A stretch of 64,000 bases of DNA from Nitrospiraceae bacterium (GTDB lineage: Bacteria; Nitrospirota; Nitrospiria; Nitrospirales; Nitrospiraceae): positions 1 through 64,000 of the forward strand of contig CAKKRE010000039.1 in assembly GCA_919902505.1 (NCBI GenBank). Direction: 5' to 3'. The notes under the pieces were generated by a model. It saw only the letters and a program-made list of their open reading frames with translations. It did no database searches and had not been told where the DNA came from. Both the position numbers and the translations under genes were made by a program. Positions 1 to 64,000 of the stretch are shown one piece after another (the stretch's first letter is position 1; every line of letters begins with the position of its first letter).

Positions 1-48
1 GAATTGCCAAGGCGAGGGTCGCGGGTTCAAATCCCGTTTCCCGCTCCA
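1..48 (+). tRNA. tRNA-Gly(GCC), 3' part, cut by window edge
   Basis: The T arm (stem 21-25 with 33-37, loop TTCAAAT), a 3' acceptor strand TTCCCGC (38-44), discriminator T and encoded CCA (46-48) are clear. The acceptor strand implies a 5' GCGGGAA, which with U73 is typical of tRNA-Gly. An anticodon loop TTGCCAA at 4-10 gives anticodon GCC. The visible bases 1-3 (GAA) do not pair with the 3' anticodon stem GGCGA (11-15), where GCC would be expected. Confidence 0.75.
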
Positions 49-267
49 ATTCACACTCCTCCTCAGCACGATCTTTACCTATATCGTTTTCGACCACCTC
101 GGTTCGTCCCTTCCGGCTGGAGTCCTGGCCGGCCTTTGTCCATCATTTAGGCCGCCCTGACAGGTTTCATGTTGGCGGGCTGACTTGCCAGCCGAGCACG
201 CCGTTTTCCCCCGCTCCTGTTCATACGCTTTTGTCTCTGTCGAGTCGCTGAAATCTGGCACTCAGCA

Positions 268-2472
268 CTATTGTGGTGAGCGGGTGGTCGCTCGTTCTAG
301 TGTGTGGAGCCTGCGCAGCAGGTTTTCGGCGGTGCTGTGGTCTTCGGGCGTGAGGGGATCGTGACCGAATCGGACTCGAGTATAGAGTTGTGTAAGGGCA
401 TCAGCAAAGGGCCAGGCTTCAGCCCATTCTTCTTGAACATGGCGAAGCAACTCCATGGGGGTCGTGCTCGCTGACTTCACGATGCCGCGTTGCGCAAGGC
501 AGTGCAACATATTGGTGTAGAGCGTGACGACGGTGCGTTGATGGGCTGAAAGCACATCCGTCGGTGCCGCTGTGTTTCGGGACGACCGCAGCAGCCGCCG
601 ACCCGCATACGTCGCGCCGATGGCTAGAATGATCAAGAGTACAGTTTCCGGAATCCCGGTCGATGTGAACGAGGACATGAACCGCCGGAACATCGCGGCG
701 CTCTGGGCCGAGAGGGAGTTGAGAGATTCGGAGAGTTTTGTCCGAACGGCTTCTCCGCCCTCTCGAATGCCTTGCACGACAGTGAGTTGATCGTTTGCGC
801 TGAAGTGCACGAAGAGGCGATCCCATTGAAGCCGGACCGAATCCATCACACGGCCGGCGGATTGCCACCAGGTTTGCCCGATGCTCTCCGGAGCAGGCGG
901 CGTTGGATCCATGGTAATCCAGCCTGACCGTGGGAAATAGACCTCCACCCAGGCATGGGCGTCCCGTTGTCGAACCGTATAGTACCCGCCGAACTCATTC
1001 CATTCAGTCGCAAGGAATCCCGTGACCAGTCGAGCCGGGATGCCGGTGGCGCGGAGCAGCACCACCATCGCGGTGGCGTAATGTTCGCAATAGCCTGTTT
1101 TCCGAGTCAGGAGAAAGTCTTCAAGCGGGTGAGCCGATTGGAGTGAGGGCACGTCCAGGTTGTAGCGATAGTTGCCCAGCAAGTGCGTGTGGATCAGGGT
1201 GACGGCCTGGGAGACGCTGGTAGCCGGTTGAGTGACCCGCTGTGCGAGATCAACGATCTGCGGGCTGACGGCGGGAATGTGCAGGTACTGCTGAAGGATA
1301 AAATCCGGGTACAGCACCGCGGCGGCGGCACGCTCCGCCGGATTGAGACTGGTCGGTGCGGAGTAGATGGTGTACTGGATGCGGGTGTGAGAAGGAAAAG
1401 CCAAGTGCAGAGATCCCATCAGATCGGATTGGACCGAGTGGAAATCGCCTCTGACGGCGAAGGCCAGTGGAGCGCCGAACAGCACGGCCGTATCGAGCGG
1501 TTCCAGCAGAATGTCTTGTCGGAGCGAGCGTGCCTGGGCCGGCGGTTTGGCGCCCGGTGTTCGGAGCGTGAAGGTGCCTTGGGGGAGTTCTGTGAGCATG
1601 CGCTGGTGCGGCAGGCTATTGCTCCAGGATTTTCCGTCATACCGGTTGTAGGCGACGCCACGGAGATACAGCGGCCCCCGTGTCGATTGTGTTCCGGGAC
1701 TGTCCGGCAGTTCCACTCGCATGACAATGCTCGGGTCCTGCTTCACCGGTCCCATGACACCCAGATCGACCTGCTCTGAAAAGCCCGTTGTTCGCAGGCG
1801 TTCCCCGTGGGAATGTTGCAACAGGCCAACCCCTACCCGTGGGATCGAAAAGAAAAAGAACAATGTGAGGCCGAACGCGCCGGCTGCCATCGCATTCGTA
1901 GTCCAGAAGAAGCGGGCCGTCATGTGCGGCAGTGTCGAGTCAAGCGGTGCAGTTCGGTTGCCGAGCATATGGCGACCGGTGCTTTCTTCGTGCTCTTGCA
2001 ACAGGTGATACAGGAGCAGCGTCCAGACTCCGGCCACCAGATAGATAAAGAAAAAGGGGGCGTACCAGATTTGTGTGGTCAACGCGGCGGAGGCCAGGAG
2101 CGTGATGAGGCTAATGGCATAGAGGTGAAGAAAATCCCGCCGCTGGTCGAGGTTGGAAAGTTTGTTCACCAGGAGCAGTACGAGGAAATGAATCCCGGCC
2201 GGGAGAAGTTCCTGCGAGATGAGTAACAGATCGATCCAAAAGCCCGCGAAGGCGAGGAGGAGGAAAATATTCCATGTCAGAGCAGAGAGGCGGACCTGTT
2301 GCAAGACTCCGGACAGGCCTGAGGGGAGATTCACTCTCAGGAGTGCCACGGCGAAGGCTGCTCCGGACAAGACGAGAAGCCAGAGTGGCAAGGCAATCGC
2401 GAGCGTCAGGCTCGCGAAGCCGGTTGCCGCCAGCAGAATTGAGCTAAGCCGAAAGGCTCGATCCAGTGTCAT
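268..2472 (-). CDS. TgpA-type membrane transglutaminase-like protein (DUF3488 / transglutaminase core / DUF4129)
   Basis: This is a 734-residue integral membrane protein. A cluster of hydrophobic helices fills roughly residues 10-215, then comes an exported transglutaminase-like core, another TM helix near 630-650 and a cytoplasmic DUF4129-like tail. The papain-like catalytic triad is visible as Cys462 (in GYCEHYA), His506 (in DAHAW) and Asp522 (in MDPTPP). I chose the ATG at 2472 because the protein begins properly there; the longer frame to 2592 adds 40 non-family residues lying inside the upstream gene. It overlaps the DUF58 gene by 29 bp. With MoxR and DUF58 it forms a triad common in bacteria. 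TgpA of Pseudomonas is essential and periplasm-facing, but its substrate is unknown. Function here is inferred from family only. Confidence 0.9.
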   Translation of the reverse strand: MTLDRAFRLSSILLAATGFASLTLAIALPLWLLVLSGAAFAVALLRVNLPSGLSGVLQQVRLSALTWNIFLLLAFAGFWIDLLLISQELLPAGIHFLVLLLVNKLSNLDQRRDFLHLYAISLITLLASAALTTQIWYAPFFFIYLVAGVWTLLLYHLLQEHEESTGRHMLGNRTAPLDSTLPHMTARFFWTTNAMAAGAFGLTLFFFFSIPRVGVGLLQHSHGERLRTTGFSEQVDLGVMGPVKQDPSIVMRVELPDSPGTQSTRGPLYLRGVAYNRYDGKSWSNSLPHQRMLTELPQGTFTLRTPGAKPPAQARSLRQDILLEPLDTAVLFGAPLAFAVRGDFHSVQSDLMGSLHLAFPSHTRIQYTIYSAPTSLNPAERAAAAVLYPDFILQQYLHIPAVSPQIVDLAQRVTQPATSVSQAVTLIHTHLLGNYRYNLDVPSLQSAHPLEDFLLTRKTGYCEHYATAMVVLLRATGIPARLVTGFLATEWNEFGGYYTVRQRDAHAWVEVYFPRSGWITMDPTPPAPESIGQTWWQSAGRVMDSVRLQWDRLFVHFSANDQLTVVQGIREGGEAVRTKLSESLNSLSAQSAAMFRRFMSSFTSTGIPETVLLIILAIGATYAGRRLLRSSRNTAAPTDVLSAHQRTVVTLYTNMLHCLAQRGIVKSASTTPMELLRHVQEEWAEAWPFADALTQLYTRVRFGHDPLTPEDHSTAENLLRRLHTLERATTRSPQ

Positions 2473-3616
2473 TGAACAGCTCTCTGTGTGACTGAGGAGA
2501 CACGATGTAATCGGCCGATGGAAATTGCTCATTCCGGACAGGATCGGTCCAGGGTGAGAGTAGAATAGTCGGTCCCTCGTGCCATTCTGCAAGCGCCCGG
2601 GCCATGGAATGTCGGATCGCGGCTCCCGTTGCCATTGGGCGTCGCTCGCAGAGTGCCAGGGCGTGAAATAGAGGCAGGGCTTGGTCAGTCTCGCAGGCGA
2701 GAATGTCCTGCTGATCGCCCAGTAGCAACCTGACTTGGTACCCGTCTTTCAGGAAGTGATCAATGAGGGAGGCGCCGATCGAGAGCGCCCGCTCGAAGCT
2801 GTTCTCTGCCTCGTCCGGCGCGACGGTCGAGATAGCCACTGTGATCGATCGTCTATCCTCCGCCTCGGTTTCCTTGAGCATTAACTTCGCCGTGCGCGCC
2901 GTGGTCATCCAATGAATGGCGCGGGAATCGTCCCCCGGCCTGAATTCGCGCAAGTTGTACAGGGAGTTACCCGGCCCGCGTCGCGCGCGCGCGTGATCCT
3001 GCCCCAGGGCATTCAGTTCCTGCAGTTGCAGCGGCGGAAGGGGAATGATTTCCGGACAGACGATCAGCGTGGCTTCGAGTGGATAGAAGGATTTCTTATA
3101 AAACAGACCGAAAGGAAACGGGGTCACGATACGGATTCCGTCGAGCCGGTATGGTCCACGCTGCCGCACCAGTAGTGGGTACGAGCAGCGGGTGGAGGCG
3201 GCAGGCGCGAGGTGCGCGATGTGAATCCCCCGGTCGAGATCTTTCCCGGCAACGACATCGAGAAGGCGTAACGAGACACTCGGGATACGTGATTTGTGAT
3301 TGGCGACCCGGAGCGTTGCGGTGGTCGGCTGATTGACGAAGAGGTAGTCCGGGAGGTGCCGATGGAAGTCCAGTCGCCGCACACATTGTTCAGACAGCAA
3401 CCCGGACAGCACGACCAGGCTCAGCATCATGGCCAGCAGGAGGTAGAACAGATTATTGCCGGTGTTGACGGCGGCGATCCCGACGGCCAGGGTCAACAAC
3501 AGGAAGCGGATGCCTTCCCTTGTCACCCGGATGGTGCGGTTTAGGAACAGCCGGCGGAACTGGGCCTGGAGGTTGTTGGTTGCCACGCTGATGAACTGCT
3601 GCCGCCTAAACCGCAT
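2444..3616 (-). CDS. DUF58 family membrane protein
   Basis: This 390-residue protein has two adjacent TM helices near residues 30-75 and then a soluble region. The DUF58 signature lies in the middle as LREFRPGDDSRAIHWMTTA. A von Willebrand A-like fold follows in this family. The ATG at 3616 lies 41 bp after the MoxR stop, and the 3' end overlaps the transglutaminase gene. MoxR-DUF58-TgpA operons are thought to work as a chaperone plus adaptor plus membrane enzyme in the envelope. The family role is poorly defined, so no reaction is proposed. Confidence 0.9.
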   Translation of the reverse strand: MRFRRQQFISVATNNLQAQFRRLFLNRTIRVTREGIRFLLLTLAVGIAAVNTGNNLFYLLLAMMLSLVVLSGLLSEQCVRRLDFHRHLPDYLFVNQPTTATLRVANHKSRIPSVSLRLLDVVAGKDLDRGIHIAHLAPAASTRCSYPLLVRQRGPYRLDGIRIVTPFPFGLFYKKSFYPLEATLIVCPEIIPLPPLQLQELNALGQDHARARRGPGNSLYNLREFRPGDDSRAIHWMTTARTAKLMLKETEAEDRRSITVAISTVAPDEAENSFERALSIGASLIDHFLKDGYQVRLLLGDQQDILACETDQALPLFHALALCERRPMATGAAIRHSMARALAEWHEGPTILLSPWTDPVRNEQFPSADYIVSPQSHRELFNDTGSSLSA

Positions 3617-3657
3617 TACGATATTGCGTGTGATGCAGTTTTCGGCCCTGGCGGTTG

Positions 3658-4599
3658 TTACACGGGAACCGGGACTGTCTCAAGAATGTCTTGAATGACC
3701 CGCTCCGTATGTTCGACGGTGTTCGTGCGCATCCCCTGGGAACGACTGAGCATGACACGGTGCGAGAGGACGGTTGGCGCGAGCTCCTTGATGTCTTCGG
3801 GGAGGCAATAGGCTCGGTCGCGCACGAGGGCCAGGGCTTTCGCCGCTCTGCACAGCGCCAGGGCGCCTCGCGTACTCACCCCCAGTGACAGCAGTTCGTT
3901 GTGCCTGGTGGCGAACACAATGGCGAGGAGATAGTCCATCAGGCTGTCCTCCATCCGGACCTTTTCCGCCTGCGCTTGAAGATCGACAATGTGTTGCGCG
4001 TTCAGGACCGGTTGAATTTCGTCGGCCGGGTGCAGCAGCTGGGGGCGATCCAGCACTTTCTTTTCCTCATCCGGAGTCGGATAGCCGATGCGAAGTCGCA
4101 TGAGGAACCGGTCGAGCTGCGATTCAGGAAGCGGAAAGGTGCCGTGATATTCAGCCGGGTTTTGTGTGGCGATGACCATGAACGGCTGCTGAAGGGGATA
4201 GGTTTGGTTGTCGACCGAGATCTGGGATTCGCTCATCGCTTCGAGAAGGCTGCTTTGAGTTTTTGGCGTGGTGCGGTTGATTTCGTCGGCCAGAACGATG
4301 TTGGCAAACAGCGGGCCCGGCATGAACTCAAATGCTTGTTTCTGGCGATTGAACATGGAAATGCCGACGATATCGGAGGGCAGCAGGTCGCTGGTGAACT
4401 GAATACGTTTGAAGGAGCAATCGAGGGAGCGCGCGAGGCTATGGGCCAACGTGGTCTTTCCCACACCGGGGACGTCCTCGATCAGGAGGTGTCCGCGCGC
4501 CAGCAGGCAGACAACGGCCATCTCGATCACCTGTGGTTTTCCCTTGATGACCTGCGCGATATTGTCCTGTAACGATTTGATAGATTGAGAAGAATTCAC
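3658..4599 (-). CDS. MoxR family AAA+ ATPase
   Basis: The product is 313 residues, the usual length for MoxR proteins. Walker A is PGVGKTT (44-50), Walker B is IVLADE (101-106), and a sensor-1 type segment VIATQNPAEYHGTFPLPE follows with an arginine-finger region. The start is a GTG at 4599 with no clear Shine-Dalgarno. It is the first gene of the operon with the DUF58 and transglutaminase genes. MoxR ATPases act as chaperones that mature or remodel partner complexes, often through vWA-domain proteins such as the DUF58 neighbour. That pairing is inferred from context. Confidence 0.93.
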   Translation of the reverse strand: MNSSQSIKSLQDNIAQVIKGKPQVIEMAVVCLLARGHLLIEDVPGVGKTTLAHSLARSLDCSFKRIQFTSDLLPSDIVGISMFNRQKQAFEFMPGPLFANIVLADEINRTTPKTQSSLLEAMSESQISVDNQTYPLQQPFMVIATQNPAEYHGTFPLPESQLDRFLMRLRIGYPTPDEEKKVLDRPQLLHPADEIQPVLNAQHIVDLQAQAEKVRMEDSLMDYLLAIVFATRHNELLSLGVSTRGALALCRAAKALALVRDRAYCLPEDIKELAPTVLSHRVMLSRSQGMRTNTVEHTERVIQDILETVPVPV

Positions 4600-4746
4600 G
4601 ATGGGGTATATCTGCAGGGGTTAGGGTCGGTTATGCCCGAAGTCTAACAAAGGGTCTGGAGACCGTCAATTTATACGGGCTTTCACGCGAAGGGGATCAT
4701 GGGAGTCTGCATGGACTGAAGCGCTGACTGAGCTATTGGGAGTCCG

Positions 4747-6075
4747 TCATGCGGTTTGGACTGATTCCGGGACAAGCGTGAGAAACCAGGGGGGAGTTTC
4801 TTCCGCCATTCCCTGAAACCGTCGGGCCGTGCTGCTGGCTGGACGACCTTCGAACAGGGCGCCGCGCTGAATGGTGACCTGTCTGAATCGGTAGGCTGCG
4901 GTCCGGCCGGCAGGTGTGCGAAGCACCGAAGGAAAGGTCCGGCGCAATGGTGTGAGGTCGGATAGCAGGCAGGTTCCGCCGACCGGGAGAGCTGAGAGCT
5001 TATGGTACGTATCCCCGAAGACCTCGGGTAAATTCTGAGCAGACAGGATGAGATCACTGGGTCTGACCCGCGGATCATCGATCAATTGCGACAGGATTTC
5101 CCAAAATACTTGGGAGTCAACAGCTCCCAAGACGCAGAGCGCTCCGCGTGTGGCCATCAATTCCAAGAGGGCAAGCGGGCCGCGGATATCGAATTTCCAG
5201 GGCGGAAAGAGGAGACTCCGTCCGGCGTGTTGTACTTCAAGGGCGGACTCTTTGCCATGCCGGACTGGTCGGGACTCGCCCTTTGTGCGTCGCAGCTCTT
5301 CGGCGAGGCAGGTTGGAGAGAGGCGCGTGGGTTCATAGGCAAAGGTCGGGGTAGCCGGCGCCCAGCAGGTGACGATCAGGTAGCGTTCGGCAAGACGTTG
5401 GTCTTGTTCGAGCGGGGCGAGTGCAAACATGTCTTGATCGCCGTAAAAGCGAAATTGCAGTCCAGGCCTGGAACGCAGACGGTTGAGGCGAAGCGGATGG
5501 GCGTGCAGGGGACCGCCCAGTTGCGAGCCGGGATCCAGCCGGTCAAGGCAGTGCAAAATGAGGGGCCTGCTTTGCGCGGCTAGCTGAGGTTCGTACAGGG
5601 TGGCCAGCTCTTCGGCAAACGAAAGGTCACCGGCTCCCAGATCCAAGACGGAGGCAGGGGACTGCTCTGTGAGCAAGTCGAAGGGGTTGTGGTGCCGGCG
5701 GATCAATGCGTCGATGGTGTCTGCCGTGACCGTCGGTAATGGCCATTTCGGTGATGGTTTCGAACGCACTCCAAAAAAAATGCAAAGCGCTCGTAAGGCT
5801 TTGGAGGTCGGGAGTCCCGTCAGGTGCTTGAGCGATTCCGCGGCGGCCGTGCGGTTGACGGCCTCGTGCTCCGGCGGCAGAGCCTCAACGAGGCTGCGTT
5901 TGATCGTATCCGGGACTGCCGAGGTTTCGATCGCGTTGACGAGTGCCTGAAGGGTCGTCGGCCACTGAGCCGCATTCACGAGATGACGCGAGGCCTCCCA
6001 GGCTTGTGCATCCAGTGACCGCGCCGAAGTGATTTGTTTCCGAAAGGCCGCCAGGTTGTCAGAGTCAACGTGCAT
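4747..6075 (-). CDS. Uncharacterised protein with SAM-methyltransferase-like motif
   Basis: I do not recognise this 442-residue protein as a named family. Residues 143-157 (VLDLGAGDLSFAEEL) match the motif I glycine-rich loop of Rossmann-fold SAM-dependent methyltransferases, and an acidic LHCLDRLD segment about 30 residues later fits the motif II position. There is no signal peptide or TM helix, so it is probably cytosolic. It begins with an ATG at 6075. It is separated by about 150 bp from the MoxR operon on the same strand and divergent from the ChaN gene. Substrate unknown. The N-terminal 120 residues are helical and unlike methyltransferase domains I know. Confidence 0.7.
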   Translation of the reverse strand: MHVDSDNLAAFRKQITSARSLDAQAWEASRHLVNAAQWPTTLQALVNAIETSAVPDTIKRSLVEALPPEHEAVNRTAAAESLKHLTGLPTSKALRALCIFFGVRSKPSPKWPLPTVTADTIDALIRRHHNPFDLLTEQSPASVLDLGAGDLSFAEELATLYEPQLAAQSRPLILHCLDRLDPGSQLGGPLHAHPLRLNRLRSRPGLQFRFYGDQDMFALAPLEQDQRLAERYLIVTCWAPATPTFAYEPTRLSPTCLAEELRRTKGESRPVRHGKESALEVQHAGRSLLFPPWKFDIRGPLALLELMATRGALCVLGAVDSQVFWEILSQLIDDPRVRPSDLILSAQNLPEVFGDTYHKLSALPVGGTCLLSDLTPLRRTFPSVLRTPAGRTAAYRFRQVTIQRGALFEGRPASSTARRFQGMAEETPPWFLTLVPESVQTA

Positions 6076-6214
6076 GATTCGATCAGCGGCTTAGAGATTC
6101 CTAGGTGGTGCGGGGATGAAAGCTGTTGCCTGTGCTGGCAGAGTATCGGGCCCGTCGTAAGGGAGTCAAGGGAGCTGCCTTGCGACCACTGGGCCCGTAT
6201 GTTAGGTAGACAAT

Positions 6215-7231
6215 ATGAATAGATTCACTCCATCGCTTCTCCAGATGACTCGCCCAGTCTCGGGCCGCTTGCTTGCCCTGCTTGCTCTTATGCTGGTGAT
6301 GTTCGGCTGCCAAACGAAAGATCGCTCCGCAATTGTCACCCATCGGGTCTGGGACGAGTGGGCGGTGGGCCAGGTGGTGGATGCCAGGACCGGCCTCGCG
6401 GTACCGATGCAGCCGTGGTTGGAGGGACTGGCCACGTACGAGGTGATCTACCTGGGAGAAGAACATCACAATCGATCGCATATTGACGCGGCATTGACGG
6501 TGCTGCGCTCCCTTATGAGCCAGGGGCGTCGGCCGTGGCTCGCGATGGAAATGTTCGGGTGGGACGGTCAGCCGGCACTTGCTCGCTATCTGCGTTCGGA
6601 GGAGAGTGTTCGCTCGGAGTTCCTGGAGCAAGTCTTGTGGAAGCAGAATTGGGGCGGCGCGTTTGAGGATTACGAGCCATTGACGGAGTTCGCGAAAGAC
6701 CAACATCTTCCGCTTCTGGCCATGAATCCGCCGAAGAGTCTGATCCGGCAGGTGGTGAAGCAGGGTTTGGTCCAAGCCAAGGAACAGCCTGAGTGGCGTC
6801 AATGGGGCATGGAGGGAGAGGGCATCGTGGATGCGCCTGCCTACCGGTCCCGGATTTTATCTCAGCTCCAGGACTGCCACGGCGGTGGGTCCCCCGAGGA
6901 CTATCAGTCCATGTATGAAGCCTCTATGGTGAGAGACGAGGGGATGGCGAAGACCTTGGCAGCGGCGATGAGGCCACTACGTGTCGAGGCCAGCTCCGGT
7001 CAGGGTCCCCTGCTCAGTTATACGGGCGGTGGCCATGTGCAATACCGGTTGCCGGTCCCGGATCGTGTGGCTCGACGGGTTCCGGACGGGCTCAAGCAAG
7101 TCACGGTTTATATGGCCACATTCGAGCGAGAGCGGGCTGCAGAGCTTCATCAGGCCATGCAAGAAGGGATTGCTGACTACGTGTGGCTGACCCCCCAGGG
7201 GGCTCAAGGACCTCCTCGACGCTGCCGATAA
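6215..7231 (+). CDS. ChaN family (DUF399) haem-binding-like lipoprotein
   Basis: This is a 338-residue lipoprotein precursor: a long basic n-region, a hydrophobic stretch and a lipobox ending at Cys32 (VMFGC). The ChaN/DUF399 signature is visible as YLGEEHHNRSHIDAAL followed by AMEMFGWDGQ. The C-terminal part carries SYTGGGHVQYRLPVPDR, the other conserved block of this Tiki-like fold. ChaN of Campylobacter is an iron-regulated haem-binding outer-membrane lipoprotein. Haem binding here is inferred only. The start ATG at 6215 gives the complete signal. The gene stands alone on the plus strand. Confidence 0.85.
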   Translation: MNRFTPSLLQMTRPVSGRLLALLALMLVMFGCQTKDRSAIVTHRVWDEWAVGQVVDARTGLAVPMQPWLEGLATYEVIYLGEEHHNRSHIDAALTVLRSLMSQGRRPWLAMEMFGWDGQPALARYLRSEESVRSEFLEQVLWKQNWGGAFEDYEPLTEFAKDQHLPLLAMNPPKSLIRQVVKQGLVQAKEQPEWRQWGMEGEGIVDAPAYRSRILSQLQDCHGGGSPEDYQSMYEASMVRDEGMAKTLAAAMRPLRVEASSGQGPLLSYTGGGHVQYRLPVPDRVARRVPDGLKQVTVYMATFERERAAELHQAMQEGIADYVWLTPQGAQGPPRRCR

Positions 7232-7445
7232 GAATCTCCAGTGGCGGCACGAACATTTTGCGCGGCCTCGATCCATTCCTCACAATTCCCCCCGCCTGCG
7301 GGATGGCCGTTCAGGAAAACCTGTCATACACTCAGGTCTCGCTGGACAGGTGGACGTCAAAGGTGCTGATTCCATGACACTGCGGCGATCACTCGGTAGG
7401 CTGCAAGGACGACTCAACGGTACTAATCATTCTACAGGTGGCACT

Positions 7446-8312
7446 ATGAAGGGCAGAATCGCGTGTTCGGCCGATCGTCTGAGTTTGTTGGAGGCGGCCA
7501 TGATTAGCTCGGTGGTGGAGCCCAACGCGTTTCAAATCGGAAAGCAGTATCAGGCGGAACGCCGCGTGCAAATGACGGATGCGTCGGATACGGAAGTGAC
7601 GTCGTCGGTCATGGGCAATTCCGGGTTGTACGAGCAGACGATTCGTCTCATTGATGGTCATCTGGAAGCCAGGTGTTCTTGTACGTTATCCGAGCAGCCG
7701 ATCTGCCGACACGGTGTGGCTGCGCTGCTTGAGTATCAGCGGTGGTCAAAGGCACGAGTTGTCCCCAAGCCCAGGGTCGCCGCTCCCCGCCTCGAAGCAG
7801 AAAAACCGGCCGCTCCTGCCGTGTCCTCCGGTGATGTGAAGTTGAGCGAATTGAACCAGTTTACGGAGTGGATGCAGCGAACGGTTCAGGCCATTCAAGC
7901 CGGGAAGCCCCTTCCAGACCAATCTCCTATCGGACCGGGCCTTGCGTTGACCTGGACCCAGGCGATCCAACAGATGGATGAACGGAGGCGAGAGAGCGAA
8001 AGCGCCCAGGTTGAGCTTGATGCGGACATTCGCAATCGAGAAGCGGTCGTGGCCCGTCTCACCCAGGATCTGGAGGCTTCAGTTACAGAATCTAAATCGC
8101 TACAGGTCATTTGCCGAGACCTTCAACGGGAGATTGAGGCGCAGAAGGTTGCGGTAAGCAAGACGACCGATCTTGCCCGGCAGGTTGAGCAGGTCGAAGT
8201 CGAGGTGAAAGCGATTGCCGCTCTCTTGACGGACAAGGGGCGTCGCTTGGAAGGTCTTTCGGATACCTGCCGAGATGTGTCTTCGATGCTCAAGTCTTTG
8301 GGGAAGGCCTGA
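7446..8312 (+). CDS. SWIM zinc-finger protein with C-terminal coiled coil
   Basis: This 288-residue soluble protein carries a SWIM motif CxCx(7)CxH, with ligands Cys77, Cys79, Cys87 and His89 (RCSCTLSEQPICRHG), followed by a helix. After a proline/alanine-rich linker (about 105-130), residues 175-285 form a long charged heptad-like coiled coil. I chose the ATG at 7446, preceded by AGGTGG at good spacing, over an in-frame start at 7350 that would add 32 unlikely residues. SWIM domains bind DNA or proteins in SWI2/SNF2 ATPases and recombination partners, but no helicase partner is encoded nearby. Function unknown; possibly a nucleic-acid or protein scaffold. Confidence 0.75.
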   Translation: MKGRIACSADRLSLLEAAMISSVVEPNAFQIGKQYQAERRVQMTDASDTEVTSSVMGNSGLYEQTIRLIDGHLEARCSCTLSEQPICRHGVAALLEYQRWSKARVVPKPRVAAPRLEAEKPAAPAVSSGDVKLSELNQFTEWMQRTVQAIQAGKPLPDQSPIGPGLALTWTQAIQQMDERRRESESAQVELDADIRNREAVVARLTQDLEASVTESKSLQVICRDLQREIEAQKVAVSKTTDLARQVEQVEVEVKAIAALLTDKGRRLEGLSDTCRDVSSMLKSLGKA

Positions 8313-8382
8313 TTGGCAAGTCAGTGGTGACGGAAGCTACCACCCCGATGTTTCTCCTCAATTCCCTCTTTGCGAAACCCCC

Positions 8383-8412
8383 TTGCGTCATCCATGGGCA
8401 CTTCAGTACAAT
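8383..8412 (+). promoter_or_regulatory. Candidate sigma-70 promoter of the 58-residue membrane protein gene
   Basis: TTGCGT (8383-8388) and TACAAT (8407-8412) are separated by 18 bp and lie about 40 bp upstream of the start codon. The sequence just after the -10 box (GCGGCCCTCTTT) closely resembles that after the rpmH -10 box (GCGGCCTCTT). The -35 box is only a half match. Confidence 0.5.
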
Positions 8413-8452
8413 GCGGCCCTCTTTGGGTATTCCTTGATTACAAGGGGGGATC

Positions 8453-8629
8453 ATGAACAAGCTGATAGCAGGATTGATTACCGGTATTGGGGCGCTTCAG
8501 GCAACCAGTGCGTTTGCCAATGTCAGTGAAGGTCCACCGGACTACAGTGGAATCACGGGCCTGTATTATACCTTGATCGCTCTGATCTTGGGGTTCGGGG
8601 TCTACGACACGTTCTTCAAGAAGAGCTAA
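8453..8629 (+). CDS. Small single-span membrane protein (58 aa), function unknown
   Basis: A complete frame encodes 58 residues starting with MNKLIAGLITGIGALQ. An apparent signal peptide ends at AFA, probably cleaved before Asn23. A short periplasmic stretch follows (NVSEGPPDYSG), then one TM helix (about residues 36-51) and a basic tail FFKKS. A strong Shine-Dalgarno AAGGGGGGA (8442-8450) precedes the ATG. There is a candidate promoter upstream and a near-perfect hairpin terminator just downstream, so it looks like a well-expressed single-gene unit. It resembles the small accessory subunits found in membrane complexes, but I cannot name a family. Confidence 0.8.
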   Translation: MNKLIAGLITGIGALQATSAFANVSEGPPDYSGITGLYYTLIALILGFGVYDTFFKKS

Positions 8630-8648
8630 CCGGCTTTCAGGACTTCGT

Positions 8649-8697
8649 GGCGTGAAATATTTCTCCGCTTGATGAGGCGGGGAGGGTATTTCACGCC
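8649..8697. terminator. Bidirectional hairpin terminator
   Basis: An 11-bp perfect inverted repeat GGCGTGAAATA (8649-8659) / TATTTCACGCC (8687-8697) encloses a second GC-rich stem (CTCCGC / GCGGGGAG). It is followed by TTCTTCTTTTT on the plus strand. The lipase gene ends inside it on the other strand, so it probably serves both converging transcripts. Confidence 0.85.
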
Positions 8698-9494
8698 TTC
8701 TTCTTTTTCGCTGACGCGTTGTTGGTTGCGGCGTCCTTCAACACAGGAAGCAGGCTCCGGAGCACGTTCTCGACCACGATACGATATCCTTTCCCCGTCG
8801 GGTGGATGCCGTCAGCTTGATTGAGGGCCTTCTCCCCTCCTACTCCCTCCAGCAGAAATGGGATAAGTGGAAGCCCATGGAGCTGCGCGAGATCCCGATA
8901 CATGGCTTCGAATCGAGCGGTATATTCTTCGCCGTAATTTGGGGGGAGCTTCATTCCCGCTAAGATCACTCGTACGTGAGCATCCTTTAGCTGTCGGATG
9001 ATCGCGTCGAGGTGTGACCGGGTTTCAGGCAACCCGAGGCCGCGCAGTCCGTCATTCCCGCCCAACTCAAGAATCACCACCCGTGGCTTGCCGGCAAGGA
9101 CCCAGGAGACACGGCGGAGTCCTCCTGCTGACGTGTCCCCGCTGACCCCTGCATTGAGCACTTGGTAGTGATAGCCTAAGGCATCGAGTTGTTTCTGCAG
9201 CTGGGTGGGGTAAGACTGTTCCGGGGAGACTCCAAGTCCGGCCGTCAAGCTGTCTCCAAGCGCGATGATACGGGGACGATCGTCAGGTGAAGGGCTTGGC
9301 GTGGCCGAAAGCGATTCGCGGAAGGGTGTTTGTTCGGAGGATGGAGGAGTTGCAGATCCAAGGCTGTCGGGTGAGGAAGGGACAGTGGACGTATTCGATT
9401 GATCGCATCCTGATAGTCCGCTGAGGACCAATGCCATGAGGCAAGCCGTTCCCAGGCGCGCGAGTAACTTCAACAGCTCCGAGCAGGTCATCAT
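8691..9494 (-). CDS. tesA: TesA-like SGNH/GDSL hydrolase (arylesterase / lysophospholipase), lipoprotein
   Basis: This is an SGNH hydrolase with block I ALGDSLTAGLG (nucleophile Ser82), the block II glycine region NAGVSGDTSAGG, block III GGNDGLRG and block V DGIHPTGKGY near the C-terminus with catalytic Asp and His. Counted from the ATG at 9494 it is 267 residues with a lipobox ending at Cys30 (LSGLSGC), so it should be an envelope lipoprotein. An upstream ATG at 9545 is in frame, but it would put promoter-like sequence inside the gene. The family hydrolyses acyl esters and thioesters. It is divergent from an ABC ATPase/permease pair exactly as tesA is from ybbA-ybbP in E. coli, which supports the name. 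Confidence 0.88.
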   Translation of the reverse strand: MMTCSELLKLLARLGTACLMALVLSGLSGCDQSNTSTVPSSPDSLGSATPPSSEQTPFRESLSATPSPSPDDRPRIIALGDSLTAGLGVSPEQSYPTQLQKQLDALGYHYQVLNAGVSGDTSAGGLRRVSWVLAGKPRVVILELGGNDGLRGLGLPETRSHLDAIIRQLKDAHVRVILAGMKLPPNYGEEYTARFEAMYRDLAQLHGLPLIPFLLEGVGGEKALNQADGIHPTGKGYRIVVENVLRSLLPVLKDAATNNASAKKKKA

Positions 9495-9502
9495 CTGTAC
9501 AG

Positions 9503-9508
9503 TATAAT
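9503..9508 (+). promoter_or_regulatory. Candidate -10 box TATAAT between tesA and the ABC operon
   Basis: A perfect TATAAT lies 44 bp upstream of the ABC ATPase start. The same bases read TATACT on the minus strand, so they could serve the divergent lipase gene too. No convincing -35 box is seen on either strand. Confidence 0.4.
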
Positions 9509-9552
9509 ATGAAATCGTTTTGCGGGTACTCCATCGAGGAATCATCCAAGCA

Positions 9553-10257
9553 ATGATTGCTACTCAGCATGTGACGATGCAGCTGGCCGCAGGCGGTCAG
9601 ACGGTGACCATTCTTGACGATGTCACGATAGACATTCCGGAAAAGCAAACGGTGGCGATTATCGGGCCTTCCGGGAGCGGCAAGTCCACGCTGCTGGGCT
9701 TAATTGCGGGACTCGACCGGCCGACATCCGGAACCATTTGGTTGAACGGGGTCGAGATCACGGCGCTCGGTGAACAGGCGATGGCGCGACTGCGCCTGGC
9801 CAATGTCGGGTATATCTTTCAATCGTTTCATCTTATTCCAACCCTCACGGCTCTGGAAAATGTGTCGATACCGCTTGAACTCGCGGGTGACTCTCAGGCC
9901 CCGAAGCGAGCGGAGGAATTGCTGCACGCTGTAGGGTTGGGACATCGGATGTCTCACTATCCGGTCCAGCTTTCTGGAGGAGAGCAACAGCGGGTCGCGG
10001 TGGCGCGTGCGTTTGCCTGTCGCCCGCCGATTCTGTTGGCCGATGAGCCGACCGGCAATCTCGACTCCTCCACAGGGCAGCAGGTGATCGAATTGATCAT
10101 GGCCTTGCACCGTGATGCCGGGACCACCCTGGTCCTGGTCACTCACGACCAGCATCTGGCTGCTTCCATGGAACGGGTGATCACGCTCCGGGACGGACGA
10201 GTGGCGTCAGATCAACTCGCCTCACGTCACCCTAGGATGCCTGACCAAGAACTATGA
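9553..10257 (+). CDS. ybbA: YbbA/LolD-type ABC transporter ATP-binding protein
   Basis: This 234-residue ATPase shows Walker A (GPSGSGKST), a Q-loop ([17 protein letters not shown]), the signature [14 protein letters not shown], Walker B ([12 protein letters not shown]) and the H-loop (VTHD). I chose the ATG at 9553, which has GAGGAAT upstream at 11 bp; an in-frame start at 9520 would place extra residues upstream of the conserved N-terminus. The sequence type (MacB/LolD/YbbA) works with FtsX-like permeases as mechanotransmission ABC systems rather than classic importers. It overlaps the permease gene by ATGA, so the two are translationally coupled. Confidence 0.92.
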
Positions 10258-12926
10258 TTCCCTTCTGGCTCATAATGGCCTGGCGGGAGCTCCGTTCGGC
10301 CTGGCGGCACTTTCTGTACTTTCTCGGCTGCATTGCCCTGGGAGTCGGGGCAGTGGTCGGGGTCTCACTCTTTTCTAGCAATGTTGAGCGGGCAGTCCTG
10401 AAGGAAGCGCGCGGCTTGCTGGGGGGGGACCTGGAGATTCGCCTGTCGAGACCTGTGGGTGCGGCAGGCTCGGCCGTGCTTCAGGGGCTCACAGAGCGAG
10501 GGATTCTGCGCACACGAGTGAGTGAACTGGTCGCGATGGTGGCACGAGTTGATCGCGCCCACGGCGCGGCAGATGTGACGCAGCTGGTGGAATTGAAAGC
10601 GATCGAATCAGGGTATCCCCTGTATGGAATTGTACGGGTTGAACCTGATCTGCCGCTGATGGAATTGCTGCGCCAAGCCGGAGACAGCTGTCGAGAGGCT
10701 TGCCATGGGGCAGTGGTTCAGGAGAGTTTCCTGATTCGGTTGGGGTTGGTCGTGGGCGATGCGATCAAAATCGGACAGGCGTCATTCCGGATTACCGGCG
10801 TCATTCACACCGAGCCGGATCGAATGGCGAATATGTTCAGCCTGGGACCGCGAGTGCTGATTTCCCAAGACGGTCTCGTGGCTGCCGACCTCGTCAAACC
10901 AGGAAGTCGCCTTCGCGAACGGCATCTCCTCAAGTTACCCGCTGCCATGGCCCTGTCTCCGCTGCTCCGTGAACTCCAGGGACGCCTTTCCGCGGAGTCC
11001 GCACGGCTGTCTTCCTATCGTGATGCTCAGCCACAGCTCAAACAGTTTCTCGATCAGCTGGCCCGGTACTTGGGGCTAGTGGGATTGACGGCGTTGTTTG
11101 TCGGCGGGATCGGCGTGGCCTTGTCGATTCAAGCGTTCGTTCGGGAAAAACTCCAGTCGATTGCGATCCTCAAGACATTGGGCGCGGATACGAAAACCAT
11201 CATCTATTCGTATTTGGGACAAGCAGTTGGATTGGGGGTGCTGGGCAGCGCGGTCGGTATTGGGATCGGGCTCCTGCTGCAGGCCGTTTTGCCGCAGGCG
11301 GTCTCCACCTTGCTCGCGACGGATGTCCTGCAGCAGGTCGAGTTTACGGCCGTGCTGTCTTGGACGGCGCTGGCACCGCTCTCGAAGGGCCTGGGCTTGG
11401 GGGTGCTGACCACGCTCTTGTTTAGCCTGTGGCCGCTCCTGACGATTCGAACCATCAAGCCCGCGGTCATCTTCAGGCGAGAAGTGGAAGGTGCAATCCG
11501 TCCCGGTGTTCGTCCTGAGGCATCGGTGTGGCGCCGCGCGATACGGGTCGTCACGGCGGATCCTGTTCGTGCCGTCACGGCGGCCGGCATTGGGCTTGGT
11601 TTGGCGGGCCTCTCGGTGTGGCAGGCCGGGTCTCTGACGATCGGAGGGCTCTTTATCGGCGGTCTCCTGGTCGCTGTGGTGGCGTTAACCGTTACCGCGA
11701 AAGCACTCCTCCTCGGGATACGTGCGTTGCCCAGTCCGCGCGCGCTATCTCTGCGGCAGGCGCTCGGCAACATTCAACGTCCCGGAGGCCAAACCCTAGG
11801 GGTGATGGTCTCCATCGGTGTCGGGGTCATGGTGATTCTCGCGATTGCGTTGCTGGAACAGGCCTTGGTGCGTCAAGTCGGCGAGAACCGACCGAACGAT
11901 TCACCGACCTTCTTTTTTGTCGATATTCAGCCGGATCAGGCGGAGGGCTTCTCCGCCTTGATTCACCGGCGCACTGGCGATGTTGCCCCTGATCTGACGC
12001 CGCTGGTGCGCTCTCGATTGCATGCGATCAATGGCCAGGCAGTCACGGTTGAGCGGGAGTCCGAACAGGAAGACCAGCCCAGTCAGTCGAAAGAAGAGAA
12101 GCGGAAGAACTGGTATGTGAATCGTGAATATGTGCTGACCTTTCTCGATCAACTGCCTAAAGACAATAGGATTGTCAAAGGCGTCTGGTGGAAGCAGGGT
12201 CAGGTCTTTCCTCGAGCGCAGGTGTCTATCGAAGAAGAAGCGGCGAAGAGTCTTGGCATTGATGTGGGCAGCTCTCTGGACCTCAATATTCAGGGGACCA
12301 TCATGCGAGCGGAAGTGAGCAGTATCAGAAAGGTCGAGTGGGGAAATTTCTCCACGAATTTCTATATGATTTTTTCACCGGGAGCATTGGATGGGGCGCC
12401 GATGACCTATGTCGCGACGGTGCGGGTATCCCCACAGGATGAGGTGGCGCTTCAGTCGGCCGTGGTCGCCGCGTTTCCCAACGTGACGGCGATTAACATC
12501 GGCGAGGTGTTAAGCAGCTTCGCCCGGGTTCTCGACCGTCTGTCTCTGGCCATCCGCGCGGTGGCTCTGTTTTGCCTGTTGGCCGGGGCACTCGTCATGG
12601 CGGCGGCTCTGGCGGCTACGCGGTATCGTCGTCTCTATGAGGCCGTGATTCTCAAGGCTCTCGGCGCGACCCGTGCGTTAATTGCCCGGTCGTTTGCAGC
12701 GGAATATGCTGTGCTGGGATGCGTGGCGGGGGTAATTGGCGTCTTCCTGGCCAGCCTCTTTTCATGGGCGATTCTGCGCTATATTCTGGAGTTGCCCTGG
12801 TCGCTGGAGCCGTCGCTGCTGGGCATCGGGCTGGGCTGCACCGTGTTGCTCACCCTGGTCGTGGGATTCCTCAGCACCTATCGCCTGCTCGGGCAGCCTC
12901 CGCTGACTGTGCTTCGGCACGAGTGA
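10254..12926 (+). CDS. ybbP: YbbP-type ABC permease with two FtsX domains
   Basis: The protein is 890 residues. An N-terminal TM helix (about 15-38) is followed by a large periplasmic MacB-like domain, then three TM helices around 270-420 (first FtsX domain). A further TM segment lies around 450-480, then another helix and a second extracytoplasmic region. The C-terminus is a second FtsX domain (about 765-885). Length and architecture match YbbP/DUF214 permeases, which are about 800-850 residues. With YbbA and the divergent TesA-like lipase it likely handles a hydrophobic or lipid-linked substrate in the envelope. That role is an inference from synteny, as the E. coli substrate is not firmly known. 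Confidence 0.9.
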   Translation: MIPFWLIMAWRELRSAWRHFLYFLGCIALGVGAVVGVSLFSSNVERAVLKEARGLLGGDLEIRLSRPVGAAGSAVLQGLTERGILRTRVSELVAMVARVDRAHGAADVTQLVELKAIESGYPLYGIVRVEPDLPLMELLRQAGDSCREACHGAVVQESFLIRLGLVVGDAIKIGQASFRITGVIHTEPDRMANMFSLGPRVLISQDGLVAADLVKPGSRLRERHLLKLPAAMALSPLLRELQGRLSAESARLSSYRDAQPQLKQFLDQLARYLGLVGLTALFVGGIGVALSIQAFVREKLQSIAILKTLGADTKTIIYSYLGQAVGLGVLGSAVGIGIGLLLQAVLPQAVSTLLATDVLQQVEFTAVLSWTALAPLSKGLGLGVLTTLLFSLWPLLTIRTIKPAVIFRREVEGAIRPGVRPEASVWRRAIRVVTADPVRAVTAAGIGLGLAGLSVWQAGSLTIGGLFIGGLLVAVVALTVTAKALLLGIRALPSPRALSLRQALGNIQRPGGQTLGVMVSIGVGVMVILAIALLEQALVRQVGENRPNDSPTFFFVDIQPDQAEGFSALIHRRTGDVAPDLTPLVRSRLHAINGQAVTVERESEQEDQPSQSKEEKRKNWYVNREYVLTFLDQLPKDNRIVKGVWWKQGQVFPRAQVSIEEEAAKSLGIDVGSSLDLNIQGTIMRAEVSSIRKVEWGNFSTNFYMIFSPGALDGAPMTYVATVRVSPQDEVALQSAVVAAFPNVTAINIGEVLSSFARVLDRLSLAIRAVALFCLLAGALVMAAALAATRYRRLYEAVILKALGATRALIARSFAAEYAVLGCVAGVIGVFLASLFSWAILRYILELPWSLEPSLLGIGLGCTVLLTLVVGFLSTYRLLGQPPLTVLRHE

Positions 12927-12928
12927 CA

Positions 12929-12948
12929 GCCGGCTTGATGAGGCCGGC
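12929..12948. terminator. Short GC hairpin between convergent genes
   Basis: GCCGGC (12929-12934) pairs with GCCGGC (12943-12948) around the loop TTGATGAG. It lies in the 30-bp gap between the ABC permease and the aminopeptidase, both of which end here. There is no U-tract, so efficiency is uncertain. The loop is the same as that of the hairpin at 8649-8697. Confidence 0.45.
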
Positions 12949-12956
12949 CGTTCCTA

Positions 12957-15734
12957 CTACGTTCCTGTGCGTGCCAGCACCGCGCGAATGGCGTCGCGGT
13001 CGCGTTCTCGGAATCGCACGGCGATGTGCAACTGCTCCAGGTACTGCTCCAGAGTCTTACCGCCCAGGTCGATCTTCCGGGATGTGAAGAACGCTCTGAC
13101 GTCTTGCTCCAATTCAGGAGTCGAAAGACCGGTGATCCCTCCGCACATGCGGCGCAGGCCGCTCTTGGGAAACTGCCGGTCCATTCGTTCCCAATTGGTC
13201 TTCACGAACTCCCAGGCTTTTTCGCGAATGTACACATTGTGCAGCAGGCTGCTGACGAGGAAAGGTGCATCTTGGGTGCGGATCTCGTCGGTCAGAGTTT
13301 TCGCCAGGGTGCGCTCCAGCAGTTCGGGTATCCGGAAGGCCGCGAGTGAAAAGAGATAGCGGCGCTCTTCCTGCGGGGTGGAGGCCTTGTGGAAGCGGTT
13401 GAGAAATTCCTCGTAGCGAGTTTCATCGCCTGTGAAGGCCAGGATGGAAACGAGCGCCGGGATCACATTGGGATCGATGGGTCGAGTCTGCTGCTGCAGA
13501 GCGGTGTAGGCGTCCAGCGCCTGGGCTTGCACCGTCTGGTCGCGACCCAATGTGCCCAAGGCGCGAATCACGTCACCGCGCAGTTCTTTCACAAGATCGC
13601 GTTCATCGGCATGCGGCGTCCATCCCAGATCCTGGAATGTCGGGGCGAGACGATCGCGCACAAAGGCGGCCAACAGCGGTCGATCCTGCTCACTCAGCAG
13701 GTGATTCATGGTGGAGAATGAGCCTAGCATCACGGCCCAGACATGCGGATCCTGTTCGCCACGGAAATGTTCAGTCAAACTGAGATAGTCGGCGGGCGAC
13801 ACCATGCCGGCGATGGTTGAGGCCCACGTGTCGTTCAGGAGATTAAACCGTTCCACGGGAGCCAGGGTCTGGAGGCCGGTCTGTTGCAGACCGTTAAGGA
13901 GCTCTGTGCTGTATCGAATGCGGTAGAATCCGTGTCCGCCCTCGTTCGCCAGTACCGATGTCCAATCCTTCGGCAACGGGATACGGTTCTCCCGATCGCT
14001 GAGCAGCACGCGCCGGGTTTCAGCGCCCCGCGCGGTGTGGATGCGCAACTGAATCGGAACCTGCCAGAGTTGCGCAGGTCCCCCGGACGATGCCGCCACA
14101 GAGCTTTCGGCGTAAGTGAAGCGACGTTGTGTGAGTGTCAGGATGGAGGAAGAGTCGACAGCGAGCGAGAGCAAGGGATATCCCGGCGAGAAAATCCATT
14201 CGTTCATAAGTGCCGGAACATTCTGTTGCGACGCCTGTGCGAGCGAGACCCACAGGTCGGTGGTCTCTGCGTTCCCGTAGGCATGCGTCGTCAGATAGTG
14301 GCGAACGCCGTCTCTGAACACCGTCGGACCGATATGCTGTTCCAGCATGCGCAGGACGGAGGCTCCCTTTTCATAGGTCAGCACGTCGAACATGGCTTCG
14401 GCTTCTTTGGGCGCGCGCACGGGGAACTCAATGGGCCTGGTGCTCAGCAGGCCGTCCACCGACAGGGCGGCGGCGCGTGAGACGCCAAAGGCCGTCCAGC
14501 GTTCCCATTCCGGTTTCCAGGCATCGACCACCAGCATTTCCATGAAGGTGGCGAAGGCTTCGTTGAGCCAGAGCCCGTTCCACCAGGCCATGGTTACGAG
14601 GTCGCCGAACCACATGTGGGCATTCTCGTGCGCGACCACATCCGCAATTCGTCCCTGCTCCGCATGTGTGGCTGTGCGCTGGTCCAGCAGCAAGGCCGTT
14701 TCACGGAACGTGATCGCGCCGAGATTTTCCATCGCTCCGGAGGCGAAGTCGGGGATGGCGATGAGATCCAGCTTGTCGCCCGGATAGGGGATACCGTAGT
14801 AGTCGGCGAGAAAATTAAGCGAGTACACGGCGATGTCCTGACCGAACGGAGTCAGGTGCTGTTTGCCGGGCACGGACCAGAGGCGGACGGGGGTGCCCTG
14901 GGCCATGGTCGGAGCAGTGGCTTCGAGTTTCCCGACAATGAAGGCCACGAGATATGTAGACATCTTTATGGATTCCGCAAAGCGCAGCACTCGCTTTCCA
15001 CCCTCTAGGCGGTCATCTACAATCTTGGTATTCGAGATGGCGGTCAGTGCGGGATCGATCGCCAGGGTGACGGCGAAAACGGCCTTGAATTGGGGTTCAT
15101 CCCAGCAGGGGAAGGCCCGTCGCGCATCGGTCGCCTCAAACTGAGTCGCGGCCAGGCTGTGCGCGATGCCCTGCTCATCCTTGTAACTGCTGCGATAGAA
15201 GCCGCGCAATTTGTCATTCAGTGTGCCGCGAAACGCCAGGCTTAATTTCCAGGCACCGGGCTGAATGGCCGAGGGGAAAGTGATGTGACATCGCTGGTGC
15301 TCCTCATCCATCCGCACGGTCCCGGTGCGCGGCGGCGTCCCTTCACCGGACACTGTCGCCGTCGCGACCTCCAATTCGGTCGCATTCAGGAGGATCTCAG
15401 TAGTCGGTTCGGTCACCGTCAGTGTGACGACCTCGTGGCCTGTGAATGAGTGCGCCTGGAGGTCGGGCTCGATACGCAAGTCGTAATGAGACGGGATGAC
15501 ATGGCGCGGGAGTCTGTATGGATCGTGAGTCGTCATAGATGAACCCATGGTGTGTTTCTTCGACTGTCGATAGTTGCGCGGTGGATTCGGACGGCTCCAG
15601 GCGGCGGGCACGAAGAACAATGAGGTTGCGCCGTGCCAGACTCCCAACCACACCACTGCTTTGGTGAGGACTCGTGTGGCCAGTAGCGCCGCATGTCGTC
15701 GAGTCACGGGAGGGTCGGCCTGGTCGCCCTTCAT
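12957..15734 (-). CDS. M1 family zinc aminopeptidase
   Basis: This gluzincin aminopeptidase carries the exopeptidase motif GAMEN (333-337), the zinc site HENAH (369-373) and the third ligand Glu392 in NEAFA. An ERAP1-like helical C-terminal domain follows. The full frame is 925 residues. Its ATG overlaps the rpiA stop as ATGA, like the preceding gene junctions. Residues 10-48 hold an RR pair and a hydrophobic stretch ending AAWS, which could be a signal peptide. A start at 15536 (MTTHDPYRLP) would give a cytosolic form of about 859 residues, close to the family norm. The choice between export and cytosol is therefore open. It releases N-terminal residues from peptides. Confidence 0.92.
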   Translation of the reverse strand: MKGDQADPPVTRRHAALLATRVLTKAVVWLGVWHGATSLFFVPAAWSRPNPPRNYRQSKKHTMGSSMTTHDPYRLPRHVIPSHYDLRIEPDLQAHSFTGHEVVTLTVTEPTTEILLNATELEVATATVSGEGTPPRTGTVRMDEEHQRCHITFPSAIQPGAWKLSLAFRGTLNDKLRGFYRSSYKDEQGIAHSLAATQFEATDARRAFPCWDEPQFKAVFAVTLAIDPALTAISNTKIVDDRLEGGKRVLRFAESIKMSTYLVAFIVGKLEATAPTMAQGTPVRLWSVPGKQHLTPFGQDIAVYSLNFLADYYGIPYPGDKLDLIAIPDFASGAMENLGAITFRETALLLDQRTATHAEQGRIADVVAHENAHMWFGDLVTMAWWNGLWLNEAFATFMEMLVVDAWKPEWERWTAFGVSRAAALSVDGLLSTRPIEFPVRAPKEAEAMFDVLTYEKGASVLRMLEQHIGPTVFRDGVRHYLTTHAYGNAETTDLWVSLAQASQQNVPALMNEWIFSPGYPLLSLAVDSSSILTLTQRRFTYAESSVAASSGGPAQLWQVPIQLRIHTARGAETRRVLLSDRENRIPLPKDWTSVLANEGGHGFYRIRYSTELLNGLQQTGLQTLAPVERFNLLNDTWASTIAGMVSPADYLSLTEHFRGEQDPHVWAVMLGSFSTMNHLLSEQDRPLLAAFVRDRLAPTFQDLGWTPHADERDLVKELRGDVIRALGTLGRDQTVQAQALDAYTALQQQTRPIDPNVIPALVSILAFTGDETRYEEFLNRFHKASTPQEERRYLFSLAAFRIPELLERTLAKTLTDEIRTQDAPFLVSSLLHNVYIREKAWEFVKTNWERMDRQFPKSGLRRMCGGITGLSTPELEQDVRAFFTSRKIDLGGKTLEQYLEQLHIAVRFRERDRDAIRAVLARTGT

Positions 15735-16447
15735 GACTCCGCTGCAAGGGTGACGTCGGCACCCTGTGCATGGCCGACGATCAGGATGCTGGTCCGTCCA
15801 ATGAACAGTCCGGTTTCAACGATGCCGGGGATCTGGTTGAGTGCTATTTCGAGGGTGGCCGGATCGTTGATGTTCGGCATGTGCAGGTCGAGGATCACGT
15901 GGCCCGCTTCGGTCTGGAACACGATGCCGTTGCGCTCGCGCAACACGGCTGTGCCCCCTGATGCTTGTTCGATGTTCCGTGCCGTGCTGCCCCATCCGAA
16001 CGGCACGACTTCGATCGGCAACGGGAAACTGCCGCCGAGCGCGGGCACAAGTTTCGTGTGGTCGACCATCACAATAAAGCGCTTGGCTGCGGCCGCCACA
16101 ATTTTTTCCTTGAGCAACGCGCCTCCGCCGCCTTTCACGAGGTTCAAGGCGGGATCGACCTGGTCGGCTCCGTCGATGGCCACATCGATCATCCATGCGT
16201 TGTCGGATTCGATGAGGGGAATGCCGGACTGTCTGGCCAGAGCCGCTGTGTCGTGGGACGTCGGTACGGCGTGGATCCGGAGCCCTGCGCGCACGCGTTC
16301 GCCGAGAGCGATGATCAGATGCTTCGAGGTACTGCCGGTCCCCAACCCGACGACCATGCCGTCGCGTACATATTCGGCGGCTTTCAGCGCCGCCCGTTGC
16401 TTTTCGGAGTCGAGATCAGATGATGGTTTCATGATGGATGGTGTCAC
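15731..16447 (-). CDS. rpiA: Ribose-5-phosphate isomerase A
   Basis: RpiA interconverts ribose-5-phosphate and ribulose-5-phosphate in the non-oxidative pentose phosphate pathway. The 238-residue product has the usual length and motifs: GLGTGSTSKH (phosphate loop), the acidic DGADQVD segment with catalytic Asp, KGGGGALLKEKIVA with the catalytic Glu and Lys, and VDHTKLV. Its ATG overlaps the glk stop by 4 bp and its stop overlaps the next ATG. It therefore sits in a translationally coupled series pgi-pgl-glk-rpiA, feeding sugar phosphates between glycolysis and the pentose pathway. Confidence 0.96.
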   Translation of the reverse strand: MTPSIMKPSSDLDSEKQRAALKAAEYVRDGMVVGLGTGSTSKHLIIALGERVRAGLRIHAVPTSHDTAALARQSGIPLIESDNAWMIDVAIDGADQVDPALNLVKGGGGALLKEKIVAAAAKRFIVMVDHTKLVPALGGSFPLPIEVVPFGWGSTARNIEQASGGTAVLRERNGIVFQTEAGHVILDLHMPNINDPATLEIALNQIPGIVETGLFIGRTSILIVGHAQGADVTLAAES

Positions 16448-17529
16448 GCTGAGGTCGATGATGTGAGTTGTGCCGCCATCGATGCGGCGCCGAGCAGGGC
16501 GGTTTTGTCGTTCATCACGACCTTCACCGGAATCTGGCTCATGATCCGTTTGTAACGGCCTTTGTTTGTGAACCCGCGCATGAAGGAGCCGTCCTGCAGC
16601 TTCTTCAGCAATTTTGGCGCAATCCCGCCGGCGACATAGACTCCGTCGAGTGTGAGCGCCTTGAGCGCCAGGTTGCCGGCTTCTGCGCCATAGATGGACG
16701 CAAATAAATCTAGGGCCTGCGTGGCGATTTCTGCTTGCCCCTTAAGGCCGGCTTCGGCAATCTCGGCGGCCGGATTTCCTGCCTTGATCTTTTCCGCCAA
16801 CCAGGTCGGCTCATTTTTCTTGGTGTCGCGCAAATATTCGTAAATGGCATGGAGGCCCGGCCCGGATACGATGCGTTCGTAACTCACGTGTAGGTAGCTC
16901 CCACGCAGATGGCGAAGCAAGTCGATTTCGCTGTCGCTGTTCGGGGCGAAGTCCGTATGCCCGCCTTCCGACGGCATGGGGCGGTAGCGAGTGCCATCCC
17001 AATAGAGAATGCATTCACCGAGCCCGGTACCGGCCGCGATCAAGGCGAGGGCCTGTTTTTTCTTCGGCGGGGCGCCGGCGTTCAATACCACGATTTCATC
17101 GCGATTCAGGAGGATCAGGCCATGGGCCGTTGCTTCGAGGTCGTTGAGTAGGCGCACCTGGGGGATGGCGAATCGTTCCGCGAGTGTCGCTCCATCGATG
17201 ACCCAGGGAAGATTGGTGGTGCGACAACGGTTACCGATCACCGGCCCTGCCACGCCGAAGCAGGCCGCCGTTAATGTGATGGGCTCTGGGGGAAGCTCCG
17301 GTGCCTCCGTGGTTCCTTCTGCCGGCGCCTCGACGGGCTCGTCTCCCAGCTCGTCTTCTGCCGGTGGCTTGGGCAACGGTGCACTGAGAAATTCTTCAAT
17401 GATTTCTTCGAGGGTCTTATAGTCCGCGCTGTGGAAACTATCCTCCCGCACCGGTTCGACTCGTTCAGTCGTCCAGTCGTAGAGCGCCAGATTGGTTTTT
17501 GTGCCTCCGATATCGCCTGCCAGGATCAT
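16444..17529 (-). CDS. glk: Glucokinase (ROK-independent Glk family)
   Basis: Glk phosphorylates glucose with ATP to glucose-6-phosphate. The N-terminus has the phosphate-1 motif GDIGGTK (6-12). Catalytic Asp130 lies in RLLNDLEATA, and GTGLGE (167-172) and the HTDFAP block follow, as in E. coli Glk. At 361 residues it is about 40 longer than usual because of an acidic, proline/glutamate-rich insertion at about 51-83 that separates the first beta strands from the conserved TAACFGVAGPV strand. It overlaps pgl and rpiA by ATGA on both sides. Confidence 0.93.
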   Translation of the reverse strand: MILAGDIGGTKTNLALYDWTTERVEPVREDSFHSADYKTLEEIIEEFLSAPLPKPPAEDELGDEPVEAPAEGTTEAPELPPEPITLTAACFGVAGPVIGNRCRTTNLPWVIDGATLAERFAIPQVRLLNDLEATAHGLILLNRDEIVVLNAGAPPKKKQALALIAAGTGLGECILYWDGTRYRPMPSEGGHTDFAPNSDSEIDLLRHLRGSYLHVSYERIVSGPGLHAIYEYLRDTKKNEPTWLAEKIKAGNPAAEIAEAGLKGQAEIATQALDLFASIYGAEAGNLALKALTLDGVYVAGGIAPKLLKKLQDGSFMRGFTNKGRYKRIMSQIPVKVVMNDKTALLGAASMAAQLTSSTSA

Positions 17530-18308
17530 GGTGCCTCTTGCGATGACTCATCGTCTGTTGTTGCGGTCAATTCGGATGCCGCGGCGCGGTCAAGATACCA
17601 CAACAGCCGTCCGGGATCAGGCCGAACCAAGGCTGCGGGATACGGGCCGGGATCACCGGGCCGTTGCTCCAGTACGCGTCGCACGACCGCGGCTTTGTTC
17701 CTTCCGGCGACGAGGAACAGTACCACACTCGCGTGATTGATCACACCTAGGGTGAGAGTCACCCGTGCCCGCGTTCCTTGGGGAGAAGTGCTGGGAACCA
17801 CCCAACGAGTCTGTTCGGTCAGTGATGCAGTGCCGGGGAAGAGTGAGGCGGTGTGGCCATCGTCGCCCATGCCCAGGAGGATAAGGTCCAATTGCGGCCA
17901 TTGCCCGTGGACCGCTGCAGTGAGGTGCCGCAGGGAGGTTTCGTATTGAGCTGCCGCGGTTTCAGGCGGGTCTTCGCCGCGCATCCTGTGAATCTGTGCT
18001 GAGGGGATGTGCAACGGGCTGAACAACATGGCGTCCGCCATGGCGAAATTGCTGTCGGCATGCGTAGGCGGCACGCTGCGCTCGTCGCCGAACAGAAAGT
18101 GCACCTTGCTCCAGTCGAGTTGCTGTGCGTATTCCTCGCTGGCCAGGATCGAATACAGTGTCTTCGGAGTTGAGCCGCCCGAGAGAGCCACGAGGAAACG
18201 GTTCCGCTCCGCGATCGCCTGCCTGCCCACGTCCAGGAAGAGACCTGCAGCGGCACGGGTCAGTTCCTGGGCGTCAGTGAAGCGGTGGATTGCTGGAGCC
18301 TGGGACAT
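17526..18308 (-). CDS. pgl: 6-phosphogluconolactonase
   Basis: Pgl (DevB type) hydrolyses 6-phosphogluconolactone in the oxidative pentose phosphate pathway. The conserved blocks LSGGSTPKTLY, FGDERSVPPTHADSN and LLGMGDDGHTASLFPGT are all visible. I start at the ATG at 18308 (MSQAPAIHRF), one base after the pgi stop, giving 260 residues. The longer frame to 18395 only re-reads the end of pgi. Its partner zwf, which makes the lactone, is not in the window. Confidence 0.95.
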   Translation of the reverse strand: MSQAPAIHRFTDAQELTRAAAGLFLDVGRQAIAERNRFLVALSGGSTPKTLYSILASEEYAQQLDWSKVHFLFGDERSVPPTHADSNFAMADAMLFSPLHIPSAQIHRMRGEDPPETAAAQYETSLRHLTAAVHGQWPQLDLILLGMGDDGHTASLFPGTASLTEQTRWVVPSTSPQGTRARVTLTLGVINHASVVLFLVAGRNKAAVVRRVLEQRPGDPGPYPAALVRPDPGRLLWYLDRAAASELTATTDDESSQEAP

Positions 18309-18309
18309 G

Positions 18310-20013
18310 TCAACGGTGAGTGCGACGTTTGGGCAGAGGACGTTTTTTTGCCGCGGGTTTACGACGACCGGCTCTGGTCGGTGTGAGCATGACAATGAGG
18401 CTTCGGATGGTGCGCACGGGATTGGGTCCGAGGGCGATGCGGACGGCCGGTCGTTGATGTGTCTGCAGTGATTGAAGATCCCCGACGGCTTGCGCCTGTG
18501 CCAGCGTGCCGAACGAATAGAACTTTCCGGGGACCGGAACGTCGGGTTTCATGCTGTCCACGAATTCTAGGAACAGGCCGCTGTTCGGACCACCTTTGTG
18601 GAGTTGCCCAGTGGAATGCAGATACCGGGGACCATAGCCCGCCGTGGTGGCGATGTGGTGGCGCCGCATGACCGCCTTGCGCAACGCTCGTATCGAGGCG
18701 TCCAGCTGAGGGCTGGGAGTCGTGTACGCCAGAATGGCCAGGTATCGATGTGGCGCCGCCTGTTCGAGTAATTGAGTCAGTGCCTGCTTGGGCGTGAGCA
18801 TCGGCAGTGAGGGGAATCGTCCCTGCGTTTCAACCTCTTTTAGCACGCGTCCTGTGTTGTCTTTGCTCTCCTGCACGTTCGGCTGATCGAACGGATGGAT
18901 GCCGAGTGCCTGTCCTGCGACCGCGGTGGCGAACTCCCAACGGAAGAACTCCCCGCCGAGGTCGTAGCGATCCGCCAGGTTCAATCGAAATACCGGATGC
19001 CCGGCCCGTTGCAGCGCGATGATGGATCGATCCAGCGCGGCATTGCGGTCGCCTTTGAGTCGAAGCGCGACGAAGAGTCGATCGGCTCCATAGGCGGTCG
19101 GGGAGGCGAGGGGCTCACCTGCCACGGGGACGATTCCGGTTCCCTCCTTCCCGGTACTTTCGGCCAGGAGTTGTTCCACCCAGAGTCCAAATGAATTGAG
19201 TGCGGGGGAGGTCAGCAGCGTGACCTTGTCCCGTCCTGCCATGGCCATCGCGGCCATCATCCCTCCCAGGGCTGCTCCCGGATTGTCTTTTGGGTGAGTG
19301 GTGTGTCGGCAGGCCTCACGCATGGCGAGCGCCCGGCTTAGGAGTTTGCTCACGTCGAGTCCCAGCAGTGCGGCGGGCACCAGACCAAAGTAGGAGAGGA
19401 CGGAGTATCGTCCGCCGATGTCCGGTTGATTGGTGAACGTGCGCCAAAACCCGCGCTCGCGCGCCAGCTGTTCGAGTCCGGTGCCGGGATCCGTGATGGC
19501 GACAAACTGGGCTCCACCGCGATTGCCTTTGGTCCGCCGGACAAGTTCCCAGAAGTGAGCGAAGAGTGACATCACCTCGATAGTTCCCCCGGACTTGCTG
19601 GCCACGAGAAAGAGAGTTCGCGCCGGTTGAATCGCTTTCGTCACCTGACGGACCCAGCCCGGGACTGTGGAGTCCAGTACCCAGAGTTTGGGGGACCCTT
19701 TGGCCGAACCAAATGTGCAGCGGAGGACTTCGGGCCCCAAGCTGCTTCCACCCATTCCGAGAAGGACGACGTCCGTAATGCGAGCTTCCCGGGCAGCCTG
19801 CGCGAAGCTCCGTAACTCGGCGAGCCCGTCCTGCATATGGTCGAGCACCGTCAGCCAGCCCAGCCGATTTTCGATTTCAGTCGGACTGGGCTTCCAGAGG
19901 GTATGGTCTCGTGTCCAGATACGCTCGATCGTATGGCTGCTCGCCAGGTCGTCTAGCGTTTTGCTGATGGTCGGGTTGTCGAGCAGGAGCGATGCAGTAG
20001 GATGGGTCGGCAT
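18310..20013 (-). CDS. pgi: Glucose-6-phosphate isomerase
   Basis: Pgi interconverts glucose-6-phosphate and fructose-6-phosphate. The SIS-fold blocks are clear: VVLLGMGGSSLGPEVL, VASKSGGTIEVMSLF, GGRYSVLSYFGLVPAALLG and the C-terminal GQLHKGGPNSGLFLEF. From the ATG at 20013 (MPTHPTASLL, with a GAGAG upstream) it has 567 residues. The upstream in-frame Met at 20097 adds 28 non-family residues. It resembles the Pgi moiety found fused to transaldolase in some bacteria, but here it stands alone. It is the first gene of the pgi-pgl-glk-rpiA operon. The C-terminal 20 residues are lysine/arginine-rich. Confidence 0.95.
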   Translation of the reverse strand: MPTHPTASLLLDNPTISKTLDDLASSHTIERIWTRDHTLWKPSPTEIENRLGWLTVLDHMQDGLAELRSFAQAAREARITDVVLLGMGGSSLGPEVLRCTFGSAKGSPKLWVLDSTVPGWVRQVTKAIQPARTLFLVASKSGGTIEVMSLFAHFWELVRRTKGNRGGAQFVAITDPGTGLEQLARERGFWRTFTNQPDIGGRYSVLSYFGLVPAALLGLDVSKLLSRALAMREACRHTTHPKDNPGAALGGMMAAMAMAGRDKVTLLTSPALNSFGLWVEQLLAESTGKEGTGIVPVAGEPLASPTAYGADRLFVALRLKGDRNAALDRSIIALQRAGHPVFRLNLADRYDLGGEFFRWEFATAVAGQALGIHPFDQPNVQESKDNTGRVLKEVETQGRFPSLPMLTPKQALTQLLEQAAPHRYLAILAYTTPSPQLDASIRALRKAVMRRHHIATTAGYGPRYLHSTGQLHKGGPNSGLFLEFVDSMKPDVPVPGKFYSFGTLAQAQAVGDLQSLQTHQRPAVRIALGPNPVRTIRSLIVMLTPTRAGRRKPAAKKRPLPKRRTHR

Positions 20014-20190
20014 AACACGCTCTCTTCCGTTAGCGGAGGAACGAATCGATGGACCTCGGCTCAATCGTATCTTAGGTTCGAGCGTGGGAAAAGGCAAACG
20101 AGGACAGATCGAAAGTTGCGTCGGCCTGTGGCAGATGGTGGAGCGCTGGATTACGGTGCAGTGGAAGGAATCGTGCGGAGGGATGGGTGT

Positions 20191-21339
20191 TTAGGTTTCT
20201 TCTTCCTGATCGCCTAAATCGGCCAATACGAGAGAAATCGAATTTTGCGATTCCAGTGCGCCGACGATGGTGACAGGCGTTCCAACAGAAACGTGATCAA
20301 AGAGCACAGCAATCTGCGGATTATCGAGGAGGATGCTGCCGTACGGTTGATCTGTGATGCCTTGTGCAATGCCATGGAGTTGGATCAGTCCGGGCATATG
20401 CTGGCTCTTGGGAATCAACCCTGATTGTTGTGCTTCCTCAAAGCGGCGTCGATCGTCGGCATTGGGATAGTCGAGAATCAGGGCGCGGAAATACGGGGTT
20501 TGTCCCGACCCGCGTTTGCGGTGGATGCGATATTCGCCTTCGGGCGTCGCGCCGTCGCCGTAGTGCTGTTTTGCCCGGATGCCTCTCGACCCCAAGCGGA
20601 TCGGATAGGTCAATATTTTTCGGCCGTTCTTGTAGAGGGACAGCACGCGGTCGGCCTTGCTGATGACAATGGCTTGCGCACGATGGGTACGCGACCACTC
20701 AATGGTTCGTTGGGCTGATTCTCGCCAGGCTGCAATGAGGTCGTCATCGGCATATCGGCCTAACTCGTTTGCCAGCAAGGCGGTTTGGGTGAGAAGAATC
20801 TTTCCTGCACGATCTGAAGCCTGGATGGCATGGTCGAACTGTCCCTGTTCGATGAACAGGCGAGCTTGTCGGACCAGCAGTTCGGTTTCAACCGGATGTT
20901 CGCCGAGTACCACACGGCTGCCGATATCTCCTACGCGGGTGTTCAAGAGGCGGAGCCGTTGCTCGACCTTGGCGAGTTTTGTTTCGGCGGCGGTGCGTTG
21001 CGCTTGGAGGCGCGTGTTCACGTCGGCCACGAGCTGCGACCCTTCGACTTGCAGGCTTTCCAGGTCGGTCTCCAGCTCATTTTCTTCCCACGGCCAACGG
21101 ACGATATTTTCCTCGGATTGAATGCGGGCTCGTAAAGAGATCCATTGGCGGGAGAATTTTGAATAGGCTTTGGGGCTGATGTCGGATGCCCGGAGCGTGA
21201 CGAGGTCGCGGTCGATGCTCTCAATGGCTTCGACCAGCTCGTCGGGGACCGTTTCGATGCACCCGCCCAGGCTCATTGCCAGGAGTCCGGCAAGGGCTAG
21301 ACTGCAAAAGGTGCGGTAAATGTGGGGCAGGCGTCTCAT
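20191..21339 (-). CDS. YkuD-fold lipoprotein lacking the catalytic cysteine
   Basis: This 382-residue lipoprotein precursor has a lipobox ending at Cys27 (LGGC), a helical middle region (about 30-210, with heptad-like stretches) and a C-terminal L,D-transpeptidase (YkuD) domain from about 220. The domain keeps KADRVLSLYKNGR, DGATPEGEYRIHRK and the LHG and VGTPV blocks. The active-site segment, normally SHGC(I/V)R, reads PYGSILL here: Cys becomes Ser335 (codon AGC at 20335-20337) and the conserved Arg becomes Leu. It is therefore unlikely to be a normal peptidoglycan transpeptidase. It may be a binding protein or use other chemistry. It stands alone between pgi and rpmH. Confidence 0.87.
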   Translation of the reverse strand: MRRLPHIYRTFCSLALAGLLAMSLGGCIETVPDELVEAIESIDRDLVTLRASDISPKAYSKFSRQWISLRARIQSEENIVRWPWEENELETDLESLQVEGSQLVADVNTRLQAQRTAAETKLAKVEQRLRLLNTRVGDIGSRVVLGEHPVETELLVRQARLFIEQGQFDHAIQASDRAGKILLTQTALLANELGRYADDDLIAAWRESAQRTIEWSRTHRAQAIVISKADRVLSLYKNGRKILTYPIRLGSRGIRAKQHYGDGATPEGEYRIHRKRGSGQTPYFRALILDYPNADDRRRFEEAQQSGLIPKSQHMPGLIQLHGIAQGITDQPYGSILLDNPQIAVLFDHVSVGTPVTIVGALESQNSISLVLADLGDQEEET

Positions 21340-21762
21340 CGTTTCATTCTATCTCGCAGGGAGCGTTTCTCGCGAGCTCTTCTCGTTTTTGTCACTGGCA
21401 CGTGCGGGCCAGCATGGCCATTTCAGAATGCGTACATCTGGTTTCTGCTGGGGCATCCGCAGGCCGCTAGGAATACCTTCAATCCGTTGCGGCCCACGAC
21501 TCCGGCCTCTACTAACGCAAGCTGGATGCCAGGGGGGAGATTGTTGCGGACTGGAACGATTAGCTTTCGAGAACAATTAGTTAGATCAATGCGGCAAGAC
21601 GCTCCCTCTGCCTGTTTCTGTGGCATGTTTGTCACAGTCGGGCAAGAGTGCCTCAAGAGTTCGAGGTTGCGTAGCGATCGCGCGGTCAGAAACCTTTTCC
21701 CATTCCAGCTCTGAGTCTCCTTCCGAGCGCCCATGCAGGGCTAATTGAAGCGCGCAGGTTGA
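21340..21762. other. Intergenic region upstream of rpmH
   Basis: About 420 bp separate the YkuD-fold gene from the rpmH promoter. This is where dnaA and an origin often lie in other bacteria. I see no DnaA box cluster (TTATNCACA), AT-rich unwinding region or supported gene; the short frames here have no recognisable features. Confidence 0.5.
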
Positions 21763-21791
21763 TTGACACCCTCCTGTCCCGCCCCTATAAT
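21763..21791 (+). promoter_or_regulatory. Consensus sigma-70 promoter of rpmH
   Basis: TTGACA (21763-21768) and TATAAT (21786-21791) are both perfect consensus hexamers separated by an optimal 17 bp, 45 bp upstream of the rpmH ATG. It probably drives rpmH and the downstream ribosomal/membrane-insertion genes. Confidence 0.9.
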
Positions 21792-21835
21792 GCGGCCTCT
21801 TCATTGAAAAATGATCTCTCGACAAGGAGTGCGCA

Positions 21836-21973
21836 ATGTCGTTCACTTTTAAACAACCTTCGAATCTCAAGCGCAAGCGGGAACATGGATTTCGGAAGCG
21901 CATGAGCACCAAGAACGGCCGAAAAGTTATCGCTCGTCGCAGAGCCAAAGGCCGCGCTCGTCTCACCGTCTGA
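21836..21973 (+). CDS. rpmH: Large ribosomal subunit protein bL34
   Basis: The frame encodes 45 residues with the bL34 hallmark [18 protein letters not shown] followed by a basic tail [12 protein letters not shown]. An AAGGAG Shine-Dalgarno (21824-21829) and a perfect promoter precede it. It opens the conserved rpmH-rnpA-yidD-yidC cluster. Length and composition are normal; the first residues (MSFTFKQPS) replace the more usual MKRTFQPS form. Confidence 0.97.
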
Positions 21974-22153
21974 TTCTTTCCTGCCGCTAGGCAATCTGCA
22001 AGTAGGCAACATCCAGGTGGTGGATGGTACACCTGGGGTGGGTCCTGTCGTCTTAGCCTGGTCGTAGAAAAATGCGGCGACGCACAGTCTCGGCACGCGG
22101 CCTCTGGCTCTTTAAGGCCTGGTCTGGACTGGTGACCCACAGGCAGGTGTGTT

Positions 22154-22522
22154 ATGTCGGCAGGGCAAAGGGCTGTTCCGTTGTTCTTGAAGCGTAGCCG
22201 GGACATCCAGCACATCAAGAAAAACGGCCGACGGGTTTCAACAGGACTATTCAATCTCCAGATTTGTCCGGGCCTGTCCCAGGATGCGATGTTGGGGATT
22301 GTGATCGGGCGACGGTTCGGGACAGCCGTGCGTCGGAATCGGGCAAAGCGCCTGTTTCGGGAATTGGGCCGCGCGGTGCACCCGGCATTAGTCCCAGGTC
22401 ACGCATTTCTCGTGTTTCCGAAACGAGAGTGCCTGAATCTGCCGTTTGCGGAGCTGCAGAACCTATGGCGAGGCACATTACAAAGGCAGCGGTTGGCCCG
22501 TTTTGGGGAACCCTCGCTCTGA
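22154..22522 (+). CDS. rnpA: Ribonuclease P protein component
   Basis: RnpA binds the RNase P RNA and helps mature tRNA 5' ends. The 122-residue basic protein shows the family signature [11 protein letters not shown] preceded by IGRRFGTAV, and an N-terminal [16 protein letters not shown]. It lies 180 bp after rpmH. That gap holds a 7-bp hairpin CCAGGTG/CACCTGG (22013-22036) of unknown role. Its 3' end overlaps yidD by 58 bp in another frame. Confidence 0.95.
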
Positions 22523-22728
22523 GGCGGCTGTGCATTGTTCTCTTGATGGTCTATCGAGCCTGTCTGTCCCCATTGCTCGGGCCTGCGTGCCGGTTCCATC
22601 CCACGTGTTCCGTGTATGCCCAGGATGCCATCGAGCGGTATGGCGTTCTCAAGGGGCTTCTCATGGCGGGTAGGCGCTTGCTGAGATGTCATCCCTTCCA
22701 TCCCGGCGGAGTGGACCCGGTACGGTAA
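22465..22728 (+). CDS. yidD: Membrane protein insertion efficiency factor YidD
   Basis: YidD (about 87 residues here) is a small amphipathic inner-membrane-associated protein that aids YidC-dependent insertion. The conserved block [20 protein letters not shown] and the later [12 protein letters not shown] motif are complete, with the three family cysteines. The ATG at 22465 lies inside the end of rnpA, as is common for this gene pair, with GGAG about 11 bp upstream. Confidence 0.93.
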
Positions 22729-22774
22729 CCGTCGTGGCAATAACTCTTCAGCTGCTGCTCAGTATATAAATTCC

Positions 22775-24511
22775 ATGGAAAAACGCGTCATCGTCTTCCT
22801 CATCGTCTCCCTGGCCGTGATTATCGGTTACGACTATCTGCTCAAGGGCATGGGGCTGTTGCCGCCCTCTGAGCCGGTGCAGGTGGCTACGAATCCAAGC
22901 CCTGCAGCCGCGGCAGGCAAGCCTGCGGGGGGGGATTCCGCGAAGGCTGCGAGTGCTGATCCAGTCTCTTCCATGTCTGCTGCGCCCGCTTCTCCCGTCA
23001 ATGCGACCGGGACAGCAAGCGAGGAGCAGACGGCTGAAGTGGACACGGAACTGTTTCGTGCCAAATTCAGCAATCGCGGCGCCGTGCTCAAATCCTGGGA
23101 ATTGAAGCGGTACAGCGCGGCTGTCGAGCAGAGCTCGACGCCTGTGCAGCTGGTCTATAGCGGAGGACGGTTCAAAGGGCCGCTGAGCCTGGTGACGGGT
23201 GATCAAGCCGTGACCAGCGACCTCGGGTCCGCCCTCTATCAGGTCACCCAGGATCTCACGCACCTGGATAGTGCGCATCCTGTCGCTCACCTCACCTTCC
23301 GATACCACGATACCCAGAAGAACGTTGACGTTGAGAAGGAGCTGACCTTTCACCACGACTCCTACGTGGTGGATATTGCGATACGTACTCAAGGGTTGAC
23401 GACTCCGGTGGATGTGACCCTTGGCACCAATTTCGGCATCGTGGAGTGGGGCGAAGGTTTCATCGGGCTCATGGGGTCGGCGTCATTGGTCGACGACAAG
23501 GTGTTGAAGGAAACGCCGGACGGCGAGGCTGAACGCAAAGGCGACGTGAAGTGGTCGGCCATTCAGGATAAGTATTTCTTAAGTGTGTTGATGCCGCAGA
23601 AGGCTTCGGCTGCCCTCGCGAAGAAGGAAGGGGACAAGCTGGTGTCGGCCGGTGTCCGCTTCGCCACGCCCGGGAACGGGGCAACGATGGCGATGCAACT
23701 CTACGCCGGACCCAAAGAGTACGACACGCTGAAACGCTTAAACGTCGGGCTGGAAGATACGATCGATTTCGGCTGGTTTGTATTTGGGAGTTGGGGGTTG
23801 GTCAAGGCGGTGGCCAAGCCGATTTTCTATGTGCTGCGATTCCTCTACGAATTTACGCACAACTACGGGATCACGATCATTCTCTTGACCATGTTGATCA
23901 AGCTGATGTTCGTGCCGTTGCAGTACAAGAGCTACAAGTCCATGAAGCAGATGCAGGTCATTCAGCCGAAAGTGCTGGCCCTGCAGACGAAGTTCAAGGA
24001 CGATCGTGAGCGGCTGAACAAGGAACTGATCAAGCTCTATAAAGATCATCGGGTGAATCCGGTCGGCGGCTGTCTGCCCATGGTGCTGCAGATGCCGGTC
24101 TTCGTGGCGCTGTTCAATATTCTGTATATGACGATCGATCTTCGGCAGGCCCCGTTCATGCTCTGGATCAAAGACCTGTCCGTGCAGGATCCCTACTACG
24201 TGCTGCCGATCGTCATGGGCGCCACCATGGTCATTCAGCAAAAGATCACTCCGACCACGATGGATCCGACTCAGGCGAAGATCATGCTGTTTCTGCCGGT
24301 GTTCATGACGTTCCTGTTCGTGAACTTCCCCGCCGGATTGGTACTCTATTGGCTGACGAACAATACGCTCACGATCACCCAGCAGGTGGTGACCGAGCGG
24401 CTGTTCGGGAAGAAGTGGCAAGTGGCTGCGGCGGACGCCGGTGCTGTCACCGTCGACGAACCGAAAGAGCAGAAGAGCAGCGGCAAGCGACGCAACAGTC
24501 CATCCGAGTAA
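22775..24511 (+). CDS. yidC: Membrane protein insertase YidC
   Basis: The 578-residue Gram-negative type YidC has an N-terminal TM anchor (5-27), an Ala/Pro/Ser-rich linker and a large periplasmic beta domain (about 80-330). The conserved insertase core from about residue 360 includes YGITIILLTMLIKLMFVPL and the hydrophilic groove region, with TM helices to about 545 and a basic tail. It inserts and folds inner-membrane proteins with or without SecYEG. The usual downstream jag gene is missing and mnmE follows after 21 bp. Confidence 0.97.
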   Translation: MEKRVIVFLIVSLAVIIGYDYLLKGMGLLPPSEPVQVATNPSPAAAAGKPAGGDSAKAASADPVSSMSAAPASPVNATGTASEEQTAEVDTELFRAKFSNRGAVLKSWELKRYSAAVEQSSTPVQLVYSGGRFKGPLSLVTGDQAVTSDLGSALYQVTQDLTHLDSAHPVAHLTFRYHDTQKNVDVEKELTFHHDSYVVDIAIRTQGLTTPVDVTLGTNFGIVEWGEGFIGLMGSASLVDDKVLKETPDGEAERKGDVKWSAIQDKYFLSVLMPQKASAALAKKEGDKLVSAGVRFATPGNGATMAMQLYAGPKEYDTLKRLNVGLEDTIDFGWFVFGSWGLVKAVAKPIFYVLRFLYEFTHNYGITIILLTMLIKLMFVPLQYKSYKSMKQMQVIQPKVLALQTKFKDDRERLNKELIKLYKDHRVNPVGGCLPMVLQMPVFVALFNILYMTIDLRQAPFMLWIKDLSVQDPYYVLPIVMGATMVIQQKITPTTMDPTQAKIMLFLPVFMTFLFVNFPAGLVLYWLTNNTLTITQQVVTERLFGKKWQVAAADAGAVTVDEPKEQKSSGKRRNSPSE

Positions 24512-24532
24512 TTCCACACGATTGGGTGCGTC

Positions 24533-25963
24533 ATGCATGGCGCGCTGGACGATACGATCTGTGCTATCGCCACCCCTCCCGGCGAAGGGGGAATCGGGGT
24601 CGTCCGCATCAGCGGGCTCCAAGCCCTTGATGTCGCCTCTCAAGTCGTCCGTCTTCGGTCAGGCAAATCCCTTCACCAACTTCGAACTCATGTCATGGCG
24701 CTGGCGGACGTAGGCTCCCTCGGCGCACTCCAAACCGCTCCTCGCGGGACGGAATCACGTCCGCATGCGGTGCTCGATGAAGCGCTCGTAGTCGTGATGA
24801 GGGGGCCGCATTCGTATACGGGCGAAGATGTCGTCGAGGTGCAGTGCCATGGGGGGCCGGTCGTGCTGGATCAGCTGTGTCGGGGCTTGATATCCGCAGG
24901 GGCCAGGCTGGCTGAACCGGGGGAGTTTACTAAGCGCGCGTTCCTCAATGGCCGACTGGATCTGGCGCAGGCCGAGGCCGTGCTCGATACGATTCGCGCG
25001 AAGACTGCGCGTAGCCTGGCGATTGCACAATCGCAACGGCGCGGCGAGTTGTCGCGTGAAGTGGAGGAGACGCGGTCGGCTTTAGTCGTGGCCTTGGCGC
25101 ATATCGAGGCCGCGCTGGATTTTGCGGAAGAGGATATTGCATTCGTTCGGCAGGACGAACTTCTGCGGCTCCTTGATGAGACCTTGAGCAAGCTGCGGGG
25201 TCTGGTTCAGTCCGGTCAGGAAGGACGGATCTGGAGAGAAGGCGCCGCAGTGGCGATTCTCGGACGTCCAAACGTCGGCAAGTCGAGTTTGATGAATGCC
25301 CTGTTACGGAGCGACCGCGCGATCGTCACGCCGATTCCCGGTACGACGCGGGATATGTTGGAAGAGGTCGTCAGTATCCATGGCATTCCGGTCCGACTCT
25401 TCGACACGGCCGGCATCCGCGCAACGGATGACCCCGTCGAAGCCGAAGGCATTCGTCGGAGCCACCTCGCATGGGAAGACGCGGATTTGGCGCTGATTCT
25501 TCTGGACGGCTCGCAACCGTTGCTGGAGAGCGATCGGCTGTTGCTTCGTCGTCAGGAGGCCGCGCAGGCGTTGTTGGTCGTGAATAAGTGCGATCTGCCA
25601 TCTCGGATCTCGAAAGAAGACCTTATCCGCGTCTGTCCCGTGAACGCCGGTGTGCTCGATATCTCTGCGAAAATGCAGATTGGACTGGATGGATTGCGAG
25701 ATGCGATCAGCAGCCGATTGATGCCGAGGGGTTTAGAGTCCCGGGAAGGGGTCCTTGTGACCAATCTTCGGCATGCCGCTGCTTTCGCGCGCGCGTTGCA
25801 GGGGGTGGAGCAGGCCAGACAGTCGGCCGAGGCAGGGATGGCGGGAGAATTAGTTGCGATGGATCTTCGTATCGCTGCCGACGCCCTGGGTGAAATTACC
25901 GGGGCTATCACGACCGACGAAATTCTGGAGCGCATTTTCGCTGAGTTTTGCATCGGGAAATGA
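24533..25963 (+). CDS. mnmE: tRNA uridine-5-carboxymethylaminomethyl modification GTPase MnmE
   Basis: MnmE works with MnmG to modify U34 of certain tRNAs. Its 476 residues show the N-terminal formyl-THF-binding domain ([14 protein letters not shown]), a helical domain, an inserted G domain with G1 [10 protein letters not shown]2/G3 around GTTRDM and DTAG, and G4 NKCD, and the conserved C-terminal CIGK. It is adjacent to mnmG, its obligate partner. The order yidC-mnmE-mnmG-rsmG is the classic origin-proximal arrangement. Confidence 0.97.
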
Positions 25964-25976
25964 AAGGACTCTTGTC

Positions 25977-27851
25977 GTGAGTGAACAGTGTGACGTCATC
26001 GTCGTCGGGGGAGGCCATGCCGGGTGTGAAGCGGCTCTGGCCGCAGCCCGCATGGGGGCGCGCACGATCCTGCTCACGATGGATCCGGACCGGATCGCTC
26101 AGATGTCCTGCAACCCTGCGATCGGCGGCATTGCCAAGGGACATCTCGTCAAGGAGATCGATGCGTTAGGCGGAGAAATGGGGCGGAATACCGACCAGGC
26201 CGGCATCCAGTTTCGGATGATCAACACCAGCAAGGGTCCGGCGGTCCGTGCCTTGCGCGCGCAATGCGATAAGAAGGTCTATCGCGAAGTCATGCAGCGC
26301 ACGCTCCGTGCGCAGCCGGCACTTGAGATCAGGGGCGGGACGGTTGATCGCATTCTTACCAGCGCGGGGGCGGTCACCGGGATCGTAACGGATGCGGGCA
26401 CGCCTATTCATGCGCGGGCAGTCGTGCTCACGTCGGGCACTTTTCTGAAGGGGTTGATCCATATCGGTCTCAACCATTTTCCAGCCGGTCGCGCTGGGGA
26501 GGCCTCCGCGGAGCACCTCTCCGATTGCATGCGTGATTTTGGTTTCGAGGTTGGTCGGCTGAAGACGGGAACTCCGCCCCGCCTCGATCGGGATTCTATC
26601 GATTTTTCTGTGATGGAGCTGCAGCCAGGAGATGATCCTCCACCGCCGTTTTCTTACCGCACGCAACGCGTGTCTTTGCCTCAGGTGCCCTGTCACTTAA
26701 CGTACACGAACTCGCAAACGCATGATATTATTGCTAAAAATATAGATAGATCACCGTTATTCAGTGGAGTGATCGATTCTGTCGGTCCCCGGTATTGCCC
26801 GTCGATCGAGGATAAGGTCGTGAGATTTGCCGACAAAGATCGACATCAAATCTTTATCGAGCCGGAAGGGTTGGATACCAACGAATTTTACCCGAATGGT
26901 ATCTCAACCAGTCTTCCGGTCGATGTGCAGGCAGCGATCTTGAAAACCATTCCCGGGCTTGAGCGGGCCAGGATGCTGAAGCCTGGGTACGCGGTTGAGT
27001 ACGATTATTTTCCTCCCCGCCAGCTTCACAATTCACTGGAGACCAAATTGGTTGCCGGCCTCTACCACGCCGGCCAAATCAACGGGACTTCCGGGTATGA
27101 AGAGGCGGGGGCCCAGGGAATTATGGCCGGCATCAACGCAGCCTTGAAACTGCGTGCTGAAGAGCCGCTCGTGCTGAATCGATCGCAGGCCTATATTGGT
27201 GTGTTAATTGATGATTTGATTACGAAAGATGCCAGAGAGCCCTACCGGATGTTTACGTCTCGCGCGGAGTACCGTCTATTACTCCGCCATGACAATGCGG
27301 ATCTTCGCCTGATGGATATCGGGCACCGCATCGGATTGGTGTCTGATGAGGTGCACGGGAAGCTGGAGGCGAAACGGTCCGCAATTGAACGGGAAGTTCA
27401 GCGACTCAAGGAAACCAGGCCGAAAATAACCTCTGATGTGAAGCGGCTCATGGAGGATGCGGAGATAGGAGCTGTGGCTCCGACGCAATCGTTGGCTGAG
27501 ATTCTCAGGCGTCAGGAAATGACGTACGAAAAAATCGTCTCCGTATTCGGTGGCGCTGATATTGACGATCCTGATATTGCAGAAGCGATTCAGCTCGAAG
27601 TGAAATACGAGGGATATATTAAGCGGCAGCTGCAGCAGATTCAGCGATCGGAGAAGCTAGAGCACCGAGCGATCCCGGATCAGTTTGATTATGACGGAAT
27701 TGCCGGTTTCTCAAGCGAAGTCAGGGAGAAGCTCAAGCGGGTGAGGCCTGCATCGGTTGGGCAGGCTTCGCGTATTTCCGGTGTGACGCCTGCCGCTATT
27801 TCACTTCTGTTGGTTGCAATCGAGAGACATCGTCGGCAACCATCGGCATGA
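25977..27851 (+). CDS. mnmG: tRNA uridine-5-carboxymethylaminomethyl modification enzyme MnmG (GidA)
   Basis: MnmG is the FAD-dependent partner of MnmE. From the GTG at 25977 (AAAGGA 8 bp upstream) it has 624 residues, the normal length. The dinucleotide-binding motif [20 protein letters not shown] opens the protein, and [23 protein letters not shown] and the C-terminal GidA-associated domain are present. The open frame extends upstream into mnmE, but those residues are not family sequence. A start at this GTG places the FAD loop at the correct position. Confidence 0.97.
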
Positions 27852-27904
27852 AATGGTGTGCTGGATTGCCGAAATAGATTCTCGTCAGCCACTCTGCTTC
27901 TAAT

Positions 27905-27920
27905 AAGGAAGAACTTCCTT
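27905..27920. repeat. 16-bp palindrome upstream of parS and rsmG
   Basis: AAGGAAG-AA-CTTCCTT is a perfect 7+2+7 inverted repeat lying 26 bp before the first parS. The two-base centre is too short for a good RNA hairpin, so a dimeric DNA-binding protein site is more plausible. No regulator is identified. Confidence 0.35.
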
Positions 27921-27945
27921 GACCCTGTTGGTTCTTTTCGCGTAA

Positions 27946-28611
27946 GTGTTCCACGTGGAACACGACGAGCTACAGTTCAAAAAATCTCTTCAGTCTCTTG
28001 CGGCAGATCTCTCCATCTCCATTCCTGATTCCTCTATTCCTTATTTCTGTCGTTACCTCAGCGAGTTGAAAAAGTGGAACAGGGGCATCAATCTCACGGC
28101 CATCGACGATGATCGAGAGATCCTGGTGAAGCATGTTATTGACTCAGTCTATGGGCTCAAAGTCATTGATATTAATCGTGAAATAGAGTTGCTTGATGTT
28201 GGATCCGGTGCTGGATTTCCGGCACTTCCCCTCAAATTTGTACGGCCTCAGCTGTCCGTTGAATTGCTTGAGTCGAGCGAAAAGAAGGGGGCGTTTTTGC
28301 GGTATGTCGTGGGATCGCTTGGTCTGCCGAGCGTGACGGTAGCAACGGCCAAACTAGAAGATTATGCCAATCGAGGCCAGGCTCAGGAACGATTTGATTA
28401 CATCGTCGTGAGAGCCTTTAAGGTGGATGAGTGTGGATTGGCGCTGGCGACTCTTCTGAAACCTGACGGAAAACTAGTTCTATATCGTGCAGAGAAGGTC
28501 GGGCGAAGTTTTGGACTCGCCGGCCTTGCTTTGATCAAGGAAGTCGAGTATGAGCTTCCTGCTCAGTACGGGCATCGAGTGCTGTCGGTATTTTCAAAGT
28601 CATCGGGATGA
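27946..28611 (+). CDS. rsmG: 16S rRNA (guanine527-N7)-methyltransferase RsmG (GidB)
   Basis: RsmG methylates G527 of 16S rRNA with SAM. The 221-residue product shows the SAM loop LLDVGSGAGFPALPL, the following LLESSEKKGAFL acidic strand and the VVRAFK block. The proposed start is a GTG at 27946 whose first codons are the parS palindrome (encoding MFHVEH). No Shine-Dalgarno is obvious; a second GTG three codons on is also inside parS, so the true start may be shifted slightly. It is flanked by two parS sites. Confidence 0.95.
   Translation: MFHVEHDELQFKKSLQSLAADLSISIPDSSIPYFCRYLSELKKWNRGINLTAIDDDREILVKHVIDSVYGLKVIDINREIELLDVGSGAGFPALPLKFVRPQLSVELLESSEKKGAFLRYVVGSLGLPSVTVATAKLEDYANRGQAQERFDYIVVRAFKVDECGLALATLLKPDGKLVLYRAEKVGRSFGLAGLALIKEVEYELPAQYGHRVLSVFSKSSG
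27947..27962. promoter_or_regulatory. parS site 1
   Basis: TGTTCCACGTGGAACA is a perfect 16-bp palindrome matching the ParB-binding parS consensus (TGTTNCACGTGNAACA type). It overlaps the GTG start codon of rsmG, so part of the site is translated. parA and parB follow within 1.5 kb. Confidence 0.92.
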
Positions 28612-28616
28612 AATGG

Positions 28617-28632
28617 TGTTCCACGTGGAACA
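28617..28632. promoter_or_regulatory. parS site 2
   Basis: A second identical TGTTCCACGTGGAACA palindrome lies 5 bp after the rsmG stop and 42 bp before parA. Two identical sites around one gene argue strongly for a real centromere region. Confidence 0.93.
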
Positions 28633-28674
28633 GTGGGGCGCACATCTCTTTGTTTGGGTAGATAGGGGAATTAC

Positions 28675-29451
28675 ATGGCTCGAATCATTGCTGTTGCAAA
28701 TCAAAAGGGTGGAGTAGGCAAAACGACCACTTCTGTGAACCTTGCCGCAGCGCTGGCAATCGAAGGGGCATCGGTTCTCCTCGTCGATATTGATCCTCAG
28801 GGAAACGCAACGAGCGGGCTTGGTGTAGACGCCATGTCGCTCACGAAGACGATCTACAATGCGTTGATTAGTAAAGACACTATCGAGTCTCTGACCATGC
28901 AGACCGGAGTGAACGGGTTGTCGATTGTCCCGGCGAATTCCCACCTCGCCGGTGCAGAGGTCGAGTTGGTAAATATGGAGGACCGTGAGCAGCGCCTCAA
29001 GGAGGCCCTGGCTGAGGTGTCTGACCGCTACGACACCATTCTGCTGGATTGTCCACCGGCCCTGGGCCTTCTGACCATCAACGCGATGGTCGCGGCGCAC
29101 TCGGTGCTGATCCCGGTGCAATGTGAATACTATGCGATGGAAGGCCTCGGTCGGCTGATGGAGAGTATTCAACGTCTCCGGCAATCGCTGAACCCTGGAT
29201 TGGAAATCGAGGGCATTGTGCTCACGATGTACGATGCGCGTAATTCGCTTGCCCGCCAAGTGGTCGAGCAGATCCGTGGGCATTTCGGAGACAGTGTGTA
29301 TCGGACGATGATTCCACGCAACGTGACGTTGGCCGAGGCGCCGAGCTACGGTCGCCCGGCGTTGTTGTACAACATGGCATCAGCCGGTGCCCAAGCCTAT
29401 CTATCTCTAGCCAAGGAGTTTGTGGTCCATGGAGAAAAAAGCCCTCGGTAG
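28675..29451 (+). CDS. parA: Chromosome-partitioning ATPase ParA (Soj)
   Basis: ParA is a Walker-type ATPase that binds DNA non-specifically and moves ParB-parS complexes. The 258-residue protein begins with the deviant Walker A KGGVGKTTTSVNLA (signature Lys near residue 11), then DIDPQGNATSG and DCPPALGLLT. A short N-terminus with no HTH marks it as a chromosomal type Ib-like ParA. An AGGGGAA Shine-Dalgarno precedes the ATG. It overlaps parB by 23 bp. Confidence 0.97.
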   Translation: MARIIAVANQKGGVGKTTTSVNLAAALAIEGASVLLVDIDPQGNATSGLGVDAMSLTKTIYNALISKDTIESLTMQTGVNGLSIVPANSHLAGAEVELVNMEDREQRLKEALAEVSDRYDTILLDCPPALGLLTINAMVAAHSVLIPVQCEYYAMEGLGRLMESIQRLRQSLNPGLEIEGIVLTMYDARNSLARQVVEQIRGHFGDSVYRTMIPRNVTLAEAPSYGRPALLYNMASAGAQAYLSLAKEFVVHGEKSPR

Positions 29452-30277
29452 AGGTCTTGACGCGCTGCTGCCGACCGGCCGGACAACCGCGGAGCCGGAG
29501 CGTGGTGACGTCCAGGAGTTGCGGCTCGAAGCGATCGTCCCAAACCGCTTTCAGCCACGGCAACAATTCTCCGAGGTCGAACTGGCCGAGTTGACCGCCT
29601 CGTTGAAGCAAAATGGCTTGTTGCAACCGATTCTGGTGCGACGAAAAGGTGATGGTATCTATGAGTTGATTGCCGGAGAGAGACGCTTAAGAGCGGCTAA
29701 GCTAGCGGGAATGCAGAAGATTCATGCTCTCGTGCGAAATGTGTCCGATCAGGAGTCGATGGTGCTGGCCTTGGTGGAGAACCTCCAGCGGGACGACCTG
29801 AATCCCATGGAGACCGCGCGGGCGTACCAACGAATGTTGAATGAATTCGGACTTACCCAGGAGGCGATCGCTCAGAAAGTGGCGTGCGACCGGTCGTCCG
29901 TGGCGAACCTGCTGCGATTGATGTCGCTGCCCTCCGAGGTGCAGCACATGATCGAATCCGATCAACTCTCTACAGGCCATGCCAAGGTTATTCTCGGTCT
30001 GATGACACCGGCCGCGCAGATCAGTTTGGCGGCACAGATCGTCAGCGGGCAATTGTCCGTCCGCGAAGCGGAGCGATTGGTGCAGGAGCATGCGGAAGCG
30101 AGAAAGCCGGGGAAGCGTCCGGTTCGTGCGCCATTACGATCGGATCTTGAAGAGCGATTACAGAAACGTCTGGGGACCCGAGTGGATGTTCAGAAGGGGC
30201 GGCGCGGCGGCAAGATCGTCATCCATTATTTTTCGCCGGAAGAATTGGACGGCGTCGTCGAGCGGCTGCTCGATTGA
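29429..30277 (+). CDS. parB: Chromosome-partitioning protein ParB (Spo0J)
   Basis: ParB binds parS and spreads on DNA as a CTP-dependent clamp. The product (282 residues from the ATG at 29429) has the N-terminal ParA-stimulating GRGLDALLP, the CTPase/arginine-rich box AGERRLRAAKLAG, ENLQRDDLNPMETARAY, an HTH region (LTQEAIAQKVACDRSSVANLLRL) and a C-terminal dimerisation domain. AAGGAG at 29413-29418 favours this ATG over an upstream TTG. Confidence 0.97.
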   Translation: MEKKALGRGLDALLPTGRTTAEPERGDVQELRLEAIVPNRFQPRQQFSEVELAELTASLKQNGLLQPILVRRKGDGIYELIAGERRLRAAKLAGMQKIHALVRNVSDQESMVLALVENLQRDDLNPMETARAYQRMLNEFGLTQEAIAQKVACDRSSVANLLRLMSLPSEVQHMIESDQLSTGHAKVILGLMTPAAQISLAAQIVSGQLSVREAERLVQEHAEARKPGKRPVRAPLRSDLEERLQKRLGTRVDVQKGRRGGKIVIHYFSPEELDGVVERLLD

Positions 30278-30339
30278 TGGCAGATGTGTTTTAGGAGAGA
30301 TTTTCTGCTCGCTGCGAGAGTAAAATGTCGGCGATTTTC

Positions 30340-30403
30340 ACCGGACACTAAATGGGGACACTCTTAGTGGTGACCGTCCGGTAGGTAATTGAAAGCCTGC
30401 CGG
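30340..30403 (+). promoter_or_regulatory. Structured leader with alternative hairpins upstream of bactofilin 1
   Basis: ACCGGACACTAA (30340-30351) can pair with TTAGTG (30364-30369) and, past a bulge, GTCCGGT (30376-30382). CCGGTAGG (30378-30385) can instead pair with CCTGCCGG (30396-30403). The two stems share 30378-30382 and so exclude each other, the layout of an attenuator or switch. It lies 44-107 bp before the bactofilin start. Function is inference. Confidence 0.4.
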
Positions 30404-30446
30404 TCCGATTCATGGACGACGTTGTAACAGGTGGGAGGTGTAACAA

Positions 30447-30935
30447 ATGGCGTGGATTAATAAGGACAAGCAGGACGGGAAGCGTCAGGCAGGACAAAGC
30501 GAGGGAACTGAAATGGAAAATTTGGAATCTACGGCACCGCGCGAGGGAAACGAAGAGATCAATGCCTTTGTCGGAAAAGGTGTCAGCTTCAAGGGTGTCA
30601 TTTCCTATAACGGCACCGTCCGCATCGATGGCAATCTGGATGGAGAGATTCATACCGAAGGAGTGTTGCTGGTCGGTGAGGATGCGGTTCTGACGGCGAA
30701 GATCACGGCCGGTACCGTGGTGTGCAAAGGGAAGATCACCGGCGACATCAGCGCCCGGGAGAAGGTGAAGTTGCGCGCGCCTGCCGTGGTGAATGCCGGC
30801 GTGAAGGCGCCGCTGTTGGCCATGGAAGAAGGGGTGGTCTTCAACGGCACGTTGGAGATGAGCCAGTCGGGAACGCGCGAGCCGCAGGGGCAGGGATCCA
30901 CGCGCGGACAGGGCGTCAAGTTGGTCAACGGATAA
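30447..30935 (+). CDS. Bactofilin 1
   Basis: This 162-residue bactofilin (DUF583) has an N-terminal disordered charged tail (1-35), then the beta-helical core with the FVGKGVSFKG and GTVRIDGNLDGEI blocks, and a disordered Gln/Gly-rich tail. Bactofilins polymerise without nucleotide into filaments that position envelope or chromosome machinery. GGGAGGTG precedes the ATG. It follows parB by 169 bp. In Myxococcus bactofilins anchor ParABS through PadC; no PadC homologue is seen here. Confidence 0.93.
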   Translation: MAWINKDKQDGKRQAGQSEGTEMENLESTAPREGNEEINAFVGKGVSFKGVISYNGTVRIDGNLDGEIHTEGVLLVGEDAVLTAKITAGTVVCKGKITGDISAREKVKLRAPAVVNAGVKAPLLAMEEGVVFNGTLEMSQSGTREPQGQGSTRGQGVKLVNG

Positions 30936-31064
30936 CTCGGCTCAACGACGAATTTGTTGGACAGGGTCTGGCTTGCCTTGTAAGCAAGAGGTAGGCATAG
31001 CAAGGTTCCATTCAGCCTGCGCCCCGGTCTCTAGGATGTGTGGGGTGTGTGAAGGAGGACGCCG

Positions 31065-31520
31065 ATGTGGGGTGAGACCAAAAAGCAGCCGGTCGCGGAA
31101 GACGATAAATTTACCTTTCTCGGCAAGGGGACCAGCTTTAAGGGCATTGTTACGTTTGATGGCACCGTCCGAATCGATGGCCGTGTCGAGGGGGAAGTGC
31201 ATACGGGCGGGGCGGTGATCGTCGGAGAAAGCGCCGTCATCAAGGGCGTGATTGCTGCCGGGTCCGTCTCGATCAGCGGACGTGTGAAGGGGTCGGTGAC
31301 GGCTCTGCAGAAGGTCGAGATTCAAAAGCCGGGCATTCTCATCGGGGATATCCAGAGCCCGGTGATCATGATCGAAGAAGGCGCGCATTTTCACGGCATG
31401 AGCAATATGGGCGCCGAAAAGTGGACGGAGGACGAGTCCTCTGAATTCGGTGCTCCGCAGGATCCCGGCGTGCGCGACCTCGTAGCCCATCGCGGCAAAG
31501 TCAAAACGCAAGAGCCGTAG
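31065..31520 (+). CDS. Bactofilin 2
   Basis: This 151-residue paralogue of the preceding gene shares LGKGTSFKG, GTVRIDGRVEGEVHTGG and the IEEGAHFHG end of the beta-helical core. Its N-terminal tail is short and the C-terminal tail is acidic then basic. GAAGGAGGACG supplies the Shine-Dalgarno. The two copies differ most in their tails, which suggests different partners rather than simple redundancy. Confidence 0.93.
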   Translation: MWGETKKQPVAEDDKFTFLGKGTSFKGIVTFDGTVRIDGRVEGEVHTGGAVIVGESAVIKGVIAAGSVSISGRVKGSVTALQKVEIQKPGILIGDIQSPVIMIEEGAHFHGMSNMGAEKWTEDESSEFGAPQDPGVRDLVAHRGKVKTQEP

Positions 31521-31552
31521 GTGCTCGGCGCCTTCTTTCTCCGGTATCATTT

Positions 31553-32635
31553 ATGACACGTCGGACCGTACTGTTAGGTATGAGTGGCGGAGTGGATAGC
31601 TCCGTCGCGGCCTCTCTGCTCGTACAGCAGGGGTACGATGTCCATGGCGTCACGCTCCAGGTGTGGGAGCACGAAGACGACCAGGTTGCCGTCTCCAAGC
31701 GCTGGGAAGAGCGGGGATGTTGCAAGATCGGCATCGCGAAGTATGTCGCGCAGCGCCTACGTATTCCCTACGAGGTCGTCGATCGACGGGAAGTCTTTCA
31801 GCAGGGCGTGATCGATGATTTTGTCGCCGGGTATGCTTCCGGCATCACGCCCAATCCCTGCGTTCGGTGCAACGAGCGGGTAAAATTGCGCTCCCTGTAT
31901 GCCTTGGCGCAAGAGCGAGGCATGGACTTTGTGGCGACGGGGCACTATGCCCGCGTGCAGCAGATCGATGGACAGTGGTCGCTGCACCGGGCCCTCGATG
32001 CGCGCAAGGATCAAAGTTACTTTCTCTATCGGATCAATCCTGCCTGGCTCCCCCAGCTGCTATTTCCGGTCGGCCATATGCAAAAGCGCGATGTGTGGCA
32101 AGAGGCTGAATCGCTCGGGTTGCCTGTGGAGGAACTCAAGGAAAGCCAAGAGATTTGTTTCGTGAGCCACGGCGACTATCGAACATTCATCGAGCAGGAA
32201 ATGCCGGAAGCCAAGAAGCCCGGATCCTTTGTGGGTGTGGATGGCGAGGTCCTCGGGCAGCATGAGGGCATCGCGTTCTATACGCCGGGGCAACGCCGCG
32301 GCCTGGGTATTGCCGTGGGGCAGCGGTTGTACGTGCAGAAAGTGGTGCCTGAATCCGGCCAGGTGGTGTTATGTGCGGAAGATCAGCTTGTGCAGTCAGA
32401 GTGTCAGGTCGCCGATCTCAGTCTGTTCGATCACGCCCTCGGTCGGCAGCCGGTTGAGGCGGACGTGAAGATTCGTTACGCCACGCCTCCCTGCCCGGCG
32501 ACCCTTCTGCCGTCTGAAAGCGGCACGCTTCACGTTCGATTTCATCAGCCGCAGCGCGCGCTCAGTCCCGGGCAGTCCGCCGTCTTCTATCATGGCGATC
32601 GGGTGCTCGGCGGGGGGATCATTCAGCGGTCATAG
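31553..32635 (+). CDS. mnmA: tRNA-specific 2-thiouridylase MnmA
   Basis: MnmA thiolates C2 of U34 in tRNA-Lys, -Glu and -Gln, the same wobble base acted on by MnmE/MnmG upstream. The 360-residue protein carries the PP-loop GMSGGVDSSVAA, the first catalytic Cys in NPCVRCNERVK, the second in SQEICFV, and a C-terminal beta barrel. It begins 32 bp after bactofilin 2 with only a weak Shine-Dalgarno. Confidence 0.96.
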   Translation: MTRRTVLLGMSGGVDSSVAASLLVQQGYDVHGVTLQVWEHEDDQVAVSKRWEERGCCKIGIAKYVAQRLRIPYEVVDRREVFQQGVIDDFVAGYASGITPNPCVRCNERVKLRSLYALAQERGMDFVATGHYARVQQIDGQWSLHRALDARKDQSYFLYRINPAWLPQLLFPVGHMQKRDVWQEAESLGLPVEELKESQEICFVSHGDYRTFIEQEMPEAKKPGSFVGVDGEVLGQHEGIAFYTPGQRRGLGIAVGQRLYVQKVVPESGQVVLCAEDQLVQSECQVADLSLFDHALGRQPVEADVKIRYATPPCPATLLPSESGTLHVRFHQPQRALSPGQSAVFYHGDRVLGGGIIQRS

Positions 32636-32778
32636 CCGTGGGGGTGGTCCAACTTCCTCCTCCGCGTGCACTCATCTAGAAGCTCGGTGTTATGAATGGC
32701 AGCGTACATCGGGCGCCACTGGAGCGGGCCTGAGCCCTGTCGTAATCCTTCTTACGTTCTCATCCCACGCATCACTTC

Positions 32779-32808
32779 TTGACAGTACCCGCGTTTGAAT
32801 GCTAACTT
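32779..32808 (+). promoter_or_regulatory. Candidate promoter of the atpHAGDC operon
   Basis: A perfect -35 TTGACA (32779-32784) is followed 18 bp later by a weak -10 TAACTT (32803-32808), 80 bp before atpH. The 250-bp gap after mnmA makes an operon promoter likely, but the -10 box is poor. Confidence 0.45.
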
Positions 32809-32887
32809 GGCGCGCTTTTTGTCGTGCCCACCGCACGCAAGCTTCCCGTTTGATCAAAACACGGTTAACCGTAGCGGATAGTCCATT

Positions 32888-33427
32888 GTGATTAAGACAG
32901 CCGTCGCACGTCGATACGCAAAAGCTCTGTTCGAACTTCTTGATACCCCAAGCATCGAGCCCGCCCGCGTGGCGTTGAACGGGCTGGGAGAGGCCTTCAC
33001 GCAGTCCGCTGCGTTACGCCATGCCATCGCATCTCCTGTGTTCCCGGAAGAAACCAAATTGGGTGCGCTGATTGAATTGGCCACTCGACTCGGATGCCCG
33101 CCGGTCGGACAGAGATTTCTCGAACTCTTGGTAAAAAAGAATCGGGTCAGTTTCCTGCCGGACATCGCCAAGGCCTTCGCCAAGCTCGTGGATCAATCCA
33201 AGGGGACGCAACAAGTGCTCGTGTCATCCGCGAATACTTTGCCCGCGGCCGAGCAGGATCGGATCACCACCCGATTGCGCGATCTTTTACGGCGCGACGT
33301 CGATGTCACCTTCCATACAGAACCTGAACATGTCGCCGGCCTCCACATCCGCCTGGGCAGCACCGTCGTAGACAGCACGGTCCGGGGCCGACTGAGCGCC
33401 ATGCAGCGTGTGTTGACCAAGGAGTAG
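32888..33427 (+). CDS. atpH: ATP synthase F1 subunit delta
   Basis: The 179-residue delta (OSCP-like) subunit links F1 to the peripheral stalk. [11 protein letters not shown] at the N-terminus and the C-terminal block [23 protein letters not shown] are typical. It starts with GTG. It is the first gene of the F1 operon and is immediately followed by atpA. No atpB, atpE or atpF precedes it, which is unlike the usual atpIBEFHAGDC order. Confidence 0.95.
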
Positions 33428-33429
33428 CC

Positions 33430-34947
33430 ATGCAGATCAAGGCAGAAGAGATCAGCTCCATCATTAAAGAGAAGATCAAGGGCTTCGATCAACAGGTCGA
33501 TGTCAGCCAGACCGGTTCCGTCATTCAGGTCGGAGACGGGATCGCGAAAATCTACGGATTAGACGGCGCGATGGCCGGAGAAATGCTCGAGTTCCCGGGG
33601 GGCCTGTACGGCATCGCGTTGAACCTCGAAGAAGACAATGTCGGCGCCGTGTTGATGGGTGACGATGTCGGGATCAAGGAAGGCGATCCGGTCAAGCGCA
33701 CCGGTCGTATTGCGGAAATCCCGGTCGGGGAAGCGTTGATCGGACGGGTGGTGAACGCGATCGGTCAGCCGATCGACGGCAAGGGCCCGATCAACTCCCA
33801 ACATTCTTCCCGTATCGAAGTCGTGGCACCCGGTGTGAATACGAGACAGTCGGTGCGTGAGCCGCTGCAAACGGGCATCAAGGCCATCGACGCCATGATC
33901 CCCATCGGTCGTGGTCAGCGTGAGTTGATCATCGGAGACCGGCAGACCGGAAAGACCGCCATCGCCGTCGATACCATCATCAACCAGAAGGGCCTCGGCG
34001 TTTTCTGTATCTACGTCGCCGTCGGTCAGAAGCGTTCGACGGTTGCGCGGGTGGTCAAGACCCTCGAAGAAAATCACGCCATGGAATACACCATGGTCGT
34101 GGCGGCGACGGCCAGCGATCCGGCGCCGATGCAGTTCCTGGCCCCCTTCTCCGGCGCCGCGATCGGTGAATATTTCCGCGACAACGGCAAGCATGCGTTG
34201 ATTGTGTACGACGATTTGTCCAAGCACGCGGTGGCCTATCGTCAGCTGTCCTTGCTGCTGCGCCGTCCGCCGGGCCGTGAAGCCTATCCGGGCGACGTGT
34301 TCTATCTGCACTCCCGTTTGCTGGAGCGCGCGGCGAAGTTGAGCGATAAGTTGGGCGGAGGCAGCCTGACGGCCCTTCCGATCATCGAGACGCAAGCCGG
34401 CGACGTGTCGGCCTACATTCCGACCAACGTCATTTCGATTACCGATGGACAGATTTACCTGGGCAGCGACTTGTTCTATTCCGGTATTCGTCCCGCGATC
34501 AACGTCGGATTGTCGGTGTCCCGTGTCGGCGGATCCGCGCAGATCAAGACGATGAAGCAGGTCGCAGGTACTCTCCGGTTGGATCTCGCGCAATATCGTG
34601 AAATGGCCGCCTTCTCCCAGTTCGGGAGCGAACTCGACAAGGCGACCCAGATGCAGCTCGCCCGTGGCGTACGTATGGTGGAATTGCTCAAGCAAGGGCA
34701 ATACAAGCCGATGCCGGTTGCCGATCAAGTCTTGTCGATTTACGCGGGCGTCAACGGATTCCTGGACGATGTCCCCGTGGACAAGGTGCTGCAATTCGAG
34801 GCGGACCTGCTCCATTACGTGGCGCAGAATCACCAGGACATGCGGAAAGATATCGCCACGGTCGGAAAGATCGATGACAAGGTCGGCGGCAAGCTGAAAG
34901 AAATCATCACGACCTTTAAGCAGAAAATGGGCTACGGAGCAAAATAG
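33430..34947 (+). CDS. atpA: ATP synthase F1 subunit alpha
   Basis: The 505-residue alpha subunit carries the P-loop GDRQTGKTA, the [20 protein letters not shown] beta-barrel block and the [17 protein letters not shown] signature. It forms the alpha3beta3 hexamer with AtpD and holds the non-catalytic nucleotide sites. It starts 2 bp after the atpH stop. Length and motifs are normal. Confidence 0.98.
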
Positions 34948-34990
34948 CGATCAGCCTTCGCCTTCAGCATGGAGCTGAGGTCTGATCGCT
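34946..34990 (+). other. Hairpin between atpA and atpG
   Basis: AGCGATCAG (34946-34954) pairs with CTGATCGCT (34982-34990). An inner stem CTTCAGC / GCTGAGG with one G-U pair extends it. It starts within the atpA stop codon and ends 21 bp before atpG. With no U-tract it is more likely an mRNA processing or stability element than a terminator. Confidence 0.6.
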
Positions 34991-35011
34991 GACTGCTGAG
35001 AGCGTACAAGA

Positions 35012-35899
35012 ATGCCGAGCTTACAATCTCTCCGGCGGAAAATCTCCGCCTTCAAGAATACGCAGAAAATTACCAAGGCCATGAAAATGGTCGCGGCCGC
35101 GAAGCTCAAGCGTTCGCAGGATCGCATTTTGGCTGCGAGGCCTTACGCCCATAAAATGCGCGGGGTGCTCAGCAATCTCAGTCAGCGCGTCAACCGTACC
35201 TCCCACCCGCTGCTTCAAAAACGCGAGGGGAAGAAAATCGAAATTCTCGTCGTCACGAGCGACCGCGGCTTGTGCGGCGGATTTAACGGCAACATCGTGC
35301 GGAAGAGCTCAGAGTTCGTCCGACAGTGCGAGGCGCAGGGGCTTTCGGTCAATCTCAGCCTGATCGGCCGTAAGGGGCGTGACTATTTCCGCCGTCGTGC
35401 CTGGCCGATCCGACAGGAGTGGACCGGAATCTTCGATAAGCTGAGCTTCGAACATGCCATCGACATCGGCGGCGACCTGACGGAAAATTTTGTGAAGGGC
35501 ACGTTTGACGAACTCTACGTCGTCTACAACGAGTTCAAGTCTGCGATCCAACAACGCGTGATCGTCGAGAAACTATTCCCTATCGATGCGGCCGCCGAAT
35601 TCGGTGCGGCGCCGAGTGCGACCGAGCACTCCGCAGTCGGCGGTAGTTACTTGTATGAGCCGGACGAGGGCGAGCTTCTGAATGTCTTGGTTCCGAAGCA
35701 TTTTCAGATTCAAGCGTATCGCATCCTTCTGGAGTCGGCGGCGGCGGAGCACGGGGCGCGCATGGCGGCCATGGACGGCGCGACTCGCAATGCAGGGCAG
35801 CTCATCAAGAAAGTGACCTTGTATTACAACAAGACTCGCCAGGCGGCCATCACCAAAGAACTCATGGACATCGTGGGCGGCGCAGAAGCCCTGAAATAA
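35012..35899 (+). CDS. atpG: ATP synthase F1 subunit gamma
   Basis: The 295-residue central-stalk subunit begins with LRRKISAFKNTQKITKAMKMVAAAK-type residues, shows VTSDRGLCGGFN in the middle and the C-terminal helix with RNAGQLIKKVTLYYNKTRQAAIT. These are the family hallmarks. It rotates inside the alpha3beta3 ring. It is separated from atpA by a structured 64-bp spacer. Confidence 0.97.
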   Translation: MPSLQSLRRKISAFKNTQKITKAMKMVAAAKLKRSQDRILAARPYAHKMRGVLSNLSQRVNRTSHPLLQKREGKKIEILVVTSDRGLCGGFNGNIVRKSSEFVRQCEAQGLSVNLSLIGRKGRDYFRRRAWPIRQEWTGIFDKLSFEHAIDIGGDLTENFVKGTFDELYVVYNEFKSAIQQRVIVEKLFPIDAAAEFGAAPSATEHSAVGGSYLYEPDEGELLNVLVPKHFQIQAYRILLESAAAEHGARMAAMDGATRNAGQLIKKVTLYYNKTRQAAITKELMDIVGGAEALK

Positions 35900-35931
35900 A
35901 ATGTGGAATGAGGAATGCTGCATCACGGTAA

Positions 35932-37410
<1,479 letters not shown>

Positions 37411-37425
37411 GAGAGCGGGCCCCGA

Positions 37426-37493
37426 GCGTCCTCTCTGCTCGCCGCAACGCGCGGTCTCGTAAGACCCCGTTGGACGCGCGCAGGAGAGGACGC
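37426..37493 (+). other. Large nested hairpin between atpD and atpC
   Basis: A 10-bp perfect repeat GCGTCCTCTC (37426-37435) / GAGAGGACGC (37484-37493) encloses a second hairpin GGTCT-CGTA-AGACC (37453-37466). It fills most of the 125-bp gap. No U-run follows, and atpC is on the same strand, so it may set the lower epsilon level or stabilise the upstream message. Confidence 0.65.
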
Positions 37494-37535
37494 ATCGTTT
37501 CCCGCTCAAGTGGGACAAGGGAGTTGTAAGAGAAG

Positions 37536-37958
37536 ATGGCCGGGAAGATTTTATTAGAAGTCGTGACGCCGGAGAAGTTGCTCCTGAGCCAGGAGGTCGA
37601 TGAAGTCATCGCTCCGGGTAGCGAGGGAGAATTCGGCGTCCTGCCTGGACACTGCCATCTTCTCTCCAGCCTGCGCATCGGAGAGCTTCGGTATAAGTCT
37701 CAAGAGGTGTGGCACTTCATGTCGATCCTGTGGGGCTACGCTGAGGTGACGCCATCCAAAGTCACTGTGATGGCGGAGATCGCCGAGAAGGCCGAAGACA
37801 TCGATGTCGGTCGTGCGCAACAGGCCGTCGAAAAGGCCGAACAGAGACTGCAGGCCGGTGGGCTCCCTTCCGAAGTGAAGGAAGCTCAGATCAGCCTCGA
37901 AAAGGCCCGTCTCCGAAAAAAGATCGCGGACCGTGCCAAAAAATCCGGGCACGCCTAA
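37536..37958 (+). CDS. atpC: ATP synthase F1 subunit epsilon
   Basis: The 140-residue epsilon subunit has the N-terminal beta sandwich (LEVVTPEKLLLSQEVDEVIAPG, EGEFGVLPGHCHLLSSL) and the C-terminal helix pair (residues 85-135). It is the last gene of the operon. The helical arms can inhibit ATP hydrolysis in this family. Confidence 0.95.
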   Translation: MAGKILLEVVTPEKLLLSQEVDEVIAPGSEGEFGVLPGHCHLLSSLRIGELRYKSQEVWHFMSILWGYAEVTPSKVTVMAEIAEKAEDIDVGRAQQAVEKAEQRLQAGGLPSEVKEAQISLEKARLRKKIADRAKKSGHA

Positions 37959-38026
37959 CCTCTCTTCCCGATACTTCACGTAGTCTGCCGATTGCACCTC
38001 CCTGATCCGTCGTCGGGGGACCTCCG

Positions 38027-38908
38027 GTGTTACGAATCACGTCATTCAATTCTTGCTTCCTCGGCCTCGCGATCATCCTCTGTCTCGGCTGTACCGCGCC
38101 CACGCTAACGAGTCGTGTCATTGAACAGGACTCCTCCTGGTTTGTGCGCCTCGACTCCTTTCTCGATGCCGGAAGTGCATCCCCACGATATGATCATCCG
38201 ATTGTTTGGAGGGATGAAGAACTCTCTGCCATCCTCAGCCGATTGTTGCTTCAAGAACGAGTCGGCCTTATGGATAACGCGAGACCGCCGCGTTCGGTGT
38301 TCTCCTTGGAAGAGATCAACCTCCTTGTTCCTACTATTCGCAAGTCCTTTCAAGAAGCGACATCCCGTGAATGGATCGTCTTTGCGCTTGTTGGGCAAGA
38401 AGGGACGGGTCGTGAGACCACCTCCGGGGGGCTCTTTGTTGAGGCGGGCAAACTTCATCTAGTGATCGCCAATCACCGTCTCCCGCTTGCAGGAGACTCG
38501 GGAGAACTTGGGCGTGTGCGAGCGAATCCTCTTCATTCCGTTCAAGGCAGTGGCGGCACCTTGGCCTTTGACTCGCCTCGATTTGTGATCGAAACCAAAG
38601 CCAATTGGTCGGGTGGGCATCGAGCGTCCGCCAGCGAATTGATCCTCGCGCATGCTGCATTTCTTTCTTCTCTCCAGCGCACGGGCTCGGCGGCGGCTGT
38701 TCATATTCGTGGATCGCACGCGCCGGCCACGGCCCCTGAGTTTGATGCACCACGATCAGGATCACCCAAATCCGGCCAGATGGATTCAGAGGGGATCATT
38801 CTTCGACTTCGTGAAGAGATCGAAGTACTGAAGCAGCAACTGGCAGACCAGGCTTCCGAGATTGATCGATTGAAGCGTCGCGAGCCCCGCACCACACCAA
38901 CTCCGTGA
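38027..38908 (+). CDS. Uncharacterised lipoprotein with C-terminal coiled coil
   Basis: I do not recognise the family. The 293-residue precursor starts with GTG (GGGGGA upstream) and has a signal ending in the lipobox LCLGC (Cys22). A globular region of about 220 residues follows, then a charged heptad coiled coil at about 253-285 (ILRLREEIEVLKQQLADQ). It stands 68 bp after atpC but has its own context and ends at a hairpin terminator. Envelope location is inferred. Confidence 0.75.
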   Translation: MLRITSFNSCFLGLAIILCLGCTAPTLTSRVIEQDSSWFVRLDSFLDAGSASPRYDHPIVWRDEELSAILSRLLLQERVGLMDNARPPRSVFSLEEINLLVPTIRKSFQEATSREWIVFALVGQEGTGRETTSGGLFVEAGKLHLVIANHRLPLAGDSGELGRVRANPLHSVQGSGGTLAFDSPRFVIETKANWSGGHRASASELILAHAAFLSSLQRTGSAAAVHIRGSHAPATAPEFDAPRSGSPKSGQMDSEGIILRLREEIEVLKQQLADQASEIDRLKRREPRTTPTP

Positions 38909-38969
38909 TTCGTACCCCTCCCTGAGACCGACTCAAAACAATCTTAGGTGCAAGCCCGGTTCTGTTCCC

Positions 38970-38999
38970 ACCGGCAGGACTCTGGTCCGTCCTGCCGGT
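38970..38999. terminator. Bidirectional hairpin terminator
   Basis: ACCGGCAGGAC (38970-38980) and GTCCTGCCGGT (38989-38999) form an 11-bp perfect stem with an 8-nt loop. It lies between the convergent lipoprotein and haem-protein genes. The U-tract is weak on both sides. Confidence 0.7.
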
Positions 39000-39042
39000 A
39001 GCCGATCCGACGCTCACTGTCTGTGTACGCAGGCCGCTGCGG

Positions 39043-39639
39043 TTATGGCCCGACCGGGATCGTAATGACGATGGCACCCATCACGTCGTTGAGCTTAAAA
39101 TCGCGCTTCGGGCTGTCGGGATGCGCGTTGTGGCAACCGAGGCAGGCTTGGGTGGCTGCGAGATCGGCATACACCGCTTGAAAATAGCGCGTCTCCCCGA
39201 TCTTCATAAAGCCGGTGTGGGGTCGATTCGGTTGCGTCAAGATGGTTCCGAGCCCGGCCTTCTCAAGCTCGTTCGCCGCAACATTGCGCTTGTTGATCGG
39301 CCACAAGCTGATCAGCCGGTACTGAATTCCTAATCCCTTCTTGGCGATGTACCGTCCCGACTCCATTAGGAATTGAGCCGGTAGGGGCAGCGTATTTTTC
39401 TGCTCCCAATTTTCCGATGCCACGACCACACCCTTTGTTTGCAAGCGCTCGACAACATGTCTGGTATACACATCCCGGTCTGCTTCAATCACGGCGTGTA
39501 AGTAGTTAGCCACCGTTTCGATCGGCAGGGTGACCGGCGCGTTCTCAGGTATGGCGTGAGTAGGCCACAACAGAGTCGCACTTCCCAATACGAACCCCAG
39601 CAAGGCCGCGGTGCGCAGCAGGTTGTTGGAGGATGTCAT
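39043..39639 (-). CDS. DUF3365 (Tll0287-like) c-type haem protein, copy 1
   Basis: The 198-residue exported protein has a signal peptide (about 1-30) and the C-terminal haem motif CLGCH in TQACLGCHNAHPDSPKRDFKLND, followed by DVMGAIVI. The middle RYFQAVYADLAA and VERLQTKG segments belong to the Tll0287-like domain. A perfect AAGGAGG precedes the ATG. A close paralogue lies at 43768-44346, and the two bracket the Anbu cluster. One haem c per protein is predicted in the periplasm; redox or sensory role unknown. Confidence 0.88.
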   Translation of the reverse strand: MTSSNNLLRTAALLGFVLGSATLLWPTHAIPENAPVTLPIETVANYLHAVIEADRDVYTRHVVERLQTKGVVVASENWEQKNTLPLPAQFLMESGRYIAKKGLGIQYRLISLWPINKRNVAANELEKAGLGTILTQPNRPHTGFMKIGETRYFQAVYADLAATQACLGCHNAHPDSPKRDFKLNDVMGAIVITIPVGP

Positions 39640-40435
39640 AGAAACCTCCTTGGTTGTGCGCGTGGATGTGCCGGCGTGAGCAGGTCACACCCGACGAGCG
39701 GATGAAGTGTGTGAGGGATGGAAGGGGAGTCTTTTGGGTGAGAGTGGAATGACCGCATGAAATGTCAGATCGGCGAGTGGACGGTGATGTGATGAGGAGG
39801 CAGACAGGCGTGCGCGTCGGGATCAGCAGAGCGGTATCACGCGTAGCCTCCTGGAGGAAGAACCGGTCGTGGAAAGGTACCGAAGACATAGTCCCAGTCC
39901 CCTGCCTGTACGAGCCAGCGTGCCCACTAGATCATACGGTCACACATCATATTACGCTTCGATCTATACGCTGTCTAATCATCTTATGAGAGAGCAGGAC
40001 ACAATCGGTGGCCACTAGGGGAAATACGTCCATTTCTTCGTCCGTCATCCTGTCGCATATACCGCAGTAGCTTGGGCCATGATGTGAAGGACGACCTTCG
40101 GTGCGCATGAGAGCAGGTCACTGTGGGCGAGCGGCGAGGTCGCGTCAAACCGTACGCCATTTGCTGATCAGTGGGGACTCGATCATGACCGTGTGCTCGG
40201 TCGACTCCAAGAAAACATCAAGCGATTGAAACTGCAGATGGCTGAGCAGAGACGGAAATCGCACGATTGAAACAAAGTGGCGGTCCTTCCCGGTGGTATT
40301 GACCGTCGGGCCGGGGTGAGATGCGTGGGGTGGCCACTGCATCGAGCTTGGTCGACGGCGCGCTTGAGCGCGACGTGTGATCGGGACACAGCTTGTCGGT
40401 CGGTGGCCGGGCTAGCGGAGAATCGCGAGCCAGAC
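39640..40435. other. Long intergenic region with a decayed coding trace
   Basis: About 800 bp separate the Anbu gene from haem-protein copy 1. On the plus strand, a short frame ending at 40270 encodes a coiled-coil-like segment (RVLGRLQENIKRLKLQMAEQ) resembling the tail of the lipoprotein at 38027-38908, with no start codon or upstream domain. AT-rich sequence around 39935-39990 could hold promoters. No complete gene is supported. Confidence 0.5.
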
Positions 40436-41206
40436 TTACGATGCTGAATTGCCATGGTCGTGAGGGGAAGAGCGAGTGCCTTTCGGTAGAGACTCCAGTA
40501 AGCGATCGATCCACGAGGCGGGGAGCTTTTCCACTGAATCGGCGATGCGCGATTGCCACCACGAAGAAATCTCAGCTAGGTCCTCTTTTTGAAAGCGGTG
40601 TTCGAGAATGTCGAACGTATCGTGCCGGTACAGCACGACATCGAGCGGATATTCGACGCTGGTGGAACTCGTGCGTGTAGCATCGAAGGCGAGGAAGCCG
40701 ACCTTCAGCGCGAGGTCCATGCTGGAGTTATACCTCAGCACGCGATCGAGGAGAGGCTTTCCGTAGCCGGATTCGCCGATGATACAGTAGGGGGTGCCTT
40801 CACTGACTTCGACCCAATTGCCCTGGGGGTAGATCAAGTAAAGTTTGTGTGTGAGGTCGTTTTCCAGTTGCCCGCCCACGAGGGCGTGGAGATTGAAAAT
40901 CAGTCCGGCATTCTGCAATGCGTTTTTATCTTCTTCGGCTACACGGCGGATCTGTGCGGCCAACACGTTGACCGCTTTGAACAGTTTGTCGAACGTTTGG
41001 TCGCTTTCGCTGATGGCTTCATCAAAATAGGTGACGGCTTTGTCTCGAACCGATCGTAACCCCGATGTCATGAGAAACATCGAATGGCGGCCATGTTGAT
41101 GGATGGATACCTTCCCCGCGGTGATGCATTCCGCCCCTGTCGTCACCCGCGTGTCGGCGATTCCCACCAACCCTTCCTCTACCTTCATCCCCAAGCAAAA
41201 CGTCAT
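40436..41206 (-). CDS. Anbu, proteasome-related N-terminal nucleophile peptidase
   Basis: This 256-residue protein belongs to the Anbu (ancestral beta subunit, COG3484) group related to 20S proteasome beta subunits and HslV. Thr2 follows Met1 (MTFCLG), so removing Met exposes the catalytic Thr. Asp18 (ADTR) and Lys32 (AGKV) sit at the expected triad positions, and LMTSGLRSVRDKAV matches the proteasome glycine turn. Anbu forms open-ring or helical assemblies in the cytoplasm; its substrate is unknown. The ATG overlaps the alpha-E stop by 4 bp, so they are coupled. Typical partners (ATP-grasp, alpha-E) precede it. Confidence 0.93.
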   Translation of the reverse strand: MTFCLGMKVEEGLVGIADTRVTTGAECITAGKVSIHQHGRHSMFLMTSGLRSVRDKAVTYFDEAISESDQTFDKLFKAVNVLAAQIRRVAEEDKNALQNAGLIFNLHALVGGQLENDLTHKLYLIYPQGNWVEVSEGTPYCIIGESGYGKPLLDRVLRYNSSMDLALKVGFLAFDATRTSSTSVEYPLDVVLYRHDTFDILEHRFQKEDLAEISSWWQSRIADSVEKLPASWIDRLLESLPKGTRSSPHDHGNSAS

Positions 41207-42183
41207 TGTCCCTCCATGACGGCCCCTGTGTAGTGAACTCGGCGAGGTGCAAAGAACGTTTCAAAAATAGCCTCGCCCACTTGGTTCAGCCGTGCTTGAA
41301 AGTGGTCCACGAATTCATGCAGCCCCCCTGTGACGCAGTCTTCGATATCGACGAAGTCTAGTTCGGCGCGCAGGCGTCCCAATCGTTTTTCGGCCAGGTT
41401 TTGATACGATCCTCGTTCGGACCCGCTAATCGCGTGCAGGGAGTCCTCCGCTTTAATGAGGCAATAGCGGATTGCCCGCGGGAAGGTGGGTTCAAGGATG
41501 AGAAAGGCGGCCACGTCATCCGGAGCGATGCGCCCGTACCGTTTGTAATACATCTCTAAGGCGCTCGCGGATTTCAATAAGTCCGACCACTGGATGATGT
41601 CGAACGGTGTGCCGACTTCGTCGGCGGTCGGCAGAAGGATGAAATATTTCACGTCGAGAATGCGCGAGGTTTTGTCCGCTCGTTCGAGGAGGCGGCCGAG
41701 CCGCGCAAAGTGCCAACCCTCTCCATGGGACATGGTGGCATCGGTGATTCCCCACAGTAGATGGCTCGCGGCTTTGACGTCGGCCAAAAATGCGTGGAGG
41801 TCATGGTGCGACATCCCGCGAGTGACGGCGTCCCGGACCATCAGGTAAAAGCGGTTGACCTGTTCCCACATTTCACTGGGGATGATTTCCTTGATCGACC
41901 GTGCGTTTTCCCGCGCGCCCAGGAGACAGGACAGAATGGAATTCTGGTTCTCGGCATCCGCCACAAGGAAATGAAGCACCGTCTCCTTCGTCGCTTTTCC
42001 ATAGCGCGCGACAAACATCTCATGATCGCCCGTCGTCGCGACCAGCGGCTCCCACTGCTCGACCGTGCCGCGAGGAAGGTCAAGAGAGAGATTCAAATTG
42101 ACCTCGATGAACCGGGCATAGTTTTCCGCCCGTTCGATGTAGCGGTTCACCCAATAGATGGAACTGGCCACTCTGCTCAGCAT
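41203..42183 (-). CDS. Alpha-E domain protein (DUF403)
   Basis: The 326-residue all-helical protein opens with LSRVASSIYWVNRYIERAENYARF, the alpha-E signature, and keeps the conserved WG and R-rich helices (GEGWHFARLGRLLERADKTSRILD). This family has no known enzymology, but it is almost always encoded with circularly permuted ATP-grasp proteins and a transglutaminase or Anbu. It is coupled to Anbu here and follows the ATP-grasp gene by 73 bp. Confidence 0.93.
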   Translation of the reverse strand: MLSRVASSIYWVNRYIERAENYARFIEVNLNLSLDLPRGTVEQWEPLVATTGDHEMFVARYGKATKETVLHFLVADAENQNSILSCLLGARENARSIKEIIPSEMWEQVNRFYLMVRDAVTRGMSHHDLHAFLADVKAASHLLWGITDATMSHGEGWHFARLGRLLERADKTSRILDVKYFILLPTADEVGTPFDIIQWSDLLKSASALEMYYKRYGRIAPDDVAAFLILEPTFPRAIRYCLIKAEDSLHAISGSERGSYQNLAEKRLGRLRAELDFVDIEDCVTGGLHEFVDHFQARLNQVGEAIFETFFAPRRVHYTGAVMEGQ

Positions 42184-42256
42184 CGCGGTCTCCGATCAAG
42201 GTGTTCGCAGAGCCGCCGGCCGACCGATCGGCAGGAGGCGTGTGCGCGCGCAAGAC

Positions 42257-43681
42257 TCATGACAGCACCCACGTATCTTTGTTGCCGCCACCTTGGGACG
42301 AATTGACGACCAGCGACCCTTTTCTCAAGGCCACGCGAGTCATGCCGCCCGGCAACACATAGAGCCCTTTTCCCTGCAAGACGTACGGCCGCAGATCGAC
42401 ATGTCGTCCCTCGATATGGTCTTCCACCAGAGTCGGCGATCGGGAGAGCGCGAGTGTGGGCTGAGCGATGTAGTTGCGAGGGTCGGCTTGGATGCGACGG
42501 GCACAGTCTTCTCGTTCTTGCTGAGAGGCCTGGGGGCCGATCATCATGCCGTACCCACCGGCTTCGTTCGTCGCCTTGACTACCAACTGATCGAGATGTT
42601 CCAGCACGTAGTCTCGATCCCGGCGCTCCCAGCAGACGTAGGTGGGCACGTTGGGGAGTATCGGTTCCTCTGCCAAGTAGTAGTTGATGATCTTGGGGAC
42701 GTAGGCATAGATCGCCTTATCATCGGCGACGCCGGTGCCGGGCGCATTCGCGATCGCCACACGGCCGTTCTTATAGGCCTCCATGACACCGGGAACTCCC
42801 AGCAGAGAATCGGGACGGAACACCAACGGGTCCAAATATTCGTCATTGATCCGCCGATAGATCACGTCCACCCGTTGGGAGCCCTTCGTGGTGCGCATGT
42901 GGACCGAGCCATCGATGACGACCAGGTCACTGGCTTCCACCAGTTCCACACCCATTTTTTGAGCCAGAAGAGAATGTTCGTAGTAGGCGGAATTGTAGCT
43001 GCCGGGCGTGAGAATCACGATCGTCGGATCGGGGAGGTCAGACAGGGACCGAAGGGTTTCCAGCAGGCGGCTTGGGTATTCATCGACCGGCCTGACGCGA
43101 TAGGCCTCAAACAGTTCTGGGAAAGTTCGTTTCATCACCTGTCTGGCTTCCAGCACATACGCCACCCCGGACGGGCAGCGCATATTATCCTCAAGGACAT
43201 AATAGCGGCCGTCGCTGATGCGTACCAGGTCGATCCCGGCGATGTGACACCAGATACCGCGAGGGGGATTGAGGCTCCAGCAGGCTTTCAGAAACCCTTT
43301 GCTGGAATAGATCAGTTCGCTCGGGATGACGTTATCTTTGAGGATCTTTTGCTCGTGATACACATCATCGATAAATAGGTTCAGTGCGCGCAGGCGTTGG
43401 CGAAGGCCGGTGTCGATGAGCGTCCAATCCGGTGCCTCCACAATTCGGGGCACGATGTCGAAGGGAAAGATCTGCTCGTGCCCCTCGTCGCTGCCGTACA
43501 CGCCGAACGTCATGCCCATGTTCAGGATGACGCGTTCCGCTGCTTGCTGGCGCTTTCTAAGTTCTCCATCGGGGAGCGAGGCAAATTTCCGCAGCAGTAA
43601 CGCACTTCCCCGTCGGGGCCGGCCGATTCCTTCAAACAATTCGTCGTAGAACTCGCCTGGGTCGTAGGTGGAAAATTTCAT
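42257..43681 (-). CDS. Circularly permuted ATP-grasp protein (type 2)
   Basis: This 474-residue DUF404/DUF407 type enzyme starts with the FYDELFEG motif and keeps the ATP-grasp blocks in permuted order (YYVLEDNMRCPSGVAYVLEAR, then LVVKATNEAGGYGMMIG and the SRSPTL end). ATP-grasp enzymes make amide bonds between carboxylates and amines, which suggests that the cluster makes a small peptide or modifies a protein. It is the first gene of the ATP-grasp / alpha-E / Anbu unit. Confidence 0.93.
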   Translation of the reverse strand: MKFSTYDPGEFYDELFEGIGRPRRGSALLLRKFASLPDGELRKRQQAAERVILNMGMTFGVYGSDEGHEQIFPFDIVPRIVEAPDWTLIDTGLRQRLRALNLFIDDVYHEQKILKDNVIPSELIYSSKGFLKACWSLNPPRGIWCHIAGIDLVRISDGRYYVLEDNMRCPSGVAYVLEARQVMKRTFPELFEAYRVRPVDEYPSRLLETLRSLSDLPDPTIVILTPGSYNSAYYEHSLLAQKMGVELVEASDLVVIDGSVHMRTTKGSQRVDVIYRRINDEYLDPLVFRPDSLLGVPGVMEAYKNGRVAIANAPGTGVADDKAIYAYVPKIINYYLAEEPILPNVPTYVCWERRDRDYVLEHLDQLVVKATNEAGGYGMMIGPQASQQEREDCARRIQADPRNYIAQPTLALSRSPTLVEDHIEGRHVDLRPYVLQGKGLYVLPGGMTRVALRKGSLVVNSSQGGGNKDTWVLS

Positions 43682-43767
43682 GTCAGGTCTCAGTGTTTTC
43701 CGTCGCTCTTAGGACGGCTCGGCAGGGAGCGCCGCTTCCCAGCGGGGTATCGACGTGCCGTCCGAAC

Positions 43768-44346
43768 CTACTCCTTGCTCAGGGGAATCTCTATCACCAT
43801 CCCGCCCATGACGTCACCGATCTTGAAATCGTGTTTCGGGCTCTGCGGGTGCGCATTGTGGCAAGCGATGCAGGCCTGTGTTACGGCGCGGTCGGCGTAG
43901 ACGGCTTGGAAATAAGACTGACTGCCGATGGTGACGGTGCCGGACACAGACCGTTCGGGGTGGAGTCGCACGGCTTCCAGGCTGGTTCGCTCCGAATTGC
44001 TCGCCGGTGCGTTCTGAGGGTTGATCGGCCACAAGCTCATGAGGCGGTAGCGCACTCTGGTTCCGGTCAAGGTCGCCAATTCACTGGCCTCCCGCAGAAA
44101 TTGGGCCGGCAGCGGCAACGTGGTCTTGTCCTTTCGCCAGGTTTCCGATGCGGGTGTGCCGCCCTGTTTCTGCATTCGCTCGACAACATGGATGGTGTAA
44201 AACGTTCGGTCCGCTTCAATCACTGCATGCAGGTAGTCAGCGACGACTTCGGGGGGGATTCCCGGCAGGTCTGCTGCTAGTCCTGTCTTCGCGAGTCCGC
44301 TCACCAGGATCAGGCACGTTGCGACGAACGCGAGCTTCCCTCTCAT
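43768..44346 (-). CDS. DUF3365 (Tll0287-like) c-type haem protein, copy 2
   Basis: The 192-residue paralogue of the gene at 39043-39639 has a signal peptide (about 1-24, ending GLAA), the domain blocks VVADYLHAVIEADRTFY and YFQAVYADRAV, and the haem motif CIACH followed by DVMGGMVIEIPL. A perfect AAGGAGG precedes the ATG. It lies 87 bp upstream of the ATP-grasp gene on the same strand, so it could be the first gene of the Anbu operon. Confidence 0.88.
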   Translation of the reverse strand: MRGKLAFVATCLILVSGLAKTGLAADLPGIPPEVVADYLHAVIEADRTFYTIHVVERMQKQGGTPASETWRKDKTTLPLPAQFLREASELATLTGTRVRYRLMSLWPINPQNAPASNSERTSLEAVRLHPERSVSGTVTIGSQSYFQAVYADRAVTQACIACHNAHPQSPKHDFKIGDVMGGMVIEIPLSKE

Positions 44347-44476
44347 GGTCCACCCTCCTTCTCATAAGTCGAACCGGCCTCGCAACGTTCAGCATAGGCC
44401 GATTGTCATCGAGAGGCAATCGGTCGGCCTTCTACGATTGCATTCGGTTGCCGCGCTGCCGTAGCGTAACAGCGCT

Positions 44477-45412
44477 ATGCAAACGGAATTTGTCATCTCC
44501 GCAGGGGAGCAGCCCAAACGGTTGGACGTGTTCCTCGTGCACCGCGAGCCGAAGCTCTCGCGCGCGGCCTTGCAGCGGATGATTACTGCGGGCTGGGTGC
44601 GGGTTAATAGTCGGATCGCCAAATCGAGTCAGCGAATCAAAGCGGGAGATGTCATCGTCTTTGATGCTCCTCAGGCTGCACCGTTACGGATCGATGGCGA
44701 GACAAAACAGCTGGAGATTCTGTTTGAGGATCATGCGTGCCTGGTGCTGAATAAGCCTGCAGGAATCGTGGTGCACCCGTCGCCGGGGCATTGGTCCAAC
44801 ACGCTGCTGAATGCATTGCTGGAGCATTGCGCCCGCGGAGGTGCGGTGGCCACGCCCGGCGTGGTGCATCGTTTGGATAAGGACACATCCGGCGTGATGG
44901 TGGTGGCCAAGACAGAGGAGGCGCATCGAACGCTGTCGGTGCAGTTCGAACGTCATTCCATTACCCGTCACTATGAAGCGCTCGTCCTGGGTGTGCCGGC
45001 TAAATCGGAAGGTCGGATCCAGGCTGCGCTTGGTCCGGATCGGCACAATCCCAAACGCACTTCAACCCAGACGCTTCAGCCGAAGCATGCGGTCACAGAC
45101 TATCGAGTCGAAGAAGCTTTTGGCGAAGCGGCGGCGCGCATCGTGCTCAGTCCCCACACAGGCCGTACGCACCAGATACGGGCCCATCTTCAAAGCATCA
45201 ACCATCCCATCCTCGGGGATCAGGTCTATGGGGGTGAGCGGGTCGGTGCGATAGCAGGGTATGAGATTCCCCGGGTGATGCTACATGCGCGTCGGTTGGG
45301 GTTCACACATCCTGTCACCGGGATGTATGGCGAGTGGACGGCTGACACGCCGCCCGATTTTGATAGGGTACGAGGAGTGCTATGCGCCGGGCGATTAGAG
45401 GGAAAGACCTGA
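44477..45412 (+). CDS. RluD-type pseudouridine synthase, copy 1
   Basis: The 311-residue RluA/RluD family synthase has an N-terminal S4 RNA-binding domain (about 14-63), then the catalytic HRLDKDTSGV loop with Asp134 and the TGRTHQIRAHL block. It probably modifies 23S rRNA, but family members differ in target (RluD, RluC, YlyB), so no specific site is assigned. Its 3' end overlaps the convergent PilZ gene by 18 bp. A paralogue begins at 46243. Confidence 0.9.
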   Translation: MQTEFVISAGEQPKRLDVFLVHREPKLSRAALQRMITAGWVRVNSRIAKSSQRIKAGDVIVFDAPQAAPLRIDGETKQLEILFEDHACLVLNKPAGIVVHPSPGHWSNTLLNALLEHCARGGAVATPGVVHRLDKDTSGVMVVAKTEEAHRTLSVQFERHSITRHYEALVLGVPAKSEGRIQAALGPDRHNPKRTSTQTLQPKHAVTDYRVEEAFGEAAARIVLSPHTGRTHQIRAHLQSINHPILGDQVYGGERVGAIAGYEIPRVMLHARRLGFTHPVTGMYGEWTADTPPDFDRVRGVLCAGRLEGKT

Positions 45413-45880
45413 GATATCGCGGTCCAAGTGTTGGCGCTGGACGAGGAAGTAGGGGAACCGGCCGAATGCGAGGCGGCAACCGACCAGGTAGCGCGGATGG
45501 GTGGTGCCTACCGGGAGGTGAGTGGACCAGCGCACCTCGAACAACGTCAGTGAGCGCTGTCGCTGCAGTGCGGGATTCTGAAGACTGAGTAATTGTCTGC
45601 TCTGCGGCTTCTGGTCAAGCAACAGGAGAATGCCGTCCGAACTGACATTCAACGAATAGGCCTTCCCGAGTATTGTGGAGGCGTCGGAGCCATGTCCCTC
45701 CACCAGCTCGTAGACGCAAGGAGTCCTGACGGCAAACCGAGTGTCGATGCGCCGTTCGCGCACGGGGGGCGGCATGGGCTGCTCAGTCCGGTTGTCCACA
45801 ATGGCGGGCTGAGCGACCGGTGTTGGAACGAACGTGCCCTGCAGCGACCTGAGGATTCTGTGGATAAAATCAGCAGCCAT
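45395..45880 (-). CDS. PilZ domain protein
   Basis: This 161-residue protein has the c-di-GMP-binding PilZ signature: an RRIDTR pattern (RxxxR type) at about 42-48 and NVSSDG about 30 residues later, followed by beta strands. The N-terminal 40 residues are Pro/Gln-rich. It is convergent with RluD copy 1. Together with the GGDEF protein at 54977 it suggests that c-di-GMP signalling operates here. Its effector target is unknown. Confidence 0.82.
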   Translation of the reverse strand: MAADFIHRILRSLQGTFVPTPVAQPAIVDNRTEQPMPPPVRERRIDTRFAVRTPCVYELVEGHGSDASTILGKAYSLNVSSDGILLLLDQKPQSRQLLSLQNPALQRQRSLTLFEVRWSTHLPVGTTHPRYLVGCRLAFGRFPYFLVQRQHLDRDISGLSL

Positions 45881-46242
45881 TGGATCGTCACAATCTCCAA
45901 CTGTTGAAGCGCCAAACCTTCTTAATAAATAAGCAAGTCAGGTGCCTGTAGCGGGAGGGACAGTCATCATGCTAACAACATGAATTTTTTCTGGAGTGCG
46001 AGTGCGCCATCATGCGACATCGGAGGAATGCGCAGAATCATGGTGTCAAATCCAACGCACCACTGACAGAAATGAACAGGCAAACGTACATTCGGGCCGG
46101 CGTTGAAGGATGCGCGTGTGCCGCGCAACATGTGGATGGATTGTGGACGACATGTGTGTGAGGTGTGCAGAGGATGGGGATGGAGCGGGTACCTTGTGTT
46201 TGATTGGCCTCTGTGGCAGCCTATGCCCACGCATGTCGCAGG
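45881..46242. other. Intergenic region upstream of RluD copy 2
   Basis: About 360 bp without a supported gene. It contains two copies of the 6-bp palindrome ACATGT around 46124-46155 and AT-rich stretches near 45920-45995 that may serve the divergent PilZ and RluD genes. No hexamer pair is convincing. Confidence 0.4.
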
Positions 46243-47226
46243 ATGTCAGGCAGTCACCACGTGAATAGGATCAGCAGCACTCCGGTTGAAATTGTCGTGA
46301 CCGGAGGAGAATCGTCCAAGCGGATCGATGTCTTCCTTGCCAACCGCGACCCGACCTTTTCTCGTTCGGCCTTGCAGCGCTTGATCGGAGAAGGGCGCAT
46401 TCTCATCAATGGCCACGCGATCCGGCCAAGTCAGAAAATTAAACCGGGTGACCGCATCCGGCTGGAGGTGCCGCGGCCTGAACCGCTGGATCTCAAACCG
46501 GAGGCCATCCCCTTTGACATTCTGCACGAAGATGCGGAGTTGCTCGTGCTCCATAAGCCGGCCGGCCTCGTGGTGCACCCGGCGCCGGGGAATTGGTCCG
46601 GGACGTTAGTGAACGCCCTCTTGCATCACTTTGCGACCTCAGGTGTCACCCCGTCGCATATCGGAGGCAAGGAACGCCCAGGACTCGTGCACCGATTGGA
46701 CAAAGAAACCTCGGGCGTCATGGTGATTGCGAAAACGGACCAGGCGCATCGCGCGCTGGCCGCGCAGTTCAAGCTCCACACGATCACCAGGGTGTACGAA
46801 GCCTTGGTTTGGGGCGTGCCCAAAAAGGGGCATGGCCTGATTGAGCTGGCGATCGGACGCGATACCAAAGAGCGGAAAAAGTTTTCGGCGCGGACGACCA
46901 AACCGAAGCCCTCGGCGACCGATTATCAGGTTGATGAGCGGTACGGCAAGATCGTGGCCCATGTTCGCCTGTCTCCCAGAACCGGACGCACCCATCAGTT
47001 GCGGGTCCATCTGACGTCGATCGATCATCCCATCCTGGGGGATAAGACCTACGGCGGGACCAAAGTGATGTCGGTGGCGGGGGTGCCGATTCCTCGTGTC
47101 ATGCTCCATGCGCGCACGTTGGGATTTACGCATCCTACCGGCGGGGAGTACCATCAGTTCGATGTGCCTTGTCCGCCTGATATGGAGCAGGTGCAGGATC
47201 TCCTGCGCGCAGCCACGGGGCACTAG
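46243..47226 (+). CDS. RluD-type pseudouridine synthase, copy 2
   Basis: The 327-residue protein is clearly related to copy 1: S4 domain with RIDVFLANRDPTFSRSALQRL, then HRLDKETSGVM with catalytic Asp153, TGRTHQLRVHL and a similar C-terminus. I start at the ATG at 46243; a GTG at 46261 is also possible. Codon 1 of the longer frame at 46204 is TTG. The two copies surround a PilZ gene, so a duplication with one strand-flipped insertion is a simple explanation. Confidence 0.88.
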   Translation: MSGSHHVNRISSTPVEIVVTGGESSKRIDVFLANRDPTFSRSALQRLIGEGRILINGHAIRPSQKIKPGDRIRLEVPRPEPLDLKPEAIPFDILHEDAELLVLHKPAGLVVHPAPGNWSGTLVNALLHHFATSGVTPSHIGGKERPGLVHRLDKETSGVMVIAKTDQAHRALAAQFKLHTITRVYEALVWGVPKKGHGLIELAIGRDTKERKKFSARTTKPKPSATDYQVDERYGKIVAHVRLSPRTGRTHQLRVHLTSIDHPILGDKTYGGTKVMSVAGVPIPRVMLHARTLGFTHPTGGEYHQFDVPCPPDMEQVQDLLRAATGH

Positions 47227-47304
47227 TGTCCAGGGCGATCGGTCTGAGCCGGATTGACGACGATGCCGAATATGACAGTCGGCGAAAGTGAGGAGAGACG
47301 AACG

Positions 47305-47727
47305 ATGGAAACCAGTGCCGTGCTTGACCGGATCGGTGAGCTGATCGCTCAGCTCAAAGGATACGCCTCAAAATTGCCGCCGGTGGTACATCTCGCGTCG
47401 GTGCCGACCGGGGTGAAACCGAAACCTGAGGCGGTGGAAGTGTTCGAGCAGGCCCTGCTGCGATTTCGGGAACAAAGCGGCCGCTCTCCGTTTAAGAGTC
47501 TGCAGGATTATCTGATCGAGTCGCTCGAAGCGTTCGAGGTCGGCAATGTGCTGGGCGTGGTTCAACCGCTTCTGGCCGTCCTTGATCAGGTGGAGCGCAT
47601 GCATCGGGACAAGGAGATCAAAGTCGGTCCAGCCGAGGAGAAGCGGATGGGGGAGTATCGCGCGGCGCTGGTCAAGATCCTGCCGGGCAGTCAACCGGAG
47701 TTGGAGGGCGCAGGGCGGGGCATGTGA
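47305..47727 (+). CDS. Uncharacterised soluble helical protein
   Basis: I do not recognise this 140-residue protein. It begins METSAVLDRIGELIAQL with a strong GAGGAGAG Shine-Dalgarno, which favours the ATG at 47305 over one at 47254. It has no signal peptide, TM helix or known motif and looks entirely alpha-helical. It stands downstream of RluD copy 2 and is convergent with the zinc-ribbon gene. Confidence 0.7.
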   Translation: METSAVLDRIGELIAQLKGYASKLPPVVHLASVPTGVKPKPEAVEVFEQALLRFREQSGRSPFKSLQDYLIESLEAFEVGNVLGVVQPLLAVLDQVERMHRDKEIKVGPAEEKRMGEYRAALVKILPGSQPELEGAGRGM

Positions 47728-47785
47728 CGCGCGGAGCGGTCATGTTCACTGAAGCGGGATCATCCGTTGAGCATGCCGGGAACGG

Positions 47786-47965
47786 TCAATGTCCCATCTT
47801 CGGGCCGGCCGCGTTGGCGCCGGCGGTGACCAGTTGGAAGCGGACCGTCGATCCACAGTGCGGACATTTCGCGCGGACCGTCTCCTCGTCGAGGACGTCA
47901 TAATGATCCTGTTTCAGCCACATTAATTGAAAACACTTCGGACAGCTTCGCACTTGCGTTCCCAT
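47786..47965 (-). CDS. Small zinc-ribbon protein (59 aa)
   Basis: A complete frame on the minus strand encodes 59 residues with two CPxC knuckles: Cys8/Cys11 (CPKC) and Cys34/Cys37 (CPHC). Between them lies an acidic linker (YDVLDEETVRAK), and the protein ends GPKMGH. The AAGGGGAAG Shine-Dalgarno sits at ideal spacing from the ATG. The four cysteines predict one structural zinc. The protein is probably a nucleic-acid or protein-binding regulator; no partner is identified. Confidence 0.8.
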   Translation of the reverse strand: MGTQVRSCPKCFQLMWLKQDHYDVLDEETVRAKCPHCGSTVRFQLVTAGANAAGPKMGH

Positions 47966-48028
47966 GGTCTTCCCCTTACACTACGGTTAACCGACTCACC
48001 CCGCTCGGAGGGATTAATTTAGTACAAG

Positions 48029-48472
48029 ATGCCTCCCGCTCTCAAGACCGATCAGCATCCCATCACATTCTCCGACCGCAACGATTTCGACGCTGCACAA
48101 CTGATTCATTTGTACCGGCAGGCTCCCTGGGCCAAGCATCGCGCGCTTGAACAGGCGCAGGCGATGTTGGCGAAGACGGATGTAGTCGTTTCGGCCTGGG
48201 ATGGCACTCGCCTGGTGGGCTTCGGCCGCGTGCTGACCGACTACGTATTCCGGGCGTCGATTTGGGACGTGATCGTCGATCGCGAGTATCAGGAACGAAA
48301 GATCGGCACCGAGATCGTTCGACGGATTCTCGACCATCCCACCCTTCAGGACGTTGAACTGTTTTGGCTCTGCACGCGTATGCCCGGGTTTTATGAACGG
48401 CTCGGGTTCAGCGCGAAAGAGCAGACCGGCATGGTCTGGTCTCGGAAGAAGTCTGAGTCGCAAGCCTCATAG
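48029..48472 (+). CDS. GNAT family N-acetyltransferase
   Basis: The 147-residue protein matches the GNAT fold: an N-terminal alpha/beta part with WAKHRALEQAQAMLAKTD, the central acceptor strand GFGRVLTDYVF, the acetyl-CoA pyrophosphate loop region with the degenerate pattern ERKIGTEIVRRIL and the end WLCTRMPGFYERLGFSAK. Acceptor substrate is unknown. GGAGGG is 16 bp before the ATG, so translation may be weak. Confidence 0.85.
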   Translation: MPPALKTDQHPITFSDRNDFDAAQLIHLYRQAPWAKHRALEQAQAMLAKTDVVVSAWDGTRLVGFGRVLTDYVFRASIWDVIVDREYQERKIGTEIVRRILDHPTLQDVELFWLCTRMPGFYERLGFSAKEQTGMVWSRKKSESQAS

Positions 48473-48578
48473 TCCATCCGCCTCCAACGGTTTTCTTTTC
48501 CGAACTCATCCAGTCCCTGTCGACGATCCCTGGTTCGCCTATCCTTGCCTGTGAGGGGTACGGTCCTATCGGGTTGTT

Positions 48579-49400
48579 CTATGTCGGCTGAATTCGATGC
48601 AACCGTTTGGGCGAACAACAGACCGCGAGAAAGAAAAGGCTGGTGGCCAAGAGGACAATGGACGGACCGGAGGGAAGATCAAAGGCATAGGAGAGCAGCA
48701 CGCCGCTCACGGCGCAGAAGATGCCGATGAGCATGGAGTAGAGCGTCATCTGAGTCAGGCTGTGCGTAAGCTGGTATGCGGTAGACGCGGGGATCAGAAT
48801 CATCGCAAACACGAGAATCGCCCCGACGGTTTTCAACGCAATCACCACGGTGAGCGCCACCAGTGTCAGAAGGAGGTAGAAGATTTGCCGCGCGGGGACG
48901 CCGGACGCTGCCGCCATCTCCTGGTCGAAGGCGATGAAGTACAGTTCCTTCGAGAGCAGAAGGATCGTTCCCAGCACCACCACGCTGAGCCCGCCGATGG
49001 TCATGAGTTCTTCCGTGGTTACGGAAAGGACGCTGCCGAACAGGTACCCGTAGACCTCGGGGTTATACGTCTTCATGAGTCCGAGGAAGAGAATGGCCAG
49101 CGCCATGGTGGCGGTGTAGAGGATGCCGATGGACACGTCCAGTTTCATGCGCCCCTTCTCCTCGACCCAACCCGTGATCCAGACGGTCGCCAGTCCGAAC
49201 ACAATGGCGAGACTGAGCGGCGGAAGGCCGAGGAGATAGGCGAGGGTGACACCGGCAAATGCGGCATGGGCGGTCCCGGCCCCTGCGAACGCGAGGCCCC
49301 GTAAGACGACGAACACGCCGATAACGGAGCAGACCGCGCCGACCAGTGCGGCGGCCAGAAGTGAGCGTTGCATGAAATCGTACGCGAGCAGTTCGAGCAT
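48579..49400 (-). CDS. znuB: Metal ABC transporter permease (ZnuB/MntB type)
   Basis: This 273-residue ABC-3 family permease has seven or eight TM helices, beginning LLAYDFMQRSLLAAALVGAV and including the conserved GTAHAAFAGVTLAYLLGLPP block. It is the last gene of a minus-strand znuA-znuC-znuB order and lies about 110 bp after the ATPase gene. The metal may be Zn(II) or Mn(II). Confidence 0.9.
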   Translation of the reverse strand: MLELLAYDFMQRSLLAAALVGAVCSVIGVFVVLRGLAFAGAGTAHAAFAGVTLAYLLGLPPLSLAIVFGLATVWITGWVEEKGRMKLDVSIGILYTATMALAILFLGLMKTYNPEVYGYLFGSVLSVTTEELMTIGGLSVVVLGTILLLSKELYFIAFDQEMAAASGVPARQIFYLLLTLVALTVVIALKTVGAILVFAMILIPASTAYQLTHSLTQMTLYSMLIGIFCAVSGVLLSYAFDLPSGPSIVLLATSLFFLAVCCSPKRLHRIQPT

Positions 49401-49513
49401 CGTAGTATGGGGTGACGTGGTGATCTCGTGAGTGAGTGCGATGACTGAATCGACAGTGGCTCTATGCCGATGAATCCTCCGGGCCGTCGCCGGAAGGACG
49501 CATCGTATGTGCT

Positions 49514-50293
49514 TCAGTGGTGATGATAATCCTCGACGAGAACGAAGTCCTTGTCCGTAATGACCAGTTCTTTTCCGTATACCTGGCTCAGAATTTCCGG
49601 CTTCAGAACCTCTTGCGGCGGCCCTTCGGCAAAGAGCTTCGTCTTGAGCAACACCAACCGGTCCACCCGGGACCGGATCATGTTGATGTCGTGCGTGATC
49701 ATGAGAATGGTGAGCTTCAGCTCGTGATGCAGCTGCTGAATCAATTCCACCACACTATGCTGCGCGGTGAGGTCCAGCCCGGTCGTCGGCTCGTCCAACA
49801 GGAGAATCCGGGGTTGCTGCGCCAGCGCCCGCGCGATGAACACACGTTGCTGCTGTCCGCCGGAAAGGGCGCCCAATGCGGAGTCTCGATGGTGATCCAT
49901 GCCGACCTGAGCCAGCGCCTGACGGGCGATGTCCCGATCCTTCCGTGACGGTCGCCGGAAGAGGCCGAGCGCGCCGTATCGTCCCATCATGGCCGCTTCC
50001 AGCACGGTCACGGGAAAGTTCCGGTCGATCATGCCTTTTTGCGGCAGATAACCGATGAGGGCGCGATGGTGACAGCGGAGTTCTTCGCAAGCACAGTCCA
50101 GGACGCGGAGCGTCCCGCTCAACGGGGCCATCAGGCCGAGCACGGCGCGACAGAGCGTGGTCTTGCCGGATCCATTGGGACCGATCACGCCGACAAACTC
50201 CGATTCCGGAATGGTCAGGGAGATGTCCTCCAGGGCCACGATGCCGGGAAAACCGAAGGTGGCATGGTCGAAACGAATAATGGGATGGGTCAT
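49514..50293 (-). CDS. znuC: Metal ABC transporter ATP-binding protein (ZnuC/MntA type)
   Basis: The 259-residue ATPase has Walker A GPNGSGKTT, signature LSGGQQQRVFIARA, Walker B ILLLDEPTTGLD and the H-loop MITHDI. The C-terminus ends EDYHHH, a histidine-rich tail that could sense the transported metal. It lies between the substrate-binding and permease genes. Confidence 0.92.
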   Translation of the reverse strand: MTHPIIRFDHATFGFPGIVALEDISLTIPESEFVGVIGPNGSGKTTLCRAVLGLMAPLSGTLRVLDCACEELRCHHRALIGYLPQKGMIDRNFPVTVLEAAMMGRYGALGLFRRPSRKDRDIARQALAQVGMDHHRDSALGALSGGQQQRVFIARALAQQPRILLLDEPTTGLDLTAQHSVVELIQQLHHELKLTILMITHDINMIRSRVDRLVLLKTKLFAEGPPQEVLKPEILSQVYGKELVITDKDFVLVEDYHHH

Positions 50294-50353
50294 GCGCGGC
50301 GGTGTACGTTGACAATGCTGGTTCGTCGGCCGATGTCCAGGTGGCTGCGGCGG

Positions 50354-51280
50354 TTAGGTCTGTTCAAGTGCCTGGGCCAATTGGAGCACATTATAGCGGA
50401 GCATGTCGAGGTAGGTCTCGGTCCCCGGTACGCCTCCGGGCAAGGTCGTCAACACGGCGATGCGGGCGCCGGTTTCCCGCGCCAGCAACTGTGGAACCTT
50501 CTGATTCAGTTGTACCTCGGAGATAATCACGCGGACGTGGTCTCGTTTGATGGTTTCGATCAACGTATGTAGATGCCGCGCGGAAGGTTCTCCCCCCGGT
50601 TGTGCCTGGATCGTGCCGGCGATGTGCAGATCGTAGCGTCGGGCAAAATAGGGCCAGGCCGGGTGATGGACGATTACCGCGCGGCTCGGCAACGAGCGGA
50701 GCCGCGCCAGCGACTCGTCCTGCACGCGCGTGAGTGCCTGGAGGTACGTTGCGGTGTTGGTCCGATAGTCGGTTGCATGGGCCGGGTCTGCGGCGACCAT
50801 GGCATCGGAAATGTGTTGGACCATTGTGGCTGCGGCCGCCGGATCCAGCCAGACATGCGGATTACCCGCCGCGTGCTCGTGAGAATGGATCGTCCCTGCC
50901 GGCTCGGGGTGATCCTGGATCAGCTCGATGTCTTTGGAGGTAGTCACGACCCGCAACGAGCCATTGCCGGCGTTCTTCACCAGTGAGGACACCCAGACTT
51001 CGAGTCCGGCCCCGACCTCGAACAAGAGCGCGGCTTTGCGAACCGCGACAAGATCGCTTGGTTTCGGCGAATAGGTATGCTCACTCTCATACCCGGTCAT
51101 GAGCGAGTTCACATGCACATACGAGCCGCCGATTTGTTGCACCCAGTCCTTCAGGACCGGGAGCGTCACAACAACACGAAGCGGTTCGGCAGCGGATGCA
51201 GCAGAAGCTGTCGCGGAGGAACCCCATTCACAGGGCATCGCAAATGCGAGAAGCATGGTCAGGACGATCAGGCGAAACAT
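50354..51280 (-). CDS. znuA: Metal ABC transporter substrate-binding protein (ZnuA type)
   Basis: The 308-residue periplasmic binding protein has a signal peptide (about 1-28, ending SAAEPL-type residues), the conserved HTYSPKPSDL with a metal-ligand His, a short His-rich loop (HSHEHAAGNPHVWLDP) and later His/Asp ligands near HHPAWPYF and SEVQLNQK. The start is the ATG at 51280; the open frame upstream overlaps anmK in another strand and is not coding. It leads the znuACB order. Confidence 0.92.
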   Translation of the reverse strand: MFRLIVLTMLLAFAMPCEWGSSATASAASAAEPLRVVVTLPVLKDWVQQIGGSYVHVNSLMTGYESEHTYSPKPSDLVAVRKAALLFEVGAGLEVWVSSLVKNAGNGSLRVVTTSKDIELIQDHPEPAGTIHSHEHAAGNPHVWLDPAAAATMVQHISDAMVAADPAHATDYRTNTATYLQALTRVQDESLARLRSLPSRAVIVHHPAWPYFARRYDLHIAGTIQAQPGGEPSARHLHTLIETIKRDHVRVIISEVQLNQKVPQLLARETGARIAVLTTLPGGVPGTETYLDMLRYNVLQLAQALEQT

Positions 51281-51445
51281 CCGGCGGACGGTAACACCCG
51301 ATTTCTGCAAAGTCAACGCGAAGGCCGATGGAGATTGTGCGCGGATGATACGCGCGATGCTTGACCCATTGCCGGGGTTTCGATTAGCGTAGCGAACCGA
51401 ACAAGCACTACATTTCTCCCGGTCATGTGTCGGAGGAGGGGCGCG

Positions 51446-52630
51446 ATGAAAGTTGTCGGACTCATGTCCGGGACATCGGCGGATGGTGTGGACGCGGCGC
51501 TGGTCAGCATCGTCCGGCGCGGCGGGACGCCGCGGATCACCCCCCTGGCATTTGCCTCCCTGCCGTACCCGCGCTCGCTCCAGCAACGAATTGTTGAACT
51601 CTCGCTCCATGGCCGCGTGGACGACATCTGCCACCTGAACACGTATCTCGGGGAACTGTTCGCCAAGGCGGCTCTGCGGGTCATTCAGCAATCGAAATAC
51701 CGCCCGGCCGATATCGACTTGATCGGATCGCACGGCCAAACGATTCACCATTTGCCGAAGGGGCGACGTGAGCCTGGTGTCGGGTTGGTCCGGTCCACCC
51801 TGCAGATCGGTGAGCCGGCTGTGATCGCGGAACGCACAGGTATCACCACCATCGCGAATTTCAGGCCGCGTGATATGGCAGCGGGTGGGGAGGGGGCGCC
51901 GCTGGTTCCCTATGCTCATGCGGTGGCCTTCGGTCATGCGCGTCGAGGACGTCTGGTGGTGAATATCGGCGGGATCAGTAACGTGACCTATCTGCCGCCG
52001 GGCGGTGATGTCGCCGACCTCCGCGCGTTCGATACCGGTCCCGGGAACATGGTGCTGGATGCGATTGTGCACGAAACGTCGAAGGGGCAGAGTGCCTACG
52101 ACGCCGGAGGCCGGCGCGCACGCAAGGGGACGGTGAACCGGGCGCTGCTCACCGAGTTGATGGACCATCCCTTCCTGCCGCGGCGTCCGCCCAAGTCGAC
52201 GGGTCGGGAAGAGTTCGGTGCGCCCTTTGTTCGAAGTCTTCTCGCGAAACGACGTCAGGCGCGCCTGTCCGTCGAGGATCTGCTGGCGACCTGTGCGGCT
52301 TGGACGGCGGAGGCCATCGGTTCGTCCCGACGGTGGATCGCCGGAGAAATCCACGATGTGATTGTCGGTGGTGGCGGTGTGTATAATCGCGCCATTATGG
52401 CTTCTCTCCGGCAGGTATTTGCGCCGACGCCTGTATTGACGTTTGACGAATGTGGATGGAGCAGCAAGGCCTTTGAAGCGACGGCGTTCGCCCTGCTGGC
52501 CCACGACACCTACCACGGACAATGTACGAACGTGCCGCAGGTGACGGGTGCCCATCACCCCGTACTGCTCGGCTCTGTGGTTCCGGGAGCCCCTCACATG
52601 CTGACAAAATGGGCGCGTCTCGCTCGCTGA
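51446..52630 (+). CDS. anmK: Anhydro-N-acetylmuramic acid kinase
   Basis: AnmK phosphorylates and opens 1,6-anhydro-MurNAc during peptidoglycan recycling. From the ATG at 51446 (GGAGGAGG upstream) it has 394 residues, close to the normal 370-390. The GLMSGTSADGVDAAL loop, the ATP-binding GGISNVTYL and the catalytic GPGNMVLD are intact. It is divergent from znuA and may share control with the lytic transglycosylase at 56544 in a cell-wall recycling role. Confidence 0.95.
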   Translation: MKVVGLMSGTSADGVDAALVSIVRRGGTPRITPLAFASLPYPRSLQQRIVELSLHGRVDDICHLNTYLGELFAKAALRVIQQSKYRPADIDLIGSHGQTIHHLPKGRREPGVGLVRSTLQIGEPAVIAERTGITTIANFRPRDMAAGGEGAPLVPYAHAVAFGHARRGRLVVNIGGISNVTYLPPGGDVADLRAFDTGPGNMVLDAIVHETSKGQSAYDAGGRRARKGTVNRALLTELMDHPFLPRRPPKSTGREEFGAPFVRSLLAKRRQARLSVEDLLATCAAWTAEAIGSSRRWIAGEIHDVIVGGGGVYNRAIMASLRQVFAPTPVLTFDECGWSSKAFEATAFALLAHDTYHGQCTNVPQVTGAHHPVLLGSVVPGAPHMLTKWARLAR

Positions 52631-52645
52631 GCTGATCGGATTGTC

Positions 52646-53164
52646 ATGGAATTGCTGTATCCTATCCTAGGCATTGGAGCGTTGGTCTTTTTGGTCAGCC
52701 TGGCGTGGGAGAGTTTCGGGCGGAAGCGTTTACCCGGTGCGTCCCCGGCGGGGGCTCCTGCCGGTATGAGCTTTGTCGCCAAGCCGTTGTTGACCGACCA
52801 GGAAGTGCAGCTCTACAACCTGCTGCGCTTGGCTGTGGAAGACCGGTACCTGCTGTTCACGCAAATTCCTCTCTGGAGCCTGCTGGATTTGCGTCTTCCT
52901 TCAGGCGCGCCGCCTGCCGAGACGTTGCGGGAACTTGCGTTGAAACGCGCCACCTTTGTGCTGGTGCACCCGGGCAGCCGTTTGGTCGAGAAGGTGGTGC
53001 AAGTCGAGCGGCCGGTGCCGGATGATGCCCCGGACGGGTCGCACGATTCACTCTTTGAGTCGGCGCTTCGTGCGGCAGGGGTGCAACTCGTGCGGCTGAG
53101 CCCGATGCATGCCTATACGGTTCCCGGTCTCGTGACCGTGTTGGATCTTGCCGATCCGGAATAA
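52646..53164 (+). CDS. DUF2726-type membrane-anchored protein
   Basis: This 172-residue protein has an N-terminal TM helix (about 3-20) and a cytoplasmic domain. The segment FVAKPLLTDQEVQLYNLLRLAVEDRYLLFTQIPLWSLL is the DUF2726 signature (a predicted nuclease-related restriction-like fold). It starts 15 bp after the anmK stop, so co-transcription is likely. Function unknown. Confidence 0.8.
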   Translation: MELLYPILGIGALVFLVSLAWESFGRKRLPGASPAGAPAGMSFVAKPLLTDQEVQLYNLLRLAVEDRYLLFTQIPLWSLLDLRLPSGAPPAETLRELALKRATFVLVHPGSRLVEKVVQVERPVPDDAPDGSHDSLFESALRAAGVQLVRLSPMHAYTVPGLVTVLDLADPE

Positions 53165-53214
53165 CGCCGGTTCGACTGCCAACGGGCCTGTGCCGAACGG
53201 GCGCGCAATCCGGA

Positions 53215-53736
53215 TCAGCTTGGCTCGGCAGCGACCGGTTCACCTTTTGCGGCAGCGGCCCCCAAGGCTTTGCGAGCCACCTCGGCCTCTGCGCTATCGG
53301 GATACTGGTCCGTCACCCGCTCAAACATCATCTGCGCTTTTTCGCGGTCGTCTTGCTTCGTGTAGATCTGCCCGATCTTGAGCGTCGAGGCGGCGAGCTT
53401 CTGGCTCATCGGGTAATCGGAGATGAGGTTGTAGAACGAGTCCAGCGCGTCTTTGTAGCGCCCCATGCGGTACTGGCACTCGCCTTTCCAGTATTGCGCG
53501 TTGGCGGACAGGGACGATTGCCCGTGGAGTTCGAGGAAGAAGCGAAACCCGGCGAGGGCTGCGGCATAGTCCTTGTGGCGGAACTCTTCCATCACGCGAT
53601 CGTAGAGGCGGTGCGCGTCATCCGGCGGTTGAGGTGAAGCTGCGAACAGAGCTGGAACGGTCGTGAGGTTGCCGATCAACGCCACGATGACACAGATGCC
53701 TCGCACCGGACCGAGCTTGGAATGAGTCCTGGTCAT
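53215..53736 (-). CDS. Periplasmic TPR protein (CpoB/YbgF-like)
   Basis: The 173-residue exported protein has a signal peptide (about 1-33, ending LFAAS) and tetratricopeptide-like repeats YDRVMEEFRHKDYAAALAGF, AQYWKGECQYRMGRYKDALD and KIGQIYTKQDDREKAQMMFE. The repeat spacing and Tol-Pal-like style match the CpoB C-terminal domain, but no tol or pal genes are nearby. The ATG at 53736 has AGAGGGG upstream; the longer frame to 54057 is not coding. Confidence 0.82.
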   Translation of the reverse strand: MTRTHSKLGPVRGICVIVALIGNLTTVPALFAASPQPPDDAHRLYDRVMEEFRHKDYAAALAGFRFFLELHGQSSLSANAQYWKGECQYRMGRYKDALDSFYNLISDYPMSQKLAASTLKIGQIYTKQDDREKAQMMFERVTDQYPDSAEAEVARKALGAAAAKGEPVAAEPS

Positions 53737-54063
53737 GAGTGCCCCTCTTTCTTCCCTGTTGGCCGAGTCTGGGTTCACGCGGTCGTTGTGCCTTCCGATA
53801 TGAAAGAACCGCACCAGCGAGGCTCGACGAGGGAACCCGTTGTGAAATTGTAGAGTTCGCGTGGAATTGAAGGCGGAGTGGCCCTGATGTGCCGGAATAA
53901 CAGGGGCGGAAAGCAGACAGCATTGTACGGAAAGCGCCAGCCATGAGGCGGTGCTCTGGCCGGTTGACAGATCGCATGTTGTCACTTGTTGTCGGTTAGC
54001 ATGCAACCGGTCATGGTGGCGGGTGTGCTGATTCCGAGTCTGTAGAGGATCGAGCAAGTCGGT
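53737..54063. other. Divergent intergenic region
   Basis: About 330 bp between the TPR and beta-helix genes. It should hold both promoters, but I see no clean hexamer pair and no conserved structure. Confidence 0.35.
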
Positions 54064-54897
54064 ATGGAAAGACCACAGGAGTCAGGCGCGGTCGGTGGCC
54101 GAAGGGAGCCGCTCATCGAGCCACCTCCCAATCCGAAGGGGGGCCGGACGTTGATTGTCGACGCCCGCGACCCCCACGCGTACATCAGGCCGAGCGTGGC
54201 ACTGAAAGACGCCGGTGAGACCGATCAGGTCTTCATTCGACCGGGAGTGTATGAAGACAAAGTCTTTGTCGCGGACCGTTCTGTGCTCCTCATCGGCGCC
54301 GGGCGCGATCACGTGCAGATTTACAGCCGTCGCGGGGGGCCGCTCTATCTCCAGCGGGTCCCCTCGGGCATGATCAGCGGGATGACCTTCCGGTATGTGG
54401 GCAGTGATCAACATTCCGCGATCAATGTCCTGGACTCAGTCTGCACGATTACGCAATGCCGGGCGACGGAAGGGGTGTTGTCCGGAGTGGTGATTTATGG
54501 TCCTGAGGCCCGCGCGACCTTTATTGACAATGAGGTCTGTTACAACCGTGAGTCAGGCATTTTTGTGTTTGCGGGCGCACAACCCCGTGTGGCGCAAAAC
54601 CAGTGTTATGGGAATCATCATTTCGGCTTGGCCGTGCGAGATCCCGGCAGCCATCCGGAATGTGTGCGCAACGTCTGTCACAGCAACATGCTCAGCGGGA
54701 TCCTTCTATTCCACCATGCGGAGGCGCTGCTGCTCGACAACACCTGTCGGGACAACCAGCACTGGGGTTTGGTCATGACCCCGGATACGCATCCGACTCC
54801 GCCTCGCGAGGACCTGGTCACGTCCAATGTGTTGCAGCCCAATCCCAGAGGATCGTTGGTCGTGACAGAGCAGCCGCTCGCCGATATCGGTCGGTAA
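54064..54897 (+). CDS. Right-handed parallel beta-helix repeat protein
   Basis: The 277-residue protein shows pectate-lyase/NosD-like coils (VFIRPGVYEDKVFVADRSV, NEVCYNRESGIFVFAG, NQCYGNHHFGLAV, NVCHSNMLSGILLF). The turns carry conserved Asn and Gly. There is no signal peptide, so it is probably cytosolic despite a fold often seen in extracellular polysaccharide enzymes. Six to eight coils are visible. Ligand unknown. Confidence 0.8.
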   Translation: MERPQESGAVGGRREPLIEPPPNPKGGRTLIVDARDPHAYIRPSVALKDAGETDQVFIRPGVYEDKVFVADRSVLLIGAGRDHVQIYSRRGGPLYLQRVPSGMISGMTFRYVGSDQHSAINVLDSVCTITQCRATEGVLSGVVIYGPEARATFIDNEVCYNRESGIFVFAGAQPRVAQNQCYGNHHFGLAVRDPGSHPECVRNVCHSNMLSGILLFHHAEALLLDNTCRDNQHWGLVMTPDTHPTPPREDLVTSNVLQPNPRGSLVVTEQPLADIGR

Positions 54898-54976
54898 GCG
54901 GATGGCGTGGACCAGGCTGTCGTTTTGGCGTGGGCGGTTCGTGTGAGGAAGCTACGGGGCCTGAACGGGCCTGTGG

Positions 54977-55909
54977 CTACTGTACCGGAGCAGGGGCGTT
55001 GGAGGGCGGCTGTCCGGTCGTGGAGTGAAAGTGAAAGCGGCTCCCGCCTTGCTGCTTGGCGGCATACATGGCCTTATCGGCATGTCTGAGGAGTTCGTCG
55101 ATATCCTCATCGTCTGACGGGTAGAGCGTGATGCCGATGCTCACGCCGATCGAGATCCGGTGCGGCCCGATCTCGAACGGGGTGCTGATCGACTCCACGA
55201 TTCTTTTGGCCACCACGAGTACATCGGCGACGCCGGAAATGCCTTCCAGGATCGCGGTGAACTCATCGCCGCCCATGCGCGCGACCGTATCCACTTCACG
55301 AACGCACTCCAGCAGTCGGGTCGCCACGACTTTCAATAGCTGATCGCCGACATCGTGCCCCAGGGTGTCATTGACGGCTTTGAACCGATCGAGATCGAGC
55401 AGCATGATCGCCAGGGGGTGGTCTTTTCGTTTACTACGCGCCATCGCATGGACCAGCCGGTCGCGAAAGAGGGCGCGGTTGATCAAGCCGGTCAACTGAT
55501 CGTGCTGGGCGAGATAGGTCAGGCGTTCCTGTGCCCGCTTGCGTTCGATCGCATAGAGAATCGAGCGTGCGAGAAAATCGGTCCCGCCTTCGCCTTTCAC
55601 CAGATAATCCTGGGCTCCGTGTTGCAGCGCTTTGAGGGCGAGCGGGTGATCGTCGTGTCCGCTCAGCACCACCACCGGCACACCGGGACTGGTCGCTAAG
55701 ACCTGGGTGACGGTGCTCAAGCCATGGGTGTCGGGAAGGGAGAGATCGAGGAGTACCGCATCAAACCGGTCCCGGCTCAATCTGGTCAGGCCTTCCGCCA
55801 GAATGGGGGCATGGGTGATCTCGAACTGGTCGAGCGGCCATTCGGCCAAGAGGTCTCGGGTGAGCTGGGCATCGACGGGATTGTCTTCGACCAACAGCAG
55901 TTTGATCAT
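54977..55909 (-). CDS. Response regulator with GGDEF diguanylate cyclase domain
   Basis: This 310-residue WspR/PleD-like protein has a receiver domain (acceptor Asp55 in VLLDLSLPD, Lys in YLVKGEGG) and a GGDEF domain. The motif GGDEF is intact and an allosteric I-site RxxD (REVD) lies five residues before it. It should make c-di-GMP when phosphorylated and be product-inhibited. The start ATG at 55909 has no good Shine-Dalgarno. No histidine kinase is next to it. The PilZ protein at 45395 is a possible effector. Confidence 0.9.
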   Translation of the reverse strand: MIKLLLVEDNPVDAQLTRDLLAEWPLDQFEITHAPILAEGLTRLSRDRFDAVLLDLSLPDTHGLSTVTQVLATSPGVPVVVLSGHDDHPLALKALQHGAQDYLVKGEGGTDFLARSILYAIERKRAQERLTYLAQHDQLTGLINRALFRDRLVHAMARSKRKDHPLAIMLLDLDRFKAVNDTLGHDVGDQLLKVVATRLLECVREVDTVARMGGDEFTAILEGISGVADVLVVAKRIVESISTPFEIGPHRISIGVSIGITLYPSDDEDIDELLRHADKAMYAAKQQGGSRFHFHSTTGQPPSNAPAPVQ

Positions 55910-56543
55910 CGGTGCGTGCTCGCGTCCGTAGAACAGTCTGGCGAGGCGATGTGCTGCGCACAAGCGGATGGCTGGCAGATCATCGTGATGCTGCGTGCCG
56001 GAACTATCGAGTGTGGAATTTTCATCTCAAATGGTGGTGACTGCCGAGGGGCGTATTCAGTGCGGGAATCTCCCTGTGGCTGCAGGCAGTGCATGATTGA
56101 GGGACCGGCTCGAAATCGATTCTAGCACGTCATTCCGAAGCTTCAAACAAGAGCGCACTTCTTCACGATGATCGTGCGTGATCTGCCGGCATGCCCTGCG
56201 TCCTGCTGTTGACCGACACTGCCCCATGTGAAGAAATCTCCTCAGTTCGAGTCTACAGGTGCGTGTCCTGCCCGCAAACCTGCGATGGTTCGTCATGTTG
56301 GTAACGGATAGTAACGAAACAAAGAACAAAATCCGGCCAAATGATGGCACAAAACAGTTCGGTCCCTCCCCCCGCTCACCAGGGGAGAGACTCCTTGTGA
56401 ACGCCCTAACCGTACGAAGTTATTGGAGCTGCCCGCTTTTGTACGCGTGAGGACGATGGCATGAAAGCTGCGCTTCAGCCTGGGGTTTGCGACGCTGTGG
56501 ATTCCCCGGCTATGGGTTGCTGCGGGAACAAGAGGAGGAAGAG
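55910..56543. other. Intergenic region upstream of the lytic transglycosylase
   Basis: About 630 bp between divergent genes. Short frames on both strands have no recognisable features. A CACGATGATCGTG inverted repeat lies near 56165. Promoters for both genes are expected but not confidently placed. Confidence 0.4.
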
Positions 56544-57317
56544 ATGGAGCACGAAAACGTTGTCCGGCAGGAGTTGCGAGTAGTGAGCCATAACCTTGGC
56601 GACCAGAGTGACGATGGCGGGCGTGTGACTGCCACGTGGGCGATTCCTCTGGCGCTGGCGGGGGTGTTGGTGGTCGGGGAGTCCGCCTCTGCGGACAGTG
56701 AGATTTATGGCTATGTGGGGCCGAACGGGGTGTTCGAAATGACCAATGTTCCGACCGACCAACGGTTTCGCTCGGCGGAATCGCAGGTGCGTCGCCTGTC
56801 GCATCGTGCCTCGGCGAAGGAAGTGGAGGAGGCCGTCAAGCGCTACGCCTTCCAGTTCCAACTTCATCCGGCCTTACTGCTGGCGGTGATCAAGGCGGAG
56901 TCGGACTTTAATCCCACCGTCATTTCACGATCCGGGGCGGTTGGACTGATGCAGCTGATACCCGAAACCGCCATCAGGCATGGAGTGCTGAATTTGTATG
57001 ACACCGGCGACAACATTCGAGGCGGCGCGCGGCACCTGCGGTACTTGCTGGATCGATTTAACGGGAACGTGCGGTTGGCGGTCGCTGCGTATAATGCGGG
57101 TGAACGGCGCGTGGAGCGGTATCGCGCCATTCCGCCCTATCCGGAAACCCGCGACTATGTCAGGAAGGTGATGATCTATTACAAGCGCTTCCGTGGTGAC
57201 TACCAGGCGAGCCCAGGGAAGGCCGTGTTGCTGGCTATGCATCACAAGCCGCTGCAACTTGAGCCACTGCCTGTCTCTACTGATGCGCGAAGCTCACGAC
57301 CTGCGGTCAGGAAGTAG
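56544..57317 (+). CDS. Lytic transglycosylase (SLT, family 1) with DUF4124-like domain
   Basis: This 257-residue exported protein has an unusually long n-region (about 30 residues), a hydrophobic core and a likely cleavage after ASA50. A short DUF4124-like segment (EIYGYVGPNGVFEMTNVP) follows. The SLT domain has catalytic Glu119 in KAESDFNP, GLMQLIPETA and AYNAGERRVERY. It cleaves peptidoglycan glycan strands leaving anhydro-MurNAc, the substrate of AnmK. AGAGGAGGAAGAG is a very strong Shine-Dalgarno for the ATG at 56544. Confidence 0.9.
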   Translation: MEHENVVRQELRVVSHNLGDQSDDGGRVTATWAIPLALAGVLVVGESASADSEIYGYVGPNGVFEMTNVPTDQRFRSAESQVRRLSHRASAKEVEEAVKRYAFQFQLHPALLLAVIKAESDFNPTVISRSGAVGLMQLIPETAIRHGVLNLYDTGDNIRGGARHLRYLLDRFNGNVRLAVAAYNAGERRVERYRAIPPYPETRDYVRKVMIYYKRFRGDYQASPGKAVLLAMHHKPLQLEPLPVSTDARSSRPAVRK

Positions 57318-57375
57318 CGGCGTCTGACCTGGCATTCTGTCTTCTGTAACGTTCCCAGAGAAAGCCGACAAATAA

Positions 57376-57401
57376 AAAGGCCGACCTTTCGGTCGGCCTT
57401 T
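57376..57401. terminator. Rho-independent terminator (bidirectional)
   Basis: AAAGGCCGACC (57376-57386) pairs with GGTCGGCCTTT (57391-57401) around a TTTC loop, an 11-bp stem flanked by A and T runs. It ends the lytic transglycosylase transcript and lies 26 bp past the tRNA on the other strand, so it can stop both. Confidence 0.92.
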
Positions 57402-57426
57402 ACATCACATTGTCAAGAGCGCAGGT

Positions 57427-57503
<77 letters not shown>

Positions 57504-57508
57504 ACCGG

Positions 57509-57538
57509 ATACTAACAGGCGTGTGAAACGAGAGTCAA
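57509..57538 (-). promoter_or_regulatory. Candidate promoter of the initiator tRNA
   Basis: Read on the minus strand, TTGACT (57538-57533) and TAGTAT (57514-57509) are separated by 18 bp. Only five bases lie between the -10 box and the tRNA 5' base. Confidence 0.55.
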
Positions 57539-57590
57539 GGAACGCCCGGGGAGAATTGCATTCGCGAGGGCAGAATGATAAAGCGTGAGC

Positions 57591-58541
57591 ATGCGTATCG
57601 TATTTATGGGGACTCCTGACTTTGCCGTGCCTTCCCTGGAAGCCTTGCTTAAGTCGGAACATCAGGTGGTCGGTGTGGTCACTCAGCCCGATCGGCCGAA
57701 GGGGCGCGGGCAGGAGGTGGTCTTCTCACCCGTGAAAGTTGTCTGCCAGCGTGAGGGGATCCCGGTGCTCCAGCCGCTCAAGATGAAGGACCCCGCCTTT
57801 CTCGAAGCGTTGCGGCAATGGAAGCCTGATGTCATTGCCGTCACGGCGTATGGACGCATTCTTCCCCCGGCCATTCTGACGTTGCCGCCTCGTGGCTGCA
57901 TCAACGTGCATGGGTCGCTCCTCCCGAAGTACCGTGGGGCAGGACCTATTCAATGGGCCGTCATCAGGGGAGAACAGCACACCGGCATCACGACCATGTT
58001 TATGGCTGAGGGGATGGATACCGGCGACATGTTATTACAGGAAACGGTGGAGATCCGTGCCGACGATACGGCCGGCACGCTGGCCCCTCGGTTGGCCGAG
58101 GTTGGCGGACGACTGTTGGTTGACACCTTACGCCGTCTTGAGGCAGGCACGCTGACGCCGCAACCGCAGGATGATGCACAAGCGACCATGGCGCCATTGC
58201 TCAAGAAGGAAGACGGTGTGGTCGATTGGACCTTGCCGGCCACGGAGATTGCGAATCGTGTGCGCGGCCTGTCTCCCTGGCCTGGCGCGTATACCTATGT
58301 GAACGGGGAACGGTGGGTTCTCTGGCGCGTGGCGGTGGGGCAGGAGGTTTCCGGTGCGTCTCCCGGGACGGTGACCAAGGTGAGCAAGGACCGAGTTGAG
58401 GTGGCGACCGGCCAGGGGACGATCCAGCTCATCGACATTCAACCATCCAATAGCCGACGGATGACGATGGTGCAGTATCTGGCCGGCCATCGACTGGCCG
58501 AGGGCCTCAAGCTGCAAGCTATCCCTCCATTACAACGCTAA
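57591..58541 (+). CDS. fmt: Methionyl-tRNA formyltransferase
   Basis: Fmt formylates Met-tRNA-fMet using 10-formyl-THF. From the ATG at 57591 (MRIVFMGTPDFAVPSLEALL) it has 316 residues. The catalytic block VHGSLLPKYRGAGPIQWA (His108) and the later Asp in GMDTGDML are intact, and a C-terminal tRNA-binding domain is present. A GTG at 57585 is a possible alternative start. It lies 88 bp from the divergent initiator tRNA. Confidence 0.96.
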   Translation: MRIVFMGTPDFAVPSLEALLKSEHQVVGVVTQPDRPKGRGQEVVFSPVKVVCQREGIPVLQPLKMKDPAFLEALRQWKPDVIAVTAYGRILPPAILTLPPRGCINVHGSLLPKYRGAGPIQWAVIRGEQHTGITTMFMAEGMDTGDMLLQETVEIRADDTAGTLAPRLAEVGGRLLVDTLRRLEAGTLTPQPQDDAQATMAPLLKKEDGVVDWTLPATEIANRVRGLSPWPGAYTYVNGERWVLWRVAVGQEVSGASPGTVTKVSKDRVEVATGQGTIQLIDIQPSNSRRMTMVQYLAGHRLAEGLKLQAIPPLQR

Positions 58542-58602
58542 TCGCGGGCCTGTCATTCGCATTCTATCGACGACCTTCTCGGTATGATCATCCTTTCCGA
58601 AC

Positions 58603-60015
58603 ATGGCATCTGAGCTTCCCCCGTCACAATCGGGCGGGATTGTATCTGCCGGGCGCCGCGCCGCCATGAAGGCGTTACTGGCGATCGACAAGGCGGGCTT
58701 GTTGGGAGACGACCTGTTCGATCAGGTCTCCTCACGTGAGTCGCTAGATCTGCGCGATCGGGCCTTCATGGTCGAGCTCGTGCGCGGCGTGTTGCGGTAT
58801 CGGGCCACTCTCGACTGGCGCTTGGGTCTGTTGTCGGATCGGCGCATCGCGAAACTTCCCACCCTGGTTCAGACCATTCTGCGCCTCGGGGCCTATCAAC
58901 TCCTGTACTTAGATCGGGTGCCTGATTCTGCCGCCGTGAATGAGTCTGTGCAGATGACGAAGCAGCAGAGCCGTCGTCTGGGTCGGGATTGGAGCGGCTT
59001 TGTGAATGCGGTGCTGAGGGCTCTGCTGCGATCACCCGAGCCGGCCTGGCCCGATGCGGGAAGCGATCCCGTTGTGGCCTTGGCTGTGCGGTATTCCTGT
59101 CCGGCCTGGCTCGTGGAGCGGTGGTGTCGTCGCTTGGGGGCCGAGCGCGCTGAGGTCTTGTGTCGTGCGTCGGTAGAGGTGCCTCCGCTGACGCTGCGTG
59201 TGAATACGCTTCGAACATCCCGCGCGGCATTGTTGGCCGACTTGGCTGCGGCGCAGGTGGAGGCCGACGCGACGTCGATCAGCGAAGTTGGCATTCAACT
59301 GTCTCGCTCCTGCTCGGTCATCGAGCTGCCGGGATACGCGGAGGGACGGTTCTATGTGGAGGATGAAGCCGGGCAGCTGATTCCGTTGTTGCTGGATGTG
59401 CAGCCGGGGCAACGGGTGCTGGACGCCTGCGCGGCGCCGGGTGGAAAGGCCACCCACCTGGCGGCGCTCATGGAGAATCGGGGAGAGATCGTGGCGGTGG
59501 ACCGGGCCACAACGCGACTCGATCTTGTGATGGCCAATTGCCGTCGTCTCGGAGTGAAGATCCTGACGCCCTTGGACGGCGATTTGCGCGCGCTGGTCGG
59601 TGCAGGGATCGTGTCCCATCCGATGTTGTCCCGACCGTTCGACCGCATTCTGCTGGATGCTCCGTGCAGCGGCCTCGGTGTGTTGCGGCGTCATCCGGAA
59701 GGGAAGTGGTATAAGACGCCGGAGTCCATCGCGCAGCATCGACAGATGCAGGTGGAATTGCTTGCGACGACGAGCCGTCTCTTGCGGCCTGGAGGGGTGT
59801 TGGTCTATAGTACCTGCTCGATCGAACCGGAAGAAACCGAGTCGATTATCGACGAGTTTTGTCAGGCTCATCATCAATTTCAGCGTGAGTCGATCGCGCC
59901 CTGGTTGCCCCCGGCCGGACTGCCGTTCGTGACCCCTCAAGGGGATCTGTCTACGATGACCAATAGGAACAGGATGGATCTGTTTTTCGCCGCCCGCGTG
60001 CGGAGGAGCGAGTAA
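58603..60015 (+). CDS. rsmB: 16S rRNA (cytosine967-C5)-methyltransferase RsmB
   Basis: The 470-residue protein has an N-terminal NusB-like RNA-binding domain and a SAM methyltransferase domain with DACAAPGGKATHLA, the motif IV DAPCSGLG (Cys355) and the motif VI TCSIEPEE (Cys405, the nucleophile in this family). It follows fmt, the usual fmt-rsmB order. Its stop TAA overlaps the rpe ATG by one base. Confidence 0.95.
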   Translation: MASELPPSQSGGIVSAGRRAAMKALLAIDKAGLLGDDLFDQVSSRESLDLRDRAFMVELVRGVLRYRATLDWRLGLLSDRRIAKLPTLVQTILRLGAYQLLYLDRVPDSAAVNESVQMTKQQSRRLGRDWSGFVNAVLRALLRSPEPAWPDAGSDPVVALAVRYSCPAWLVERWCRRLGAERAEVLCRASVEVPPLTLRVNTLRTSRAALLADLAAAQVEADATSISEVGIQLSRSCSVIELPGYAEGRFYVEDEAGQLIPLLLDVQPGQRVLDACAAPGGKATHLAALMENRGEIVAVDRATTRLDLVMANCRRLGVKILTPLDGDLRALVGAGIVSHPMLSRPFDRILLDAPCSGLGVLRRHPEGKWYKTPESIAQHRQMQVELLATTSRLLRPGGVLVYSTCSIEPEETESIIDEFCQAHHQFQRESIAPWLPPAGLPFVTPQGDLSTMTNRNRMDLFFAARVRRSE

Positions 60016-60719
60016 TGGCCGGTCGGACGGTACGTATTGCCCCCTCCATTTTGTCGGCGGATTTCGCGCGCCTGGCCGAAGAAGTGGCGCGGGTGGAGGA
60101 CGCCGGAGCCGACTGGTTGCACATCGATGTCATGGACGGGCACTTCGTGCCGAACCTGACGGTCGGACCGCCGATCGTCGAAGCCTTGAGAAAAGTCACC
60201 ACCTTGCCGTTGGATGTGCATCTGATGATGACGAATCCGGATGCGTTCATCGGGGAGTTTGCCGAAGCGGGTGCCGACTATCTGACCGTACATGTGGAAA
60301 CCTGCCCGCACCTGCACCGGACGGTGCAATCGATCAAAGAGCGGGGCGTGAAGGCGGGTGTGACGTTGAATCCTGCCACGCCGGCCGGTACCCTGTCGGA
60401 AATCGTCCGCGATGCCGATCTCATCCTCATCATGTCCGTGAATCCCGGATTCGGCGGGCAGAAGTTTATTGCCTCGTCGTTACACAAGATCGCCGAGGTC
60501 AGGGCTCTGATCGATCGCACCGGGAGCCGGGCGCTTCTGGAGGTAGACGGAGGTGTGAAGCCGGACAACGTGAAAGAGATTCTCGCCGCCGGCGCCGAGG
60601 TGCTGGTTGCGGGGTCGGCCGTATTTTCCACGGATGACTATGCCGCTGCCATTACGGCGCTCAGAGCCGGACATGAGCCTGCCGCTCGCACCGCGAGGGT
60701 TGCAACCGCTCACCGATAG
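60015..60719 (+). CDS. rpe: Ribulose-phosphate 3-epimerase
   Basis: Rpe interconverts ribulose-5-phosphate and xylulose-5-phosphate. The 234-residue TIM barrel has IAPSILSADFARLAEEV, WLHIDVMDGHFVPNLT, LDVHLMM, the second metal-binding SVNPGFGGQKF and VDGGVKPDN. It is coupled to rsmB (TAATG) and separated from the other pentose-phosphate genes at 13-20 kb. Confidence 0.96.
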   Translation: MAGRTVRIAPSILSADFARLAEEVARVEDAGADWLHIDVMDGHFVPNLTVGPPIVEALRKVTTLPLDVHLMMTNPDAFIGEFAEAGADYLTVHVETCPHLHRTVQSIKERGVKAGVTLNPATPAGTLSEIVRDADLILIMSVNPGFGGQKFIASSLHKIAEVRALIDRTGSRALLEVDGGVKPDNVKEILAAGAEVLVAGSAVFSTDDYAAAITALRAGHEPAARTARVATAHR

Positions 60720-60746
60720 AAGAGGCGTCGGACCACACCCTTGTTC

Positions 60747-62291
60747 ATGGATAATCTTCATCCCCTCGAAAGCAAAGTCCTGCTGGCGTTGACCCGGCAG
60801 CCGGACGCGCCTCCTACGCTCGATCAACTTGCGGAATCCACCGGCCTGGAACCGTCGCAGTTGAGCATGGCCGTCGAATGGCTGCTGGCCAAATCGTTGA
60901 TCGCCGTGCAGGCTGAAACCGTCGCGCATATCGCGTCTCTCACCCCGATCGGCGAATTGTTTTTCGAGAAGTACACCCCGATTGAACGAGTGCTCTCAGC
61001 GGCGCGGGAAGCCGGCCAGACGGGGAAACGTCTCACGATTCAGGACATTCAGGCCAAGGAAGCACTCGAGCCCTCCGATGTGAGCAAGGCGGTCGGCACC
61101 CTCAAGAAAGAGGGTGCGATCCTGATCGTCCAAGGCGGTTGTATTGAGAGCACCGGCCGCAACAGTGCGACGGCCGAGGCCATGCGCTCGTTGCTGCAGG
61201 AATTGCGGAGCGGCCAGCGGGAGTTGCAGTCTTTTTCCGAACCGCTTCGGAGCGTGCTCCAGCAACATGCGGTGAAGCGCGGGAATGCGCGAGAGCCGTT
61301 CCGGATCGATGAGCGGGTAACCCGGTCATTTGTATTGACCCCTGCCGGGCAGGAGGTGGCGGAGCAGCTGTCGCGCGATGGTGTGGCGGAGGAAGTCTCG
61401 CAGCTGACGCCGGAGTTGCTGAAGGAAGGTGCCTGGCGGACGAAACGGTTTCGGAAATACACGATCAGTTTGCGGGCCCCGAGAATCGCGGCCGGGAAGC
61501 GCCATCCCTATCGCGAGTTTCTGGATCTCGTGAAACTTAAGCTGGTCAGTATGGGCTTCCAGGAAATGCGCGGGACCCTCGTCGAAACCGAGTTCTGGAA
61601 TATGGACGCGCTGTTCATGCCGCAGTTTCATCCCGCGCGTGACATTCATGATGTCTATTTTGTGAAAAATCCCACCCATGCTCGCACGATCGCCGAGCCG
61701 TACCTGACGCAGGTGACGCAGGTGCATGAAAAAGGGACGGGAGCCGGATCGACGGGTTGGGGCTATGCCTTCGATGCCGAGCGGGCGAAACGGCTGGTGT
61801 TGCGGAGTCAAGGCACCGCGGTGTCGGCGAGGACATTGGCGGCCGGCGCGTCCGTGCCGGGGAAATATTTTTCGATCGCCCGCTGCTTTCGTTACGACCA
61901 GGTGGACGCGACCCATGCCACCGACTTCTTTCAGGTGGAAGGCATCGTGTTAGGTTCGGATATCAATTTCCGGACCCTGCTCGGATTGCTGAATTTGTTC
62001 GCCCGGGAAGTGGCGCAAGCCAAAGAAGTCAAATTTCTACCGGCCTATTTCCCGTTCACCGAGCCGTCGGTCGAAATGCATGTGCGCCATCCGAAGCTTG
62101 GGTGGATGGAATTGGGCGGCGCCGGATTATTCCGGCCTGAAGTGACGACCCCGCTCGGTGTCTCTGTGCCGGTCATTGCCTGGGGCCTTGGCCTCGATCG
62201 TATGGCGATGGTGGCGCTAGGGATTCACGACATTCGCGATTTGTTCTCGGCCGACCTCGAATTCATTCGCACCATGCGGGGAAGTTTTTAG
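60747..62291 (+). CDS. pheS: Phenylalanyl-tRNA synthetase alpha subunit, archaeal/eukaryotic type
   Basis: From the ATG at 60747 this has 514 residues, the size of archaeal PheS rather than the bacterial 330-350. The N-terminal 200 residues contain repeated winged-helix-like modules (SKVLLALTRQ, LTIQDIQAKEAL) typical of the archaeal/eukaryotic form. The catalytic core carries FWNMDALFMPQFHPARD, motif 2 RCFRYDQVDATH (from Arg379) and motif 3 GLGLDRMAM (480-488). The motif 2 wording matches the archaeal form RVFRxxxxDATH. It charges tRNA-Phe with PheT. The start has no strong Shine-Dalgarno; a TTG two codons upstream is possible. Confidence 0.95.
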   Translation: MDNLHPLESKVLLALTRQPDAPPTLDQLAESTGLEPSQLSMAVEWLLAKSLIAVQAETVAHIASLTPIGELFFEKYTPIERVLSAAREAGQTGKRLTIQDIQAKEALEPSDVSKAVGTLKKEGAILIVQGGCIESTGRNSATAEAMRSLLQELRSGQRELQSFSEPLRSVLQQHAVKRGNAREPFRIDERVTRSFVLTPAGQEVAEQLSRDGVAEEVSQLTPELLKEGAWRTKRFRKYTISLRAPRIAAGKRHPYREFLDLVKLKLVSMGFQEMRGTLVETEFWNMDALFMPQFHPARDIHDVYFVKNPTHARTIAEPYLTQVTQVHEKGTGAGSTGWGYAFDAERAKRLVLRSQGTAVSARTLAAGASVPGKYFSIARCFRYDQVDATHATDFFQVEGIVLGSDINFRTLLGLLNLFAREVAQAKEVKFLPAYFPFTEPSVEMHVRHPKLGWMELGGAGLFRPEVTTPLGVSVPVIAWGLGLDRMAMVALGIHDIRDLFSADLEFIRTMRGSF

Positions 62292-62303
62292 GACGACGAC
62301 ACA

Positions 62304-64000
62304 ATGCCCACGATTTCCCTTCAACGAGACGATCTCGAAGCCTTGATTGCCGGCCAGGACGAAAAGCCGGCGCGGATTCCGCTCGATCAGCTTGAACAAT
62401 GGCTGATGTTGGTGAAGGGAGAGCTGAAGGGGCACAATTCAGAGACCGGCGAGCTGCGGATCGAGTTGCAAGACAGCAATCGTCCGGACTTGTGGTGTTG
62501 TGAAGGCATCGCCAGGCAGATCCGGATCAAGCAGCGTGGCTCGGCGATTTCCTATCCCTTCTTCAAGAAGCCGAAGGGAGTCGCGGGGAAGCTGGTTGTG
62601 GCGCAGGGAATGGACCAGGTTCGTCCCTACGTGGCCGCTTGCACGGCGGTCGGGTATCGCGTGACGGCATCCGGCCTGACGCAGCTCATCCAAACGCAGG
62701 AAAAGTTAGCCGATATTTTTGGGCGCAAGCGGCGGTCGGTCTCGATCGGCTTATACCGTTTGGCTCCCATCGTGTTCCCCGTCTCATACGATCTGGTCAA
62801 GCCGGACGACGTGCGGTTCACGCCGCTCGGCATGGAAACCATGATGACGCTGCGGGAGATCCTCATGGTTCATCCCAAAGGCGTGGAGTATGGCGGCATT
62901 GTCGGTGGCCACGACCGGCTCCCTGTGCTGCGGGACGCCAAGGGGCAGGTGTTGTCCTTCCCCCCGATCATCAACAGCCGGGAAATCGGCGAGGTCCAGG
63001 TCGGGGATCATGAATTGTTCGTCGAAGTGACGGGGACCGATCTTTCGATGGTCGCGCTGACGCTGAATGTTTTTGCCGCCAATCTCGCGGATCGCGGCGC
63101 GGTGATTACGCCGGTCGAAATTCACTCGCCGGTGAAAACCGACTTCGGGCGGCGGTGGAGTACACCGATCGATTTCGGGGCACCCCGGACCATTCCTCTC
63201 AAGGCCATCGAGTCGGCGTTGGGGGAGGCCCTGGGAGGCAAGGAAGTCACCTCGGCGCTGAAGTCCTATGGGTACACCGTAAAGTCGGCCGGGCAAAAGG
63301 TGGCTGTGCAACTACCGCCCTACCGGAACGATCTGCTGCATACGGTCGATGTGGTGGAGGATGTGGCCATCAGTCAGGGATACGCCAGGTTTGCCCCCGT
63401 CATGCCCTCGCAGTTTACGGTGGGTGGGCTGTCGCGTTTGGAACAGATGGCCGACCGGGTTCGGCATCTCATGGTGGGTCTGGAATTCCAGGAAATTATT
63501 TCCAACATCATGGGCTCTCATCAGGACTTTTGCACACGCATGCGTCTGGATGGCACCGAGTGGGCGAAGGTGGTGGAAGTGGATAACGTGATGTCTCTCA
63601 GCTACTCCTGCCTGCGCCAGTGGATTACGCCATCGTTGTTGCAGGTGGAAACCAATTCAAGCCGGGCCTTCTATCCGCATCGCATGTTTGAGGTCGGGGA
63701 AGTGGCTATTCCTGATGCGAGTGCCGATGTCGGATCCCGGACCGTGACGATGTTGGGTGCCGTGATTGCCCATGCCGGCGCGCACTTCTCAGAAATTCAT
63801 TCCTGTCTGGATCTGCTGCTGTATTACCTGGATCGCCCCTTTACCCTGGAGCCGGTGGATCATCCCTCATTTCTCGATGGTCGAGCGGGGAAGATCGTAT
63901 CGAATGGTCGGGTCATTGGGTTGTTGGGCGAGGTGCACCCCGAGGTGCTGGAGCACTGGCAAATCGGGGTCCCGGCGGTGGCGCTGGAGTTGGAGATCGA
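62304..64000 (+). CDS. pheT: Phenylalanyl-tRNA synthetase beta subunit, archaeal/eukaryotic type (3' end beyond window)
   Basis: The frame runs from an ATG 12 bp after the pheS stop to the window edge without a stop, 565 codons. It starts MPTISLQRDDLEALIAGQDE and lacks the N-terminal EMAP/tRNA-binding domain of bacterial PheT (about 800 residues). The B3/4-like and B5-like regions (LSFPPIINSREIGEVQVGDH, AIESALGEALGG) follow. The last visible residues GEVHPEVLEHWQIGVPAVALELEI correspond to the extreme C-terminus of archaeal PheT, so only a few dozen codons are missing. It forms a heterotetramer with PheS. Confidence 0.93.
   Translation, partial: MPTISLQRDDLEALIAGQDEKPARIPLDQLEQWLMLVKGELKGHNSETGELRIELQDSNRPDLWCCEGIARQIRIKQRGSAISYPFFKKPKGVAGKLVVAQGMDQVRPYVAACTAVGYRVTASGLTQLIQTQEKLADIFGRKRRSVSIGLYRLAPIVFPVSYDLVKPDDVRFTPLGMETMMTLREILMVHPKGVEYGGIVGGHDRLPVLRDAKGQVLSFPPIINSREIGEVQVGDHELFVEVTGTDLSMVALTLNVFAANLADRGAVITPVEIHSPVKTDFGRRWSTPIDFGAPRTIPLKAIESALGEALGGKEVTSALKSYGYTVKSAGQKVAVQLPPYRNDLLHTVDVVEDVAISQGYARFAPVMPSQFTVGGLSRLEQMADRVRHLMVGLEFQEIISNIMGSHQDFCTRMRLDGTEWAKVVEVDNVMSLSYSCLRQWITPSLLQVETNSSRAFYPHRMFEVGEVAIPDASADVGSRTVTMLGAVIAHAGAHFSEIHSCLDLLLYYLDRPFTLEPVDHPSFLDGRAGKIVSNGRVIGLLGEVHPEVLEHWQIGVPAVALELEI

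Follow-up and report, generated by a model that had tools for sequence, protein, structure and literature searches.

The locus described here raises the question of what a YkuD-domain lipoprotein does when the catalytic cysteine of its fold is missing. The window, a stretch of 64,000 nucleotides from a Nitrospiraceae bacterium, carries at positions 20191-21339 of its minus strand (on which all window features given below lie) the gene of a 382-aa lipoprotein, assigned by its ORF, its translation and its orthologues to a family that we call F0. An earlier note on this DNA had described a YkuD-domain lipoprotein with Ser335 in place of the nucleophilic Cys, and its ORF, strand and coordinates were correct. 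A lipobox, LGGC (residues 24-27, 21259-21270), in which G26 and the predicted lipidated Cys27 are invariant (n=19 sequences), is followed by a helical N-terminal domain (residues 28-212, 20704-21258) and a YkuD domain (residues 222-358, 20266-20676; PF03734, E=1.6e-13). As the Pfam score (51.9 bits) exceeds the curated gathering cut-off (23.4), the YkuD fold is not a chance match. Since the lipobox has no Asp at +2, the protein is predicted to reside in the outer membrane. The Cys of [S/T]-x-G-C, which is the mark of active YkuD enzymes, is missing: the catalytic loop reads PYGSILL (P332-Y333-G334-S335-I336-L337-L338), a motif that the earlier note had read correctly but numbered one too high (333-339), and codon 335 (20335-20337), which the note had placed correctly, is AGC on the coding strand.

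The window belongs to a Nitrospira genus of nitrite oxidisers, and F0 orthologues are found, with their frame intact, in 28 of its 29 genomes. The nearest named record is among these: Candidatus Nitrospira defluvii, with a copy that shares 96% identity with that of the window. Residue 335 is Ser in 27 of these 28 genomes (AGC in 21, AGT in six) and Gly (GGC) in one (G025). Ser also stands at the nucleophile position in the sister genus g146 (G328); the other genera of the family have Cys, the exceptions being G326, with Gly, and G390, with a recent Ser, and the codon in Cys-bearing relatives, including distant Nitrospirota, is TGC or TGT. The presence of Ser in 27 genomes, encoded by two synonymous codons, rules out a sequencing error or a recent mutation, both of which the earlier note had named as refuting its reading, and on this distribution the Cys-to-Ser change dates back to the origin of the genus or earlier. 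Distant F0 relatives were also looked for in viral contigs, where none was found.

The solved structures that best match the F0 family profile are those of DpaA, 7O21, Csd6 and Pgp2. DpaA, Csd6 and Pgp2 are hydrolases: E. coli DpaA (YafK/LdtF, PDB 8IKR) is a meso-DAP-protein amidase that frees Braun's lipoprotein, and Csd6 and Pgp2 are YkuD L,D-carboxypeptidases. The top NCBIfam match for F0 is likewise DpaA/YafK (NF040599), with 26.5 bits for the window protein and 32.9 for a Cys-bearing relative; as this is below the equivalog cut-off of 365, we call the window protein DpaA-like and not DpaA. The earlier note had taken the His and Arg of the SHGC motif to be lost alongside the Cys. However, the Cys-bearing F0 relatives read T-x-G-C and have neither residue, and their absence reflects the resemblance of the whole subfamily to YkuD hydrolases (DpaA, Csd6, Pgp2). 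This also separates F0 from LdtA-E (SHGC[IV]R), with which the window protein has the Pfam domain in common but not the Cys. Csd6 of H. pylori (4XZZ) and Pgp2 of C. jejuni (6XJ6) match the F0 profile over most of the domain, but their Cys is active and their domain architecture and cellular role differ.

DpaA is the best-matching of these structures, and like the window protein it lacks the LDT-type Arg that would follow the catalytic loop (PMC10653827). In the alignment to 8IKR, the invariant Lys257 (20569-20571) and Tyr283 (20491-20493) correspond to Lys83 and Tyr109 of DpaA; Lys83 touches meso-DAP in a docked model, and its replacement by Ala abolishes DpaA activity (PMC10653827). Unlike DpaA, the F0 clade of the window has Ser or Gly as its nucleophile residue and is a lipoprotein with an extra domain, and the equivalents of R108 and Q86 are Pro and Tyr in the window protein. 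The Cys-bearing rows have 40 positions with a conservation of 95% or more; the Ser clade retains 34 of them, including H322, K257 and D262, and His322, in the HG motif (20374-20376), is found in every aligned row. Y283 occurs in 90% or more of the Ser-clade sequences, and is Phe in most Cys-bearing Nitrospiraceae. The six altered positions are I315M, G316P, E320Q, I321L, T332P and C335S, and Q260Y is another change in the Ser clade; because of Q260Y, E320Q and T332P, the ligand preference may have shifted. Since the AlphaFold models of the full-length protein and of the YkuD domain alone, built on alignments of near-identical sequences only, were poor (pLDDT 53 and 42), we infer the integrity of the pocket from the sequence. 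With these pocket residues retained, F0 of the window genus would be expected to bind peptidoglycan, and it is likely to be catalytically inactive.

In sister genera, F0 is usually part of an operon of the order F4-F0-F3-F5, with variations in distant Nitrospirota; candidate tether operons of this kind lie at L160:6038-8458, L165:4813-7897 and L155:5547-8626. In the Nitrospiraceae, the operon sits upstream of pgi-pgl-glk, and F3 and F5 usually separate F0 from pgi; in the window, pgi (phosphoglucose isomerase, PF00342) lies downstream of F0 at 18310-20097. F3 is a canonical YkuD transpeptidase with the motif NVTHGCIRL and with LdtE, PRK10190 and PRK10260 as its top NCBIfam matches, all under cut-off; the likeness of F3 to LdtE and of F0 to DpaA is thus one of scores far under the NCBIfam cut-offs. 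F4 is a lipoprotein of ~205 aa, and in 33 of the 35 F3-bearing Nitrospiraceae rows its last residue is Lys. The profile of F4 aligns with that of F0 over 178 columns (hhalign, probability 97%, E=4e-11), which makes F4 a homologue of the F0 N-terminal domain. F5 (e.g., L165:7262-7897), which is conserved and has no Pfam match, has a 46-column N-terminal match to F3 (hhalign, probability 90%) and no similarity to the F0 profile; we would guess that it is a degenerate YkuD paralogue.

By its gene content, this operon looks like a tether of the Braun-lipoprotein type, with F3 as the candidate writer, F4 as the candidate substrate and F0 as the candidate eraser. It resembles the E. coli Lpp system in combining a mostly Lys-ended lipoprotein with an LdtE-like and a DpaA-like enzyme, but F4 matches no Pfam family above cut-off, and its linkage to peptidoglycan is putative. 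In two genomes (G057 and G279; L166, L167), F4-F0 is present as two pairs separated by a few kb; only one pair has F3 and F5, and both F0 copies retain Cys. In another (G050; L173, L174), F4 and F3 occur without F0, and so a writer-like gene can be present without an eraser-like gene.

Among 175 genomes of the family, F0 is found in 158, F3 in 120, F4 in 129 and F5 in 117. Translated searches of all 29 window-genus genomes, with many of the genomes searched being drafts, found neither F3 nor F4 nor F5, and no convincing remnant of any of the three was seen near the window gene; a Lys-ended lipoprotein and a candidate LDT writer share a locus in most sister genera and not in the window genus. 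Of the 28 genomes of the genus that carry F0, 13 have a further Pfam YkuD match; the other 15, which include the complete N. defluvii, have none. The window's own genome has a second YkuD gene (L001:1132-1992), whose SHGC motif is intact (ASHGCIGL).

The loss of the Cys follows the loss of F3 across the family. On a maximum-likelihood tree computed with the motif columns left out, there are four losses of F3 and three of the Cys, and every Cys loss falls within an F3-less lineage: the window genus together with g146 (Ser), G390 (Ser, with F3 and F5 decayed) and G326 (Gly). All 57 F3-bearing rows have Cys; of the 36 F3-less rows, 31 lack it and five retain it (G376, G392, G382, G383 and G329), so the loss of the writer does not force the loss of the Cys. 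Since the F3-less lineages make up 23% of the tree length of the family, three losses out of three would fall there by chance with a probability of ~0.013, a value calculated once the pattern was known, and an independent-pairs test comprised four pairs, too few to reach significance. The C-terminal Lys of F4 is gone in both F3-less, Cys-less genomes that retain F4 (G328 and G326), and F4 still ends in Lys in G329, which is F3-less and Cys-bearing. In these few lineages, the Cys and Lys states are what a writer-substrate-eraser module would show after the loss of its writer. Both this coupling to the dismantling of the operon and the hydrolase-like (DpaA/Csd6/Pgp2) nature of the subfamily had been overlooked in the earlier note.

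The absence of the Cys is accompanied by strong purifying selection on the domain that has lost it. In a codon model, the YkuD domain of the window genus has an omega of 0.036-0.041, the lowest measured, vs. 0.066-0.084 in three Cys-bearing clades; the corresponding values for the N-terminal domain are 0.07-0.085 vs. 0.08-0.125. All of these absolute values are rough, as the deeper parts of the tree are probably close to saturated with synonymous changes. With the Cys missing genus-wide and the constraint stronger than in Cys-bearing relatives, the earlier suggestion of a conserved non-transpeptidase role is supported.

We consider it somewhat probable that F0 of the window genus arose from a DpaA/Csd6-like hydrolase that acted as a tether eraser, and that it is now a pseudoenzyme, retained as a non-catalytic, peptidoglycan-binding lipoprotein. 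In the ancestral operon, F4 would have been an analogue of Braun's lipoprotein, F3 would have written the bond from lipoprotein to peptidoglycan, and F0, an F4-like lipoprotein domain fused to a hydrolase domain, would have erased it. The common ancestor of the window genus and g146 would have lost the writer and exchanged the Cys of the eraser for Ser; F4 would have lost its terminal Lys, the state seen in g146, and disappeared from the window genus. Once the writer was lost, F0 may have become dispensable as an enzyme, with its binding role retained in the window genus. The present protein, which keeps the lipid anchor, the His of the HG motif and the equivalent of DpaA Lys83, would bind stem peptides and not cut them, and so may serve as a non-covalent contact between the outer membrane and the peptidoglycan or as a scaffold. 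No YkuD pseudoenzyme was found described in the literature searched, which left out most subscription papers.

The constraint on the YkuD domain would also suit a protein that does not tether peptidoglycan and instead acts, without catalysis, as a regulator of other cell-wall enzymes or as a scaffold for them, a reading that we regard as unlikely. Inactive cell-wall hydrolase domains are known to act as regulators (PMC8416486, PMC10336132), and F0 is like the degenerate LytM factors, such as DipM, in having kept a cell-wall hydrolase domain after a loss of catalysis, which for F0 is probable. However, those factors have another fold and regulate amidases or lytic transglycosylases, a link not seen for F0: the genes around it in the window are sugar-phosphate genes, with no candidate partner among them. 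Its natural partner F3, the LDT-type enzyme of the ancestral operon, is gone from the genus, and in over half of the gene-bearing genomes F0 is the sole Pfam YkuD match, which also makes the regulation of true L,D-transpeptidases, as proposed in the earlier note, improbable.

Less likely still, in our judgement, is that Ser335 is a working nucleophile, the protein being a hydrolase switched from Cys to Ser or an acyl-enzyme former, for instance a slow stem-peptide hydrolase or a beta-lactam-reactive protein. The near-uniform Ser of the genus despite synonymous codon variation means that the position is constrained, and the retained H322 would fit such a reaction. There is also a precedent in the YafK-type Lpg1514, which turns over beta-lactams in a Ser-dependent manner, but it does so through Ser132, at another position and with its Cys intact (PMC13400389). 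The occurrence of Gly at this position, once inside the clade (G025) and once by independent loss (G326), disfavours the Ser-based reaction considered in the earlier note, and the neighbouring changes T332P and E320Q are not obviously activating. That the YkuD domain is instead a passenger heading for loss after the collapse of the operon is highly improbable for the window genus, since all 28 of its genes are intact in frame and the omega of their YkuD domain rejects a decaying pseudogene. Such decay is seen in genus g21: many of its F3-less genomes have a truncated F0 or none at all, and omega in its F3-less genomes lies at 0.17-0.34. Truncated F0 remnants in g21 are found at L208, L209, L210, L211 and L212, and the YkuD remnant of L208 lies in another frame.

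The pseudoenzyme reading can be taken one step further, to a view that we hold only tentatively: the dead YkuD protein conserved throughout the genus would descend from the eraser (F0) of a Nitrospirota tether module with writer F3 and substrate F4, and its non-covalent binding of stem peptides would replace the lost covalent, Braun-lipoprotein-like tether. If this is true, the family offers a natural series leading from a cell-wall enzyme to a pseudoenzyme, in which the partner transpeptidase was lost and the nucleophile disappeared in three lineages, followed either by decay, as in g21, or by conservation and presumed repurposing, as in the window genus. The operon itself would be a candidate for an outer-membrane-to-peptidoglycan tether of the Nitrospirota, with writer, substrate and eraser encoded together. 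N. defluvii, whose one Pfam YkuD match is cysteine-free, is predicted to lack 3-3 crosslinks made by YkuD enzymes.
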